This document shows positions 1 through 64,000 of a stretch of DNA of 64,000 bases, in pieces. Made by a program: the position numbers and the translations under genes. The first letter of the stretch is position 1. Each line of letters starts with the position of its first letter. Origin of the DNA: Streptococcus mitis (GTDB lineage Bacteria > Bacillota > Bacilli > Lactobacillales > Streptococcaceae); the NCBI RefSeq assembly GCF_901542415.1, contig NZ_CABEHV010000004.1, forward strand, positions 2,029,501 to 2,093,500, read 5' to 3'. The notes under the pieces were generated by a model that was not told the origin of the DNA, did no database searches, and worked only from the letters and a program-made list of their open reading frames with translations.

Positions 1-603
1 GGAGAAGCGGATATCTTGCTAGGAACTCAGATGATTGCTAAGGGATTGGATTTTCCAAATGTGACTTTAGTCGGAGTTCTAAATGCGGATACGGCCTTGA
101 ATCTGCCTGATTTCCGTTCTTCTGAGAGAACCTTCCAGCTCTTGACTCAGGTTGCAGGCCGGGCAGGTCGTGCTGAAAAAGCTGGGCAGGTCTTGATTCA
201 GTCTTACAATCCTCAGCACTACGCTATTCGATTTGCAAAGGATCAGGATTACGAAGGTTTTTATGCCTATGAAATGGGAATCAGACGACAACTTGGTTAT
301 CCGCCTTACTATTTCACCATTGGCATTACCATTTCTCACAAGAAAGAAGAAGAGGTGGTCAAACGTGCTTATGAAGTTATGAACATTTTGCGGTCAGGAT
401 TGTCAGAGACCAGTAACATTCTTGGGCCAACCCCCAAACCGATTGCTCGTACCCACAACCTCTATCATTACCAGATTTTAATTAAATACCGTTTAGAAGA
501 TGAGCTGGGGCTAACCCTCAACCAGGTCTTGGCCTTGACTCAAGAGCGGGAAAATAGTGAGCTCCGTCTCAGTATTGACCATGAGCCACAGCAATTTTTA
601 TAA
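1..603 (+). CDS. priA: Primosomal protein N' (PriA helicase), C-terminal part only
   Basis: The window opens inside this gene, in frame from base 1; only about the last 200 residues are present. PriA is the 3'-5' DNA helicase that reloads the replisome at stalled forks. Visible are the late helicase motifs: GTQMIAKGLDFPNV (motif V region) and QVAGRAGR (motif VI with the arginine finger). The PriA C-terminal domain follows and ends in IDHEPQQFL. The stop is 12 bases before fmt, and the gene order priA-fmt-rsmB-phpP-stkP is the usual streptococcal one, so all five are probably co-transcribed. Confidence 0.93.
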   Translation, partial: GEADILLGTQMIAKGLDFPNVTLVGVLNADTALNLPDFRSSERTFQLLTQVAGRAGRAEKAGQVLIQSYNPQHYAIRFAKDQDYEGFYAYEMGIRRQLGYPPYYFTIGITISHKKEEEVVKRAYEVMNILRSGLSETSNILGPTPKPIARTHNLYHYQILIKYRLEDELGLTLNQVLALTQERENSELRLSIDHEPQQFL

Positions 604-615
604 GAAGGAGAAGAT

Positions 616-1551
616 ATGACAAAATTAATCTTTATGGGGACCCCCGACTTTTCAGCAACAGTCTTAAAAGGACTTTTGACAGATGACCGTTACGAAATTC
701 TAGCCGTTGTGACCCAGCCAGACCGTGCTGTAGGACGTAAAAAAGTGATCCAAGAAACCCCAGTCAAGCAGGCTGCTAAAGAAGCGGGTCTTCCAATCTA
801 CCAACCTGAAAAATTATCTGGAAGTCCAGAGATGGAAGCTATTATGAAGCTAGGAGCAGATGGAATTGTGACTGCTGCTTTTGGGCAGTTTCTCCCAAGT
901 AAACTCCTTGATAGCATGGACTTTGCGGTCAATGTTCACGCTTCTCTTCTTCCTAAACATCGTGGTGGAGCGCCAATCCATTATGCATTGATTCAAGGGG
1001 ATAAGGAAGCTGGTGTGACCATTATGGAAATGGTTAAGGAAATGGATGCAGGAGATATGATTTCTCGTCGTAGCATTCCGATCACAGATGAGGACAATGT
1101 TGGCACCTTGTTTGAGAAATTAGCTCTTGTTGGTCGCGATTTGCTTTTGGATACTTTGCCTGCCTACATTGCTGGTGACATTAAACCTGAACCGCAGTAT
1201 CCAAGTCAGGTCACTTTCTCGCCAAATATCAAGCCAGAAGAAGAAAAACTAGATTGGACTAAGACCAATCGTCAACTTTTCAATCAGATCCGTGGAATGA
1301 ACCCGTGGCCTGTTGCCCATACTTTCCTTAAGGGCGACCGCTTTAAGATTTATGAAGCACTACCAGTAGAAGGTCAGGGAAATCCAGGTGAGATTCTCTC
1401 TATTGGCAAGAAAGAATTGATTGTCGCAACGGCAGAAGGGGCTCTATCCCTCAAACAAGTGCAGCCAGCTGGTAAACCTAAGATGGACATTGCTTCCTTC
1501 CTCAATGGAGTTGGACGTACATTGACTGTAGGAGAACGATTTGGTGACTAA
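616..1551 (+). CDS. fmt: Methionyl-tRNA formyltransferase
   Basis: Transfers a formyl group from 10-formyl-tetrahydrofolate to Met-tRNA(fMet), in the cytoplasm, for translation initiation. The 311-residue length is normal for the family. The catalytic trio is visible as N106 and H108 (VNVHASLLP) and D144 (EMDAGDM), followed by the [11 protein letters not shown] segment; the C-terminal tRNA-binding domain occupies roughly residues 205-311. The ATG at 616 follows AAGGAGAAG at good spacing. The end overlaps the start of rsmB by 8 bases if rsmB starts at GTG 1544, which suggests translational coupling. Confidence 0.96.
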
Positions 1552-2857
1552 AGTAGAAACGGCTAGAAGTTTAGCCCTAGCAGTATTAGAGGATGTTTTT
1601 ATCAATCAAGCATACTCAAATATCGCCTTAAATAAGCATTTCAAGGGAAGTCAACTTTCGGCAGCAGACAAGGGCTTGGTGACCGAGCTGGTCTATGGAA
1701 CGGTAGCCCGTAAACTGACTCTGGAATGGCACCTATCCCACTTTATCGAAGACAGAGACCAGTTAGATAGTTGGCTTTATGTTCTTCTTCTCATGAGTGC
1801 CTACCAACTCCGCTATTTGGACAAGATTCCAGATCATGCTGTGGTCAATGAAGCAGTAGAATTGGCCAAAGTCCGTAAAAAAGGCAGTGAAAAATTGGTC
1901 AACGCTGTCCTTCGCCGTATCTTGCGTGAAGGCTGGCCAGATATTGCTAGCATCAAGCGAAAAAACAAGCGTGATTCCGTTGCCTATTCTCTCCCAGTTT
2001 GGCTTGTGTCTAAACTTAAGGAAGAATACGGCGAAGAGCGAGCGCAAGCTATTTTTGAAAGTCTTTTGGTGCGCAATAAGGCCAGCATCCGCGTGACTGA
2101 TTTAAGTCGAAAAGAAGAAATCCAAGTCTTGTTGGAGGCCAGTGATTCATCCTTGTCTCCCTCTGGTCTTGTGAAGGAGCAAGGCCACTTTGCGGGATAT
2201 GACCTATTTTCAGAGGGAGCCATTACCATCCAAGACGAGTCCAGTCAGCTTGTTGCTCCGACGCTTGATTTACAAGGTGATGAGCAGGTTCTAGATGCTT
2301 GTGCAGCTCCAGGTGGAAAAACAGCTCATATAGCCTCTTATCTCACGACAGGTCAGGTAATTGCTCTGGATTTATATGACCACAAGTTGGACTTAATCCA
2401 AGAAAATGCCCAACGTCTAGGGGTTGCAGAACGAGTTCAAACGAAAAAATTGGATGCCAGAAAGGTGCATGAGTTTTTTGGTCAGAATTCATTTGATAAG
2501 ATTTTGGTGGATGCTCCTTGTTCAGGAATCGGTCTTCTGCGTCGCAAACCAGATATCAAATACAACAAAGAAACGGCAGATTTCGCGTCCTTACAGGAAA
2601 TTCAGCTAGAAATATTAGGTAGTGTTTGTCAAACACTACGCAAAGGTGGTATAATAACTTATAGTACCTGTACTATTGTCTCAGAGGAGAACTTTCAAGT
2701 CGTTCAGGCATTTTTAGAAAGTCATCCCGACTTTGAGCAGGTAAAACTAGAACATGAATGTAAGGATATCGTGAAAGATGGTTGTATTCTCATTACACCT
2801 GAATTGTATGGAAGTGATGGATTCTTCATCAGTCAATTTCGTAAGATATCGGATTAG
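1544..2857 (+). CDS. rsmB: 16S rRNA (cytosine-967-C5)-methyltransferase RsmB/Sun
   Basis: SAM-dependent methyltransferase acting on C967 of 16S rRNA. The N-terminal NusB-like RNA-binding domain covers about residues 1-140. The Rossmann methyltransferase domain carries the SAM-binding [12 protein letters not shown] (about residue 250) and the two family cysteines in DAPCSGIG (about 323) and YSTCTI (about 373). I prefer GTG 1544 over TTG 1541: both are in frame, but GTG sits 9 bases after GGAG (1531-1534) and gives the usual [12 protein letters not shown] start. About 437 residues, full length. Lies between fmt and phpP in one run of co-directional genes. Confidence 0.95.
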
Positions 2858-2871
2858 GAAGGAACTAACAC

Positions 2872-3612
2872 ATGGAAATTTCATTATTAACAGATGTTGG
2901 TCAGAAACGAACAAATAACCAAGACTATGTCAACCACTATGTCAATAGAGCTGGACGTACCATGATTATCCTAGCTGATGGTATGGGAGGTCATCGCGCA
3001 GGGAATATCGCTAGTGAGATGGCGGTAACAGACCTAGGTGTAGCTTGGGTAGATACTCAAATCGATACAGTTAATGAAGTACGTGAATGGTTTGCTAACA
3101 ACCTTGAGATTGAAAATCAAAGGATTAACCAATTGGGACAAAATGAAGCCTATAAAGGAATGGGAACAACCCTTGAGGCTGTAGCCATTATTGATAATCA
3201 GGCTATCTATGCCCACATTGGGGATTCTCGTATCGGTTTGATTCGTGGAGAAGAATACCACCAGTTAACGAGCGACCATTCTTTGGTCAATGAATTGCTT
3301 AAGGCAGGTCAATTGACCCCTGAAGAAGCTGCTAGCCATCCACAGAAAAATATTATTACCCAGTCAATCGGTCAAAAAGACGAAATTCAGCCTGATTTTG
3401 GAATGATTACCCTTGAGCCTGGGGACTATCTCTTACTCAATAGTGATGGCTTGACAAATATGATTTCAGGCAGTGAGATTTCTGATATTGTAACCAGCGA
3501 TATTTCTTTGGCAGATAAAACAGCGACGCTCGTGCGTTTTGCTAACAATGCAGGTGGTTTAGACAACATCACAGTTGCCCTTATTGCTGTTAATGAGGAG
3601 GCAACAGAATGA
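2872..3612 (+). CDS. phpP: PP2C-type Ser/Thr protein phosphatase (PhpP/Stp)
   Basis: Metal-dependent phosphatase that removes phosphate from StkP and its substrates, so it is the off-switch for the kinase encoded next. The 246 residues show the PPM motifs in order: QKRTNNQDY near residue 11, [10 protein letters not shown] near 39, GDSRIGLIR near 115, SDGLTN near 194 and the final [11 protein letters not shown]; the aspartates in these motifs bind Mn/Mg. A ribosome site (AGGAAGG) precedes ATG 2872. The TGA overlaps the ATG of stkP by four bases (ATGA), the usual coupling of this phosphatase-kinase pair. Confidence 0.96.
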
Positions 3613-5522
3613 TCCAAATCGGCAAGATTTTTGCCGGGCGGTATCGGATTATCAAACAAATTGGTCGAGGAGGCATGGCAGATGTCTATTTGGCCAAGGA
3701 TTTGATTTTGGACGGTGAAGAAGTGGCAGTGAAGGTCCTGAGGACCAACTACCAAACAGATCCTATTGCAGTGGCTCGTTTTCAGCGGGAAGCGAGAGCC
3801 ATGGCAGATCTGGACCATCCTCATATCGTTCGGATTACAGATATCGGTGAAGAAGAGGGACAACAGTATCTCGCAATGGAATATGTTGCTGGATTAGACC
3901 TCAAACGCTATATCAAGGAACATCACCCTCTTTCAAATGAAGAAGCGATTCGAATCATGGGACAAATCCTCTTGGCTATGCGCTTAGCCCATACTCGAGG
4001 AATTGTTCACAGGGATTTGAAACCGCAAAATATCCTTTTGACTCCAGATGGGACTGCCAAAGTTACAGACTTTGGGATCGCAGTAGCCTTTGCAGAGACG
4101 AGTCTGACTCAGACCAACTCTATGCTGGGCTCGGTTCATTACTTGTCACCAGAGCAGGCGCGTGGTTCTAAAGCGACTGTACAGAGTGATATCTATGCCA
4201 TGGGGATCATCTTTTATGAGATGTTGACAGGACATATCCCTTACGATGGGGATAGTGCAGTGACCATCGCCCTCCAGCATTTCCAGAAACCATTGCCATC
4301 GGTTATAGCTGAGAATCCATCTGTGCCTCAGGCTTTAGAGAATGTTGTCATCAAGGCAACTGCCAAGAAATTGACAGATCGTTATCAGTCAGTTGCAGAG
4401 ATGTATGTGGACTTGTCTAGTAGTTTGTCTTATAATCGTCGCAATGAGCCTAAATTGGTGTTTAATGATACCACTAAGGCTGACACCAAGACTCTTCCTA
4501 AAGTTCCACAAAGTACTCTGACTTCTATTCCTAAAACTCCGGTACAAGAGGGAAGACCTCAACCTAAGCCCCAACCTCATCAGACAGAAAAAACAGTACC
4601 TAGTTCAAAGCCAACCAAACGCCATCGCATGAAAGCACGTTATCCAATTTTATTTGCGACCTTCTTGTTGGTTGTGGCATCCTTGGTATGGATTTTATAT
4701 AGAACGCCCGCTACCATTGCTATTCCAAAGGTGGCAGGTCAGACGGTTGCTGAGGCTAAAGAAGCCCTTAAGAAAGCCAATTTTGAGGTTGGTGAAGAAA
4801 AATCAGAGGCTAGTGATAAGATTGAAGAAGGTCGGGTTATTCGGACCGATCCTGACGCTGGTACGACACGCAAAGAAGGAACAAAAATTAATTTGATTGT
4901 GTCTTCTGGTCAGCAGTCTTTCCAACTCGGAAATTATCTCGGAAGAAAGTCCAGTGATGTAGTGGCAGAATTGAAGGGCAAGAAGGTTCCAGAAAATCTA
5001 ATTAAGATTGAGGAAGAAGAATCCAACGAAATCGAAGCCGGTACAATCATGAAACAAAGTTTACCGGAGGGAACAACCTATGATCTTAGCAAGGCAACTC
5101 AAATAGTTTTGACAGTCGCTAAGAAGGTAAATTCTATTTCAATGCCAAGCTATATTGGTTCTAGTCGAGAATTTGCAGTCAATAATCTTACAGAGATATA
5201 TGACATTAAAAAAGCTAATATCGAAGTTGTAGAAGTGTCTAAAGCTCCTGAAGGAACTGCTGAGGGGACTGTTGTAGAGCAAAGTCCAAAAGCAGGAGAA
5301 AAAGTAGACTTGAGCACTACTCGTGTTAAAATTTCTATTTATAAACCCAAAACACCACCATCAAGTTCCTCTTCAACGTCAGTTCAACGTGGTAACAAAG
5401 GTTCACCTACTACTCCAAATCAAGGGAATCAACAAGGTGGCCAGCAAGGGAATCAACAAGGAACGGTTCCTACTCCGAGTCAACCAAATAGTGAAGGAAA
5501 CCACGAAAATTCTCGTGATTAA
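3609..5522 (+). CDS. stkP: Membrane Ser/Thr protein kinase with PASTA repeats (StkP/PknB)
   Basis: Eukaryotic-type kinase that senses cell-wall precursors or peptidoglycan and regulates division and wall synthesis. Cytoplasmic kinase domain at about 1-275: glycine loop [11 protein letters not shown] (19-29), catalytic Lys42 in [15 protein letters not shown] near 133, DFGIA and SPEQARG. A basic, proline-rich linker leads to a single membrane helix at about 347-366. Outside I count three PASTA repeats (about 370-437, 438-507, 510-579), then a Ser, Pro, Gln, Gly and Asn-rich tail of about 60 residues. Pneumococcal StkP, as I recall, has four PASTA repeats, so this copy looks one short with a low-complexity tail instead. 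A terminator follows at once. Confidence 0.95.
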
Positions 5523-5525
5523 ACG

Positions 5526-5561
5526 AATCTTTGTCATGATTTCATGGCAAAGATTTTTTTT
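5526..5561 (+). terminator. Intrinsic terminator after stkP
   Basis: AATCTTTG (5526-5533) pairs with CAAAGATT (5548-5555); the inner bases CATGA/TCATG extend the stem almost to a full palindrome. A run of eight T follows. It ends the priA-to-stkP run. Confidence 0.85.
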
Positions 5562-5574
5562 GACTCCAGATTTG

Positions 5575-5583
5575 TGATAGAAT
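5575..5583 (+). promoter_or_regulatory. Extended -10 promoter for the ThrE-type exporter pair
   Basis: TGATAGAAT is an extended -10 (TGn then TAGAAT) 28 bases before ATG 5611. No good -35 lies at 17 bases, which fits an extended -10 promoter. AAAGGAGGG precedes the start codon. Confidence 0.5.
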
Positions 5584-5610
5584 AGAGGGAGTTGATAAAA
5601 GGAGGGACGC

Positions 5611-6369
5611 ATGGAAGAATCAAGAGAATTAAATGCCGTCATCGATGTGATTATGTTAGCTGGAACCATTCTTCTCAAAAGTGGTTCAGAGATTCATCGT
5701 GTAGAAGATACCATGATTCGTATTGCGCATTCGCAGGGAATTTTGGATTGCAATGTTCTTGCCATGCCTGCTGCTATCTTTTTCTCCATTGAAAATACCA
5801 ATATTTCGCGAATGAAACGCGTGACTTCCTCTTCTTATAACATTGAAAAAGTCTGCGATGTGAATCAGATTTCTCGTCAGTTAGTAGGGGGGCAGATTGA
5901 TTTAGAGACAGCCTTCAAGCAATTGAAGGCCTTGCAAGCCCAACCTCTTCCCTATACTAAGTTGCAGGTAACTCTGGCTGCGACCTTTAGCGCCCCTTTC
6001 TTTTCGATTATGTTTAGTGGAAATATCTACGACGCACTTGGGGCAGGAGTGGCTACCTTGTTTGGTTTTGCCTTTTCCCTCTATGTGGAGAAGTTTATCC
6101 GAATTCCCTTTGTGACGGCCTTTGCTGGAGCTTTTGTATTTGGGATGATTGCCCAGTTTTGGGCTCGCTACACAGGTTTTCCTTCAACGGCAGATTTGAT
6201 TATAGCTGGTGCGGTCATGCCGTTTGTACCAGGGATTGCCTTGACCAATGCGGTTCGTGATATTATGACCAACCACATAAACTCTGGTATGAGTAAGATG
6301 TTTGAATCTCTACTCATTACCCTTGCTTTAGGGGCAGGAACTTCTGTCGCCTTGGTATTGATGAATTAA
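5611..6369 (+). CDS. Threonine/serine exporter family protein, larger subunit (DUF1212, ThrE N-terminal type)
   Basis: 252-residue protein with a soluble N-terminal part (about 1-120, with the family-like segment VIMLAGTILLKSGSEIHRVE) and about five hydrophobic helices afterwards, including a PFVPGIALTNAVRD loop typical of the ThrE/YjjP family. Members of the family export small amino acids such as threonine and serine; the substrate here is inferred. The start follows AAAGGAGGG. It is followed after one base by the small partner gene, the split two-gene form of ThrE found in Firmicutes. Confidence 0.82.
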   Translation: MEESRELNAVIDVIMLAGTILLKSGSEIHRVEDTMIRIAHSQGILDCNVLAMPAAIFFSIENTNISRMKRVTSSSYNIEKVCDVNQISRQLVGGQIDLETAFKQLKALQAQPLPYTKLQVTLAATFSAPFFSIMFSGNIYDALGAGVATLFGFAFSLYVEKFIRIPFVTAFAGAFVFGMIAQFWARYTGFPSTADLIIAGAVMPFVPGIALTNAVRDIMTNHINSGMSKMFESLLITLALGAGTSVALVLMN

Positions 6370-6370
6370 T

Positions 6371-6808
6371 ATGACACTAACAACCTTTTTATTCCAAGCA
6401 GTAGCAAGTCTTCTTGCTATTATCACTTTTTTAATCGTACTCAATGTTCAACGTTCTATGCTCTTACCAGGAGGAATTTTGGGCATGGCTGTCTGGCTGA
6501 TTTATCTCTTGCTCAAGGAACCGACCAATGTTATTGTGGCTACTTTTATTGCAGCCATTATCGGTTCTTGTGTCAGCCAGATTTTAAGTATTCTTTATAA
6601 GACTCCTGCTGTGGTCTTTATCTTGGCCATCTTGGCACCTCTGGTTCCGGGTTATCTCTCCTATCGGACAACTGCCTTTTTTGTGACGGGAGATTACAGT
6701 CATGCCATTGCTAGTGCAACCTTGGTTGTTATGTTGGCTTTGGTGATTTCCATTGGAATGGCTAGCGGAACAGTGATTCTCAGACTTTATTCTCACTTAC
6801 GAAAATAG
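6371..6808 (+). CDS. Threonine/serine exporter family protein, small subunit (DUF3815, YjjB type)
   Basis: 145-residue, almost wholly hydrophobic protein with four or five membrane helices; the ILAPLVPGYLSYRTT loop matches the Pro-Gly turn (PFVPGIALT) of the larger partner. It corresponds to the C-terminal half of fused ThrE proteins. The ATG lies one base after the stop of the partner gene, so the two are translated together and probably form one transporter. Function is inferred from the family. Confidence 0.8.
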   Translation: MTLTTFLFQAVASLLAIITFLIVLNVQRSMLLPGGILGMAVWLIYLLLKEPTNVIVATFIAAIIGSCVSQILSILYKTPAVVFILAILAPLVPGYLSYRTTAFFVTGDYSHAIASATLVVMLALVISIGMASGTVILRLYSHLRK

Positions 6809-6830
6809 CATAATGGTTAGAATAATAAGC

Positions 6831-6859
6831 GACTTGATTTGGTGAATCAAGTCTTTTTT
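6831..6859 (+). terminator. Intrinsic terminator after the exporter pair
   Basis: GACTTGATT (6831-6839) and AATCAAGTC (6845-6853) form the stem, followed by a T run. Confidence 0.85.
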
Positions 6860-6879
6860 CTCTCTTTTACTGCTATTTG

Positions 6880-6888
6880 TGATAAAAT
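6880..6888 (+). promoter_or_regulatory. Promoter for mvaS-mvaA
   Basis: TGATAAAAT is an extended -10. An alternative is TTTTAC (6865-6870) with TAGTAT (6888-6893) at a 17-base spacing. Either would start the mevalonate transcript just after the exporter terminator. Confidence 0.5.
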
Positions 6889-6932
6889 AGTATAGAACGA
6901 TTTTTTACATGAATGATAAAACAGAGGTAAAT

Positions 6933-8105
6933 ATGACAATCGGTATTGATAAGATTGGTTTTGCGACCAGTCAATATGTCTTGAAATTACAAGACTTAGC
7001 AGAAGCGAGGGGAATTGACCCTGAAAAATTAAGTAAAGGACTCTTACTCAAGGAATTGAGTATTGCGCCTCTAACTGAGGATATCGTGACCTTGGCAGCC
7101 AGTGCAAGTGATTCTATTTTAACTGAGCAAGAAAGATCAGAAATTGATATGGTCATTGTGGCTACTGAGTCAGGAATTGACCAGAGTAAAGCTGCGGCCG
7201 TCTTTGTGCATGGTTTGCTGGGCATCCAGCCCTTTGCTCGTAGTTTCGAGATTAAAGAAGCCTGCTATGGAGCGACAGCGGCCCTTCATTATGCCAAATT
7301 GCATGTGGAAAATTCTCCAGAGTCCAAGGTTTTGGTCATTGCCAGTGATATTGCCAAGTACGGTATTGAAACTCCAGGAGAACCAACTCAGGGTGCTGGC
7401 AGTGTGGCCATGTTAATTACACAAAATCCACGCATTATGGCCTTTAATAATGACAATGTGGCTCAGACTCGTGACATCATGGATTTCTGGCGTCCAAATT
7501 ACTCAACAACCCCTTATGTAAATGGTGTTTATTCTACCCAACAATACTTGGATAGTTTGAAAACGACTTGGCTTGAATACCAAAAACGCTACCAGCTTAC
7601 CTTAGATGATTTTGCGGCTGTTTGTTTCCACTTGCCCTATCCTAAATTAGCACTAAAAGGCTTGAAAAAAATCATGGATAAGAGCCTGCCTCAAGAGAAA
7701 AAAGACCTCTTGCAAAAGCATTTTGACCAGTCTATTCTATACAGTCAAAAGGTGGGGAATATCTACACAGGTTCACTTTTCCTTGGACTCTTGTCTCTCT
7801 TGGAAAATACAGATAGCTTGAAGGCTGGCGATAAAATCGCCCTTTATAGTTACGGAAGTGGTGCCGTGGCTGAGTTCTTTAGTGGCGAATTGGTTGAAGG
7901 ATATGAAGCTTATCTGGATAAAGACCGTTTGAACAAGCTCAACCAACGAACTGCCCTGTCTGTTGCTGACTATGAAAAAGTCTTCTTTGAGGAAGTAGAC
8001 TTAGATGAAACAAATTCTGCCCAGTTTGCTGGCTATGAAAATCAAGATTTTGCCTTGGTTGAAATTGTTGACCACCAACGCCGTTATAGCAAGGTTGAAA
8101 AATAA
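6933..8105 (+). CDS. mvaS: Hydroxymethylglutaryl-CoA synthase
   Basis: Condenses acetyl-CoA with acetoacetyl-CoA to HMG-CoA, the first committed mevalonate step towards isoprenoids. The catalytic residues are visible: E79 (VATESGID), nucleophile C111 (EACYGATA) and the His of FHLPYPK. I chose ATG 6933 (390 residues, start MTIGIDKIGFATSQYV) because AGAGG lies 5 bases before it and this is the family N-terminus; an in-frame ATG at 6909 would add 8 residues and has no ribosome site. The stop TAA overlaps the ATG of mvaA by one base. Confidence 0.95.
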   Translation: MTIGIDKIGFATSQYVLKLQDLAEARGIDPEKLSKGLLLKELSIAPLTEDIVTLAASASDSILTEQERSEIDMVIVATESGIDQSKAAAVFVHGLLGIQPFARSFEIKEACYGATAALHYAKLHVENSPESKVLVIASDIAKYGIETPGEPTQGAGSVAMLITQNPRIMAFNNDNVAQTRDIMDFWRPNYSTTPYVNGVYSTQQYLDSLKTTWLEYQKRYQLTLDDFAAVCFHLPYPKLALKGLKKIMDKSLPQEKKDLLQKHFDQSILYSQKVGNIYTGSLFLGLLSLLENTDSLKAGDKIALYSYGSGAVAEFFSGELVEGYEAYLDKDRLNKLNQRTALSVADYEKVFFEEVDLDETNSAQFAGYENQDFALVEIVDHQRRYSKVEK

Positions 8106-9379
8106 TGAAGATAAGTTGGAATGGATTTTCTAAAAAATCATACCAAGAGCGCCTCGAGCTGTTAAAAGCTCAGGCGCTCCTTAGTCCTGAGAGACAAGCG
8201 AGTCTGGAGCAGGATGAACAGATTAGTGTGACTGTGGCAGACCAGCTGAGTGAGAATTTGGTGGGAACTTTTTCTCTGCCTTATTCACTGGTCCCAGAGG
8301 TCCTCGTTAACGGTCAGGAATACACAGTTCCCTATGTGACAGAAGAACCGTCCGTGGTTGCTGCGGCCAGCTATGCAAGTAAAATCATCAAGCGTGCAGG
8401 TGGCTTTACTGCTCAAGTCCATGAGCGTCAGATGATTGGGCAGGTAGCTCTTTATCAAGTTGCTAATCCTGAACAAGCGCAAGAGAAAATTGCCAGCAAG
8501 AAAGCCGAACTCTTGGAACTTGCCAATCAAGCCTATCCTTCTATCGTTAAACGTGGAGGTGGGGCGCGTGATTTGCATGTCGAGCAGATAAAAGGCGAAA
8601 CAGACTTTCTCGTTGTTTATCTCCATGTCGATACCCAAGAAGCCATGGGTGCTAATATGCTCAACACTATGCTGGAAGCCTTGAAACCAGTCTTAGAAGA
8701 ACTGAGTCAGGGACAGAGTCTCATGGGGATTTTATCAAACTACGCGACGGATTCTTTGGTGACGGCAAGCTGTCGCATCGCCTTTCGCTACTTGAGTCGC
8801 CAAAAGGATCAAGGACGAGAAATTGCGGAGAAAATTGCGTTGGCTAGTCAGTTTGCGCAGGCTGATCCTTACCGAGCTGCTACTCACAATAAAGGGATTT
8901 TTAATGGTATTGATGCCATTTTAATTGCAACTGGTAATGACTGGCGTGCCATCGAATCCGGGGCCCATGCCTTTGCCAGTCGAGATGGACATTACCAAAG
9001 TCTTAGTCAATGGACGCTGGACCTTGAAAGAGAAGAATTGGTGGGCCAGATGACCCTGCCCATGCCTGTAGCGACCAAGGGTGGCTCTATCGGCCTTAAC
9101 CCTCGTGTAGCCCTCAGTCACGAACTACTGGGAAATCCTTCTGCCAAAGAATTAGCCCAGATTATCGTGTCTATCGGGCTTGCACAAAACTTTGCGGCTC
9201 TCAAAGCCTTGGTGAGCACAGGAATTCAGCAAGGTCACATGAAATTGCAAGCCAAATCCCTGGCTCTCCTAGCAGGTGCCAGTGAATCTGAGGTTGCTCC
9301 CCTAGTCGAGCAACTTATCGCAGATAAAACCTTTAACCTAGAGACAGCCCAGCTCTACCTAGAAAATTTAAGATCATAA
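8105..9379 (+). CDS. mvaA: Hydroxymethylglutaryl-CoA reductase, class II type
   Basis: Reduces HMG-CoA to mevalonate with NAD(P)H. 424 residues, as for bacterial class II enzymes. Visible family segments: EEPSVVAAASYAS with the catalytic Glu (about residue 80), EAMGANMLNTM (about 180), HNKGIFNGIDA with the catalytic Lys (about 262) and the C-terminal GIQQGHMKLQA with the catalytic His (about 378). It overlaps mvaS by one base, so the first two mevalonate steps are coupled; the later steps are not in this window. Confidence 0.95.
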   Translation: MKISWNGFSKKSYQERLELLKAQALLSPERQASLEQDEQISVTVADQLSENLVGTFSLPYSLVPEVLVNGQEYTVPYVTEEPSVVAAASYASKIIKRAGGFTAQVHERQMIGQVALYQVANPEQAQEKIASKKAELLELANQAYPSIVKRGGGARDLHVEQIKGETDFLVVYLHVDTQEAMGANMLNTMLEALKPVLEELSQGQSLMGILSNYATDSLVTASCRIAFRYLSRQKDQGREIAEKIALASQFAQADPYRAATHNKGIFNGIDAILIATGNDWRAIESGAHAFASRDGHYQSLSQWTLDLEREELVGQMTLPMPVATKGGSIGLNPRVALSHELLGNPSAKELAQIIVSIGLAQNFAALKALVSTGIQQGHMKLQAKSLALLAGASESEVAPLVEQLIADKTFNLETAQLYLENLRS

Positions 9380-9380
9380 A

Positions 9381-9410
9381 AAAACTCAGACGAATTCGGT
9401 CTGAGTTTTC
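9381..9410 (+). terminator. Intrinsic terminator after mvaA
   Basis: AACTCAGAC (9383-9391) pairs with GTCTGAGTT (9399-9407), with A's before and T's after. It could act in both directions, but a BOX repeat separates it from scrR. Confidence 0.85.
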
Positions 9411-9417
9411 TTGTGCT

Positions 9418-9532
9418 TATACTCAATGAAAATCAAAGAGCAAACTAGGAAGCTAGCAGCAGGCTGCTCAAAACACTGTTTTGAGGTGGCAGATGGAAGC
9501 TGACGTGGTTTGAAGAGATTTTCGAAGAGTAT
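9418..9532 (+). repeat. BOX element (boxA-boxC form), copy 1
   Basis: 115-bp element that starts TATACTCAATGAAAATC and ends TTTCGAAGAGTAT, with the outer ends complementary. It matches the pneumococcal BOX repeat with boxA and boxC and no boxB in between. A second 115-bp copy lies at 42479-42593. The right end touches the stop codon of scrR. BOX elements are short, probably mobilised repeats of mitis-group streptococci that fold into RNA hairpins. Confidence 0.88.
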
Positions 9533-10497
9533 TAAATACTTTTTCCTGGTAATAGGGTGACTGGTAAGAAGTAACCGGTTGTTGCGACTTCCTTGCCTTC
9601 AATCTTCTGTAAGAGAAGATCAACAGTAAGGCAGGCAATCTCTTCCAAAGGTTGCTTCACAGTCGTCAAATGAGGGTAGTAATTCTCGATAAAATAGGTC
9701 CCATCATAGCCGATGACTTTGAGCTCTTCCGGGACAGAAATGCCCAGTTCTTGAGCAATTTTAATGACCAGAATAGCTGTCAAATCATCCGAAGCAAAAA
9801 TGGCATCTGGTTTTTGTCGGGTCAAGATATTCTTGATTTCCATTTCTTTTCTGACAGGAGAAAAGTCACTGGAAACATTGATAATAGGAGCTTTGGGGAG
9901 TACGGATGCAAAACCAGCGTGGCGTAGTCCGGTTGGCGAGTTAGAATTGTCATTCCCTGTAATCATGATGATAGACTGGGCGCCTGTCTTGACCAAGGTC
10001 TGGGCAGCAAGAACCCCACCAGCATAGTTGTCAGAGGAAACGACAGGAATGTCAGGTGATAGGTTTCGGTCAAAGGAAATAATTGGTGCCGTCACGCGAT
10101 TGTAGTCTTCGATTCCCAAGTTGTGACTACCCGAAATGATGCCGTCCACCTGATTGGCTTCCAACATTTCGATGTATTCACGTTCCTTCTCAGAATCGTG
10201 CTCACTGTTGCAGATGATGGTCTTATAACCATTCTTGAAGAGTTGGTGTTCCAGCTTATCAATCAATTCTGCATAGAAAACGTTAGAAATATTGGGGAAA
10301 ATCAAGCCGATTAACTTAGCTGATTTTCCTTGCAGACTACGAGCTAGGTTGTTGGGTTTGTAGCCCAATTCTCGCATGGCTTCATTTACCTTTTGAATGG
10401 TTTTCTCAGAGAGATAGCCTTTTTTATTGATAACCCGAGAAACGGTAGTAGGGCTGACACCTGCAAGTTTTGCGACATCAGTTAGTTTTGCGACCAT
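9532..10497 (-). CDS. scrR: Sucrose operon repressor ScrR, LacI family
   Basis: 321-residue LacI-type regulator: N-terminal helix-turn-helix with the hinge ending at LARSLQGK (about 1-60), then a periplasmic-binding-like sugar domain with the typical SSDNYAGG and FASDDLTA segments. It represses the sucrose genes when no inducer is bound. Its start overlaps the end of scrB by 20 bases, so both are read from the scrB promoter. Its TAA lies at the boundary of the BOX element. Function is assigned from family resemblance and from the adjacent sucrose hydrolase and transporter. Confidence 0.9.
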   Translation of the reverse strand: MVAKLTDVAKLAGVSPTTVSRVINKKGYLSEKTIQKVNEAMRELGYKPNNLARSLQGKSAKLIGLIFPNISNVFYAELIDKLEHQLFKNGYKTIICNSEHDSEKEREYIEMLEANQVDGIISGSHNLGIEDYNRVTAPIISFDRNLSPDIPVVSSDNYAGGVLAAQTLVKTGAQSIIMITGNDNSNSPTGLRHAGFASVLPKAPIINVSSDFSPVRKEMEIKNILTRQKPDAIFASDDLTAILVIKIAQELGISVPEELKVIGYDGTYFIENYYPHLTTVKQPLEEIACLTVDLLLQKIEGKEVATTGYFLPVTLLPGKSI

Positions 10498-11932
10498 AAT
10501 CTAATTCATAGTAAGTTCCAGTTGGGTTTCCAGATTTGATGAGGATACCATTTTGGTCTGCATGTGGGAAGACACGACCAGAAAATACTTTTTCTCCTTT
10601 ATTGATGAAAATTTCAAAGACAGAGTTATCGATGAAGATTGTAGCAGTAGTAGCCTGATTATCGATAGGGCAAGAACGAGTTGTCCCAAATTCTTGGGCG
10701 TACTGTTCACCAGCCTGGCTACGATCCACTGTTACTTGACCATTTACAAGGTCAAAGTTGATTGAAAGTCCCTTGCCTTCTTTGTCAGCAAGTAAGACAA
10801 TCTCACTTTGGCTATTGGCTTCCAAGTTGAGATCAAGTTCATAGGTGTTCTTTGTTTGAGCACGGTTTGAGAAGGCTTCTTCAGACACACGAAGGTCCTT
10901 GATAGCTGCGACTGGGTATTGGTAGAGTTTACCGTCTTTGATAGTGAGTTCTTTGACCAAAGAGAAGGTTCCTTGGTGGTCAAAACGGTCAGATGGGTAA
11001 GAAACATCTGGCAATCCAAGCCAGCTAACTGCTAGAGCACGTCCATCAGGAGCGTTGAAGGCTTGAGTTGCATAGGCTTCAAAACCATAATCCATGTTTT
11101 GAAGTTGAGATACATCTACCATTTTAGCATTTTCAGGGTCAAAGGAAGCCCCAATCTTATACATATTTGGAAAGATATTATCGTAGTCTAGAACTTTCTT
11201 ATCCAATCCTTGTGGGCAGTAGAGAAGGACAGGTTGTTCCCCTACAAAGACCAGATTTGGACATTCCATCATGTAGGCAGTACGGTCGTTAGCAAAGTCA
11301 AGGTTGCCAACGGCTTGCCAGTTTGTATAGTCGTTGTCTACAGCCTTGTAGAGACGGACGAAGCCTTTTTTATCCAAGTCCTGTCCACCGACGATGGCAT
11401 AATATTGACCTTTAAAGTTAAAAATTTGTGGATCGCGGAAGTGGTCTGTAGAGTCTGCTGGCTGTTCAATCAAGATCTTATCAATCTTTGTAATCTTGCC
11501 ATCCTTATCCATCAAAGCTCCAATCTGGTAAGGGTGACGGATCCAGTTTTCATCACGGACATTTCCTGTATAAAATAGGAACAAGTTATCGCCAAACTGC
11601 ATGGCAGAACCAGAGTAAGCACCGTGGCTATCTAATGGAGTATCTGGTAAAACTTTGATTCCAGTTTCTTTAAAGTGAATCAAATCATCACTTTCTAGCT
11701 GTGCCCAAGATTTCAAACCGTGGGCTGCACCAAAAGGAAAATTCTGGTAAAAGAGGATCCACTTGCCATCAAAGTAAGAAAAGCCATTTGGGTCGTTGAG
11801 AAGTCCTGTTTTTGGCTCAACATGGTAATGAGTATGCCATGGAGATTGTGCCATATTTTCCTTTATATGTTGAATTTCTTCTTGCGTCCAATCTTGATAA
11901 AGTCTGTAACGACGCTCGGTTGTCCATTCCAT
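10478..11932 (-). CDS. scrB: Sucrose-6-phosphate hydrolase (GH32 invertase)
   Basis: Cytoplasmic enzyme that splits sucrose-6-phosphate, delivered by ScrA, into glucose-6-phosphate and fructose. 484 residues. The GH32 motifs are in order: nucleophile D47 in NDPNG (46-50), FRDPQIF (about 166) and the acid/base Glu in MMECPNLV (about 220); a beta-sandwich domain follows. ATG 11932 lies 8 bases after GGAGGA; an upstream in-frame start is not needed. Divergent from scrA across a 378-base control region. Confidence 0.95.
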   Translation of the reverse strand: MEWTTERRYRLYQDWTQEEIQHIKENMAQSPWHTHYHVEPKTGLLNDPNGFSYFDGKWILFYQNFPFGAAHGLKSWAQLESDDLIHFKETGIKVLPDTPLDSHGAYSGSAMQFGDNLFLFYTGNVRDENWIRHPYQIGALMDKDGKITKIDKILIEQPADSTDHFRDPQIFNFKGQYYAIVGGQDLDKKGFVRLYKAVDNDYTNWQAVGNLDFANDRTAYMMECPNLVFVGEQPVLLYCPQGLDKKVLDYDNIFPNMYKIGASFDPENAKMVDVSQLQNMDYGFEAYATQAFNAPDGRALAVSWLGLPDVSYPSDRFDHQGTFSLVKELTIKDGKLYQYPVAAIKDLRVSEEAFSNRAQTKNTYELDLNLEANSQSEIVLLADKEGKGLSINFDLVNGQVTVDRSQAGEQYAQEFGTTRSCPIDNQATTATIFIDNSVFEIFINKGEKVFSGRVFPHADQNGILIKSGNPTGTYYELDYGRKTN

Positions 11933-11965
11933 TCATTCATTCCTCCGAAAATCTTATCACTTCTA

Positions 11966-11994
11966 ATAGTAACCGTTTTCGATTAAAAATGCAA
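11966..11994 (-). promoter_or_regulatory. scrB-scrR promoter
   Basis: On the minus strand TTGCAT (11994-11989) and TACTAT (11971-11966) are exactly 17 bases apart, about 30 bases from the scrB ATG. A second -35/-10 pair further upstream, with TTGACA inside the palindrome at 12023-12038, is possible. Confidence 0.6.
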
Positions 11995-12214
11995 GCCTTT
12001 TATGTTAAAAAAGAGAAAAAACTGTCAAACGTTTGTCATAAAATAAATGCAGGGAATCAATCAAATTTTCAGGAAAATATGAAAGATAATGAAACGAAAC
12101 CCTTTTAACTAAGATTTTAAACTTATTTTTTAAGGAATATCTGATAAAACAGTCAAAACCAATCAAACTAAAGTATGCCTATTAAGTGGATAGAATATTT
12201 TTTCTGCAAAACGC

Positions 12215-12242
12215 TTGACATATTTCTAAAACATGATAAAAT
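12215..12242 (+). promoter_or_regulatory. scrA promoter
   Basis: TTGACA (12215-12220), 16 bases, then TAAAAT (12237-12242) with an extended TG two bases before. The AAACGCTTG operator-like site overlaps the -35 and a cre-like site follows the -10. Confidence 0.78.
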
Positions 12243-12310
12243 AAAAGTCGTAGGGCGGATAAAATCGCTTTCAAACAAGAACAAAATTTTATATAAGGAG
12301 ATTTTTGCAA

Positions 12311-14197
12311 ATGAACAATCAGGAAATTGCAAAAAAAGTCATCGATGCCTTGGGTGGACGTGAAAATGTCAACAGTGTAGCTCACTGTGCGACTCGTCTT
12401 CGTGTCATGGTCAAAGATGAAGGAAAAATCAATAAAGAAGTGATTGAGAACTTGGAAAAAGTTCAAGGTGCTTTCTTTAACTCAGGTCAATACCAAATCA
12501 TCTTTGGTACTGGTACAGTAAACAAAATGTACGATGAAGTTGTTGCACTTGGTTTACCAACATCATCTAAAGATGACATGAAAGCAGAAGCTGCGAAACA
12601 AGGGAACTGGTTCCAACGTGCTATCCGTACTTTCGGTGACGTTTTCGTTCCAATCATCCCAGTTATCGTAGCGACAGGTCTCTTCATGGGTGTGCGTGGT
12701 CTTTTCAATGCTCTTGAAATGCCACTTCCAGGAGACTTTGCAACTTACACACAAATCTTGACAGATACAGCCTTCATCATCTTGCCAGGTTTGGTTGTGT
12801 GGTCAACCTTCCGTGTATTCGGTGGAAATCCTGCCGTTGGTATCGTTCTTGGTATGATGCTTGTTTCTGGCTCACTTCCAAACGCTTGGGTAGTCGCTTC
12901 AGGTGGTGAAGTAACGGCTATGAACTTCTTTGGTTTCATCCCTGTTGTTGGTTTGCAAGGTTCCGTTCTTCCAGCCTTCATCATCGGGGTTGTCGGAGCA
13001 AAATTTGAAAAAGCTGTCCGCAAGGTCGTTCCAGATGTCATTGACCTCTTGGTAACACCATTTGTGACACTTTTGGTCATGTCTATCCTTGGACTCTTTG
13101 TCATCGGACCAGTCTTCCACATTGTTGAAAACTATATCCTTATTGGTACAAAAGCAATTCTTGGCTTGCCACTTGGTCTTGGTGGTTTCTTGATTGGTGG
13201 GGTTCACCAATTGATCGTCGTGTCAGGTGTGCACCACATCTTCAACTTGCTTGAAGTGCAATTGCTTGCTGCTGACCATGCTAACCCATTCAACGCTATC
13301 ATCACTGCGGCTATGACAGCTCAAGGTGCTGCGACTGTTGCGGTTGGTGTTAAAACTAAAAATCCAAAACTGAAAACACTTGCTTTCCCAGCTGCTCTTT
13401 CTGCCTTCCTCGGTATTACAGAGCCTGCTATCTTCGGGGTGAACTTGCGCTTCCGTAAACCATTCTTCCTCTCATTGATTGCTGGTGCAATCGGTGGTGG
13501 ATTGGCTTCTATCCTTGGACTTGCTGGTAATGGTAGTGGTATCACCATCATCCCTGGTACAATGCTTTATGTTGGTAACGGACAACTTGCCCAATACCTT
13601 CTTATGGTAGCTGTATCATTTGCACTTGGTTTTGCTCTTACTTACATGTTTGGTTATGAGGATGAAAAAGAAGTTGCTACTGAAGTAGAGACAGAACGTT
13701 TGGTCCAAGAAGAAACAACTGGTAACATTCCAGCAGCTCTTCAAAATGAAACACTTGTAACTCCTATCGTTGGTGATGTTGTCGCTCTTGCTGATGTCAA
13801 TGACCCAGTCTTCTCAAGTGGAGCTATGGGACAAGGTATCGCTGTGAAACCAAGCCAAGGTGTGGTATATGCACCAGCTGATGCTGAAGTTTCAATCGCC
13901 TTTGCAACAGGTCACGCCTTTGGTTTGAAAACAACTAATGGTGCTGAAGTCTTGATCCACGTTGGTATCGACACTGTAACTATGAACGGTGAAGGTTTTG
14001 AAGCAAAAGTTGCTCAAGGTGACAAGGTTAAAGCAGGAGATGTTCTTGGAACATTTGACTCAAACAAAATCGCTGCAGCTGGACTTGATGATACAACAAT
14101 GGTTATCGTTACAAACACAGCTGACTTCTCTTCAGTAGCTCCAGTCGCAACAGGTTCAGTTGCGAAGGGGGATGCTGTGATCGAAGTGAAAATCTAA
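12311..14197 (+). CDS. scrA: Sucrose-specific PTS enzyme IIBCA
   Basis: Imports sucrose while phosphorylating it to sucrose-6-phosphate. Three domains in one 628-residue chain: IIB (about 1-90, phosphocysteine C26 in VAHCATRLR), membrane IIC (about 105-450, about ten helices, GITEPAIFGVNLR loop) and a glucose-type IIA (about 480-625, with the active histidine in LIHVGIDTV and the second in TGHAFGL). I use ATG 12311, which follows AAGGAG; a TTG at 12305 in frame is less likely. A strong terminator separates it from scrK, which has its own promoter. Confidence 0.94.
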   Translation: MNNQEIAKKVIDALGGRENVNSVAHCATRLRVMVKDEGKINKEVIENLEKVQGAFFNSGQYQIIFGTGTVNKMYDEVVALGLPTSSKDDMKAEAAKQGNWFQRAIRTFGDVFVPIIPVIVATGLFMGVRGLFNALEMPLPGDFATYTQILTDTAFIILPGLVVWSTFRVFGGNPAVGIVLGMMLVSGSLPNAWVVASGGEVTAMNFFGFIPVVGLQGSVLPAFIIGVVGAKFEKAVRKVVPDVIDLLVTPFVTLLVMSILGLFVIGPVFHIVENYILIGTKAILGLPLGLGGFLIGGVHQLIVVSGVHHIFNLLEVQLLAADHANPFNAIITAAMTAQGAATVAVGVKTKNPKLKTLAFPAALSAFLGITEPAIFGVNLRFRKPFFLSLIAGAIGGGLASILGLAGNGSGITIIPGTMLYVGNGQLAQYLLMVAVSFALGFALTYMFGYEDEKEVATEVETERLVQEETTGNIPAALQNETLVTPIVGDVVALADVNDPVFSSGAMGQGIAVKPSQGVVYAPADAEVSIAFATGHAFGLKTTNGAEVLIHVGIDTVTMNGEGFEAKVAQGDKVKAGDVLGTFDSNKIAAAGLDDTTMVIVTNTADFSSVAPVATGSVAKGDAVIEVKI

Positions 14198-14212
14198 TCA
14201 ATCCTCTCTAAT

Positions 14213-14249
14213 GCGAAAACGAACAAATGACATGTTTGTTCGTTTTTGC
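14213..14249 (+). terminator. Intrinsic terminator after scrA
   Basis: AAAACGAACAAA (14216-14227) pairs perfectly with TTTGTTCGTTTT (14235-14246); GC/GC pairs can extend the base. Confidence 0.9.
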
Positions 14250-14310
14250 TTGAATGGTAAGATTTACAGAGGAAAATCTAAAAAATAGAGAAATTTAGAC
14301 TTTCGAAATA

Positions 14311-14319
14311 TGCTATAAT
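14311..14319 (+). promoter_or_regulatory. Extended -10 promoter for scrK
   Basis: TGCTATAAT is a perfect extended -10, 28 bases before the ATG; no clear -35 at 17 bases. Confidence 0.72.
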
Positions 14320-14346
14320 AAAGAAAATAAAAACAAGAGGTTTATC

Positions 14347-15234
14347 ATGACAAAATTATATGGAAGCTTGGAAGCGGGCGGTACAAAGTTTGTCTGTGCT
14401 GTCGGTGATGAAAACTTTAACGTTGTAGAAAAAACACAATTTCCAACAACAACTCCAATCGAAACAATCGATAAAACCATTGAGTTCTTCTCAAAATTCG
14501 ACAACCTTGCTGGTCTTGCAGTTGGTTCATTTGGTCCGATTGATATTGATAAAAACTCAAAAACTTATGGCTTTATCACAACGACTCCAAAACCAAACTG
14601 GGCAAATGTGGACTTGCTTGGTGCCCTTCGTCGCGCCCTCAACGTGCCAATGTACTTCACTACAGACGTAAACAGCTCTGCCTATGGTGAAGTGGTTGCC
14701 CGTAACAATGCTGGTGGTCGTATCGAAAACTTGGTTTACTACACAATCGGTACAGGTATCGGTGCAGGTGTCATCCAACGTGGTGAGTTTATCGGCGGTG
14801 TGGGTCACCCTGAGATGGGTCACTACTATGTTGCTAGACACCCAATGGATATTGAAAAAGAATTCAACGGTGTTTGTCCTTTCCATAAGGGATGTCTGGA
14901 AGGCTATGCAGCTGGTCCAAGTTTGGAAGCTCGTACAGGTGTTCGTGGGGAAAACATTGAACTCAACAACCCTGTTTGGGATGTCCAAGCCTACTATATC
15001 GCTCAAGCTGCGGTCAATGCGACAGTGACTTTCCGCCCAGACGTGATTGTCTTTGGTGGAGGGGTTATGGCTCAACAACACATGCTGGACCGTGTCCGTG
15101 AGAAATTTACATCTCTTCTAAATGGTTACCTACCAGTACCTGATGTGCGTGACTACATCGTGACGCCAGCAGTCGCAGGAAATGGTTCTGCCACACTTGG
15201 GAACTTTGTCCTTGCAAAAGAAGTTTCAAAATAA
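14347..15234 (+). CDS. scrK: Fructokinase, ROK family
   Basis: Phosphorylates the fructose released by ScrB to fructose-6-phosphate. 295 residues. The N-terminal phosphate loop is EAGGTKF (9-15). The ROK signature with zinc ligands is seen as GHPEMGHYYV followed by CPFHKGCLEGYAAGPS around residues 155-200, and the C-terminal GGGVMAQ phosphate-binding turn. The start follows AAGAGG. It completes sucrose import, hydrolysis and fructose activation with scrA and scrB. Confidence 0.93.
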   Translation: MTKLYGSLEAGGTKFVCAVGDENFNVVEKTQFPTTTPIETIDKTIEFFSKFDNLAGLAVGSFGPIDIDKNSKTYGFITTTPKPNWANVDLLGALRRALNVPMYFTTDVNSSAYGEVVARNNAGGRIENLVYYTIGTGIGAGVIQRGEFIGGVGHPEMGHYYVARHPMDIEKEFNGVCPFHKGCLEGYAAGPSLEARTGVRGENIELNNPVWDVQAYYIAQAAVNATVTFRPDVIVFGGGVMAQQHMLDRVREKFTSLLNGYLPVPDVRDYIVTPAVAGNGSATLGNFVLAKEVSK

Positions 15235-15291
15235 AGCACAAAATTCGCTTGGGAAACCAAACGGATTTTTGTTTGAAGACAATGTTTTTTG

Positions 15292-15427
15292 AGCCTTTCC
15301 TTAAGTGATTACGGACGGTAGCGACTTTCTTCGAAATTCCATACCTAAACTTTGAGCCTAATGTCTCAAAGTTTCCGAACACCTGAAACCATTAGATTTC
15401 AGGTGTTTCTATCACGGCGGAAAGGCT
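15292..15427 (+). ncRNA. Candidate structured RNA downstream of scrK
   Basis: Three nested helices are directly visible. AGCCTTTCC (15292-15300) pairs with GGAAAGGCT (15419-15427), closing the domain. Inside are a 10-bp hairpin AAACTTTGAG / CTCAAAGTTT (15347-15374, 8-base loop) and an 11-bp hairpin AACACCTGAAA / TTTCAGGTGTT (15378-15407, 8-base loop). No open frame explains them. The direction is unknown, since perfect helices look alike on both strands. It may be a small RNA, a structured 3' UTR of scrK, or a decayed repeat element. I do not recognise a known family. Confidence 0.45.
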
Positions 15428-15515
15428 AGGTAAGTCCTCGCTTCACTATCGAAAAATAGGCATGATTTCCATACCAAAGTATATTTAGTATCAAGCTATA
15501 GTCAATCTACGCTCT

Positions 15516-15548
15516 AAAAATCCGCTTGGGAAACCAAACGGATTTTTT
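15516..15548. terminator. Bidirectional terminator between scrK and the TVP38-family gene
   Basis: AAAAATCCG and CGGATTTTT flank TTGG-GAAA-CCAA, giving a long, nearly perfect stem with A's on one side and T's on the other. It lies 6 bases beyond the stop of the minus-strand gene at 15554. A partial copy right after scrK (15241-15270) has two mismatches in the left arm. Confidence 0.82.
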
Positions 15549-15553
15549 ACGTG

Positions 15554-16171
15554 TCAAAGCATTTGCCAGAAGAAGTCGATAATATAGGTCAGACCGTAGG
15601 TATAAACCACGAGGGTAAAGGGCTTGGTCAGAATGATGATGGTCATATAGCGCTTGAAGCTCATCTTGGTCAGGGCAGCCAGCATACAGAGAAAGTCAGC
15701 TGGACTAATGGGCCAAATCATCATAAAGATAAAGAAACGGTCAAAACGATTGCCCTTATCCAACCAGCCGATATACTTGTCATAGGTGCGCTTGCTGACG
15801 ACAGACTGGACAAAGGCAGCCCCATAGAGGCGCACCAGATAAAAGATAATGGCACAGCCAATCACGATGCCAATATAGTTGTAGATCGTACCGATGATGT
15901 GGCCGTAGATAAAGACACCAGCCACCGAGGTCAAGGCCCCAGGAATGATAGGGACGACAGTCTGTAAAATCTGTAAAAAGATAAAGAGAGGTGGCCCCCA
16001 GATACCTGCCTGCTGGATAAAGGCAGAGAGGGTTTCCTTGGATTGTAAAATCCCAGCCTGATAAGCCCAAATACAGAAAATCAAACTCCCAACCCCACCG
16101 ACAATCGATGAGATATTGATAACTTGCTGTAAAAGGGGAGAAACAGCTTTCATTTGTTTATCCTGTGACAT
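15554..16171 (-). CDS. TVP38/TMEM64 (DedA-like, SNARE-associated) membrane protein
   Basis: 205 residues with about five membrane helices. The family core is visible as PIIPGALTSVAGVFIYG (about 75-91) with a Pro-Gly turn and a second re-entrant-type segment IWPISPADFLCMLAA (about 154-168). Related DedA/TVP38 proteins are thought to flip phospholipids or undecaprenyl phosphate, but the substrate here is unknown. ATG 16171 follows GGAG at 5 bases. It stands alone, convergent with scrK and divergent from hsdR. Confidence 0.78.
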   Translation of the reverse strand: MSQDKQMKAVSPLLQQVINISSIVGGVGSLIFCIWAYQAGILQSKETLSAFIQQAGIWGPPLFIFLQILQTVVPIIPGALTSVAGVFIYGHIIGTIYNYIGIVIGCAIIFYLVRLYGAAFVQSVVSKRTYDKYIGWLDKGNRFDRFFIFMMIWPISPADFLCMLAALTKMSFKRYMTIIILTKPFTLVVYTYGLTYIIDFFWQML

Positions 16172-16277
16172 GTAAACTCCTCATAGATAGTATAACTCTA
16201 CTATACCATATTTTGGAGGAGAAAGGGGGAATGATTGCTTTTGTGATGGGAATAGTGATGGATTTTGAGCCTAAACA

Positions 16278-16286
16278 TGCTATAAT
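16278..16286 (+). promoter_or_regulatory. Extended -10 promoter for hsdRMS
   Basis: TGCTATAAT, a perfect extended -10, about 68 bases before the hsdR ATG. Confidence 0.68.
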
Positions 16287-16354
16287 AGACCTAGTATAAA
16301 ATTTGGAAATTTCAGGATATGAATAGTTCAAATGAAGTGTAAGGAAGGTTTGCG

Positions 16355-19300
16355 ATGGCAAGACGAAAAGATTTTTCTGAATTAACAAGAGTACAAATCC
16401 CAGCAGCTCTGCATTTGATGCGTATGGGCTATACCTATCTTCCTCGCAATGGGAAGGAAATTGAAGAAAGAGATCCAGATACCAATATTCTTGTATCTGT
16501 TTTTAAGGAGCAATTTTTAACATTTAATAACTATTTAACAGATGAAGATTTTGAGAGAGAATTGGCCAATATCAAGCTGGAACTGGATCAAAATGATTTA
16601 GGACGATCTTTCTTTAAAAGGATACAGGGACAAGAAGGTGCTGTTTATATCGATTGGGAAAATCCTGAAGCCAATACCTTCCATCTGGCGCTTGAAGTCA
16701 CTTGTCAAAATGGACAAGATGAATTTCGTCCGGATATAGTTGTGTTTATCAATGGACTTCCTCTTTCTTATATCGAAGTTAAACAACCCAATGCTATCCG
16801 TGATGGAAAGACAGGGATTCAGTCAGAACAGGACAGAACCAGATACCGTTTTGAAAATCGTAAGTTCCGTCGTTTTAACAATATTACCCAGTTGATAGCT
16901 CTATCAGATAATTTACCTTATATCAGTGGCCAAGGTCAACAAAAACAGGGTTCTTACTACGGTTCAAATGCCTATTCAAAAACAAAATTTAATGCTTTCA
17001 AGGAAGAAAGAGAAGTAGATTTTCTGAATTCAATTGTACCTTTAACAGATGAACAAATTGATTTCGTACTTGAGGATGTGAAGCGTTTTGCTCTCAAATC
17101 TCAACCAGAATTTACAACAAACTTACAGCCCGACACTCCCTGTAATACTTTCCTATCATCTTTGTATCAAAAAGAACGCTTGCTTTTCATGCTTCGTTTT
17201 GGGCTAGTCTATGTAGAGGAAGAAAGTAAGGAAGGTCAGATGCAATTGCAGAAGCATGTTATGCGCTATCCGCAATACTTTGCTACAAGAGCTATCGAAG
17301 AAACCATTGCAAAAGGTGTCAAAAAAGGTGTTATCTGGCATACACAGGGCTCAGGTAAGACTGCCCTGGCTTTCTTCAATATCCGCTATCTGACCAATTA
17401 TTTTTCAAAACAGGGGATTGTTCCGCAGTTTTACTTTGTCGTTGATCGCTTGGATTTGGCAGACCAAGCCTTTAAGGAATTTACCAAAAGAGGTCTAAAA
17501 GTTAAGCGCATCAACAATCCTCGAGAACTCAATCAAAAACAAGATGGTTATGATGTCGCTGTTGTCAATATTCAGAAGTTCAAAGATGATTCAGACCTGA
17601 CCGACCGCTCTGGCTATGATCTCAATCGTCAAAATATCTATTTTATCGATGAAGCCCACCGCTCTTATAACGAACTAGGTTCCTACCTGCCAAATCTCTA
17701 TCAGGCAGATATCAATGCGATCAAGATTGCCTTGACTGGGACACCCTTGATTACCTACAAGAAAGATGGTAAGACAAAGGAAAACCATGCGACTACACGT
17801 GATATTTTTGGGGATTATATCCATAAATACTACTACAACCAGTCTATAGATGATGGTTTTACCTTGCGTTTGATGCGAGAAGATATCGAGACGTCCTATA
17901 AAGATAATCTCAGGGCAATTAATGAAGAAATCCAACGTGGTGATTTATCCAAAGAAGATATCTTTGCTCATCCGCACTATGTGGAACCTATGCTTGATTT
18001 TATTCTGGAGGACTTTAACCGTGCGCGTGATCTGGTTTTTGATGATCAGACTATTGGTGGTATGATTGTCTGTGATTCGTCTAAGCAGGCGCGTGAGCTT
18101 GAAAAGCAGTTAGAAGAACGACGAAAGGCTGGAACAACCAACTTGACCTCTGCTCTCATCCTCCATGATGAGGGAGACAAGGAAGAGAAAAAGGAAAAGG
18201 TGGATGCCTATAAGGAAGGCAAGATTGACCTCATTATCGTCTATTCGATGCTCTTGACAGGTTTTGATGCGCCTCGCCTCAAGCGTCTCTATCTAGGTCG
18301 CAAGATTAAGGCTCATAACCTTCTCCAGACTTTGACTCGTGTGAATCGTCCTTACAAGGACTATCTCTTTGGCTATGTAGTTGATTTTGCGGATATTTCT
18401 AAAGAATTTGATAAGACTAATCGTGCATATTTGGAAGAACTCAATCAAGAGTATGATACAACCCTGACTGGGGAAAATGGAGAGGATGTGTTTGGCTCGC
18501 TCTTTGTGCCCGCGGAGGAAATTTCTCAGGAACTAAGCAAGACAGAGCGCATCCTCATGGACTATCCAACCTCTAATCTAGAGTTCTTTTCTCAATCAAT
18601 TGATGATATCAAGGATAGAAAGCAACTAAATGAACTACGAAAAGCCTTAGAATCGGTTAAGCAGTACTATAATATCGCCCGCTTACTTGGTCATGACCAT
18701 TTGCTCAAACAGATTGATATTACTCAGATTGCAACTCTGCTCAATGTCATCTCAAGACGTTTACTGACCTTGTCACTGATAGATAAGCCAGATGACTTTT
18801 CCAGTCGTATTCTTTTAAATCTTGCCATGTCTGAGACCAGTTTTAGTTTTGTCAAGATTGCGGAGGAAGAACTCCGTCTAGCAGCCAATGACCTAGAAGA
18901 TTTGAAGCGTCGAGTTGCTGGAGGCATCATAAAACAGCGTGATGAGAAAGATCCTGAGTGGGTCTCTCTCTACGAAGAATTCCAGCGCATCATGAAAAAA
19001 CATCTGATTCATGGGCAAGAAGGCTACACTATGGAAAACATCAAAGAAATTCAAAAAGAGTACGAAGAGCTCTTTAAGTCAGTGGAAGATTATCATACTC
19101 ATATGAGACGTTTGACGATGAATTTTGGCGGAGATGAAATGGCGGCGCGTTCCTATAAACACGTGACCAACTCGACTATGGTAAGCGAGTACCCAGCAGT
19201 TTATCATGTCATTAAAGATTCTAAAGTTACTCTGGATCACAAAATCGGTCAAAATCGAGGAGTTCTCGATAACGAGGACTTCTTCAAAAAAATGATTCGA

Positions 19301-19417
19301 GAAGTCGCTCGAATTGCAATGAAAACCAACCAATCTGCAAGTAGTTTGACAAGACAGGTTTTTAACGATATCGTAGAGTCGCTATTTGAAGGATATGAAG
19401 AGGAATACCAACACTAA
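16355..19417 (+). CDS. hsdR: Type I restriction endonuclease, R (motor/nuclease) subunit
   Basis: Translocates and cuts DNA lacking the methyl mark, in complex with HsdM and HsdS. 1,020 residues. N-terminal PD-(D/E)xK nuclease: PDIVVF (about 125) and the EVK of YIEVKQ (about 141). SF2 helicase motor: Walker A TQGSGKTA (about 330), DEAH-box FIDEAHRS (about 431), TGTPL (about 459) and motif VI-like TLTRVNRPYK. A helical C-terminal region follows. It appears intact. Stop and hsdM start overlap by one base, so R, M and S are a single operon. Confidence 0.95.
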   Translation: MARRKDFSELTRVQIPAALHLMRMGYTYLPRNGKEIEERDPDTNILVSVFKEQFLTFNNYLTDEDFERELANIKLELDQNDLGRSFFKRIQGQEGAVYIDWENPEANTFHLALEVTCQNGQDEFRPDIVVFINGLPLSYIEVKQPNAIRDGKTGIQSEQDRTRYRFENRKFRRFNNITQLIALSDNLPYISGQGQQKQGSYYGSNAYSKTKFNAFKEEREVDFLNSIVPLTDEQIDFVLEDVKRFALKSQPEFTTNLQPDTPCNTFLSSLYQKERLLFMLRFGLVYVEEESKEGQMQLQKHVMRYPQYFATRAIEETIAKGVKKGVIWHTQGSGKTALAFFNIRYLTNYFSKQGIVPQFYFVVDRLDLADQAFKEFTKRGLKVKRINNPRELNQKQDGYDVAVVNIQKFKDDSDLTDRSGYDLNRQNIYFIDEAHRSYNELGSYLPNLYQADINAIKIALTGTPLITYKKDGKTKENHATTRDIFGDYIHKYYYNQSIDDGFTLRLMREDIETSYKDNLRAINEEIQRGDLSKEDIFAHPHYVEPMLDFILEDFNRARDLVFDDQTIGGMIVCDSSKQARELEKQLEERRKAGTTNLTSALILHDEGDKEEKKEKVDAYKEGKIDLIIVYSMLLTGFDAPRLKRLYLGRKIKAHNLLQTLTRVNRPYKDYLFGYVVDFADISKEFDKTNRAYLEELNQEYDTTLTGENGEDVFGSLFVPAEEISQELSKTERILMDYPTSNLEFFSQSIDDIKDRKQLNELRKALESVKQYYNIARLLGHDHLLKQIDITQIATLLNVISRRLLTLSLIDKPDDFSSRILLNLAMSETSFSFVKIAEEELRLAANDLEDLKRRVAGGIIKQRDEKDPEWVSLYEEFQRIMKKHLIHGQEGYTMENIKEIQKEYEELFKSVEDYHTHMRRLTMNFGGDEMAARSYKHVTNSTMVSEYPAVYHVIKDSKVTLDHKIGQNRGVLDNEDFFKKMIREVARIAMKTNQSASSLTRQVFNDIVESLFEGYEEEYQH

Positions 19418-21021
19418 TGAATGAAACATACAAAGTCCAAGTCCAAGACTTGGTAGATGATTTGAAAGCAGTCTTTACCCATGCGGGCCTAGGAGGGGAA
19501 GCGGGTGAGTACAAACTCCTCACCCAGTCCTTCCTCTACAAGTTTTTAAATGATAAGTTTTTATATCAAGCCAAGGTGCTGGATGAATCCAACACTTATG
19601 AAAACTTGTTGGCAATGAGTGAAGATGACTATGACTGGCTCTTGGAGGATATCGGTACAAGTACGGCTTGGCTCAAGCCAGACCAGTTGATCGAAACGCT
19701 TCACCGTCAGCAAAATGAAGCGACTTTCTACGAGAGTTTTGAAAATACTCTTAATCAGATAGCTATTGATAATAACGATATTTTCTCTGTTCATACTGAT
19801 GGAGATACGGCTATTCGTCTATTTGATGAGCGTCTGATTACCGACACAATATCAGATAGCAGTAAGCGTAACGAAGTGGCAAAAGCCATCATCAATCTCC
19901 TTGCACGCGTCAAGTTTGATGAGACCATCTTTTCACAAGGCTTCGACTTTTTCTCTACTCTCTTTGAGTACATGATCAAGGACTACAACAAAGACGGTGG
20001 TGGCAAGTATGCCGAGTACTACACACCTCACTCTGTGGCTAAGATTATCGCTGATATTCTTGTGGGAAATGACCAGCCATCAAACGTGCGGATTTATGAC
20101 CCGTCTGCTGGGTCTGGAACCTTGCTGATGAACCTGGCTAGTCGTATCGGTGTAGATAAGACCACTGTCTATAGTCAGGATATCTCGCAAAAATCATCTA
20201 ACCTTCTTCGTCTCAACCTCATCTTGAATGGCCTCCAACACTCCATTCATAATATCGTACAGGGAAATACCATTATCGCTAATCGTCATCCTGAAAAGAT
20301 GGACTATATCGTGTCCAACCCCCCTTTCAAGCTGGACTTTTCAGAGTGGCGTGACCGAGTAGAAAGTTTGCCAGAAGCCAGTGATCGTTTCTTTGCAGGT
20401 GTGCCAAAGGTTCCAGCTAAGTCTAAGGACAAGATGGCTATCTATGAGCTCTTTGTTCAGCATATCATCTACTCCTTGAAGCCAGACGGTCAAGCAGCCG
20501 TAGTCCTACCGACAGGCTTTATCACGGCCCAGTCAGGGATTGATAAGACCATCCGTCAACACTTGGTGGATCATCAAATGCTGGCAGGTGTCGTTTCCAT
20601 GCCTTCTAATATCTTTGCGACGACAGGTACCAATGTCTCCATCCTCTTTATTGATAAGAAAAATAAGGGCGATGTCGTCCTTATCGATGCCTCAAACCTC
20701 GGAACCAAGGTCAAGGAAGGCAAGAACCAAAAGACCGTGCTCTCTCCTGAGGAAGAGCAGAAAATCGTCGAGACCTTTATCAATAAAGAAGCCGTCGAGG
20801 ACTTTTCTGTCACCGTCTCTTATGAGGACATCAAGGAGAAAAACTACTCTCTCAGCGCAGGTCAACACTTTGACATTAAGATAGATTATGTAGATATCAC
20901 AGCAGAAGAGTTTGAAGCTAAGGTGACTGCTTTTCAAGATAAACTTTCAGACTTCTTCAAGCAATCGCATGTGTTGGAGCAGGAGATTGGAGAGCAGATG
21001 AAGGGGTTGAAATATGAGTGA
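19417..21021 (+). CDS. hsdM: Type I DNA methyltransferase, M subunit
   Basis: Adenine-N6 methyltransferase subunit of the type I complex. 534 residues. N-terminal helical HsdM domain (about 1-150), then the SAM-binding fold with DPSAGSGTLL (about 228-237) and catalytic motif IV SNPPF (about 300-304). Overlaps hsdR by one base and hsdS by 8 bases. With hsdS it would methylate the host recognition site and protect it from HsdR. Confidence 0.95.
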   Translation: MNETYKVQVQDLVDDLKAVFTHAGLGGEAGEYKLLTQSFLYKFLNDKFLYQAKVLDESNTYENLLAMSEDDYDWLLEDIGTSTAWLKPDQLIETLHRQQNEATFYESFENTLNQIAIDNNDIFSVHTDGDTAIRLFDERLITDTISDSSKRNEVAKAIINLLARVKFDETIFSQGFDFFSTLFEYMIKDYNKDGGGKYAEYYTPHSVAKIIADILVGNDQPSNVRIYDPSAGSGTLLMNLASRIGVDKTTVYSQDISQKSSNLLRLNLILNGLQHSIHNIVQGNTIIANRHPEKMDYIVSNPPFKLDFSEWRDRVESLPEASDRFFAGVPKVPAKSKDKMAIYELFVQHIIYSLKPDGQAAVVLPTGFITAQSGIDKTIRQHLVDHQMLAGVVSMPSNIFATTGTNVSILFIDKKNKGDVVLIDASNLGTKVKEGKNQKTVLSPEEEQKIVETFINKEAVEDFSVTVSYEDIKEKNYSLSAGQHFDIKIDYVDITAEEFEAKVTAFQDKLSDFFKQSHVLEQEIGEQMKGLKYE

Positions 21022-22219
21022 GTGGAAAAGATATAAATTATCTGACCTTTATGAGATGAGTTCGGGAATTTCTTCAACAAAAGAGCAAGCGGGACACGGT
21101 TCACCATTTCTTTCATTCTCTGTTGTATTTAATAATTATTTTTTGCCAGATAATCTAATTGATTTAATGGATACGACAGATGGTGATAAACAAAAATACT
21201 CAATAAATGAGGGTGATATTTTTTTAACACGTACTAGTGAAACAGTTGATGAATTAGCTATGTCTTCAGTTGCTTTGAAGGATTATCCTGAAGCTAGCTT
21301 TAGTGGATTTCTTAAAAGACTTAGACCTGTTGATAAAAGAATTGTTTATCCTAAATTCATGGCTTTTTATTTAAGAAGTCCTTTGTTTAGAAGAACAATA
21401 ATAAATAATACTGTAATGACCCTAAGAGCTAGTTTCAATGAAGTAATGTTTTCATATCTTGAAATTATGCTTCCAGATTTTGATACTCAAAAGAAAATTG
21501 GTGATTTCCTTTATTCGTTAGAAAAGAAAAAGCAAACCAACAACCAAATCAACCAAGAGTTGGAAGCCATGGCTAAGACCCTCTATGACTACTGGTTTGT
21601 CCAGTTTGATTTCCCAGACCAGAATGGCAACCCCTACAAATCATCAGGCGGAAAGATGGTCTATAACCCAGAACTCAAACGCGAAATCCCAGAGGGGTGG
21701 GGAGTGGAGAGTGTTGGTAACTTATTAGATAAAGTTACTAAAGCGGAAAAAATTGAAAATAATTCTATTGAATTTATAGGAAAAATGCCTGTTATCGATC
21801 AGAGTCAAAAATATATTGCAGGTTTTACGAATAATGAAAATGGCTTAATCCAACCTCAAAAAGGACATGTAATATTTGGGGATCACACTAGGGTAGTCAA
21901 ATATATAAATTTTGATTATGCCAGAGGAGCTGATGGAACTCAAGTCTTAATTTCAAAGAATGAGCATATTTCAAATGTATTACTTTATCACATGATTAAA
22001 GATTTTGATTTGTCAAATTATGGGTATGCTAGACATTTCAAATTTCTAAAAGAGAAAATTGTTATAGTTCCTGATAAAGAAGTATCGTCAAAATTTGAAA
22101 CACAGGCAAATGTTATTTATGAAAAAATTAAGAACAATATTTTTGAAAACCAAGAACTCACCCAACTTCGCGATTGGCTCTTACCAATGCTGATGAATGG
22201 ACAGGTGAAGGTGGAGTGA
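21014..22219 (+). CDS. hsdS: Type I restriction-modification specificity subunit
   Basis: Sets the DNA sequence recognised by the type I enzyme. 401 residues in the usual order: target-recognition domain 1 (about 1-150), conserved helical spacer (about 155-205, containing NQINQELEAMAKTLYDYWF), target-recognition domain 2 (about 230-365) and a final conserved helix (NQELTQLRDWLLPMLMNG). The recognition domains are visibly more AT-rich than the spacer and C-terminal helix, the pattern expected when such domains are exchanged between strains. No second hsdS fragment or recombinase gene lies next to it, so there is no sign of a phase-variable shufflon in this window. Confidence 0.93.
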   Translation: MSEWKRYKLSDLYEMSSGISSTKEQAGHGSPFLSFSVVFNNYFLPDNLIDLMDTTDGDKQKYSINEGDIFLTRTSETVDELAMSSVALKDYPEASFSGFLKRLRPVDKRIVYPKFMAFYLRSPLFRRTIINNTVMTLRASFNEVMFSYLEIMLPDFDTQKKIGDFLYSLEKKKQTNNQINQELEAMAKTLYDYWFVQFDFPDQNGNPYKSSGGKMVYNPELKREIPEGWGVESVGNLLDKVTKAEKIENNSIEFIGKMPVIDQSQKYIAGFTNNENGLIQPQKGHVIFGDHTRVVKYINFDYARGADGTQVLISKNEHISNVLLYHMIKDFDLSNYGYARHFKFLKEKIVIVPDKEVSSKFETQANVIYEKIKNNIFENQELTQLRDWLLPMLMNGQVKVE

Positions 22220-22272
22220 GAGGGAGTTTAAAAACTTTTATATAAAATTTCTATCAAGGAGGTGTGTGAATA

Positions 22273-22887
22273 TTGTCTTGTGTAATTGGTACGGTATTTA
22301 GAAATTTCGCAATTATTTCAGGAGATACGCGTCTTAGTAATGATTCAGGTGAAACTGTAAGTGAAAAATACTCTAAAGTGTTCAAGGTAAATCAAAATGT
22401 GTTGGTAGGTTTTACTGGTTCAGGTAATGCTGTAGATGTTTTAAATAAAAATGGAATTTTTGACAAAGATGACTGTCCAAGCGCTGAAGATTTTCTAGAA
22501 TTTTTATGGCTTTTATTAGGTAACAGAGTGGTAAATGAACCAAACCATTGTAATATATTGGTTTTGGGAAAAAGTAAAATGAATTATGGTTTTGGTGGAA
22601 ACTTTCATATGTCAGAAGATGATGTTCAAAATCAGCTACATTTAACAGATCACAGAAACGTATGGGCTCCTATTATGACACCTCCAAATGTTGATTACGA
22701 GTATTATCAAGATTTAGTTAATTCAAAAGTACAATTTATTATTGCTGAACAGATAATTTCTCCTGTATTTAGTAGAGGGATTGCGATTAAGAAAATCAAA
22801 GAAGTACATAGAGAAATTATTCTTGAAATTTCAAAAAAGGATAGATCAGTTAATAGTAATATTGAACAACATGTGATTAAATGGTGA
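22273..22887 (+). CDS. Proteasome/HslV-fold Ntn-hydrolase, uncharacterised
   Basis: 204 residues. The N-terminus lines up by eye with proteasome beta and HslV subunits: after Met removal it reads SCVIGTVFRNFAIISGDTR, with Ser1 at the Thr1 nucleophile position, Asp at position 17 and Arg at 19 as in GDxR/ADSR. KYSKVFKV has a Lys at position 34 (Lys33 in proteasomes, one residue shifted) and VGFTGSGNA fits the Gly47 loop. The rest is less recognisable. Start is TTG 22273, 10 bases after AAGGAGG; an in-frame TGA just upstream excludes a longer form. No HslU or other unfoldase gene is in the window. It overlaps or abuts the next regulator gene. Substrate and function are unknown; protease activity is inferred only. 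Confidence 0.68.
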   Translation: MSCVIGTVFRNFAIISGDTRLSNDSGETVSEKYSKVFKVNQNVLVGFTGSGNAVDVLNKNGIFDKDDCPSAEDFLEFLWLLLGNRVVNEPNHCNILVLGKSKMNYGFGGNFHMSEDDVQNQLHLTDHRNVWAPIMTPPNVDYEYYQDLVNSKVQFIIAEQIISPVFSRGIAIKKIKEVHREIILEISKKDRSVNSNIEQHVIKW

Positions 22888-22889
22888 CT

Positions 22890-23162
22890 ATGAGTAAGAA
22901 AATTGTTGAATCCAAAGACCTGATTGCTTTTCATCCAGGTCAGTATGTTGAGGAGTTGATTGAAGATTATAACCTAACGCAAAAGGAATTTGCGGAGCGT
23001 TTGGGAGTTTCTGAAATGAAGCTCGGTAAATTAGTGAATGGTGAGGAATCAATTAGTAATGATATTGCTCGGAAGTTAGCAAAGGTTACTAATATCTCGA
23101 TAATAACTTGGCTCAATCTTCAGAATGCTTACGATGTAAAAGTGGCTGAGTTCATAGAGTAA
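22890..23162 (+). CDS. HigA/VapI-type XRE-family antitoxin-like regulator
   Basis: About 90 residues with the HigA-family pattern: AFHPGQYVEELIEDYNLTQ, a helix-turn-helix (KEFAERLGVSEMKLGKLVNG), then SISNDIARKLAKVTNIS and the terminal TWLNLQNAYD typical of HigA antitoxins. Two starts are possible: ATG 22881 (overlaps the Ntn-hydrolase gene by 7 bases) or ATG 22890 (two bases after it); I list the shorter. No RelE/HigB-type toxin precedes it. The gene in the toxin position is the proteasome-like Ntn-hydrolase. Confidence 0.75.
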   Translation: MSKKIVESKDLIAFHPGQYVEELIEDYNLTQKEFAERLGVSEMKLGKLVNGEESISNDIARKLAKVTNISIITWLNLQNAYDVKVAEFIE

Positions 23163-23165
23163 TCG

Positions 23166-23174
23166 TGGTATAAT
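23166..23174 (+). promoter_or_regulatory. Extended -10 promoter giving a possibly leaderless DUF1722 transcript
   Basis: TGGTATAAT is a full extended -10. A transcript starting 7-8 bases downstream would begin at or next to ATG 23182, and no ribosome site is visible before that ATG. Confidence 0.5.
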
Positions 23175-23181
23175 GACAATT

Positions 23182-23586
23182 ATGAATAATAACAACCAAC
23201 GTGCCCTTTGCCAACAACTCTGGGCTAGAAACAAATACCTCGTTTTGAGTCATTCCAGCAATATTTACAATGAGATTCGTCAGTATCTCAAGAATGAAGA
23301 GGTGGAGGTGAGTCAGGTTCAGGAGATGATTGACCGTGCCTGCCAGATTCCAGAACACAGGGGTCAGGTTTGCAATGCCTTTCAGCATATTTGGGGCTAT
23401 TTTAAAAAGAAAGCGACAGATGCTGAGCGCAAGGACTACATGCTCTTGCTTGATCGCTACCGCTTTGGTCAGGCTTCTAAGGAAGACTTGATCACTAAGA
23501 TTCGAGACTTGCTTGATTGCTATCCAAATACCTACTTGCAACATTCGACTTTACTGAAAGGAGATTGTCATGAGACTTTGGCATGA
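23182..23586 (+). CDS. DUF1722 (YbgA-like) protein
   Basis: 134 residues from ATG 23182 (ATG 23173, overlapping the -10 box, would add 3). It matches the YbgA/DUF1722 pattern: LWARNKYLVLSHSSNIYNEI at the start, then HIWGYFKKKATDAERKDYM, LLDRYRFGQ and the final CYPNTYLQHSTLL. The biochemical function of the family is unknown; in other bacteria it is often encoded beside or fused to DNA photolyase genes, as I recall. Here it overlaps a T4 endonuclease V-like gene by 17 bases, another UV-damage repair link. Confidence 0.75.
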   Translation: MNNNNQRALCQQLWARNKYLVLSHSSNIYNEIRQYLKNEEVEVSQVQEMIDRACQIPEHRGQVCNAFQHIWGYFKKKATDAERKDYMLLLDRYRFGQASKEDLITKIRDLLDCYPNTYLQHSTLLKGDCHETLA

Positions 23587-23935
23587 GGCTTTGATTTCAC
23601 AACTTCCCCGTCCTCAACTCTTGGGGCAGCATCGAGAGTGTTGCGCCCTGCGTGGCAATGGCTGGGGCAGAAAGCATGCGACGGTGGACTATGTCTTTAC
23701 CCACTCGCCCTATCGTCTCTATGCCTATCATCGCTTGATCATGGAGGAAATGGCTGGTCGTGGCTACAATGTCAGTCCAGAGTGGTTGGACAAGAACTAC
23801 CGAGGTAAGACCTTCCCTCCTTATCAAGACTTAGCAGAGGAAAAGCTGAAAAGTCCTATCTATAGCGAGCATGATACTACCTACTATGAGGAGTGTCTGG
23901 CAAATCTTCGAGAGAAGGGGATTGAGCTGGAATAA
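23570..23935 (+). CDS. Pyrimidine-dimer DNA glycosylase-like protein (T4 endonuclease V fold)
   Basis: 121 residues. The N-terminal helix LISQLPRPQLLGQHRE aligns position by position with T4 endonuclease V (LVSELADQHLMAEYRE): Arg22 and catalytic Glu23 fall at the same numbers. The T4 nucleophile is the amino group of Thr2; here residue 2 is Arg (MRLWH), so activity might use another N-terminal residue or be lost. A conserved central HSPYRLYAYHRLIMEEMAGRG follows. ATG 23570 has AAAGGAG upstream. It overlaps the DUF1722 gene, so the two are coupled. Confidence 0.75.
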   Translation: MRLWHEALISQLPRPQLLGQHRECCALRGNGWGRKHATVDYVFTHSPYRLYAYHRLIMEEMAGRGYNVSPEWLDKNYRGKTFPPYQDLAEEKLKSPIYSEHDTTYYEECLANLREKGIELE

Positions 23936-23994
23936 TAGTAAGGATTGCCTTCAATTTATAACTCTTCTCGTAATTTTTTCGAATAATAAAGATG

Positions 23995-24027
23995 AGACCT
24001 TTAGAGTTTTTCTAAGGTCTTCTTTTT
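23995..24027 (+). terminator. Intrinsic terminator after the glycosylase-like gene
   Basis: AGACCTTTAGA (23995-24005) pairs with TCTAAGGTCT (24011-24020), one bulge, then a T-rich tail. Confidence 0.75.
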
Positions 24028-24040
24028 ATGAGTGTTCAGA

Positions 24041-24068
24041 TTTACTTTTAATAACTTTTGAGTTATAA
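24041..24068 (+). promoter_or_regulatory. Promoter of the HigB/HigA pair
   Basis: TTTACT (24041-24046), 16 bases, TATAAT (24063-24068), about 24 bases before the first gene. Confidence 0.6.
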
Positions 24069-24091
24069 TTTAATTAGAAAGAGGTTGCTTG

Positions 24092-24457
24092 GTGCATACG
24101 ATTTACTTCTATAAGGACAAAAATGGAAACGAGCCAGTTTTGGATTATATGAGAGAATTGGCTAGTCAGAAAAGTAAGGATAGTCGCATCAAACTCAATA
24201 AACTAAATGACTATATCGAGTTGCTTAGTCAGCATGGGACGAGAGCTGGGGAACCCTATATGAAACACTTGGAAGATGAGATATGGGAACTAAGACCTTT
24301 GAGAAATCGAATTTTATTTATAGCGTGGCTTGATGGTAGTTTTGTTCTTTTACATCATTTTGTCAAAAAGACTCAGAAAACTCCTAGAAGAGAAATTGAA
24401 AAAGCCAAGCGTGAATTGAAGGACTTAAAAGAAAGAGGGTTAAGTGATGAAGAATAG
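24092..24457 (+). CDS. HigB/RelE-superfamily toxin (phage Gp49-like)
   Basis: About 121 residues with the Gp49-like HigB pattern: [19 protein letters not shown] at the start, [20 protein letters not shown] in the middle (the basic RNA-cleaving face of RelE-type toxins) and [22 protein letters not shown] near the end. Such toxins cut mRNA on the ribosome. I choose GTG 24092 (7 bases after AAAGAGG) over TTG 24089. Toxin-first order with an overlapping HTH antitoxin is typical of HigBA. Confidence 0.85.
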
Positions 24458-24740
24458 TGCTATTGGAAGTAACTGGAAGGATGTCCGGTCAGAACTCTTT
24501 ACCAAGGAGGAAATCCTTGAAAGTGATATGCGAGTGGCTATCATGAGTGAGTTGATTGAAGCCAGACATGAGCAAGGAATCAGCCAGAAAAAGCTAGAAG
24601 AACTCAGTGGAGTGAGTCAACCTGTCATAGCTAGGATGGAAACAGGAAAGACTAGCCCCCAGTTGGATACAGTCTTGAAAGTTTTAGCCAGTTTAGGAAA
24701 GACACTAGCAGTCATCCCCCTCGAACAGAGAAAGAGTTGA
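24447..24740 (+). CDS. HigA-type antitoxin, XRE helix-turn-helix
   Basis: 97 residues. A helix-turn-helix is clear at about 42-75 ([19 protein letters not shown], then [14 protein letters not shown] and [16 protein letters not shown]). It overlaps the toxin gene by 11 bases; the start may be GTG 24444 or ATG 24447, the latter better spaced from AGAGGG. It should neutralise the upstream toxin and repress the pair's promoter. Confidence 0.85.
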
Positions 24741-24946
24741 TAGGGATGAAATTACTTGGTTGGCTAAAATCATCCACTGGATAATTTTACCTCCCGTCCG
24801 CACTTTTTCAGGGAAATATCAGAATTACAAAAGAAAAATCAACCTATAGTCTTTTCTAATAACAAGCCATAGTCACTTATAAGAATTACTAATAACGTGT
24901 TTGATCAGTCTAACTGAAATATAGTAAAAAAACAAGTTACACAAAG

Positions 24947-24980
24947 GATTTGAGTCATGTGTCTCAAGTCTTTTTCTTTT
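24947..24980 (+). terminator. Terminator upstream of metE
   Basis: GATTTGAG (24947-24954) pairs with CTCAAGTC (24963-24970) with one G-T pair, then a T-rich run. It probably ends the HigB/HigA transcript. Confidence 0.7.
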
Positions 24981-24993
24981 GTATAAAACGGAG

Positions 24994-25012
24994 ATATAGT
25001 TTCAAACTATAT
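24994..25012 (+). promoter_or_regulatory. MET-box, binding site of the LysR-type MtaR/MetR regulator
   Basis: ATATAGTTTCAAACTATAT is a perfect palindrome around one base and matches the streptococcal MET-box consensus as I remember it (TATAGTTTnAAACTATA). It lies about 45 bases upstream of the metE -10, where LysR-type activators bind. Confidence 0.8.
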
Positions 25013-25093
25013 CAAAGCCTAATTTTTTACAATTATACAGATGATTTCTTTTCTGTTAAGATAGTTTCAACAACAAATTTTGGAGGACACATC

Positions 25094-27343
25094 ATGTCAA
25101 CTACAATCATCGGTTTCCCTCGTTTGGGAGAATTCCGCGAATTAAAATTTACAACTGAAAAATACTTTAGAAAAGAAATCTCAGAAGAAGAACTCTTGGC
25201 AGCAGCAAAAGACTTGCGTGCTAAACACTGGAATATCGTCAAAGAAAAAGGCATCACTGAAATTCCATCAAATGACTTTTCTCACTATGACAACTTCCTA
25301 GATGCAGCTTTCCTTTTCAACGTGGTGCCTGCTTCAGTTCAAAACTTGGACTTGTCTGACCTTGAGCGCTACTTCGCTTTGGGTCGTGGTTACCAAGGAG
25401 AAAAAGGGGATGTTCGTGCCCTTCCAATGAAGAAATGGTTCAACACCAACTACCACTACATCGTTCCTAAATTTGAAAAAGACACTCAAGTCAAACTTGC
25501 AGGTCACAAGATTTTTGATGAGTTCCAAGAAGCTAAAGAACTTGGTCTCAACACTCGCCCAGTTCTTGTAGGTCCATTTACTTTCCTTCAATTGTCAGAC
25601 TTTGAAGAAGGCGTGAAAGCAGAAGACTTCGTAGACAGCTTAGTGGCTGCTTACCAAGAAGTTTTTGCTAAATTGGCAGAACTTGGTGCGACTCGTATCC
25701 AACTCGATGAAGCGGCTCTTGTAAAAGACTTGACAGCTGAAGAAAAAGCTCTCTTCTTGAATCTCTACAACAAACTCTTGGCTGACAAAAAAGGTCTTGA
25801 AGTCTTGCTTCAAACTTACTTCGGTGATGTTCGTGACGTTTACGCTGATCTTGTGAACTTGCCAGTAGATGCTATCGGTCTTGACTTCGTTGAAGGTAAG
25901 AAAACTCTTGAATTGGTTAAAGGTGGCTTCCCAGCTGACAAGACTCTCTACGCAGGTATTGTCAATGGTAAAAACATCTGGCGTAACAACTACGAAAAGA
26001 GCTTGGCTGTTCTTGAACAAATCCCAGCTGAAAACATTGTCTTGACAAGCTCATGCTCACTTCTTCATGTGCCATTTACAACTGCTAATGAAGAATTTGA
26101 ACCAGCAATCTTGAACCACTTTGCATTTGCAGTTGAAAAATTGGATGAGATTCGTGATTTGGATGCTATCCGCAATGGTCAAGGTGAAGAAGCACTTGCA
26201 GCTAACAAAGAACTCTTTGCGACTGAGCGTGTTGGTGAAAATGCTGAACTTCGTGCGCGTATCGCTGGTTTGACTGATGCAGACTACACTCGTTTGCCAG
26301 CCTTTGCAGAACGTGAAGCTATCCAAGAAGAAGCTTTCAAACTTCCAGCTCTTCCAACAACAACTATCGGTTCATTCCCTCAAACTAAAGAAGTTCGTGC
26401 TAAACGTTTGGCTTACCGTAAAGGTGAAGTGTCTCAAGAAGAGTACGACGCTTTCCTTGCTGAAACGATTGACGAATGGATCAAATGGCAAGAAGATATC
26501 GACTTTGATGTCCTTGTTCACGGTGAATTTGAGCGTAATGACATGGTTGAGTACTTCGGTCAAAACTTGTCAGGTTACCTCTTCTCTAAAAATGGTTGGG
26601 TACAATCATACGGTATGCGTGGAGTTAAACCACCAATCATCTGGGGTGATGTAACTCGTCTTAACCCTATCACTGTTAAATGGTCTAGCTATGCACAAAG
26701 CCGTACAAATAAACCTGTTAAAGGTATGTTGACTGGACCTGTTACCATCCTCAACTGGTCATTCCCACGTGAAGACATCTCTATCAAGGATTCTACTCTT
26801 CAAATCGCCCTTGCCATCAAGGATGAAGTGCTTGACCTTGAAGCTGCTGGTGTGAAGATCATCCAAATCGACGAGGCTGCTCTTCGTGAGAAATTGCCAC
26901 TCCGTCGTAGCGACTGGTACGAAGACTACCTTGACTGGGCTATTCCTGCCTTCCGATTGGTACACTCAACAGTAGCGCCAGACACACAAATCCACACTCA
27001 CATGTGTTACTCAGAATTTACAGATATCATCCCAGCTATCGACAACATGGATGCAGATGTTATTTCCTTTGAAGCTAGCCGTTCAAACCTTGAAATCTTG
27101 GACGAACTCAAAGCGAAAAACTTCCAAACAGAAGTGGGACCTGGGGTTTACGATATCCACTCACCTCGTGTACCAAATGAAGGCGAAATCGACAATACAA
27201 TCGAAGCCATCCTTGCTAAAGTGCCAAGCAAGAAAGTTTGGATCAACCCTGACTGTGGTTTGAAAACACGTGGTATTCCAGAAACAAAAGAAAGCTTGAT
27301 CCGCCTTGTTGAAGCAGCTAAAGCTGCGCGTGAGAAATTGTAA
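25094..27343 (+). CDS. metE: Cobalamin-independent methionine synthase
   Basis: Transfers the methyl group of 5-methyl-tetrahydropteroyltriglutamate to homocysteine, giving methionine. 749 residues from ATG 25094, which follows TGGAGGAC and gives the usual [12 protein letters not shown]. Two barrel domains: the N-terminal folate-binding half and the catalytic C-terminal half (from about residue 415, [14 protein letters not shown]). Zinc ligands are seen in HTHMCYSEF (about 635) and NPDCGLK (about 719). Downstream metF supplies its methyl donor. Confidence 0.95.
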
Positions 27344-27444
27344 GATAGGATTTCTCAAGAAGCGCTGTTTGGTCAATCTGCCTGTTTCACTTGGATTCTA
27401 GGAATCCAGCTAACGAAAAAATTAACTAGAAAAGGATAATGACT

Positions 27445-28311
27445 ATGTCACGCCAAACACCGTCACTCTCATTTGAAGTGTTCCCTCCCAACCCAGCCGT
27501 GGGTAATGATAACATTATTTCTGCTCTTCAAGATATGCAGGAGTTGGCTCCTCACTTTATCAGTGTAACTGCCAGCAATAATAAATTTAATATCAAGGAA
27601 ACGACGGTCCGTTTGGCTGATTTTATCCAAAACGACTTGGCGATTCCGACCATTGCTCACTTGCCAGCTATCTATTTGACTAAGGACAAGGTGGCTGAAA
27701 CTATTGCTGATTTGGACAAGGTTGGGGTGCAGAAAATCTTGGCTCTTCGTGGGGATATTATTCCTGATGTGGAACCACAAAAGGATTTCCGCTACGCAAC
27801 TGACTTGATCGAGTTCATTAAGGAGCAAGCCCCTCACTTTGATATTGTTGGTGCTTGTTATCCAGAAGGTCATCCAGATTCACCAAATCAGATTTCAGAT
27901 ATTCAAAATCTTAAGAAGAAAGTGGATGCAGGTTGTTCGAGCCTTGTAACTCAGCTTTTCTTTGACAATGAGCGCTTCTATGATTTCCAAGACAAGTGCA
28001 TCTTGGCTGGGATTGATGTTCCCATTCATGCAGGGATTATGCCAATTCTGAATCGAAGTCAGGCTCTCCGCCTCTTGAAGACTTGTGAGAATATCCATCT
28101 TCCACGCAAATTTAAAGCCATCTTAGACAAGTATGAGCATGACCCTGAGTCGCTCAGAGCAGCAGGACTTGCCTATGCAGTGGACCAAATCGTGGACTTG
28201 GTAACTCAGGATGTTGCCGGTGTGCATCTCTACACTATGAACAATGCTGAAACAGCAAAATACATCCATCAAGCAACACATGCATTGTTTAATCATCAGT
28301 CCTTAGGATAA
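27445..28311 (+). CDS. metF: Methylenetetrahydrofolate reductase
   Basis: Makes 5-methyl-tetrahydrofolate, the methyl donor for MetE. 288 residues from ATG 27445 (MSRQTPSLSFEVFPP); ATG 27439, two codons earlier, is only 3 bases from AAAAGG, so I prefer 27445 at 9 bases. FAD-barrel features: SFEVFPP with the catalytic Glu, ALRGD and VGACYPEGHPDS. The 101-base gap from metE contains a short hairpin (TGGATTC/GAATCCA), too weak in T's to be a clear terminator. Confidence 0.94.
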   Translation: MSRQTPSLSFEVFPPNPAVGNDNIISALQDMQELAPHFISVTASNNKFNIKETTVRLADFIQNDLAIPTIAHLPAIYLTKDKVAETIADLDKVGVQKILALRGDIIPDVEPQKDFRYATDLIEFIKEQAPHFDIVGACYPEGHPDSPNQISDIQNLKKKVDAGCSSLVTQLFFDNERFYDFQDKCILAGIDVPIHAGIMPILNRSQALRLLKTCENIHLPRKFKAILDKYEHDPESLRAAGLAYAVDQIVDLVTQDVAGVHLYTMNNAETAKYIHQATHALFNHQSLG

Positions 28312-28320
28312 TAAAAAGCA

Positions 28321-28358
28321 AACCATTCTTCTCAGGTGAGGGGAATGGTTCCTTTTTA
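28321..28358 (+). terminator. Intrinsic terminator after metF
   Basis: AACCATTC (28321-28328) pairs with GAATGGTT (28343-28350) and is followed by CCTTTTT. Confidence 0.85.
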
Positions 28359-28389
28359 ATGGTAAAGACAGCACTTTTTAAGAAAAATA

Positions 28390-28398
28390 TGATAAAAT
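28390..28398 (+). promoter_or_regulatory. Extended -10 promoter of the putative small RNA upstream of pnp
   Basis: TGATAAAAT, an extended -10, in the gap after the metF terminator; a transcript would start near 28405 and reach the 28601-28624 hairpin. Confidence 0.5.
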
Positions 28399-28404
28399 AG
28401 ACTC

Positions 28405-28630
28405 TGTACGTACTTGATACAAAGATGAGGGTATTAAAAAAAATAATGCATTTAAACTGGAACTCTTAGATGTTTTAGCATCAAATCTTTCTGATAACTA
28501 ACGGTAGGAAAGAGCGACACGATCGAGTCAAATCGATGTTATTTGACGAGAGAGTTAGTAAAGCATTTAGCTAATCACCTAATAGTGATTAGCGTGAAAG
28601 GATTAGATGCTTTAGCATCTAATCTTTCTA
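28405..28630 (+). ncRNA. Candidate small RNA between metF and pnp
   Basis: No coding frame of note, but perfect hairpins follow one another: GTCAAAT/ATTTGAC (28527-28547), GCTAATCAC/GTGATTAGC (28570-28593) and GATTAGATGC/GCATCTAATC (28601-28624), the last followed by TTTCT and possibly a weak terminator. A 30-base direct repeat (28466-28495 and 28603-28632, three mismatches) brackets the first two hairpins. It has its own extended -10. It could be an independent small RNA or a long pnp leader. I do not recognise a named family. Confidence 0.45.
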
Positions 28631-28632
28631 AT

Positions 28633-28805
28633 GATTTGTATCTTGAGAATTGAACACGCCTACAACTCTGTTGAAAAAGATAAATCTGCCTAGGAGCAGT
28701 CGCTCCGTCGTTCGATTTCCTATTTTCCTTTGAGTTGCTTGACGGCTTAGTATCCTGATTTTTGTAGGCAAGGCGTATAATTTCATCAATCCAAAGGGGA
28801 TTAAA
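28633..28805 (+). promoter_or_regulatory. pnp leader and promoter region
   Basis: GCCTACA (28658-28664) and TGTAGGC (28763-28769) can pair across about 98 bases, enclosing a small hairpin GGAG-cagtc-CTCC-type near 28693-28706. TATAAT at 28776-28781 lies 24 bases before the pnp ATG and could be its proximal promoter, though no good -35 is in place. AAAGGGG (28793-28799) is the ribosome site. Confidence 0.4.
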
Positions 28806-31019
28806 ATGACAAAACAAGTGTTTCAAACGACTTTTGCGGGTCGTGAGTTAATTGTAGAGACTGGTCAGGTTGCTAAGCAAGCGAATGGCGCAGTTGTCGT
28901 GCGTTACGGTGAGTCAACTGTCTTGACTGCTGCCGTTATGTCTAAGAAAATGGCAACTGGGGATTTCTTCCCTCTTCAAGTCAACTATGAAGAAAAAATG
29001 TATGCGGCTGGGAAGTTTCCTGGTGGCTTTATGAAACGTGAAGGACGTCCTTCAACAGATGCGACCTTGACAGCGCGTTTGATTGACCGTCCAATCCGTC
29101 CTATGTTTGCGGAAGGTTTCCGTAATGAAGTGCAAGTTATTAATACTGTGCTTTCTTATGATGAAAATGCTTCTGCACCGATGGCAGCTATGTTTGGTTC
29201 ATCCTTGGCGCTTTCTATTTCAGATATTCCGTTTGATGGACCGATCGCTGGGGTGCAAGTGGGCTATGTAGATGGTCAAATCATTATCAACCCTACGCAA
29301 GAACAAGCAGAGCAATCTCTCCTTGAATTGACAGTAGCTGGTACCAAGCACGCTATCAACATGGTAGAATCTGGTGCTAAAGAATTGTCAGAAGAAATCA
29401 TGTTGGAAGCTCTCCTTAAAGGGCACGAAGCAGTTAAAGAATTGATTGCTTTCCAAGAAGAAATCGTTGCAGCTGTCGGTAAGGAAAAAGCAGAAGTAGA
29501 ATTGCTTCATGTGGACGCTAACTTGCAAGCTGAAATTATCGCAGCCTACAACAGCGACCTCCAAAAGGCAGTTCAAGTAGAAGAAAAATTGGCTCGTGAA
29601 GCTGCAACTCAAGCAGTTAAGGACCAAGTTACTGCTGTGTATGAAGAAAAATATGCAGACCACGAAGAATTTGATCGTATCATGCGTGATGTGGCTGAAA
29701 TCTTGGAACAAATGGAACACGCAGAAGTGCGTCGTTTGATCACAGAAGACAAGGTACGTCCTGACGGTCGTAAGGTTGATGAAATCCGTCCTTTGGATGC
29801 GGTTGTTGACTTCCTTCCTCGTGTGCACGGCTCTGGTCTCTTTACTCGTGGGCAAACTCAGGCCCTTTCTGTCTTGACCTTGGCTCCGATGGGAGAAACT
29901 CAAATCATTGATGGTTTGGATCCAGAGTACAAGAAACGCTTTATGCACCACTATAACTTCCCACAATATTCTGTAGGGGAAACTGGACGCTACGGTGCGC
30001 CAGGTCGTCGTGAAATCGGTCACGGTGCTCTTGGTGAGCGTGCTCTTGCTCAAGTCTTGCCAAGTTTGGAAGAATTCCCATATGCTATCCGCTTGGTAGC
30101 TGAGGTCTTGGAATCAAATGGTTCTTCATCTCAGGCTTCTATCTGTGCTGGAACTCTTGCCCTTATGGCTGGTGGTGTGCCAATCAAGGCGCCAGTAGCA
30201 GGAATTGCCATGGGTCTTATTTCAGATGGAAACAACTATACAGTCTTGACAGATATCCAAGGTTTGGAAGACCACTTTGGAGATATGGACTTCAAGGTTG
30301 CAGGAACTCGTGACGGGATTACAGCCCTTCAAATGGATATCAAGATTCAAGGAATCACTGCAGAAATCTTGACTGAAGCCCTTGCCCAAGCCAAGAAAGC
30401 TCGTTTTGAAATCCTTGATGTGATTGAAGCAAGTATTCCAGAAGTTCGTCCAGAATTGGCTCCAACTGCTCCGAAAATTGATACGATCAAGATCGATGTG
30501 GACAAGATCAAGATTGTCATCGGTAAGGGTGGAGAAACCATCGACAAGATTATCGCTGAAACAGGCGTTAAGATTGATATCGACGAAGAAGGAAATGTGT
30601 CTATCTACTCTAGCGACCAAGATGCTATTAACCGTGCTAAAGAAATTATTGCTGGTTTGGTCCGTGAAGCCAAAGTGGATGAAGTTTACCGTGCTAAAGT
30701 TGTTCGTATCGAGAAATTTGGTGCCTTTGTCAACCTCTTTGACAAGACAGATGCTCTTGTTCATATCTCTGAGATGGCTTGGACGCGTACCAATAATGTC
30801 GAAGACTTGGTAGCCATCGGAGACGAAGTCGATGTTAAGGTTATCAAGATTGATGAAAAAGGACGTGTGGATGCTTCTATGAAAGCTCTTCTTCCTCGTC
30901 CTCCAAAACCTGAACGTGATGAAAAAGGTGAAAAATCAGAGCGTCCTCACCGCCCACGTCATCACAAGGATCACAAACCTAAGAAAGAAATTACAGAAAC
31001 ACCAAAAGATTCAGAATAA
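28806..31019 (+). CDS. pnp: Polyribonucleotide nucleotidyltransferase (PNPase)
   Basis: 3'-5' phosphorolytic exoribonuclease and RNA-degradation enzyme. 737 residues with two RNase PH domains (about 1-215 and 310-545; the first with [11 protein letters not shown], the second with [17 protein letters not shown]), a helical linker, a KH domain (about 558-620, [13 protein letters not shown]) and an S1 RNA-binding domain (about 624-695, [14 protein letters not shown]). The C-terminal tail is Lys, Arg, Glu and His-rich. It heads a run pnp-cysE-GNAT-cysS-mrnC, all on the plus strand. Confidence 0.97.
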
Positions 31020-31034
31020 GAAAAGGAGAAATGT

Positions 31035-31652
31035 ATGGGATGGTGGCGCGAAACCATTGATATCGTAAAAGAAAATGATCCAGCGGCCCGCACCACTTTG
31101 GAGGTTTTGCTGACTTATCCAGGTGTCAAGGCCTTGGCGGCCCACCGTCTCTCGCATTTTCTCTGGAAGCATGGCTTCAAACTCCTGGCTCGTATGCACA
31201 GTCAGTTTTGGCGCTTTTGGACTCAGATTGAGATTCATCCAGGTGCCCAGATTGATTCAGGTGTCTTTATCGACCATGGTTCAGGCCTGGTGATTGGAGA
31301 GACAGCTATCGTTGAGACGGGAGTTCTCCTCTATCATGGGGTGACTCTTGGGGGAACAGGGAAAGACTGTGGCAAACGCCATCCGACCGTTCGAAAGGGA
31401 GCACTCATATCAGCCCATGCCCAAGTTATCGGACCAGTAGAAATCGGTGAAAATGCCAAGGTTGGTGCTGCAGCAGTTGTTGTAGCAGACGTACCTAGTG
31501 ATGTGACGGTTGTCGGTATTCCTGCTAAGATTGTCCGTGTACATGGTAAAAAGGATGAGCCGGTCATTCACGAAGTCGAAGAAAAACGAGAGTACTACGT
31601 CAATAAACTCGAGCAGGCTAAAGAAGCCAGTCACAGATCGTCTGGGTTGTAG
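31035..31652 (+). CDS. cysE: Serine O-acetyltransferase
   Basis: Acetylates L-serine with acetyl-CoA, the first step of cysteine synthesis. 205 residues: N-terminal helical region, then a left-handed beta-helix of hexapeptide repeats (from about 72, HPGAQIDSGVFIDHGSG) with the family segments LLYHGVTLGGTGKDCGKRHP and GAAAVVVADVPSDVTVVGIPAK. Starts 15 bases after pnp behind AAAAGGAG. cysS two genes downstream uses the cysteine produced. Confidence 0.95.
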   Translation: MGWWRETIDIVKENDPAARTTLEVLLTYPGVKALAAHRLSHFLWKHGFKLLARMHSQFWRFWTQIEIHPGAQIDSGVFIDHGSGLVIGETAIVETGVLLYHGVTLGGTGKDCGKRHPTVRKGALISAHAQVIGPVEIGENAKVGAAAVVVADVPSDVTVVGIPAKIVRVHGKKDEPVIHEVEEKREYYVNKLEQAKEASHRSSGL

Positions 31653-31663
31653 AGGATACCTAT

Positions 31664-32548
31664 ATGATTCAAGCAAGAAACAAGTTAAGCCAAGAGGAGA
31701 TATCTGAGGCGAAAAAACTAATTAACTGTTGCCAAAACTATGACGGTACCTATCGTGATCCCTATCTCTCTAACATGCTTAATTTTGACCCAAACATGCC
31801 CGCCTTTTTCCTTTATTATGAAAAAGGCGAACTTGTTGGTTTATTAACTGTCTATGCAGATGACCAAGATGTGGAAGTGACGATACTGGTTCATCCAGAT
31901 CATCGCCGTCAGGGAATTGCGCGTGCATTGTTTACTTGTTTTGAGAGAGAAACAGCTTCTTTTCCGATTCATTCAGTCACTTTTCAGACAGAGCGTGTTT
32001 TTCTAGACCGCCATCCTGATTTTGTTAGCAACTGGGGATTGGTCGAGGACGAGGATACAGAAACTTGGTTAGGTAAGGATAGAAAACCTTATCCGTTAGC
32101 AAAGGTTTCTAATCTTGAAGTTTTGTTAGCAGATAGTTCGTATCAGGAGCAAATCAGTCAGTTAAAACTTCAGGCATTCTCAGAAGAGCATGAATCTAGA
32201 GAGATTGTGGATAGATATGTCGCTGAAGCTCTGAAGGATCCAGAAAGTCGCTTATATATTTTGTTAAAAGACGGTCAGGTTATTGGAACTTGTACGGTAG
32301 ATTTATCGACTAATACGAATTACTTCTACGGGTTAGCAATATCTGAACCTGAACGTGGGAAAGGCTATGGAAGCTACTTAGCAAAATCCCTTGTCAACCA
32401 ACTAATTGAGCAAAATGACAAGGAATTTCAGATTGCAGTAGAGGACAGCAATGTAGGTGCCAAGCGCTTGTATGAAAAAATTGGCTTTGTCAAACAGACC
32501 CAGGTGGTTTATCTGAATGAGAAAGGAGCAAGGGATTCCGAAGTGTAG
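31664..32548 (+). CDS. Tandem GNAT-family N-acetyltransferase
   Basis: 294 residues with two GNAT-like halves. The first (about 1-145) shows the acetyl-CoA loop VHPDHRRQGIARALF; the second (about 150-290) shows SEPERGKGYGSYLAKSL and a terminal VEDSNVGAKRLYEKIGF typical of GNAT domains. The acceptor substrate is unknown. ATG 31664 is 11 bases after cysE. The same neighbour is, as I recall, found between cysE and cysS in other mitis-group genomes. Confidence 0.85.
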   Translation: MIQARNKLSQEEISEAKKLINCCQNYDGTYRDPYLSNMLNFDPNMPAFFLYYEKGELVGLLTVYADDQDVEVTILVHPDHRRQGIARALFTCFERETASFPIHSVTFQTERVFLDRHPDFVSNWGLVEDEDTETWLGKDRKPYPLAKVSNLEVLLADSSYQEQISQLKLQAFSEEHESREIVDRYVAEALKDPESRLYILLKDGQVIGTCTVDLSTNTNYFYGLAISEPERGKGYGSYLAKSLVNQLIEQNDKEFQIAVEDSNVGAKRLYEKIGFVKQTQVVYLNEKGARDSEV

Positions 32549-32629
32549 AGAGATTCGGACTGAAATTCAATTGAACTCTTAGTGATGAAACTAATTGTTC
32601 TTGGATTTTAGCTTTCCTAACTATGATTT

Positions 32630-33973
32630 ATGATTAAAATCTATGACACTATGTCTCGTGATTTGCGAGAATTTGTCCCAATCGAGGACAGCAAGGTCAA
32701 GATGTATGTCTGTGGGCCAACGGTGTACAACTATATTCACGTGGGGAATGCTCGTTCGACGGTGGCTTTTGATACCATTCGTCGTTATTTTGAGTACTGT
32801 GGGTATGAGGTTGCCTATATTTCCAATTTTACGGATGTGGATGATAAGATTATCAACCGTGCCAAGGAAGAGGGCATCACGCCTCAGGAGGTTGCGGACA
32901 AGTACATCGCTGCCTTTCGTGAGGATGTGACGGCCTTGGGCGTCAAACCTGCGACTCGCCATCCGCGTGTGGTGGAGTTTATGGCTGACATTATCCGCTT
33001 TGTGGAAGACTTGATTGGAAAAGGTTTTGCTTATGAGAGCCAAGGAGATGTCTATTTCCGTGTGGAAAAATCTCATAACTATGCCAAGTTGGCCAATAAA
33101 ACCTTGGAAGATTTGGAGTTAGGTGCTTCAGGTCGTACCGATGAAGAAACGGCTCGTAAGGAAAATCCTGTAGATTTTGCCCTATGGAAATCTGCCAAGC
33201 CAGGCGAGATTTCTTGGGACAGTCCTTGGGGACCTGGTCGTCCGGGCTGGCACATCGAGTGTTCAGTCATGTCGACAGAGATTTTGGGCGACACCATTGA
33301 TATTCACGGTGGTGGAGCTGACCTAGAGTTTCCTCACCATACCAATGAAATTGCCCAGTCAGAAGCCAAAACAGGCAAGATCTTTGCCAACTACTGGATG
33401 CACAATGGCTTTGTCAATATCGACAATGTCAAGATGTCCAAGTCCTTGGGTAACTTTATCACCGTACATGATGCCCTTAAAACTCTTGATGGGCAAGTGC
33501 TTCGATTCTTCTTTGCGACACAACATTACCGTAAGCCTATCAACTTTACGGAAAAGGCAGTGCGTGATGCAGAGACCAATCTCAAGTATCTGAAAAACAC
33601 CTATGAGCAACCATTTACTGGAACTGTAGATGCTCAAGAGTTACAGGCCTTTAAAGATAAGTTTGTAGCTGCTATGGATGAGGATTTCAACTCTGCCAAC
33701 GGTATTACAGTAGTCTTTGAAATGGCCAAATGGATCAATTCAGGCAACTATGATACAAGTGTCAAGCAAGCTCTTGCAGATATGTTGGAAGTCTTTGGAA
33801 TTGTCTTTATTGAGGAAGTTTTGGACGCTGAGATCGAATCCTTGATTCAAAAACGCCAAGAAGCGCGTGCCAATCGTGACTTTGCGACAGCGGACCAGAT
33901 CCGTGACCAATTGGCTGCTCAAGGGATTAAGCTCCTTGACACCAAAGATGGAGTGAGGTGGACACGTGATTGA
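32630..33973 (+). CDS. cysS: Cysteinyl-tRNA synthetase
   Basis: Charges tRNA(Cys). Class I synthetase of 447 residues: YVCGPTVYNYIHVGNAR (about 27-43; HVGN is the HIGH motif, with a zinc-binding Cys), WHIECSVM and HGGGADLEFPHHTNE (zinc site), and KMSKSLGN (about 269). The start at 32630 gives the conserved MIKIYDTM N-terminus but has no convincing ribosome site in front. It overlaps mrnC by 8 bases. Confidence 0.96.
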   Translation: MIKIYDTMSRDLREFVPIEDSKVKMYVCGPTVYNYIHVGNARSTVAFDTIRRYFEYCGYEVAYISNFTDVDDKIINRAKEEGITPQEVADKYIAAFREDVTALGVKPATRHPRVVEFMADIIRFVEDLIGKGFAYESQGDVYFRVEKSHNYAKLANKTLEDLELGASGRTDEETARKENPVDFALWKSAKPGEISWDSPWGPGRPGWHIECSVMSTEILGDTIDIHGGGADLEFPHHTNEIAQSEAKTGKIFANYWMHNGFVNIDNVKMSKSLGNFITVHDALKTLDGQVLRFFFATQHYRKPINFTEKAVRDAETNLKYLKNTYEQPFTGTVDAQELQAFKDKFVAAMDEDFNSANGITVVFEMAKWINSGNYDTSVKQALADMLEVFGIVFIEEVLDAEIESLIQKRQEARANRDFATADQIRDQLAAQGIKLLDTKDGVRWTRD

Positions 33974-34352
33974 TGTCAATCTCATTAACGGGATTGCGTT
34001 AGCTTTTGAGGGGGACGCGGTGTATTCTATGTATATTCGTCGTCACCTCATTCTAAAAGGTATGACCAAACCCAATAAACTCCATCAAGAAGCGACCAAG
34101 TATGTCTCAGCCAAAGCTCAGGCTCGCCTGATTTCCCTTATGTTAGAGGAGCAAGTCCTGACGGAAAAAGAAGAAGAAATCTACAAACGTGGTCGCAATA
34201 CCAATAGTCACACAAAGGCTAAAAATGCCGATGTGGTGACCTACCGTATGTCCACAGGTTTTGAAGCAGTCATGGGTTATCTCCATATGACTGAAAATCT
34301 GGAACGTCTTGAGAGCTTGATTTCGTGGTGCATCCAAAAAGTGGAGGGCTAG
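33966..34352 (+). CDS. mrnC: Mini-ribonuclease 3 (23S rRNA maturation)
   Basis: 128-residue RNase III-like nuclease without a double-stranded RNA-binding domain, which trims 23S rRNA ends. The RNase III core is visible: LAFEGDAVYSMYIRRHL near the start (acidic residue pair) and GRNTNSHTKAKNADVVTYRMSTGFEAVMGYLH. Start is GTG 33966 with GGAGTGAGG upstream; it overlaps cysS by 8 bases. The cysS-mrnC order is standard in Firmicutes. Confidence 0.93.
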   Translation: MIDVNLINGIALAFEGDAVYSMYIRRHLILKGMTKPNKLHQEATKYVSAKAQARLISLMLEEQVLTEKEEEIYKRGRNTNSHTKAKNADVVTYRMSTGFEAVMGYLHMTENLERLESLISWCIQKVEG

Positions 34353-34355
34353 GAC

Positions 34356-35225
34356 ATGATGGCAAAAGAATTACAAGAATGGTTTCCTGAAGCTCAGATT
34401 TCAGACCAACCAGTAGAGAAAGAGGGTTATCTCACTCTTCCTTTAGCTTCTCAACAGTGGATTTTGCTGGAGGAAGCTGGGCTCAGCGAGCGTGAAAAGC
34501 AGTTGATTTCACTTTTGACCCAGCAGGAGCAGGCTCGTTCGCTCAATCCTTGGTATTCTTTTTTGATTGAGGGGAAGGGACAGACACCACAAACTTTTAA
34601 AAAGATTCAGTTGGCCTATTGTCATCTTTCCTATTTTCAGCAGGAAAATCTAGCTTCTTGGCTGGATATGATGCGGACTCTATTTCCTAACTGTCAGACA
34701 GTGCTTCAGGTCGGAGCTCAGGATTATGTTTTCGTGCTTCAACAAGATAAATACACCTCTGTACGAGCTATTTTAAGTGATACGATTGAAGCGGTTGAGT
34801 ATGACTTTGGATTGCGTCTCTCTATCATGTTAGGCCAGGTTTGGTCTCAGACGGGCCATCAAGCCCTATCAGACTTGATTAAAGCGGAGCGGGATTTGTT
34901 TAAGACTTGGTGGCGTCAGGGTCACCAAGGTGTTCATACTTTTTCTCAGCTCTATCTTTGGAGTATGGGAGAAAGACTCGTGGACTTGAAGGCAATCAAG
35001 GAATGTCTACACCAGATGATTTTGGATCAAGATCAGATTCAGGAAATCATCCTCTCTCTTTGGGAAAATAGTGCTGTTCTCACTAAAACAGCTCAGCAAC
35101 TCTATCTGCACCGCAATTCTCTCCAATACAAGATTGATAAGTGGGAAGAATTGACAGGGCTTCAATTGAAGGAATTGACCGATCTCACCCTGTGTTATCA
35201 ATTGATTTTACCAGATATTCTTTAA
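34356..35225 (+). CDS. PucR/CdaR-type helix-turn-helix regulator
   Basis: 289 residues. The last 60 carry the PucR C-terminal helix-turn-helix: ENSAVLTKTAQQLYLHRNSL, then QYKIDKWEELTGL and a final LTLCYQLILPDIL. The N-terminal 220 residues resemble no domain I can name. It may regulate the next gene msmK or act elsewhere; that is unproven. ATG 34356 lies 9 bases after GGAGG; ATG 34359 is an alternative. The stop touches a strong terminator. Confidence 0.72.
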   Translation: MMAKELQEWFPEAQISDQPVEKEGYLTLPLASQQWILLEEAGLSEREKQLISLLTQQEQARSLNPWYSFLIEGKGQTPQTFKKIQLAYCHLSYFQQENLASWLDMMRTLFPNCQTVLQVGAQDYVFVLQQDKYTSVRAILSDTIEAVEYDFGLRLSIMLGQVWSQTGHQALSDLIKAERDLFKTWWRQGHQGVHTFSQLYLWSMGERLVDLKAIKECLHQMILDQDQIQEIILSLWENSAVLTKTAQQLYLHRNSLQYKIDKWEELTGLQLKELTDLTLCYQLILPDIL

Positions 35226-35256
35226 AGTTTTGTGCAAGTTGCACAGAACTTTTTTA
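35225..35256 (+). terminator. Intrinsic terminator after the PucR-type gene
   Basis: AAGTT-TGTGCAA (35225-35237) pairs with TTGCACA-AACTT (35239-35251) around a one-base centre with one mismatch, then a T run. The very short loop suggests the inner pairs open. Confidence 0.8.
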
Positions 35257-35283
35257 TTTTTTTGGTCACTTTGCCATAGAAAA

Positions 35284-35305
35284 ATAAAGCGTTTTCATCT
35301 ATAAT
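35284..35305 (+). promoter_or_regulatory. msmK promoter with overlapping cre site
   Basis: TATAAT (35300-35305) is the -10. ATAAAGCGTTTTCAT (35284-35298) fits the CcpA cre consensus with one mismatch in either orientation and lies directly against the -10, so CcpA would block the polymerase. Confidence 0.65.
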
Positions 35306-35337
35306 AAAATTATCAAAATACAAAAGGAGTTCACCTC

Positions 35338-36468
35338 ATGGTAGAATTGAATCTTAAAAATATTTACAAAAAATATCCAAACAGCGAACACTATTCAGTT
35401 GAAGATTTCAACTTGAACATCAAAGACAAAGAGTTCATCGTTTTCGTAGGTCCTTCAGGATGTGGTAAATCAACAACTCTTCGTATGATTGCTGGTCTTG
35501 AAGACATCACAGAAGGTACTGCATCTATCGATGGCGTGGTTGTCAACGACGTAGCTCCAAAAGACCGTGATATCGCCATGGTATTCCAAAACTACGCTCT
35601 TTACCCACACATGACTGTTTATGACAACATGGCTTTCGGTTTGAAATTGCGTAAATACAGCAAAGAAGACATTGACAAACGTGTGCAAGAAGCAGCTGAA
35701 ATCCTTGGATTGAAAGAATTCTTGGAACGTAAACCTGCTGACCTTTCAGGTGGTCAACGTCAACGTGTTGCCATGGGGCGTGCCATTGTCCGTGATGCAA
35801 AAGTATTCTTGATGGACGAACCTTTGTCAAACTTGGATGCAAAACTTCGTGTATCAATGCGTGCTGAAATCGCTAAAATCCACCGTCGTATCGGAGCTAC
35901 AACTATCTACGTAACTCACGACCAAACAGAAGCAATGACACTTGCAGACCGTATCGTTATCATGTCAGCAACTAAGAACCCTGCTGGTACAGGTACTATC
36001 GGACGTGTAGAACAAATCGGTTCTCCTCAAGAAGTTTACAAAAACCCAGTTAACAAATTCGTTGCAGGATTCATTGGAAGCCCAGCTATGAACTTCATTA
36101 ATGTGAAATTAGTTGGTAGCGAAATTGTTTCAGACGGTTTCCGTTTGAAAGTGCCAGAAGGCGCTTTGAAAGTTCTTCGTGAAAAAGGCTACGAAGGTAA
36201 AGAATTGATCTTCGGTATTCGTCCAGAAGACGTGAATGCAGAGGAAGCATTCCTTGAAACATTCCCAGAATCAGTTGTAAAAGCGACTATCTCTGTATCA
36301 GAATTGCTTGGTTCAGAATCTCACCTATACTGCCAAGTTGGTAAAGATGAATTCGTTGCTAAAGTTGATGCTCGTGACTACTTGCAAACAGGCGCAACAG
36401 TTGAACTTGGATTTGACTTGAACAAAGCCCACTTCTTCGATGTAGAAACTGAAAGAACAGTTTATTAA
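35338..36468 (+). CDS. msmK: ABC-transporter ATPase for multiple sugar uptake
   Basis: 376-residue MalK/MsmK-type ATPase that powers several sugar ABC importers (raffinose, maltodextrins, sialic acid in relatives). Nucleotide-binding domain about 1-235: Walker A GPSGCGKST (about 38-46), signature LSGGQRQR (about 136), Walker B VFLMDEP and VTHD switch; C-terminal OB/TOBE domain about 240-376. No permease genes flank it, as expected for a shared ATPase. The cre in its promoter fits carbon-source control. Confidence 0.93.
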   Translation: MVELNLKNIYKKYPNSEHYSVEDFNLNIKDKEFIVFVGPSGCGKSTTLRMIAGLEDITEGTASIDGVVVNDVAPKDRDIAMVFQNYALYPHMTVYDNMAFGLKLRKYSKEDIDKRVQEAAEILGLKEFLERKPADLSGGQRQRVAMGRAIVRDAKVFLMDEPLSNLDAKLRVSMRAEIAKIHRRIGATTIYVTHDQTEAMTLADRIVIMSATKNPAGTGTIGRVEQIGSPQEVYKNPVNKFVAGFIGSPAMNFINVKLVGSEIVSDGFRLKVPEGALKVLREKGYEGKELIFGIRPEDVNAEEAFLETFPESVVKATISVSELLGSESHLYCQVGKDEFVAKVDARDYLQTGATVELGFDLNKAHFFDVETERTVY

Positions 36469-36483
36469 GATAAATGAAATGTC

Positions 36484-36517
36484 AAAACACTGCTAGAGAA
36501 ACCTGGCAGTGTTTTTT
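36484..36517 (+). terminator. Intrinsic terminator after msmK
   Basis: ACACTGC (36487-36493) pairs with GCAGTGT (36506-36512), followed by TTTTTT. Confidence 0.85.
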
Positions 36518-36570
36518 GAAATGTGGATTGATTGAGAGGGAATTTTCTAGTTTTCATATTCTTAAAAAAG

Positions 36571-36579
36571 TGATAAAAT
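36571..36579 (+). promoter_or_regulatory. relA promoter
   Basis: Extended -10 TGATAAAAT, 25 bases before the relA ATG, with TTTTCA (36551-36556) as a weak -35. Confidence 0.6.
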
Positions 36580-36603
36580 GGTAGGAAGAATTGGAGAGTA
36601 GAG

Positions 36604-38826
36604 ATGCCGAAAGAAGTGAATTTGACGGGCGATGAGGTTGTCGCTTTAACGCAAAAATATTTATCAAAAGAAGATGTTGCTTTTGTCCATAAGGCCTTAG
36701 TCTATGCTGTTGAATGCCACAGTGGCCAGTATAGGAAATCTGGCGAACCTTACATTATTCACCCTATCCAAGTGGCAGGGATTTTAGCCAAACTTAAGCT
36801 AGATGCCGTAACGGTTGCTTGTGGTTTCTTGCATGATGTGGTAGAAGATACAGATGCGACCTTGGATGATTTGGAGAGAGAGTTTGGCCCTGATGTGCGG
36901 GTAATCGTCGATGGGGTTACCAAACTTGGTAAGGTCGAGTACAAATCGATCGAGGAGCAATTGGCGGAAAATCATCGTAAGATGCTCATGGCCATGTCTG
37001 AGGACATCCGTGTTATCTTGGTCAAACTGTCTGACCGCTTGCACAATATGCGGACCCTGAAACACCTTCGAAAAGACAAGCAGGAGCGCATTTCCAAAGA
37101 AACCATGGAAATCTATGCTCCACTTGCCCATCGTTTGGGGATTTCCAGTGTCAAATGGGAGTTGGAAGACCTATCTTTCCGTTATCTAAATCCAACGGAG
37201 TTTTACAAGATTACCCATATGATGAAGGAAAAGCGCAGAGAGCGTGAGGCCTTGGTGGATGAAGTAGTCACAAAATTAGAAAACTATACGACGGATCGTC
37301 ACTTGAAAGGGAAGATTTATGGTCGTCCCAAACATATTTACTCGATTTTCCGCAAAATGCAGGATAAGAGAAAACGTTTTGAGGAAATCTATGATTTGAT
37401 TGCTATTCGTTGTATTTTGGATACCCAAAGTGATGTTTATGCCATGCTTGGTTATGTGCATGAGCTTTGGAAACCGATGCCAGGTCGCTTTAAAGACTAT
37501 ATTGCTAATCGTAAGGCTAATGGTTACCAGTCTATCCATACGACTGTTTATGGGCCAAAAGGACCGATTGAATTCCAGATTCGAACCAAGGCCATGCATG
37601 AGGTGGCTGAGTACGGGGTTGCGGCTCACTGGGCTTATAAGAAAGGTATTAAGGGGCAGGTTAACAGCAAGGAATCAGCTATTGGGATGAACTGGATCAA
37701 GGAGATGATGGAGCTCCAAGACCAGGCTGATGATGCTAAGGAATTTGTCGATTCAGTTAAGGAAAACTATCTGGCTGAGGAAATTTACGTCTTTACCCCA
37801 GATGGAGCTGTCCGTTCACTTCCAAAAGATTCAGGACCGATTGACTTTGCCTATGAAATCCATACAAAAGTTGGTGAAAAAGCGACTGGTGCCAAGGTCA
37901 ATGGTCGTATGGTTCCACTGACAACCAAGCTCAAGACAGGGGATCAGGTTGAAATTGTCACCAACCCTAACTCCTTTGGGCCAAGCCGTGACTGGCTCAA
38001 CATGGTTAAGACCAGCAAGGCGCGCAATAAGATTCGTCAGTTTTTTAAAAACCAAGATAAGGAATTGTCTGTCAACAAGGGTCGTGAGATGTTGATGGCC
38101 CAGTTCCAAGAAAATGGCTATGTGGCCAATAAATTCATGGACAAGCGCCATATGGACCAAGTTCTGCAAAAGACCAGCTATAAGACAGAAGAGTCCCTCT
38201 TTGCGGCTATTGGTTTTGGCGAAATCGGTGCTATTACCGTCTTTAACCGTCTGACTGAAAAGGAACGTCGTGAAGAAGAGCGTGCCAAGGCCAAGGCTGA
38301 AGCAGAAGAGCTTGTCAAAGGTGGCGAAGTCAAGGTTGAAAATAAAGAAACCCTCAAGGTCAAGCATGAGGGTGGTGTGGTCATTGAAGGTGCCTCAGGT
38401 CTCCTAGTGCGGATTGCAAAGTGTTGTAACCCTGTACCTGGTGACGATATTGTCGGCTACATTACCAAGGGCCGTGGTGTGGCTATTCACCGTGTGGACT
38501 GTATGAACCTGCGCGCCCAAGAAAACTACGAGCAACGTCTCCTTGATGTGGAATGGGAAGACCAGTACTCAAACTCAAATAAGGAGTATATGGCCCATAT
38601 CGATATCTATGGTCTCAACCGTACAGGATTATTGAACGATGTACTGCAAGTTCTTTCAAACACAACCAAGAATATTTCAACGGTCAATGCCCAACCAACC
38701 AAGGATATGAAGTTTGCTAATATCCATGTGTCCTTCGGTATTGCCAACCTCTCTACATTGACCACGGTCGTGGACAAGATTAAGAGTGTGCCAGAAGTTT
38801 ACTCTGTTAAACGGACCAATGGCTAA
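36604..38826 (+). CDS. relA: Bifunctional (p)ppGpp synthetase/hydrolase RelA/SpoT
   Basis: Makes and degrades the stringent-response alarmone. 740 residues in the long-Rel order: HD hydrolase (about 35-190, [10 protein letters not shown]), synthetase (about 225-345, with YDLIAIRCI and GYQSIHTTV), TGS domain (about 395-455, [14 protein letters not shown]), helical and zinc-finger regions ([18 protein letters not shown], about 605) and a C-terminal ACT domain (about 665-740). The hydrolase HD motif is intact, so it should be bifunctional. It is followed by dtd after 29 bases. Confidence 0.96.
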
Positions 38827-38855
38827 TTGTCCTAGCTCTTACTAGAAAGGCTATT

Positions 38856-39299
38856 ATGAAAATCATTATCCAAAGGGTTACAAAAGCCCAAGTGAGTATA
38901 GAAGGTCAGGTTCAGGGAAAAATCAATCAGGGGCTCCTATTGCTGGTTGGTGTTGGACCAGAGGACCGAGAGGAAGATTTGGACTATGCTGTGAGAAAGC
39001 TTATCAACATGCGGATTTTTTCAGACGTAGAAGGCAAGATGAACCTGTCTGTCAAAGATATTGGAGGAGAAATCCTCTCTATTTCTCAGTTTACTCTCTT
39101 TGCGGATACTAAGAAAGGCAATCGTCCAGCCTTTACAGGTGCAGCCAAGCCTGATATGGCATCAGACTTCTATGATGCCTTCAATCAAAAATTAGCGCAA
39201 GAAGTGCCCGTTCAGACAGGCATTTTTGGAGCGGATATGCAGGTTGAGCTGGTCAATGACGGACCAGTCACTATTATCCTTGATACTAAAAATAGATAA
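38856..39299 (+). CDS. dtd: D-aminoacyl-tRNA deacylase
   Basis: Removes D-amino acids wrongly attached to tRNA. 147 residues; the two active-site motifs are present: SQFTLFAD (about 77-84) and the cross-subunit NDGPVTI (about 136-142). Starts behind GAAAGG. The relA-dtd pairing is common in Firmicutes. Confidence 0.95.
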
Positions 39300-39303
39300 G
39301 AAA

Positions 39304-39330
39304 GACCAAGCCCAGACGGCTTGGTTTTTC
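39304..39330. terminator. Terminator between dtd and the convergent membrane-protein pair
   Basis: ACCAAGCC (39305-39312) and GGCTTGGT (39318-39325) with T's on the plus side; it may serve both directions. Confidence 0.82.
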
Positions 39331-39337
39331 TCATCTA

Positions 39338-39751
39338 TTACAAAATACTCCAAAATGAAATCGATTTCTGATAGGCTTTTGGGAAGCCTTGTTTCAGGAT
39401 TTTACTCATGCGATAGGAAGGGATGAGGTGGCCTAGGATGAGGAGAGTGACCTGAAGGAAAAGTGGCACACCACTCAAACATATCAAGGAGAGAATCATC
39501 AGGCTATCCCATAGGAGGATTTGTAAGGCAAAACGCCAGAATCGCGGTCTAATCTGGGAATAGAGTTGACTAAAGTGGTCACAAAGCTGATTAGACAGAT
39601 AGGTCAATAGCACAGGATGAAAGAAAATGAGCCAACCGCTATAAATTAAAATCCAATCCCAAGTAAGCCCTTCTTTAAATGTCAAAAATGCCAGCATGAT
39701 TCCATCAATGACAAGGAGTTGAGTGGTTTTGATGAAGATGATTTTTTTCAT
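39338..39751 (-). CDS. Small membrane protein, paralog B of a tandem pair
   Basis: 137 residues with about four hydrophobic helices and a basic cytoplasmic N-terminus (MKKIIFIKTTQLLVIDGIML). I recognise no family. It resembles the gene upstream (39770-40183): same length, MKK start, a central FSQLYSQIRPRFWRF segment like FAEIYPQINKKIRFY, and a final YQKSISFWSIL like YDKHISLWECL. AAAGGAGG precedes the start. It lies 18 bases downstream of its paralog, so both are probably co-transcribed. Function unknown. Confidence 0.7.
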   Translation of the reverse strand: MKKIIFIKTTQLLVIDGIMLAFLTFKEGLTWDWILIYSGWLIFFHPVLLTYLSNQLCDHFSQLYSQIRPRFWRFALQILLWDSLMILSLICLSGVPLFLQVTLLILGHLIPSYRMSKILKQGFPKAYQKSISFWSIL

Positions 39752-39769
39752 GCTAAAACCTCCTTTTCC

Positions 39770-40183
39770 TTAGAGACACTCCCATAAAGAGATGTGTTTA
39801 TCGTAAAAATCTGGATAGTGTTCTCTTAGGTAGTCAGTCGTCATATAATATAAAGTAGAATGGCAAGCAGTGATGATTGGCATAAGAGAGGAAAAACGCT
39901 GAGAACTAACGAAAGTTAAAAGGACAAAAAATAGAAAATCAATGGAGAGAACCCCTAAATAGTAGAAGCGAATCTTTTTATTGATTTGAGGATAAATCTC
40001 CGCGAATTGATGTTTGAGTCGGACAACCAAGCGAAATAACAGGAGTCCTTGAGTAAGGAGGAAAATAAAACCAGAGAGCAAGAGAGACTCCAAAGATGTC
40101 TCGGGTCTTTTGCTAAAAAATGCGAATAGTAGCAAATCGATAACTGCAATTGCTGTAAAATGGATTCTAAAGAGTTTTTTCAT
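39770..40183 (-). CDS. Small membrane protein, paralog A of a tandem pair
   Basis: 137 residues, about four hydrophobic helices (MKKLFRIHFTAIAVIDLLLF at the start). It is the diverged paralog of the next gene (39338-39751), with matching length, motif positions and C-terminus (DKHISLWECL). GAAGGAGG precedes the start. No family recognised; a membrane role is all that can be inferred. Confidence 0.7.
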   Translation of the reverse strand: MKKLFRIHFTAIAVIDLLLFAFFSKRPETSLESLLLSGFIFLLTQGLLLFRLVVRLKHQFAEIYPQINKKIRFYYLGVLSIDFLFFVLLTFVSSQRFSSLMPIITACHSTLYYMTTDYLREHYPDFYDKHISLWECL

Positions 40184-40302
40184 GACAAGACCTCCTTCTT
40201 TTATCTATTTTCATTCTACTCCAAAAGAATGGGAGTTACAAGTAAAATGATAAAAAATTTTAGTAAGGAGATTCTGTTAGATTTCTTTATTTGATTTCCT
40301 TC

Positions 40303-41013
40303 TTATTGTTCCACTTCTTCATCATTCCAGACAAATAAAGCTCCAATTGCATTGAGGATATAAAAGATGTATTTTCCGATATTGGCAAAGTTTCCTTGAA
40401 TACCAGCCTTTGTAAGCTGCACAAAATTGTAAATCAACCAAAAGCCCCACTGAGTTGTCAGTTTCAATGCGTTCAAAGCGTTGGCAATGAGGGACAGTGC
40501 AAAGGCAATAGTTGTTACGTAGGCAAGGAGATTCATCTTTCCTCCATAGCCGATATAGTTGGTCACAAAGGCAAAGAGGAAGGCGATGATTGAAATGATG
40601 ATGGCTGCCAATTTTACCTGTTTTTGGCTCATTTGGTTGGGTCTGCCTTCTTGCGAAGCTTCCCATTTCTTAATAGCAAAGGTATAAATGAGGAAGGTGA
40701 CAGGATAGGTGATAATGGCCGCCTTATTTCCAAGGATATAGTCAATGGTACCAGATAAAATGGTATTAACAATGCCAAAGTAATTTCCCCATTTGCTTAA
40801 TTTTCCCGTGAAACGAGTGGACAACATGGAAATCCCAACGTTGGTTACGGAAATCAATCCAAAAGGAACAAGGGCAGTCCAGGGGCCCCAATCTACGAAT
40901 TTATCGAGACGTGAGTTGAGGTAACCAGATGCAATCGCAATCCCAACGACCAAAGCAACCCCGAAGAGGTCAAACCATTTGGATGTCGCAAAAATTTTTA
41001 GTGATTTTTTCAT
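40303..41013 (-). CDS. PnuC-like nicotinamide riboside/mononucleotide transporter
   Basis: 236 residues with about seven membrane helices. The WGNYFGIVNTILSGTIDYILG segment and the final short acidic tail resemble PnuC vitamin transporters, which import NAD precursors. I am less sure of the family than for other genes here, because the tryptophan-rich signature is incomplete by eye. It has its own promoter and stands alone between two unrelated genes. Confidence 0.58.
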   Translation of the reverse strand: MKKSLKIFATSKWFDLFGVALVVGIAIASGYLNSRLDKFVDWGPWTALVPFGLISVTNVGISMLSTRFTGKLSKWGNYFGIVNTILSGTIDYILGNKAAIITYPVTFLIYTFAIKKWEASQEGRPNQMSQKQVKLAAIIISIIAFLFAFVTNYIGYGGKMNLLAYVTTIAFALSLIANALNALKLTTQWGFWLIYNFVQLTKAGIQGNFANIGKYIFYILNAIGALFVWNDEEVEQ

Positions 41014-41043
41014 ATATTAAGATATCTTTCTTTTTTAACAAAT

Positions 41044-41072
41044 ATTATACAACTAAATGAAAGTAAAATCAA
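41044..41072 (-). promoter_or_regulatory. Promoter of the PnuC-like gene
   Basis: Minus strand TTGATT (41072-41067), 17 bases, TATAAT (41049-41044), 30 bases from the ATG. Confidence 0.65.
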
Positions 41073-41085
41073 ATGATAGAAATAA

Positions 41086-41115
41086 ACCCCTGAAAATAAA
41101 ATTTTCAGGGGTGGT
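41086..41115 (-). terminator. Terminator after psaR
   Basis: ACCCCTGAAAAT and ATTTTCAGGGGT form a strong stem; the minus-strand side ends in TTTATTTC. Confidence 0.8.
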
Positions 41116-41131
41116 TGGGATACTTGAGAAA

Positions 41132-41782
41132 TTAGTCGATTTTCTCGACATAGAGTTGTTTGGCAATGTCCATACTTACTTGTAAATCCTCGTTTTTACT
41201 GATGATAGTGAAGGTATTGCTGAAGCCATCAAACTGCTGGACTTGGAGATGATCACCGATGTGAAGCGAGTGCTTATCCAAATAATTGAGAATCTCAAAA
41301 CTATCATGCACCCGAGTCAGGAGGTAGGAGCCAGCTTCCTTGATGTCAGCTAGTGGCAGGTTATTAATTTCAACTAGGAGTTCTCCCTTGGCAGGAATAG
41401 TTCCTCCGTGAGGGCAGGTCTTGGGGAATCCAAGCAATTTTTCTAGTCTCTCCACGAATAGCTCAGAGACAGTATGTTCCAAGACTTCAGCTTCCTCGTG
41501 AATCTGGTCACTCGTATAGTCTAAATGATGGACTAGAAAAACTTCAATCAAACGGTGCTTACGATAGAGCTCAGAGACCAGCTTGAGACCGAGGTCGGTC
41601 AGTAGATAACCGCATTCTTTGTCCTTGAGGATGAGATTTTCACTCTTCATCCGTTTAATCATTTCAGTTACGGCAGGGGGAGAGACTTGCATGCGGGCCG
41701 CAATTTCCTTGTTGGTAATTTTATGCAGGTCTATGCCAATTTCATAAATACACTTTAGATAATCTTCTTTATTCGGGGTCAT
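41132..41782 (-). CDS. psaR: Manganese-responsive repressor, DtxR/MntR family (PsaR/ScaR)
   Basis: 216 residues: N-terminal winged helix (about 1-60, EIAARMQVSPPAVTEMIKRM), dimerisation and metal-binding domain (about 65-140, with HRLIEVFLVHHL, EEAEVLEH and CPHGG) and a C-terminal FeoA/SH3-like domain (about 150-216). With Mn bound it represses the psa transporter nearby; a matching operator lies at 45163-45183. As I recall, pneumococcal psaR has the same neighbours tpx and psaBCA. Confidence 0.93.
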   Translation of the reverse strand: MTPNKEDYLKCIYEIGIDLHKITNKEIAARMQVSPPAVTEMIKRMKSENLILKDKECGYLLTDLGLKLVSELYRKHRLIEVFLVHHLDYTSDQIHEEAEVLEHTVSELFVERLEKLLGFPKTCPHGGTIPAKGELLVEINNLPLADIKEAGSYLLTRVHDSFEILNYLDKHSLHIGDHLQVQQFDGFSNTFTIISKNEDLQVSMDIAKQLYVEKID

Positions 41783-41811
41783 TCGTTTCCTCTTGTCTAA
41801 TATCTTTATCT

Positions 41812-41820
41812 AGTATATCA
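41812..41820 (-). promoter_or_regulatory. psaR promoter
   Basis: Minus strand TGATATACT is an extended -10 lying directly beyond the tpx terminator. Confidence 0.55.
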
Positions 41821-41843
41821 AAAAAAGCTAGATTTCTCTAGCT
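41821..41843 (-). terminator. Terminator after tpx
   Basis: AGCTAGA (41826-41832) pairs with TCTAGCT (41837-41843), followed on the minus strand by a T run. Confidence 0.78.
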
Positions 41844-41860
41844 ATCTGCCACAATGGCTT

Positions 41861-42355
41861 CTAATTTAGTTCTTTAGCAGCTGCAATTGCGGCTTCGAAG
41901 TTTGGTTCAGAGTTGATATTATCCACGTATTCAACGTAGCGAATCGTATTGTCAGTGTCGAGGATAAAGACTGCGCGTGCCAATAGGTGCCACTCATTGA
42001 TTAAGAGAGCATAATCACGTCCAAAGGAATGGTCGAAATAGTCTGAGAGCATGATGGCATTTTCAATACCTTCAGCACCACACCAACGTTTTTGGGCAAA
42101 TGGTAGGTCCATAGAAACAGTCAAGACGACCGTGTTGTCCAGTCCAGCCAGTTCTTCATTAAAGCGACGCGTTTGAGTTGAGCAGATACCTGTATCGATA
42201 GAAGGCACGACACTCAAGACTTTTTTCTTACCATCAAAATCAGCCAGAGATTTTTTAGAAAGGTCTGTTGTAGTGAGTGAAAAATCAAGTGCCTTGTCGC
42301 CGACTTGTAGTTGTTTACCTGTAAAGCTCACAGGATTTCCGAGAAAAGTTACCAT
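41861..42355 (-). CDS. tpx: Thiol peroxidase (Tpx, PsaD)
   Basis: Atypical 2-Cys peroxiredoxin that reduces hydrogen peroxide, useful in a streptococcus that makes its own. 164 residues. Peroxidatic Cys in [14 protein letters not shown] (about 58) and resolving Cys in RWCGAEG (about 92). I use ATG 42355 ([13 protein letters not shown]), 6 bases after GGAG; a longer in-frame start at 42382 would add nine residues and lacks a ribosome site. It lies downstream of psaA beyond a BOX element and a terminator. Confidence 0.94.
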
Positions 42356-42380
42356 AAGATACTCCAATCTTTTTTCTTCC

Positions 42381-42410
42381 ATTGTAGCTGAAACGGTCAG
42401 AATTTTCCAA
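42381..42410 (-). promoter_or_regulatory. tpx promoter
   Basis: Minus strand TTGGAA (42410-42405), 18 bases, TACAAT (42386-42381). Confidence 0.45.
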
Positions 42411-42436
42411 TGATTTGACTGGAAATGTAGGCATAG

Positions 42437-42471
42437 AAAAAACGCCAGCTCATGTGAGAATGACGTTTTTC
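42437..42471 (-). terminator. Terminator after psaA
   Basis: Minus strand GAAAAACGTCA and TGGCGTTTTTTC form the stem. It lies between the BOX element and tpx, so the psaBCA transcript would include the BOX sequence. Confidence 0.7.
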
Positions 42472-42478
42472 AGAGTCT

Positions 42479-42593
42479 TATACTCAATGAAAATCAAAGA
42501 GCAAACTAAGAAGCTAGCCACAGGTTGCTCAAAACACTGTTTTGAGGTTGCAGATGGAAGCTGACGTAGTTTGAAGAGATTTTCGAAGAGTAT
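42479..42593 (+). repeat. BOX element (boxA-boxC form), copy 2
   Basis: 115 bp, same length and nearly the same sequence as 9418-9532 (TATACTCAATGAAAATC to TTCGAAGAGTAT). Its right end touches the TAA of psaA exactly as copy 1 touches that of scrR. Confidence 0.88.
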
Positions 42594-43522
42594 TATTTTG
42601 CCAATCCTTCAGCAATCTTGTCAAGGTTGTATTTCATCATGTTGTAGTAGCTGTCGCCTTCTTTACCTTGTTCTGCGATAGAGTCAGTAAAGATTTGTGC
42701 GTAGATTGGGATATTTGTATCTTGTGAGACAGTCTTCATTGGACGGTCATCTACACTTGATTCTACAAAGAGTGATGGAACTTTTGTTTGGCGAAGTTTT
42801 TCAACCAAGGTCTTGATTTGTTCAGGTGTTCCTTCTTCTTCAGTATTGATTTCCCAGATGTAGGCACTTGGGACACCATAGGCTTTAGAGAAGTATTTGA
42901 ATGCTCCTTCGCTGGTTACAATGAGTTTCTTTTCAGCAGGGATGTTATTAAATTTATCCTTACTTTCTTTATCAAGTTTGTCTAACTTATCAGTATATTC
43001 TTTGAGATTTTTTTCATAGAATTCCTTGTTGTTAGGATCTTTAGCGCTCAATTGTTTGGCGATATTTTTAGCAAAGATAATTCCATTTTCAAGGTTAAGC
43101 CAAGCGTGTGGGTCTTCTTTACCTTTTTCATTTTTTCCTTCAAGGTAGATAACATCAACGCCTTCGCTGACTGCAAAGTAGTCTTTGTTTTCAGTTTTCT
43201 TAGCATTTTCTACCAATTTGCTAAACCAAGCATTGCCACCTGTTTCAAGGTTGATACCGTTATAGAAAATGAGGTCAGCCTCAGAAGTTTTCTTAACATC
43301 TTCAGGGAGTGGTTCGTATTCGTGTGGGTCTTGTCCAATCGGAACGATACTGTGAAGATCAATCTTGTCACCAGCAATATTTTTAGTAATATCAGCGATG
43401 ATTGAGTTTGTAGCAACAACTTTTAGTTTTTGACCAGAAGCTGCATCTTTTTTTCCGCTAGCACATGCTACAAGAGCAATAACGGAAAGAAAGAGAACGA
43501 GTAATGTACCTAATTTTTTCAT
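42593..43522 (-). CDS. psaA: Manganese ABC transporter, substrate-binding lipoprotein
   Basis: Surface lipoprotein that captures Mn(II) for PsaBC. 309 residues from ATG 43522 ([14 protein letters not shown]), 5 bases after GGAGG; an ATG four codons upstream is less likely. Lipobox LVAC with Cys20. The metal ligands are present: H67 (DPHEYEP), H139 (DPHAWLN), E205 (VTSEGAF) and D280. Encoded last in psaB-psaC-psaA, 31 bases after psaC. Confidence 0.96.
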
Positions 43523-43553
43523 TAGATCCTCCAATTTATTGGGGTTTTGCCCC

Positions 43554-44402
43554 TTATTTTAACAAATGTTTATTTTTCAGTTTCAAATATCGTTGTTTAG
43601 GAGAGATAAAGAAACTGATTAAGAAGAAGCTAGCAGCTGTAAGTACGATGCTAGAACCAGCTGCTAAGTTTAAACTATAGCCAATAAAGAGTCCCAAAAC
43701 TGAAGCTGTAGCTCCAAAGGTTGAGGAAAGGAAAATCATACTTTTCAGGCTATTAGCATACAGATAAGCAGTTGCAGCTGGGGTAATCAGCATGGCTACA
43801 ATCAGGATAGTTCCAACACTTTGCATGGCTGTCACAGACACGAGAGTCAGGAGTATCATGAGGAGGTAGTGATAGAAATTGACAGGCATTCCCATGGCTT
43901 TAGCCAGAAGTTCATCAAAGGAAGTTATCAAGAGTTGCTTGAAGAAAATCCAGATTAACAAGAGAATGACCGCCCCTACGCCCATAGTGATAAACATATC
44001 CGTATCTTGGACGGCTAGAATATTACCAAAAAGGATATGGAAAAGGTCAGTTGAACTTTTAGCGACACTAATCAAGATGATACCGAGGGCTAAGAAAGAA
44101 GAAAAGGTAATGCCGATGGCGGTATCGCTTTTGATAATCGAGTTCCCCTTGATGTAGGTAATGATGATAGCAGCTAGCAATCCAAAGACAATGGCTCCGA
44201 TAAAGAAGTCAACGCCTAAGATGAAGGAGAGGGCTACACCTGGTAAGACAGCATGTGAAATAGCATCTCCCATGAGTGACATCCCACGTAGAATGATGAA
44301 ACATCCCACAGCTCCAGCTACGACCCCGACGACAATAGCTGTTATCAAGGCATTTTGTAGGAAATGGAATTTTTGCAATCCATCGATAAATTCTGCAATC
44401 AT
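43554..44402 (-). CDS. psaC: Manganese ABC transporter, permease
   Basis: 282 residues with about eight membrane helices of the ABC-3 metal permease family; the cytoplasmic coupling region ([13 protein letters not shown]) and the conserved [11 protein letters not shown] near residue 47 are visible. Its ATG overlaps the psaB stop (ATGA), with GGAGGTGACC as ribosome site inside psaB. Confidence 0.94.
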
Positions 44403-45121
44403 AGGTCACCTCCATTGAAAAAGAGTCGATTACCGTAAGCTTCTTTGAGATTGGCTTCGGTAAAGGTTTCTTTGGTTGGACCAAAGGCAATCACTTCTCG
44501 ATTGACAAGTAAGACTTGATCGAAGTAGTGGGAAACCTTGCTGAGGTCGTGGTGAACGATGAGAACCGTCTTACCAGCTTTTTTCAAATCTCTCAGCGTA
44601 TTCATGATGATTTCCTCACTGACAGAGTCAATCCCAACAAAGGGTTCATCCAAGAGGATATAATCGGCTTCCTGCACCAAACATCTGGCAATCAAGACCC
44701 GCTGGAATTGACCTCCAGACAGTTGACTGATTTGACGTTCAGCGTAGTCAGCTAGGCCGACGATTTCAAGGGCTTCCTCTACTTTTTTCCAATGTTTAGC
44801 ATTTAAACTGCGAAAGAGAGGAATAGAAGGAAATAGTCCTAGCGAGACACATTCCTTGACCTTGATGGGAAAGTTGTAGTCGATATTGATTTTTTGTTCG
44901 ACATAGGCAATTCGGTGTAAGGATTTTTTAACTTCCTTGTCATCGAGAAATGCCTGACCTTGATGTGGGATAATTCCCAGCATACCTTTTAATAATGTTG
45001 ATTTTCCGGCGCCGTTTGGACCAATGATTCCGGTAATTGTTGGTCCTTGGAGCACTAGTGAAATATCCTTAAGTGCCAACGTTTCTTTGTAGGAGACACT
45101 GAGGTTTTCGATACGTATCAT
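44399..45121 (-). CDS. psaB: Manganese ABC transporter, ATPase
   Basis: 240-residue ATPase that drives Mn uptake through PsaC. Walker [10 protein letters not shown] (about 35-43), Q-loop VEQKINID, signature LSGGQFQR (about 133), Walker B YILLDEP and H-switch VHHD. First gene of the psaBCA operon; overlaps psaC by 4 bases. Confidence 0.95.
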
Positions 45122-45145
45122 AAACTTGTATTCCTCCTTACTCTT

Positions 45146-45174
45146 AATATACCTTAAAAAAAAAATTAAGTCAA
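45146..45174 (-). promoter_or_regulatory. psaBCA promoter
   Basis: Minus strand TTGACT (45174-45169), exactly 17 bases, TATATT (45151-45146), about 24 bases before the psaB ATG. Confidence 0.75.
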
Positions 45175-45183
45175 GTTAATTTT
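45163..45183. promoter_or_regulatory. PsaR operator
   Basis: The inverted repeat AAATTAAGTCAAGTTAATTT matches the PsaR/ScaR-type site, AAATTAACTTGACTTAATTT on the other strand, and covers the psaB -35. Binding of Mn-PsaR would shut off transport when Mn is plentiful. Confidence 0.8.
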
Positions 45184-45237
45184 TGAAAAATTTAAAATAA
45201 TAACTGAAAATGATGAAAAAGGAAAGTCCATTTTTAA

Positions 45238-45266
45238 TTGCATTCCCAAGCAATTTTTGTTAAGCT
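45238..45266 (+). promoter_or_regulatory. pepO promoter
   Basis: TTGCAT (45238-45243), 17 bases, TAAGCT (45261-45266) with extended TG; 34 bases before the ATG. Confidence 0.55.
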
Positions 45267-45299
45267 AGCAATAACTTAAAAAATGAAAGCGAGAACAAG

Positions 45300-47192
45300 A
45301 TGACACGTTATCAAGATGATTTTTATGATGCAATCAATGGAGAATGGCAACAGACAGCTGAAATCCCAGCAGATAAGTCTCAAACAGGAGGTTTTGTTGA
45401 TTTAGATCAGGAAATTGAAGAACTTATGCTTACGACTACAGATAAGTGGTTGGCAGGTCAAGATGTTCCAGAGGATGCTATCTTGGCAAATTTTGTCAAA
45501 TACCACCGCCTAGTTCGTGATTTTGACAAGAGAGAAGCTGACGGTATCACACCTGTTTTATCTCTTCTTAAAGAATTCCAAGAATTAGAGACTTTTGCAG
45601 ATTTCACTGCTAAATTAGCAGAGTTTGAACTTGCTGGCAAACCAAACTTCCTTCCTTTTGGTGTATCACCAGACTTCATGGATGCCAGAATCAATGTTCT
45701 ATGGGCCAGTGCTCCAAGCACTATCTTGCCAGATACAACCTACTATGCAGAAGACCATCCTCAACGCGAAGAGCTCTTGACTCTTTGGAAAGAAAGCAGT
45801 GCAAATCTTCTCAAGGCTTATGATTTCTCTGATGAAGAAATTGAAGATTTGTTAGAGAAGAGATTAGAACTAGACCGCCGAGTTGCGGCAGTGGTGCTTT
45901 CTAATGAAGAAAGTTCAGAATATGCTAAACTCTACCATCCATATGCTTACGAAGATTTCAAGAAATTTGCGCCTGCCCTACCTTTGGATGACTTCTTCCA
46001 AGTCGTTCTTGGACAAGTACCAGACAAGGTTATCGTAGACGAGGAACGTTTCTGGCAAGCAGCAGACCAATTCTATAGTGAAGAAGCATGGCCTATCCTC
46101 AAGGCAACCTTAATTTTAAGTGTTGTGAATCTCTCAACCAGCTATTTAACAGAAGAAATTCGTGTCTTGTCAGGTGCCTATAGCCGTGCGCTTTCAGGAG
46201 TTCCAGAAGCCAAAGACAAGGTCAAGGCAGCCTACCAGCTGGCACAAGGTCCTTTCAAGCAAGCTTTAGGCCTATGGTATGCCCACGAAAAATTCTCTCC
46301 AGAAGCTAAAGCAGATGTGGAGAAAAAAGTAGCGACTATGATTGATGTTTATAAGGAACGCTTGGCTAAGAATGACTGGCTGACTCCTGAAACTCGTGAC
46401 AAGGCCATCGTTAAACTCAATGTTATCAAGCCTTATATCGGTTACCCAGAAGAATTGCCAGAACGCTACAAGGACAAGGTAGTGGATGAGACTGCTAGTC
46501 TTTTTGACAATGCTCTAGCCTTTGCGCGTGTGGAAATCAAACACAGTTGGAGCAAGTGGAATCAGCCTGTAGACTACAAGGAATGGGGCATGCCTGCTCA
46601 TATGGTCAATGCCTACTACAATCCACAGAAGAACCTGATCGTCTTCCCAGCGGCTATTTTACAGGCTCCTTTCTATGACTTGCATCAGTCATCTTCTGCT
46701 AACTACGGTGGTATTGGGGCGGTTATTGCCCATGAAATTTCCCACGCCTTTGATACCAACGGAGCATCCTTTGATGAAAATGGTAGTCTCAAAGATTGGT
46801 GGACAGAGAGTGACTATGCTGCCTTCAAGGAGAAAACACAAAAAGTCATTGACCAATTTGATGGACAGGATTCTTATGGAGCAACCATTAACGGTAAATT
46901 GACTGTGTCAGAAAACGTGGCTGACTTGGGAGGAATCGCTGCAGCGCTTGAAGCAGCGAAGAGAGAACCAGACTTCTCAGCAGAAGAATTCTTCTACAAC
47001 TTCGGTCGCATTTGGCGCATGAAAGGTCGTCCAGAATTTATGAAACTTTTGGCTAGTGTCGATGTGCACGCACCAGCCAAACTCCGTGTCAATGTACAAG
47101 TACCAAACTTCGATGATTTCTTTACAACCTATGATGTCAAAGAAGGAGACGGTATGTGGCGTTCGCCAGAAGACCGCGTGATTATTTGGTAA
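45300..47192 (+). CDS. pepO: Endopeptidase O, M13 neprilysin family
   Basis: 630-residue zinc metallopeptidase. The zinc site HEISH (about 478-482) and third-ligand ENVADLGG (about 537) are intact, and NAYYNPQKNLIVFPAAIL precedes them as in M13 enzymes. No signal peptide is visible, but streptococcal PepO is reported on the surface and in the medium, binding host proteins. It is divergent from psaBCA across 178 bases that hold the PsaR site, so Mn control of pepO is possible. Confidence 0.95.
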   Translation: MTRYQDDFYDAINGEWQQTAEIPADKSQTGGFVDLDQEIEELMLTTTDKWLAGQDVPEDAILANFVKYHRLVRDFDKREADGITPVLSLLKEFQELETFADFTAKLAEFELAGKPNFLPFGVSPDFMDARINVLWASAPSTILPDTTYYAEDHPQREELLTLWKESSANLLKAYDFSDEEIEDLLEKRLELDRRVAAVVLSNEESSEYAKLYHPYAYEDFKKFAPALPLDDFFQVVLGQVPDKVIVDEERFWQAADQFYSEEAWPILKATLILSVVNLSTSYLTEEIRVLSGAYSRALSGVPEAKDKVKAAYQLAQGPFKQALGLWYAHEKFSPEAKADVEKKVATMIDVYKERLAKNDWLTPETRDKAIVKLNVIKPYIGYPEELPERYKDKVVDETASLFDNALAFARVEIKHSWSKWNQPVDYKEWGMPAHMVNAYYNPQKNLIVFPAAILQAPFYDLHQSSSANYGGIGAVIAHEISHAFDTNGASFDENGSLKDWWTESDYAAFKEKTQKVIDQFDGQDSYGATINGKLTVSENVADLGGIAAALEAAKREPDFSAEEFFYNFGRIWRMKGRPEFMKLLASVDVHAPAKLRVNVQVPNFDDFFTTYDVKEGDGMWRSPEDRVIIW

Positions 47193-47251
47193 TGAATTCA
47201 ATCTAATACTAAAATCCGTAAATCTGCATGGGATGGGTTAAAGAGGTTAAC

Positions 47252-48016
47252 ATGAAGAAATTTTTAATGATGCTTTCAGCTATTCTTACTGTTTTTGTTT
47301 TAGCATCTTGTGGTGCAAATAAAAAAGATGAAAAAATAGAACCTTCGGCAACACAATCATCTTCTACCAAAGAGGAACTGAAGGAAAGCTCTACGAAGTC
47401 AGAGAGCCAAACTAGTACAAGTTCTTCAATGGCAACGCCGTCAACAACAATGGAAACGAAAAGCGAAACAGGAAAAGATTTGTACAAGGAAGTAATAGAG
47501 CGGTACAATCACTATCAGGCACTTTTAAGTAGTGGTGACCGAGAATCCTTGTATGAAAAGTTGAAACAGAATAAGATTTTTTCTGAAGAGTATGGCTATA
47601 TCTTTACACTAAGCACCTACGATAAACCAGCTAGTCTTCATTATGTGTTTGCTGATTTAAATAATGATGGTCAGGATGAATTAATTATTGGAGATAAAAA
47701 ATATATAGGAGCCATTTACTATTTAGAGAATAAACAACCAAAGTTGCTTCATACAGCTTATGTAGCTTCTGCAGGTGGTTTTCGTTCCAGTTTAGTTATT
47801 TATGAAAACGGTCAAGTCAGATATGCAGACTGGCAGTCAACACGACCAGAAATGAACTTAAGTCTGTATGCTTTTGATAAAGACGGAGTACAGAAGATTA
47901 AAGAAGGTATCTTTCAAATTGGTAGTGATCAAAAGCCAGAGCAAATCTTAGAGATTTCTTCTAATGCACTTGATTTAGCTAAATTTGATTGGAAAGAATT
48001 TGAGCCAGTCAACTAG
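47252..48016 (+). CDS. Lipoprotein with Ser/Thr-rich linker, function unknown
   Basis: 254 residues from ATG 47252 (MKKFLMMLSAILTVFVLASC): lipobox LASC with Cys20. Residues about 25-75 are Ser, Thr, Lys and Glu-rich. The globular part contains FADLNNDGQDELIIGDKK, an FG-GAP-like calcium-loop pattern (DxNxDGxDE), and a second beta-rich half. Similar lipoproteins occur in other streptococci, but I know no function. GAGG precedes the start; it follows pepO by 59 bases. Confidence 0.75.
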   Translation: MKKFLMMLSAILTVFVLASCGANKKDEKIEPSATQSSSTKEELKESSTKSESQTSTSSSMATPSTTMETKSETGKDLYKEVIERYNHYQALLSSGDRESLYEKLKQNKIFSEEYGYIFTLSTYDKPASLHYVFADLNNDGQDELIIGDKKYIGAIYYLENKQPKLLHTAYVASAGGFRSSLVIYENGQVRYADWQSTRPEMNLSLYAFDKDGVQKIKEGIFQIGSDQKPEQILEISSNALDLAKFDWKEFEPVN

Positions 48017-48085
48017 TATTTGATGAAATTCAATACTAGACTAGATTCTAAGATCAAAGAATGGAGAATTGAATAGCAATATACA

Positions 48086-48117
48086 AAAACCAAGGATAAA
48101 AATTCCTTGGTTTTTTG
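48086..48117. terminator. Terminator between convergent genes
   Basis: CCAAGGA (48090-48096) and TCCTTGG (48104-48110) with T's on the plus side and A's before; it serves both the lipoprotein gene and the minus-strand hydrolase. Confidence 0.82.
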
Positions 48118-48121
48118 CTTG

Positions 48122-48751
48122 CTAGAAAAAAGGATTAAAGGTCTTTTCATGGGCGATGGTCGTAGCAGGTCCATGCCCTGGATAGACATCGTAGTTTGGT
48201 AGGGTGAAGAGTTGGGTTTGGATACTATGGAGTAGCTGCTCTGTACTACCAGTCGGAAGATCTGTCCGTCCGATTGTTTCTCTAAAGAGGGAATCTCCGG
48301 TCAAGACTAGGTGAGCCTCAGGAAAGACGATTGAAACGCCGCCGATAGAGTGACCTGGTGTTGGCAAGACGGTAAAACGAAATTCCTCAAGCTGGTATTC
48401 CTCATGAAAGACAAAGGTGTGCTCTGCTGGTTTTGCAACCACATCTGCCATATCATCATGACGAGGGAGACCAGAGAGATTATCGACTGGAGTGTAAAGC
48501 CAGCTAGCTTCGCTCTCTGCGATATAGACAGGAGGATTGCCAAAAGTTTCGCGAACTAGGTCCAGACTCATGATATGGTCATAATGAGCGTGGGTCAAGA
48601 GAATAGCGCAGATCGGTTTGTTGATGCTCTCTATTGTCTGACGAATGGCTTCCCAATGGCTACCAGGATCGACAACGATGAGGTGTTTTTCACCTTCTAG
48701 GTAATAGGTGTTTTCATAGGCAACAGGATTCACAGTTTTATGGATTTTCAT
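48122..48751 (-). CDS. Metallo-beta-lactamase-fold hydrolase (glyoxalase II-like)
   Basis: 209 residues. The dinuclear metal site is complete: THAHYDH (about 53-59), PTPGHSIGG (His near 133), TGDSLF (Asp near 152) and a final YPGHGPATTI (His near 195). This fold covers glyoxalase II, sulfur dioxygenases and other hydrolases; the substrate here cannot be told from sequence. No close operon partner. Confidence 0.88.
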   Translation of the reverse strand: MKIHKTVNPVAYENTYYLEGEKHLIVVDPGSHWEAIRQTIESINKPICAILLTHAHYDHIMSLDLVRETFGNPPVYIAESEASWLYTPVDNLSGLPRHDDMADVVAKPAEHTFVFHEEYQLEEFRFTVLPTPGHSIGGVSIVFPEAHLVLTGDSLFRETIGRTDLPTGSTEQLLHSIQTQLFTLPNYDVYPGHGPATTIAHEKTFNPFF

Positions 48752-49366
48752 ACTAGCTCCAATCTCAAAGAATGTACTAAATTAAGTATAGCACAGTTAG
48801 GGAGAATAAAGTGGATAGAAAATCCTTCTCTTTTAAAGAATGTTAGTTGCTATCTACTTCATTCTGTTCAAAATAGGGGTGGCTGTTTTACAGCTAGGAA
48901 CTAGCTAGAATTTTTAATGATTTCACAGAGATTTTAAATGAGTTGGAGAGTAAATGATTAAAAAATGATAATGAATTAAGAAAAGTGCATCTATTAATGG
49001 AATAAAGTTTGTGATAAAAGAAAATAAAATATACATGTAAAGTTAATTTGCGTTAATATATTGAATTCTCAAAACTCTAGTATCTAACCTATAACAACTT
49101 GCTATATCTAATCATACAAGTCAAAGAGTCTGAAAATTATTGTATTTTTGGAAAATATTTATTTTTAATTTAGAATAAAAAAAAGAAGCTATTTTATTTG
49201 CTATGCACTAGAAAATATGATATCATAAAGTCGTATGTTGTAGACAATTTTATGATATTGAAAATGACCTCTAACATCTTTTGTTTCAGCTGAGTTTAGC
49301 AGTTAATTTTCGATATCAAGAACTTGTAAACTAACATCAAAATAAAAAAGGAGGTTGTAGGTCTAA
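48752..49366. other. AT-rich non-coding gap upstream of the adhesin
   Basis: 615 bases, very AT-rich, no credible gene. A palindrome TATGATATCATA lies at about 49217-49228. TTGCTA (49198-49203) and TATCAT (49221-49226), 17 bases apart, could be the adhesin promoter. AAAAGGAGG (about 49347-49355) is the adhesin ribosome site. Confidence 0.55.
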
Positions 49367-52300
49367 ATGAAAGGCAAGCAACAAGATTATAGAGTATAGA
49401 AATATATACGATACGGAATTCGTAAATATAGTTTTGGTGCAGCGTCGGTAGCTATTGCGGCTGGACTTATGTTCCTAGGAAATGGGGCTGTATCAGCAAC
49501 TGAAGTACAGGGAACTGAAGTGGCAGTAGCATCAACGACATCAAAAGTACAAGATGGGGTTCCGTCATCTGACAAAGGAAAATCTGAGTCAGAGACTGCA
49601 TCTACCAACGCAACAGTAGAAAGCAAATCAGAAGCTATTAAGGTTGCAGATAAAGTAGCTTTGACAAATAAAGTAGCAGCTTTGGAAGCGAAATTGTCTA
49701 CTGCTAAGAAAGCGGACGCAGCAGCTCAAACAGCAGTTAAAGAAGCATTGGTTTCAGCTAAAGCAATTCTAGCGAAGGCAGATGCTAGTCAAGCAGATGT
49801 TGATGCAGAAGTAGCTAAAATTGCTGATTTGACTGCTGTTTTGACAGAGTCAGACGCAACTGCTCAAAAAGCTGAAGAGGCAAAAAAAGCAGAGGAAGCT
49901 AAAAAAGCTGAAACAGCAAAAACAGCTACCCCTATCACTGAGGCTAAAAAAGTTTTGGACCAAGTGACGTCAGAAGCGGAAGTAACTAATGTCCTTGCAG
50001 AAGAAGCTGTTCGTAAGAATCATGTTGAGGGTGAAAATAAAGAAGCAATCGAAGCGGCGGTTGCAAAAAACAAAGAGATTATTGCAGAAGCTAAAAAGAC
50101 CTTGGACGTAAAAGACTTGACTGTCAAAGAAATTGATGCTCAACTTTCACGCTTAAACGAGTCTATCCTTGCGGTATACAATGACCTTAAAAAAGCAGGA
50201 ATCGGTCGTGATGGGAAGCTTGCTGTAGCCTTAGCACCTCAAGATTTCTATGCTGAAGCAACTGCTAATTCAAACGGTACACGTACCACTCATTTTAATC
50301 CTGTTACTGCAGCAACTGCTACAGGTATGGATATTTATAAGTACAATCCTGACGGAACAGCGACTCGAGATGGTTCTAATCAGTCAGGAGAGTTGAATAG
50401 AGTAACTACTGTAACAGGAGGGACTGCTGAAGGTTTAGAAGTTGTTGTCTATTCTAATCAACGTAATGGTTCAGAAATTAACCCTGCTAATGGTTTGACA
50501 TCTGCTGAAGGTGGTAAAATAGGTCACAACAACAAGGGACGTATGGATTATCCCCTTACTCCAGAAATGGCTAAAAAACTAGCTAAAGAAGCAGAACTTT
50601 GGAGAGGTAAACCTCGTCCAAGTGGTAGCAATAATTTTTCAGGTGGTGCCAATGTATTCTCAAATGGAGGTCCATACGAATTCCTTGCAACAGAAATCTA
50701 TAAATTGGGATATGAGCAAGGAATTGATCGTGTCTACATTCCAGGTATCAAGTCTCGATTTGGAGTGACAGATGCAGCGGCTAAAAAAGGTTGGTCCTTT
50801 ACAGGTATTGATGGTTCAGGACTTGCTGCTACACCTTACAATCTACCTAATGGTCTTGTGTATGATGCTACAAACGATGTTGTCGAAGGGATTGTTACAA
50901 GTAATATTGAAAATGGGGTACAAGACTTCAAACTTAAAGCAATCTTTACAAACAGCAAAACAGGTGCAGTAGTAACAACTCAATTTGCAAATATGCGTTT
51001 GGGTTGGGTAGGTTGGATCGATACAACTCCGCCAACTATCGCAACAGATAATGCAGTCTACGAACGTACAGTTGGCCAAGACATCGATATTGATATCAAG
51101 TATCAAGACGCATCAGGTGCTCGTACAATGCGCGGTCGAAGTGCGAACGTATCTTATACTAAAGCTGATGGGACAACAACATTGATTCGTCAACGATATG
51201 AAACTGCCGTAACTGGTATTGCTGGTGTCAATGTAAATAAACAAAGTCAAGTTCTTGATGAAACAGCAACAACAATTCCAGGTGTTAGCTATCAGATGGA
51301 TCCAAATAAAAGAGCGGAGTCTGTTACTATTGATGGTCAAGCTTCATATAATTCTCCTGCTAAATTGTCTGGTGCCTTGACCGAAGCAGGTGTGTTTTAT
51401 GTATCAACTTTTGCTAAAGATTACAATAGTACTGATGGTTCACGTGAACAGTGGATTCAATCTGGTCAGGAAACACAAGGAAATATTACAGTTGTCGTTA
51501 AACCAAAAGTAGAAGCTTTGAATATTGAAACCTACTCAGAAACTGTTCCTGTGACTATTTCTAAAGGTGCAACAAACGCTGTAGTTACTATGCCAGATGG
51601 AACGAAGACTGTCCTTCAAAATCAAAATGGAAGTTGGGTTGTAGTTGCATCAGGAGAAGATGTAGATGGCAATGCAGTAACAACAACCAATAGGGCTGCA
51701 GCAGTAGGCACAAATTTGGGTACAGTAGGTGGAAAAATTAATGTTCCAGTTACACAAGCTGCAACTGCAAAAGCTGGAGTGGATAACATCAAGGTTGAAG
51801 CAATCACTGAAAATATCAAGGCTACTTTCCTACGTAATAAGGTAGTGCTGAAAGATGTGGACAAAACTACTCATGAAGCTACGTTGAACTCTAAAACTGG
51901 TCATTGGGAGCTTCCAGCAGAATATTCTACTATTCAGACTACGAATGCAGACGGAACATATACATTAACTAAACGTCAAGTCTATACTGAGACTCAATTA
52001 GATGGTTCTCAAAACTTCTATATCTATACATACAAACGTACATTTGAAACAGATGGAACAATTAAGAGTGTTGATGCGGTAACTCGTCATAAAACAACAG
52101 TTGCAAGTAAAAATGGAACATCTGCAGATGGAATGTCTGTTACAGTAACCTACAATAAAGTTACAGATGCATGGACTGCTTCTGATGGTTCTACTGTGAT
52201 AGCTACTAAACTTGGAGATTCATCATGGGACATCAAGACTTCATCAGGATTTGGTGGTGAAGTTCGTGCTCGCAAAGCAACAAGCACAGATGTTGCGACT

Positions 52301-55300
52301 ATCATTAACACAAAACCAACTGCAAAATCAACAAGCTATGAATCAACTAAGGGAACAACTGTTGACCTTCGTAATGCGGCACAAGCTGCAGTTACGATTG
52401 CAGATAAAGAAGATACTGCTCATAGTAAAACGACTTACATTACTCGTTTGACAGTAACATCACCATCTGGAGCTCAAAAAGTATATGATACAAAGACAGA
52501 TGCTGCAGCTTACACATTAGCTAGTAACTATGTTTTATCAGAAGTGGGTGTGTATAAAGTTGTTGTAGATGTGATTGATAGTAACGGAAATGTTGTTACG
52601 GCTACTTTGGATGGTACAGATTCAGGTACAGATTCAGGTGCAGGTTCATCTGTAGCTCAAACAACTTACACCATTACGGTTAAGGATACGATTGTAGGTC
52701 ACAATGTTACATCATCTGATATCCAAGGAGCTACTCAAACAGGAACACCAACCTTTACTTCTGTAGGTGATGGTTCAACCATCTCACCAAGTGCAACATC
52801 ACTAGCTAAGTTGGTTGCCACTGATGGTAGTCTAGTTGAGACTTTAAAAGTTGCAAATGAGGGAACTTATACAATTAACCCAGCAACAGGTGTTGTAACC
52901 TTCGAACCACTTCCAACATTCACAGGACCAGCAACTCCAGTAACTGTCCAACTAACTGCTATTTTAGGTAGAGATGCTAACAATGCTAATATTACTGCAA
53001 CTGCGACAGCTACATATACACCAACAGTAGTTCCAGTAAAACCAACAGCAGTAGCATCTCAAACAACTGGACCTCAAGGGAAAGCCCAAACTTCTGCTAT
53101 TAAGTTTGACGCAGCAGATACAGATGATACAACTGTAAACTTTGCTAAAGGAACAGTTTCTATTGATGCAAATACAACAAAATCTGTTGATCTTAATACA
53201 GCATCAGTAACTCTTCTTAATGAAAACGGTGATGCTGTACCGTCTGTAACAGTTGCAAATGAGGGAACTTATACACTGGATAAAGCGACAAATGTTATTA
53301 CTTTCCAACCAGTCGCAACATTCACAGGAACTGTTACAAAACCAGTTAATGTACGTATTGCAGATGCAAATAGTACTACTGTAACAACTACTTACACTCC
53401 AACTGTTACAGATGTAACTATGACAGCTGAAAATGCAACATCTGAAGACGTTCAAGGTAAAACACAAACTGGAACACCAGAATTTGAAACATCAGATCCA
53501 TCAGTAACGATTGCAACACGTCAGTTGATTGATCCATCAACGATGCAACCAACTACTAGTGTTACAATTGCAAATGAAGGAACATACACAATTGATCCAA
53601 CAACAGGTGTTGTAACCTTCGTACCAGTCCCAACATTTACTAGAGAAGGAACAGGAGTAACTGTTCAAGCAACAGACTCAAATGGTGAGACAGCAACAGC
53701 TACTTATAAACCAACTGTAACACCAATCACGATTACTGGTGAAGATGTAACATCTAAGAATATTCAAGGTGAACAGCAGTCAGAAACACCACTATTCTCA
53801 TCATCAGATGAGAGTGCTCCAGTATCAAATTACAAACTTGTAGATCCAGCTACTGGAAATCCAACGACTGAACCTTCAGTGACTGTTGAAAATGTTGGTA
53901 CATACACAATTGATTCAACAACAGGTGTAGTAACATTCCAACCAGTTGCAACTTATAAAGGAACACCAACACCAGTAAAAGTTCAAGCATCAGCTACTAT
54001 TACTAATGAAAAAGGTGAATCAACAGTCATCACAGGTACAGCTACCTATACTCCAACAGTAGTTCCTGTAGCCCCAACAGCTAAAGAATCAGCGACAGTT
54101 GGTAAACAAGGTCAAGCGCAAACGTCACAAATTGTTTTTGACACCCCTGATACAGATGCTACAACATTGAACTTCGCTAAAGGAGAAACATCTGAAGTAT
54201 TAGGTGAAGATGGTCAACCAAAATCAGTTGCTCTTAATAAGAGTACTTTGACACTTCTTGATGCGAACGGAAATTCTGTAACTACAGTTACGGTTGATGG
54301 TGAAGGAACTTACACTCTTGATAAAACAACTAATGCCATTACATTCCAACCAACTGAAGAATTCACAGGCAAAGCTACACCAGTGCGTGTGCAAATTGCA
54401 GATGTCAACGGTACTACTGTAACAACTAATTACACTCCAACTGTTGTTGCTGAAGATGGAACTGTCATTGTTGAGTACAAGGATGAAGAAGGTAACGTTA
54501 TCTCTCCTTCAACAACTCCAGTAAACAACGAAAAAGTAACAACTCCATTTACAACTGAACCAAAAGAAATTACTGGTTACACTCTTGTTAAAGTGGCAAC
54601 AACAAATGGTACGGTTGATGAAGCTACTAAGAATGTTTCAGGTAAGGTTACAAATGATACAACTACTGTAACATATACTTATAGAAAGAATGTTCAAACA
54701 GCAACTATTTCTTACTATGATGTGACAACTGGTGCAGAAGTTGCGATTGATTCAGCTAAAGTACCAGCAGCATCTGTTGAGACAGTAGAAGGTGTTTATA
54801 ACGGTGCTATCGACTTTACTAATCGTGAAAAAGCAATTGCAGCTCTTGAAAAAGCTGGCTATACGTTAGTAGAAGACAGTTTCGTTGCAGCAACGACAGC
54901 TGATAAACTGTTTGATAACGACACAGCGGTAACTCAAAACTTCAAGGTAACAGTTAAACAACGTGTGGAACCAGTAACTCCAAATGATGAGAAACCTGTT
55001 CCAGGTCAACCAGTTAATCCAGAAGATCCAAACTCACCAGTATGGCCAAATACTGCAGAAAATCTTGAGTTAACTAAGACAGTTACTCGTACAATCAAGT
55101 ACCGCTACAACGATGAGAATGGTAAAGAAGTAACAGCTGATGAAGTTCAAACAGTAACCTTCACACGTAGCGCAAGCGTTAACTTGGTAACAGGAAATGT
55201 GGAATACACTGACTGGTCAGCAGCACAAACGCTTGAGGAAGTAGTTTCTCCAGAAGTAGCTAATTATACTTACGATAAGGAAACTGTTCCAAGTCTTGAG

Positions 55301-57517
55301 GTAACAAACGAGTCAACTGATAGTACAGTATACGTTATCTATAAACCAGTAGCGCCAACTACAACACCTGCTACATCAACTGATATCCAAGGTAAGCCAC
55401 AGACAGGTACTCCAACATATAAACATGCTGATGGAACTGAGTTGAAACCAACAACAGATAATCCAGCTAAGTTCGTTGGAACTGAGGAAACAACTATTCC
55501 AGCTACTAAGGATGGTAAGACAGTTGGTACATATACAATCGATCCAACTGGTACAGTAACCTTCACACCAAATAAAGACTTCGTTGGCACACCAGATCCA
55601 GCTAAAGTAGTTGTAACAGATCCTACAAATGGTACAACTGTTGAGTCAAGTTACACTCCAACTGTAACCCCAGTTACACCAACAGGTGTGGATACAGGTT
55701 CTACAGGTCCTAAGAACACTCCTCAATCTGGTACACCAACATTTGTACCTGGTCATAAAGATGTACCAATGGACAATACTGTTCCTGCTAAATTTGAAGA
55801 TGGTACAACAAGTAAAACAGTTCCAAACGAAGGAACATATACTGTTGATCCAACAGGTAAGGTAACCTTCACACCAAATAAAGATTTCGTTGGAACTGCA
55901 ACAGGAGTAACTATTGTACGTAAAGACACTAACGGAACAGAGGTAAAAGCTAAGTATACACCAACTGTTTATGAAGTGAAGTCTGATACACAAGTTGCAA
56001 CTGTAACTTACAAAGATACTAAGGGAACAATTCTTGGTGAAGTGGATATCCTTCAAGGTGATTCTGGTTCTGAAATGAACTACTCTACTGCAGAACGTAT
56101 CAACGCACTGAAAAAACTTGGCTACGAACTTGTATCTGATGAGTTTACAAAAGCTGATGGCAGCAAGCAATCATTTGATAATGATACAAATGCTGTTCAA
56201 AAATTTGTAGTCACTGTTCAACCACGCCTTGTTCCAGTTATTCCAAGTGATGTGACACCAGTTCCAGGTCAACCAATTAATCCAGAGGATCCAAACTCAC
56301 CAGTATGGCCTGAAAGCGTTAAGGAATTGACAACTTCAGAAGAAGTAACTCGTACAATTACTTATGTTGATGAAGATGGTAAAGAGGTTACTACTTCTGT
56401 GACTTCATCAGTTAAATTCACTCGTGATGCTAAGGTGAACTTAGTGACAGGTGAAGTTACTTACGGCGAATGGAAAGCAGCTACAACTGATGTTCTTTCT
56501 GGTAACAAACTTCCACTTGTTAAAGGTTATATTGCAGTAAGTGGAGATATTGAAGCATCTACTAAGGATCAAACTGTTAAGGCTGAAGACAAAGATATCG
56601 TTCAAAAAGTTGTCTATAAGAAACTTGGAGCCTTGATTCCAAACGTGCCAGGACAAACAAATCCTCCACGTATTGATTATCCAAATGATCCAAATGGTGA
56701 TCCAACTAAACCAGGTGTACCAACGGAAGATATTGTAATTCCTTATGTTCCAGGTTACATTCCAAGAGATAAAGATGGAAATCCATTGAAACCAGTTGAT
56801 CCAGAAGATCCAACTAAAGGTTATGTGCCACCAACATTACCAACTGATCCAAGTCAAGATACACCAATCAACTATACTAAGATTACAACGTCTTATGTGA
56901 CAGTTGATCCAAATGGTAAAGAAATCTCTATTCCAGATTATCCAACAGTTGAGGGTAACCAACCTAAGAAAGATATCCCAGGATACGAGTTTGTTAAGAC
57001 TACAACTGATAAAGATGGTAATGTAACTCACGTTTACCGTAAAGTAGTTAAGACAACTACATCATTCGTAGATGGAAATGGTAACCCAGTTTCACCAAAT
57101 GAAGAAGGTAACCAACCTAAGAAAGATATCCCAGGATACGAGTTTGTTAAGACTACAACTGATAAAGATGGTAATGTAACTCACGTTTACCGTAAAGTAG
57201 TTAAGACAACTACATCATTCGTAGACGGAAATGGTAACCCAGTTTCACCAAATGAAGAAGGTAACCAACCTAAGAAAGATATCCCAGGATACGAGTTTGT
57301 TAAGACTACAACTGATAAAGATGGTAATGTAAGTCACGTTTACCGTAAAGTTGTTCCTGCTGCTCCAAAACAAGAACAATCTAAACCAGCTCCAGCTAAA
57401 CCAGCTAAGGAATTGCCAAATACTGGTACAGAAGATCACTCTAGCCTAGCAGCTCTTGGACTTCTTGGAGTATTGAGTGGATTTGGTCTTGTAGCACGCA
57501 AGAAAAAAGAAGACTAA
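49367..57517 (+). CDS. CshA-type LPXTG fibrillar adhesin; in-frame amber codon in the signal peptide
   Basis: Giant cell-wall protein, about 2,716 codons. ATG 49367 has a strong site (AAAAGGAGG), but codon 11 is TAG (49397-49399); the YSIRK-type signal RKYSFGAASVAIAAGLMFLG follows in frame. ATG 49469 could start 2,682 residues, but without the signal peptide. Parts: Ala/Lys/Glu-rich helical region (to about codon 270), non-repetitive CshA-like domain with FANMRLGWVGWIDTTPP, seven CshA-type beta repeats (GTYTIDPTTGVVTF pattern; five at 52680-54440, two at 55345-55975), MucBP/Mub-type modules between and after them, three 51-residue repeats, LPNTG (57413-57427), a hydrophobic helix and RKKKED. 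It mediates adhesion by family. As written it would not be exported, unless the stop is suppressed or is a sequence error. Confidence 0.85.
52680..55980 (+). repeat. CshA-type repeats of the adhesin
   Basis: Seven units of about 100-125 residues, each with a Q(T/S)xTPxF-like start (DIQGKPQTGTPTY type), a central GTYTIDPTTGVVTFxP and a closing TYTPTV. Units 1-5 are consecutive (about 52680-54440); units 6-7 (about 55345-55975) lie after mucin-binding-type modules. They diverge clearly from each other, so this is an old expansion. Confidence 0.8.
56954..57350 (+). repeat. 153-bp tandem repeats near the adhesin C-terminus
   Basis: GGTAACCAACCTAAGAAAGA recurs at 56954, 57107 and 57260, exactly 153 bp (51 codons) apart. 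Each unit encodes GNQPKKDIPGYEFVKTTTDK, then DGNVTHVYRKVV and a TTTSFVDGNGNPVSPN segment, a MucBP-like module. The units are almost identical at the DNA level, so copy number probably varies between strains. Confidence 0.9.
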
Positions 57518-57544
57518 TGTTTTAATATTTAAAATATTAAACAA

Positions 57545-57895
57545 TTAGAAAGGACGAATTTCGTCCTTTCTTTTTTGATGTTTAGAGCGATAAAACTCCG
57601 TTTTTTGAAGTTTTCACAGTTTCGACAACCAAAGACATTTCGTTTGATAAGTTTGGTGAGATTATTGGTTGCTTCCAATTTTGCATTGGAATAGGGGAAT
57701 TGAAGAGCGTTGACGATTTTCTCTTTGTTCTTTAGAAAGGTTTTAAAGACAGTCTGAAAAGAAGATGAATCTGCTTTAGATTGTTCTCAATGAGTCCGAA
57801 AAATTTCTCGGGTTCCTTATTCTGAAAGTGAAAAAGCAAGAGTTGAAAGAGATTATAGTGGTGTCTATACTTAACAAAATCTAAAAGTTTTCTTT
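57545..57895 (-). pseudogene. Remnant of an ISL3-family (IS1167-like) transposase
   Basis: The minus strand reads LLDFVKYRHHYNLFQLLLFH, then FGLIENNL; after a frame change near 57780-57790 it reads QTVFKTFLKNKEKIVNALQ, then YSNAKLEATNNLTKLIKRN and finally NIKKERTKFVLS. This is the C-terminal third of IS1167-type transposases. The N-terminal part and inverted repeats are gone, so it is a dead scar between two surface-protein genes. Confidence 0.85.
57547..57576 (+). terminator. Adhesin terminator inside an IS remnant
   Basis: AGAAAGGACGA pairs with TCGTCCTTTCT and is followed by T's. On the minus strand the same bases encode the KERTKFVLS end of an ISL3-family transposase (see the pseudogene). 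Confidence 0.85.
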
Positions 57896-58264
57896 GTATA
57901 TTTTATAGGAACAATTGATTTCAATTTCTCTCTAGATAAAGTTTGAATTACTTCCTGTTTCTAAATTTTTACAAGTCACTTTTGAATATGGTTTGATTAA
58001 AAGAAAATCAGTAATTTTAAAAAAGAGCAAGTGATTTGTAAAGATGATATTCTTCTTAATTGATTGTAAAAATTACTAAGATTTATTTTAATATATTAAA
58101 TTTAGAATATGATAAAAGTAAGATAATAGAGTAATTATTAAAAATTTGAGTACTGAAGTGAAAGAAGTTCGAGCAATCATTTTAGGAGTAGTAAAGAAAA
58201 ATTATGCTTTTGATCTAAAATATATATATTTAAAAGTGAATAAATTGAAAATGAAATGAAAAAA

Positions 58265-58293
58265 TTGACGTGTTAAGTAGATTGTTTTATAAT
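58265..58293 (+). promoter_or_regulatory. Sialidase gene promoter
   Basis: TTGACG (58265-58270), exactly 17 bases, TATAAT (58288-58293). The leader to ATG 58371 would be about 70 bases. Confidence 0.8.
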
Positions 58294-58300
58294 TAAATTT

Positions 58301-64000
<5,700 letters not shown>

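Follow-up and report, generated by a model that had tools for sequence, protein, structure and literature searches.

A proteasome-like gene between hsdS and a HigA-type remnant in a streptococcal type I restriction operon, a candidate cassette of an exchangeable defence slot

The window, the whole stretch of 64,000 nt of Streptococcus mitis DNA that was analysed, comes from a genome of 2.16 Mb that is 99.98% complete with 4.11% contamination. It contains a type I restriction operon whose specificity gene is followed by a gene for a predicted proteasome-like Ntn hydrolase, an orphan HigA-type HTH gene and two resident flanking genes. The features of the locus, all on the plus strand, are as follows.

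16355..19417, plus strand: hsdR, type I restriction subunit of 1020 aa, with HSDR_N, SWI2_SNF2, ResIII and T1R_D3-like domains
19417..21021, plus strand: hsdM, type I methyltransferase of 534 aa (N6_Mtase 3.1e-66; PADLOC MTase_I 1.1e-261)
21014..22219, plus strand: hsdS, specificity subunit of 401 aa (Methylase_S 2.4e-18)
22177-22219, plus strand: conserved end of hsdS, which bounds the cassette slot on its left side (tail comparison across 30 loci)
22220..22272, plus strand: gap of 53 nt from the hsdS stop (22219) to the start of the Ntn gene, with the Shine-Dalgarno sequence AAGGAGG at 22256-22262
22273..22887, plus strand: predicted proteasome-like Ntn hydrolase of 204 aa, TTG start (PF00227 above cut-off; S1, D17, K34 and G45/G48 with Met removed)
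22890..23162, plus strand: orphan HigA-type HTH protein of 90 aa (TIGR02607 67.8 bits); an ATG at 22881 is also possible
23173..23586, plus strand: DUF1722 protein, resident flank of the slot (PF08349 7.4e-25), found downstream in many of the loci
23570..23935, plus strand: pyrimidine dimer glycosylase-like protein, resident flank (PF03013 1.3e-23; TIGR02328 202.7 bits)

The sequence confirms that the Ntn gene encodes 204 residues, starts 53 bases after hsdS and is adjoined by the HTH gene, as the initial annotation had it. Its GC content of 30.6% is lower than that of the window (40.9%) but is not special when set beside the 33.1% of hsdS. A consensus scan of the plus strand found no terminator-like site between hsdS and the Ntn gene, and the two are likely to be co-transcribed. 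Further downstream, positions 24089-24740 hold a second toxin-antitoxin-like pair, consisting of a Gp49/DUF891 family gene (PF05973 1.8e-19) and then an HTH gene that scores 51.5 bits with TIGR03070, below the cut-off of 71.65, and is present near some of the other slot loci described below. Two very large ORFs with surface-protein-like N-termini, which we take to carry a YSIRK-type signal, occupy 49469-57517 and 58371-64000, the second running past the end of the window.

The N-terminus of the 204-residue protein had been aligned with HslV and the proteasome beta subunit, a resemblance that profile comparisons bear out. Pfam PF00227 (Proteasome) matches residues 3-54 with 25.8 bits (E 9.6e-6) against a cut-off of 22.4. 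The match to a proteasome beta subunit in the PDB improves from 5.8e-6 with the single sequence to 7.1e-8 with a nine-sequence profile, a profile with which the HslV chains in the PDB score 0.014 or worse, and hhalign of the window family against eight HslV proteins gives a probability of 94% over 56 columns. This last alignment spans residues 4-59 and leaves the C-terminal ~140 residues unmatched; taken together, the matches to named families cover about the first 60 residues only, the region of the nucleophile, Asp17, Lys33 and the oxyanion loop. The phage family phrog_36497 (PHROG, function unknown) matches residues 11-202 at E 4.3e-6. In relatives of the protein, PF00227 scores 25.8-32.5 bits for the Streptococcus copies and 23.8 for the copy of a Roseburia phage, falls below the cut-off for those of genomes G875 (13.6) and G488 (19.8), and gives no match to a copy on E. 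faecalis plasmids. By family membership, the predicted product of ORF 22273-22887 is proteasome-like. The AlphaFold2 model, built from six sequences, is unusable (mean pLDDT 31, pTM 0.22), so the Ntn fold is assigned from sequence; fold, catalysis, substrate and oligomeric state of the window protein are what we infer. PADLOC gave no match to the protein at E up to 0.01, and an identity with BptA (NCBIfam) was rejected, as 13.9 bits against a cut-off of 300 amount to chance.

The Ntn protein begins M-S-C-V from its TTG start codon, and the proposal that Ser becomes residue 1 after removal of Met is upheld by the spacing of the translation signals. In 7/7 Streptococcus copies a Shine-Dalgarno sequence, with one base changed in loci L003 and L004, lies 9-10 nt before the conserved TTG, whereas the ATG that L005, L015 and L016 have two codons before the TTG stands just 3 nt from the Shine-Dalgarno sequence. 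As this spacing favours the TTG over the earlier ATG, the serine is probably next to the initiator Met, and the mature protein should begin with Ser. With Met removed, S1, D17, K34 (aligned to K33 of HslV) and a G45-x-x-G48 loop are present. An alignment of nine sequences (five from Streptococcus and those of the E. faecalis plasmid, G875 of the same order, the Roseburia phage and G488 of the same class), whose identities to the window protein run from 88 to 23%, has eight invariant columns that include S2, D18 and K35 in Met-on numbering. The chance of the three named sites all falling among 8 invariant columns of 204 is ~4e-5, the rows not being independent. The Ser/Asp/Lys triad, for which a check in homologs had been proposed, is thus invariant in all nine; G46 is invariant in another nine-row alignment (A1) and ceases to be so once the G488 sequence is included. 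Among the other residues first pointed out, Asp17, Lys34 and the Gly loop stand, while Arg19 is not universal, being replaced by Gln in the E. faecalis plasmid copy. Pairwise dN/dS of the Ntn gene in five copies is 0.16-0.35, and the gene is under purifying selection.

Identity of the protein with HslV itself was rejected: the residue in position 1 is Ser and not Thr, the HslV family of NCBIfam gives no match even at E up to 1, and TIGR00390 (HslU) finds nothing over its cut-off in the source genome, where other ATPases match below it. ORF 22273-22887 is the one match to PF00227 in that genome. These data agree with the initial suggestion of a stand-alone protein, and the Ntn protein is proposed from its sequence to work without HslU.

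Within Streptococcus the Ntn gene is carried by 7/284 genomes (E up to 0.001), and the copies amount to about five lineages since they include two near-identical pairs (L003/L004 and L015/L016). Among the loci are those of Streptococcus sp. Marseille-Q0941 (L002), S. parasanguinis (L003), Streptococcus sp. HMSC078D09 (L004) and S. cristatus (L005). Linkage to hsd genes is seen in 7/7 copies, in the form of hsdRMS in four, an hsdR stub in two and a scar of the hsdS tail in one. The scar, which precedes the Ntn gene in S. cristatus, comprises 42 nt of the hsdS end that are 93% identical to L098 and L106, and no hsd gene was found in the 16.6 kb covered at this locus. Downstream of the S. cristatus gene come the opening 63 nt of the HTH gene (90% identical) and then the region upstream of metE; its ORF and catalytic residues are intact. 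In L015 and L016 an hsdR stub lies upstream and a DEAD/ResIII helicase-like gene is found where hsdRMS would be (ResIII 1.1e-20 and PADLOC PbeA-like 8.6e-15 in L015). This replacement gene encodes 881 aa, the stub before the Ntn gene 81 aa, and the regions concerned are L015:7694-10715 and L016:8268-11289. In L003 and L004 a 353-aa gene sits between the Ntn and HTH genes; the type is common to L105 and L003 and has no family match.

Among more distant relatives of the Ntn gene, one occurs in seven plasmid records of E. faecalis at 25.7% identity, where the neighbours carry no defence names in the annotation, one upstream gene is without a Pfam match and no HigA is annotated beside the copy. 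Another, at 23.4% identity, is annotated as an HslV-like protease in Roseburia phage Jekyll, where it adjoins an Mrr-type endonuclease gene near an integrase, and an Xre-type HTH gene lies further upstream with two genes between. The order in this phage (L012:4111-6555) is HTH, M78 peptidase, TM2-Mrr endonuclease, HslV-like Ntn and integrase, possibly a phage-borne cargo block with similar parts. Surveys with alignment A1 covered 398 class-level, 295 order-level and 398 phylum-level genomes in overlapping draws, with thresholds of 1e-3, 1e-3 and 1e-4, and matched 5, 36 and 13 genomes, respectively. Read by eye, the weak matches, leaving out six order-level ones without a locus, are HslV-like ORFs beside an HslU-like ORF except in L018 and L019; outside Streptococcus the only survey matches that depart from this pattern are that of G875 (L019, E 7.6e-45) and the weak one of G488 (L018). 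No HigA was seen by eye at G875, where the Ntn relative lies a few kb before what may, to judge by eye, be a type VII secretion cargo region of the LXG kind (L141:9356-18207). Profile scans of viral contigs returned one relative, L045, of the Roseburia-phage type. By tblastn the G488 protein found nothing in phages, and the Roseburia phage protein found itself alone in phages and nothing in plasmids; phrog_36497 matched only the window copy across 229 same-phylum genomes.

The HTH gene downstream scores 67.8 bits as HigA (TIGR02607, cut-off 47.7). As listed, its ORF (22881-23162) overlaps the Ntn ORF by 7 nt; since its relatives begin M(S/T)NKIVE, the more likely start is the ATG at 22890, 2 nt past the Ntn stop and without a Shine-Dalgarno sequence of its own. 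The same arrangement is present in L002, L015 and L016, and in these 4/7 copies the 2-nt spacing without a separate Shine-Dalgarno sequence makes it probable that translation of the HTH is coupled to that of the Ntn gene. Of the arguments left for a functional link between the two genes, this coupling is the strongest. The HTH is found in 50/284 Streptococcus genomes (E up to 1e-12), comprising that of the window, five other genomes with the Ntn gene and 44 without it, and all 44 of the latter loci were compared by BLAST with reference proteins. A HigB-like gene precedes the HTH in 35/44, and in 34/35 of these HigB-bearing loci the frame that begins with the HTH is ~360-370 aa long, the remaining locus, L108, having a shorter HTH protein. 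The sole HigA-type protein scanned, that of L106, matches PADLOC PD-Lambda-2_B at 3.2e-26 and Peptidase_M78 at 2.7e-7. The window HTH stands without HigB, and the C-terminal portion seen in its HigA relatives of about 361 aa is missing. HigB is also missing in 9/44 loci, and a scar of the higB end, with 28-39 of 40 nt matched, stands before the HTH in 8/9; the 40-nt stretch scores 14 in L105 and 14-18 in six Ntn loci, in a test that misses diverged copies, since L108 scores 17 and L138-L140 score 26 although they bear HigB. Part of the stretch is the Shine-Dalgarno sequence of the HTH gene and was possibly kept for its own sake, an explanation that suits the more upstream matched positions less well.

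Upstream of higB, alignment of 29 loci (among L106, L107 and L110-L140) revealed a terminator-like hairpin, a TATAAT and a perfect palindrome, AATTAAATTACC...GGTAATTTAATT, which is a probable HigA operator; a search of the window with this region gave no significant match (best E 0.29). The ratio of mean dN to mean dS is 0.22 for the short HTHs (55 pairs) and 0.034 for the long ones, and since purifying selection continues to act on the short forms, some function may be retained. That 44 genomes have the HTH but no Ntn gene, together with the higB scars, indicates that the HTH is resident at the locus and not a dedicated partner of the Ntn gene, and on sequence grounds it is best read as the remnant of a resident HigBA module. 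In the neighbourhood survey that had been proposed, hsd linkage or its scars recur in 7/7 copies, while the HTH does not emerge as a dedicated partner.

Comparison of the loci places a slot between the hsdS 3' tail and HigBA or the HTH remnant. Of the 30 loci compared, 28 agree with this tail at 31-41 of its 43 nt, and L015 and L016 reach only 25. In 24/44 genomes without the Ntn gene, one to four ORFs separate HigBA or the HTH from an upstream HsdS that is 32-67% identical to that of the window. Each cargo family was scanned in at least one member, the remaining loci being assigned by BLAST, and known or candidate defence-family cargo was found in 14/24 of these alternative slots. Kiwa (KwaB+KwaA) fills the slot in five loci (L106, L119, L120, L121 and L127; KwaA 3.3e-79 and KwaB 1.9e-173, scanned in L106), PDC-M39A+B in three (L097, L107 and L125; 2.3e-11 and 7.9e-6, respectively, scanned in L097) and GmrSD/NsnA in three (L110, L128 and L130; NsnA 7e-54, scanned in all three). 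L116 has an AAA_13 gene in two ORFs (PDC-S06 6.3e-142), the second of which also matches PrrC at 1.2e-8. L098 and L099 carry an AAA ATPase with an AbiLi/AriA-like score (AbiLi 7.6e-28, scanned in L098) and a second gene without a family, which by eye we guess to be TOPRIM, no search match pointing there. As ordinary proteins also score in PADLOC (2/10 of those tested from the window at E up to 0.01, a phosphatase-like protein at 3.6e-16 and an ABC-type ATPase at 3.5e-28), the AAA ATPase pair should be discounted; specificity is higher for Kiwa, in which both components match, and for NsnA and PDC-S06.

The cargo of the other 10/24 slots is without assignment. Five belong to a type termed c355+c462 (~355 and 462 aa; L103, L104, L113, L115 and L126), four to a type termed c277+cTM137 (277 and 137 aa; L102, L118, L129 and L134) and one is a single small ORF (L124). 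The members of the two recurring types that were scanned gave no convincing Pfam or PADLOC match, and both types are candidates for unknown defence systems. The defence-family counts cover the 24 slot loci and leave out the 20 of the 44 that are differently arranged, from which the 353-aa gene was scanned. In these 20, a second-type hsdM-like gene lies directly before HigB in 12 and directly before the HTH in L101, the AAA pair lies between a second-type hsdM-like gene and the HTH in L100, and L105, L108, L109 and L138-L140 have arrangements that differ again from those of the 24 slot loci.

Because relatives hold recognised defence genes in the same slot, the Ntn gene is most likely a defence cassette. 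Slightly better than even, in our judgement, is the full reading, in which the gene forms a single-gene cassette, occupies an exchangeable defence slot within a streptococcal type I restriction operon and serves as an anti-phage effector or as guardian of the restriction system; its anti-phage role we infer by analogy with the alternative cargo. The initial annotation had hinted that the gene was part of a defence cassette, which, with defence-family cargo in 14/24 slots of relatives, is probably correct, and the hint is strengthened and given a concrete anatomy. Cassettes would probably be exchanged by homologous recombination in the shared borders formed by the hsdS tail and HigBA or the HTH. 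Methionine aminopeptidase would remove Met1 to expose Ser1, and the proteasome-like hydrolase, co-expressed with hsdRMS, would act without HslU or an AAA+ unfoldase, cleaving protein or another amide bond. It may cut a phage or host protein during infection, or respond to inhibition of the restriction system. Against the full reading, a defence assignment extends to some of the cassettes and not to all, 10/24 alternative cargos having none, and the Ntn gene is still present at the S. cristatus, L015 and L016 loci, from which hsdRMS is absent.

The features that link the protein to HslV and to its HTH neighbour invite two other explanations. That it is a divergent HslV working with an unfoldase encoded elsewhere in the cell (ClpX, ClpC) would fit the hhalign probability of 94% over 56 columns and the ATPases that match TIGR00390 below cut-off, but it is very improbable in view of Ser in place of Thr, a length of 204 rather than about 175-180 aa, the missing NCBIfam HslV match, the lack of an HslU over cut-off in the genome and the HslU-like ORF that, by eye, adjoins the HslV ORFs surveyed. 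It is also very unlikely that the Ntn protein is a toxin that is neutralised or repressed by the HTH. The gene does sit in the toxin position, as was initially noted, in that HigB occupies the same place in relatives, and both the probable translational coupling in the window, L002, L015 and L016 and the purifying selection on the short HTHs (0.22) speak for such a pair. The proposal of a toxin under control of the HTH is nevertheless not supported: 44 genomes carry the HTH and no Ntn gene, a higB scar stands before 8/9 orphan HTHs, and in S. cristatus an intact Ntn ORF is followed by a 63-nt HTH stub. The 353-aa gene that separates the two in L003 and L004, and the lack of a significant match in the window to the palindrome region upstream of higB (E 0.29), point the same way. 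Strict linkage of the Ntn and HTH genes is not found, and a toxin-antitoxin pair was rejected as the main explanation.

Two further explanations start from the hsd genes and from the distribution of the Ntn gene. The protein might be a housekeeping protease of the restriction system, guarding against self-cutting by the removal of HsdR or other subunits, a role for which hsdS linkage and likely co-transcription would be suited and for which there is precedent, control of HsdR by ClpXP being established in E. coli, where it removes the HsdR of type IA/IB enzymes (PMC12707154, in the text available to us). Such a role is unlikely, however, as 24 other loci with the hsdS of the same operon carry other cargo and no Ntn gene, the gene outlives hsdRMS in the S. 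cristatus, L015 and L016 loci, and none of its immediate neighbours in the window is an unfoldase gene. Doubtful, too, is the view that it is a mobile passenger derived from a phage or plasmid, serving some purpose other than defence and carried along in a recombination-prone locus. Its rarity (7/284), the occurrence of relatives in seven plasmid records of E. faecalis and in the Roseburia phage, and the PHROG matches are all consistent with a passenger, whereas the conservation of reading frame and catalytic residues, and a slot filled by recognised or candidate defence genes in 14/24 genomes, speak against one.

It is quite possible, if somewhat short of an even chance, that the Ntn gene represents a new anti-phage type, a stand-alone Ser-nucleophile proteasome-like effector or a guardian of type I RM that streptococci trade as a one-gene cassette through the slot that also receives Kiwa, GmrSD-like and PrrC-like genes. 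Among the papers listed in searches of open-licence PMC text, none linked a proteasome-like protein to anti-phage defence, by which measure the Ntn protein, if the reading is true, would be the first member of the proteasome-like family with a defence role, and would offer a first hint at what the uncharacterised proteasome homologs do. As the gene is small and its exchangeable slot is shared with recognised anti-phage systems, its function is directly testable. The slot also points to the uncharacterised cassettes in 10 loci, with two recurring families, as defence candidates.

Among known systems, the cargo of the window differs from PrrC of EcoprrI, PARIS and DarTG2 in being a proteasome-like hydrolase; we know of no such hydrolase in any of these three systems. 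What they share with the window, as far as the consulted portions of the source papers go, is an accessory defence gene that an RM operon contains or adjoins, accompanied in one of them by a small regulator: PrrC is found in EcoprrI and PARIS acts as an RM guardian (PMC12707154), and the type I RM island that houses DarTG2 also includes the regulator RptR (PMC12255303). An RM-bearing island of S. thermophilus counts Kiwa among its defence genes, according to the available text of PMC11514479. The HigBA/PD-lambda-2 system, in the excerpts of PMC9519451, resembles the resident HigB-like gene and HTH-M78 fusion of L106; the window, with two genes compared, differs in having neither HigB nor the C-terminal part, the HTH alone being left. 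HslV (ClpQ) aligns with residues 4-59 and has in common Asp17, Lys33 and the Gly45-type loop, the window protein being set apart by Ser1 instead of Thr1, by the lack of an HslU over cut-off and by its C-terminal ~140 residues, which are unmatched. The closest comparison is with the proteasome-like homologs of Fuchs, Alva and Lupas 2021 (PMC8665760), a paper that described 22 new families; the homologs include the Firmicute clusters FC1-FC5 and the phage-borne PPH and AAH. According to the portions of that paper available to us, these homologs have a beta-like N-terminal part with Ser/Thr1, Asp17, Lys33 and an oxyanion Gly, no propeptide, no co-occurring AAA+ partner, and members in Firmicutes and phages, all in likeness to the window protein. 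The same portions report no genomic context that suggests a function for these homologs, and it is in this respect that the window locus differs, its place in the restriction operon providing a context that is suggestive.
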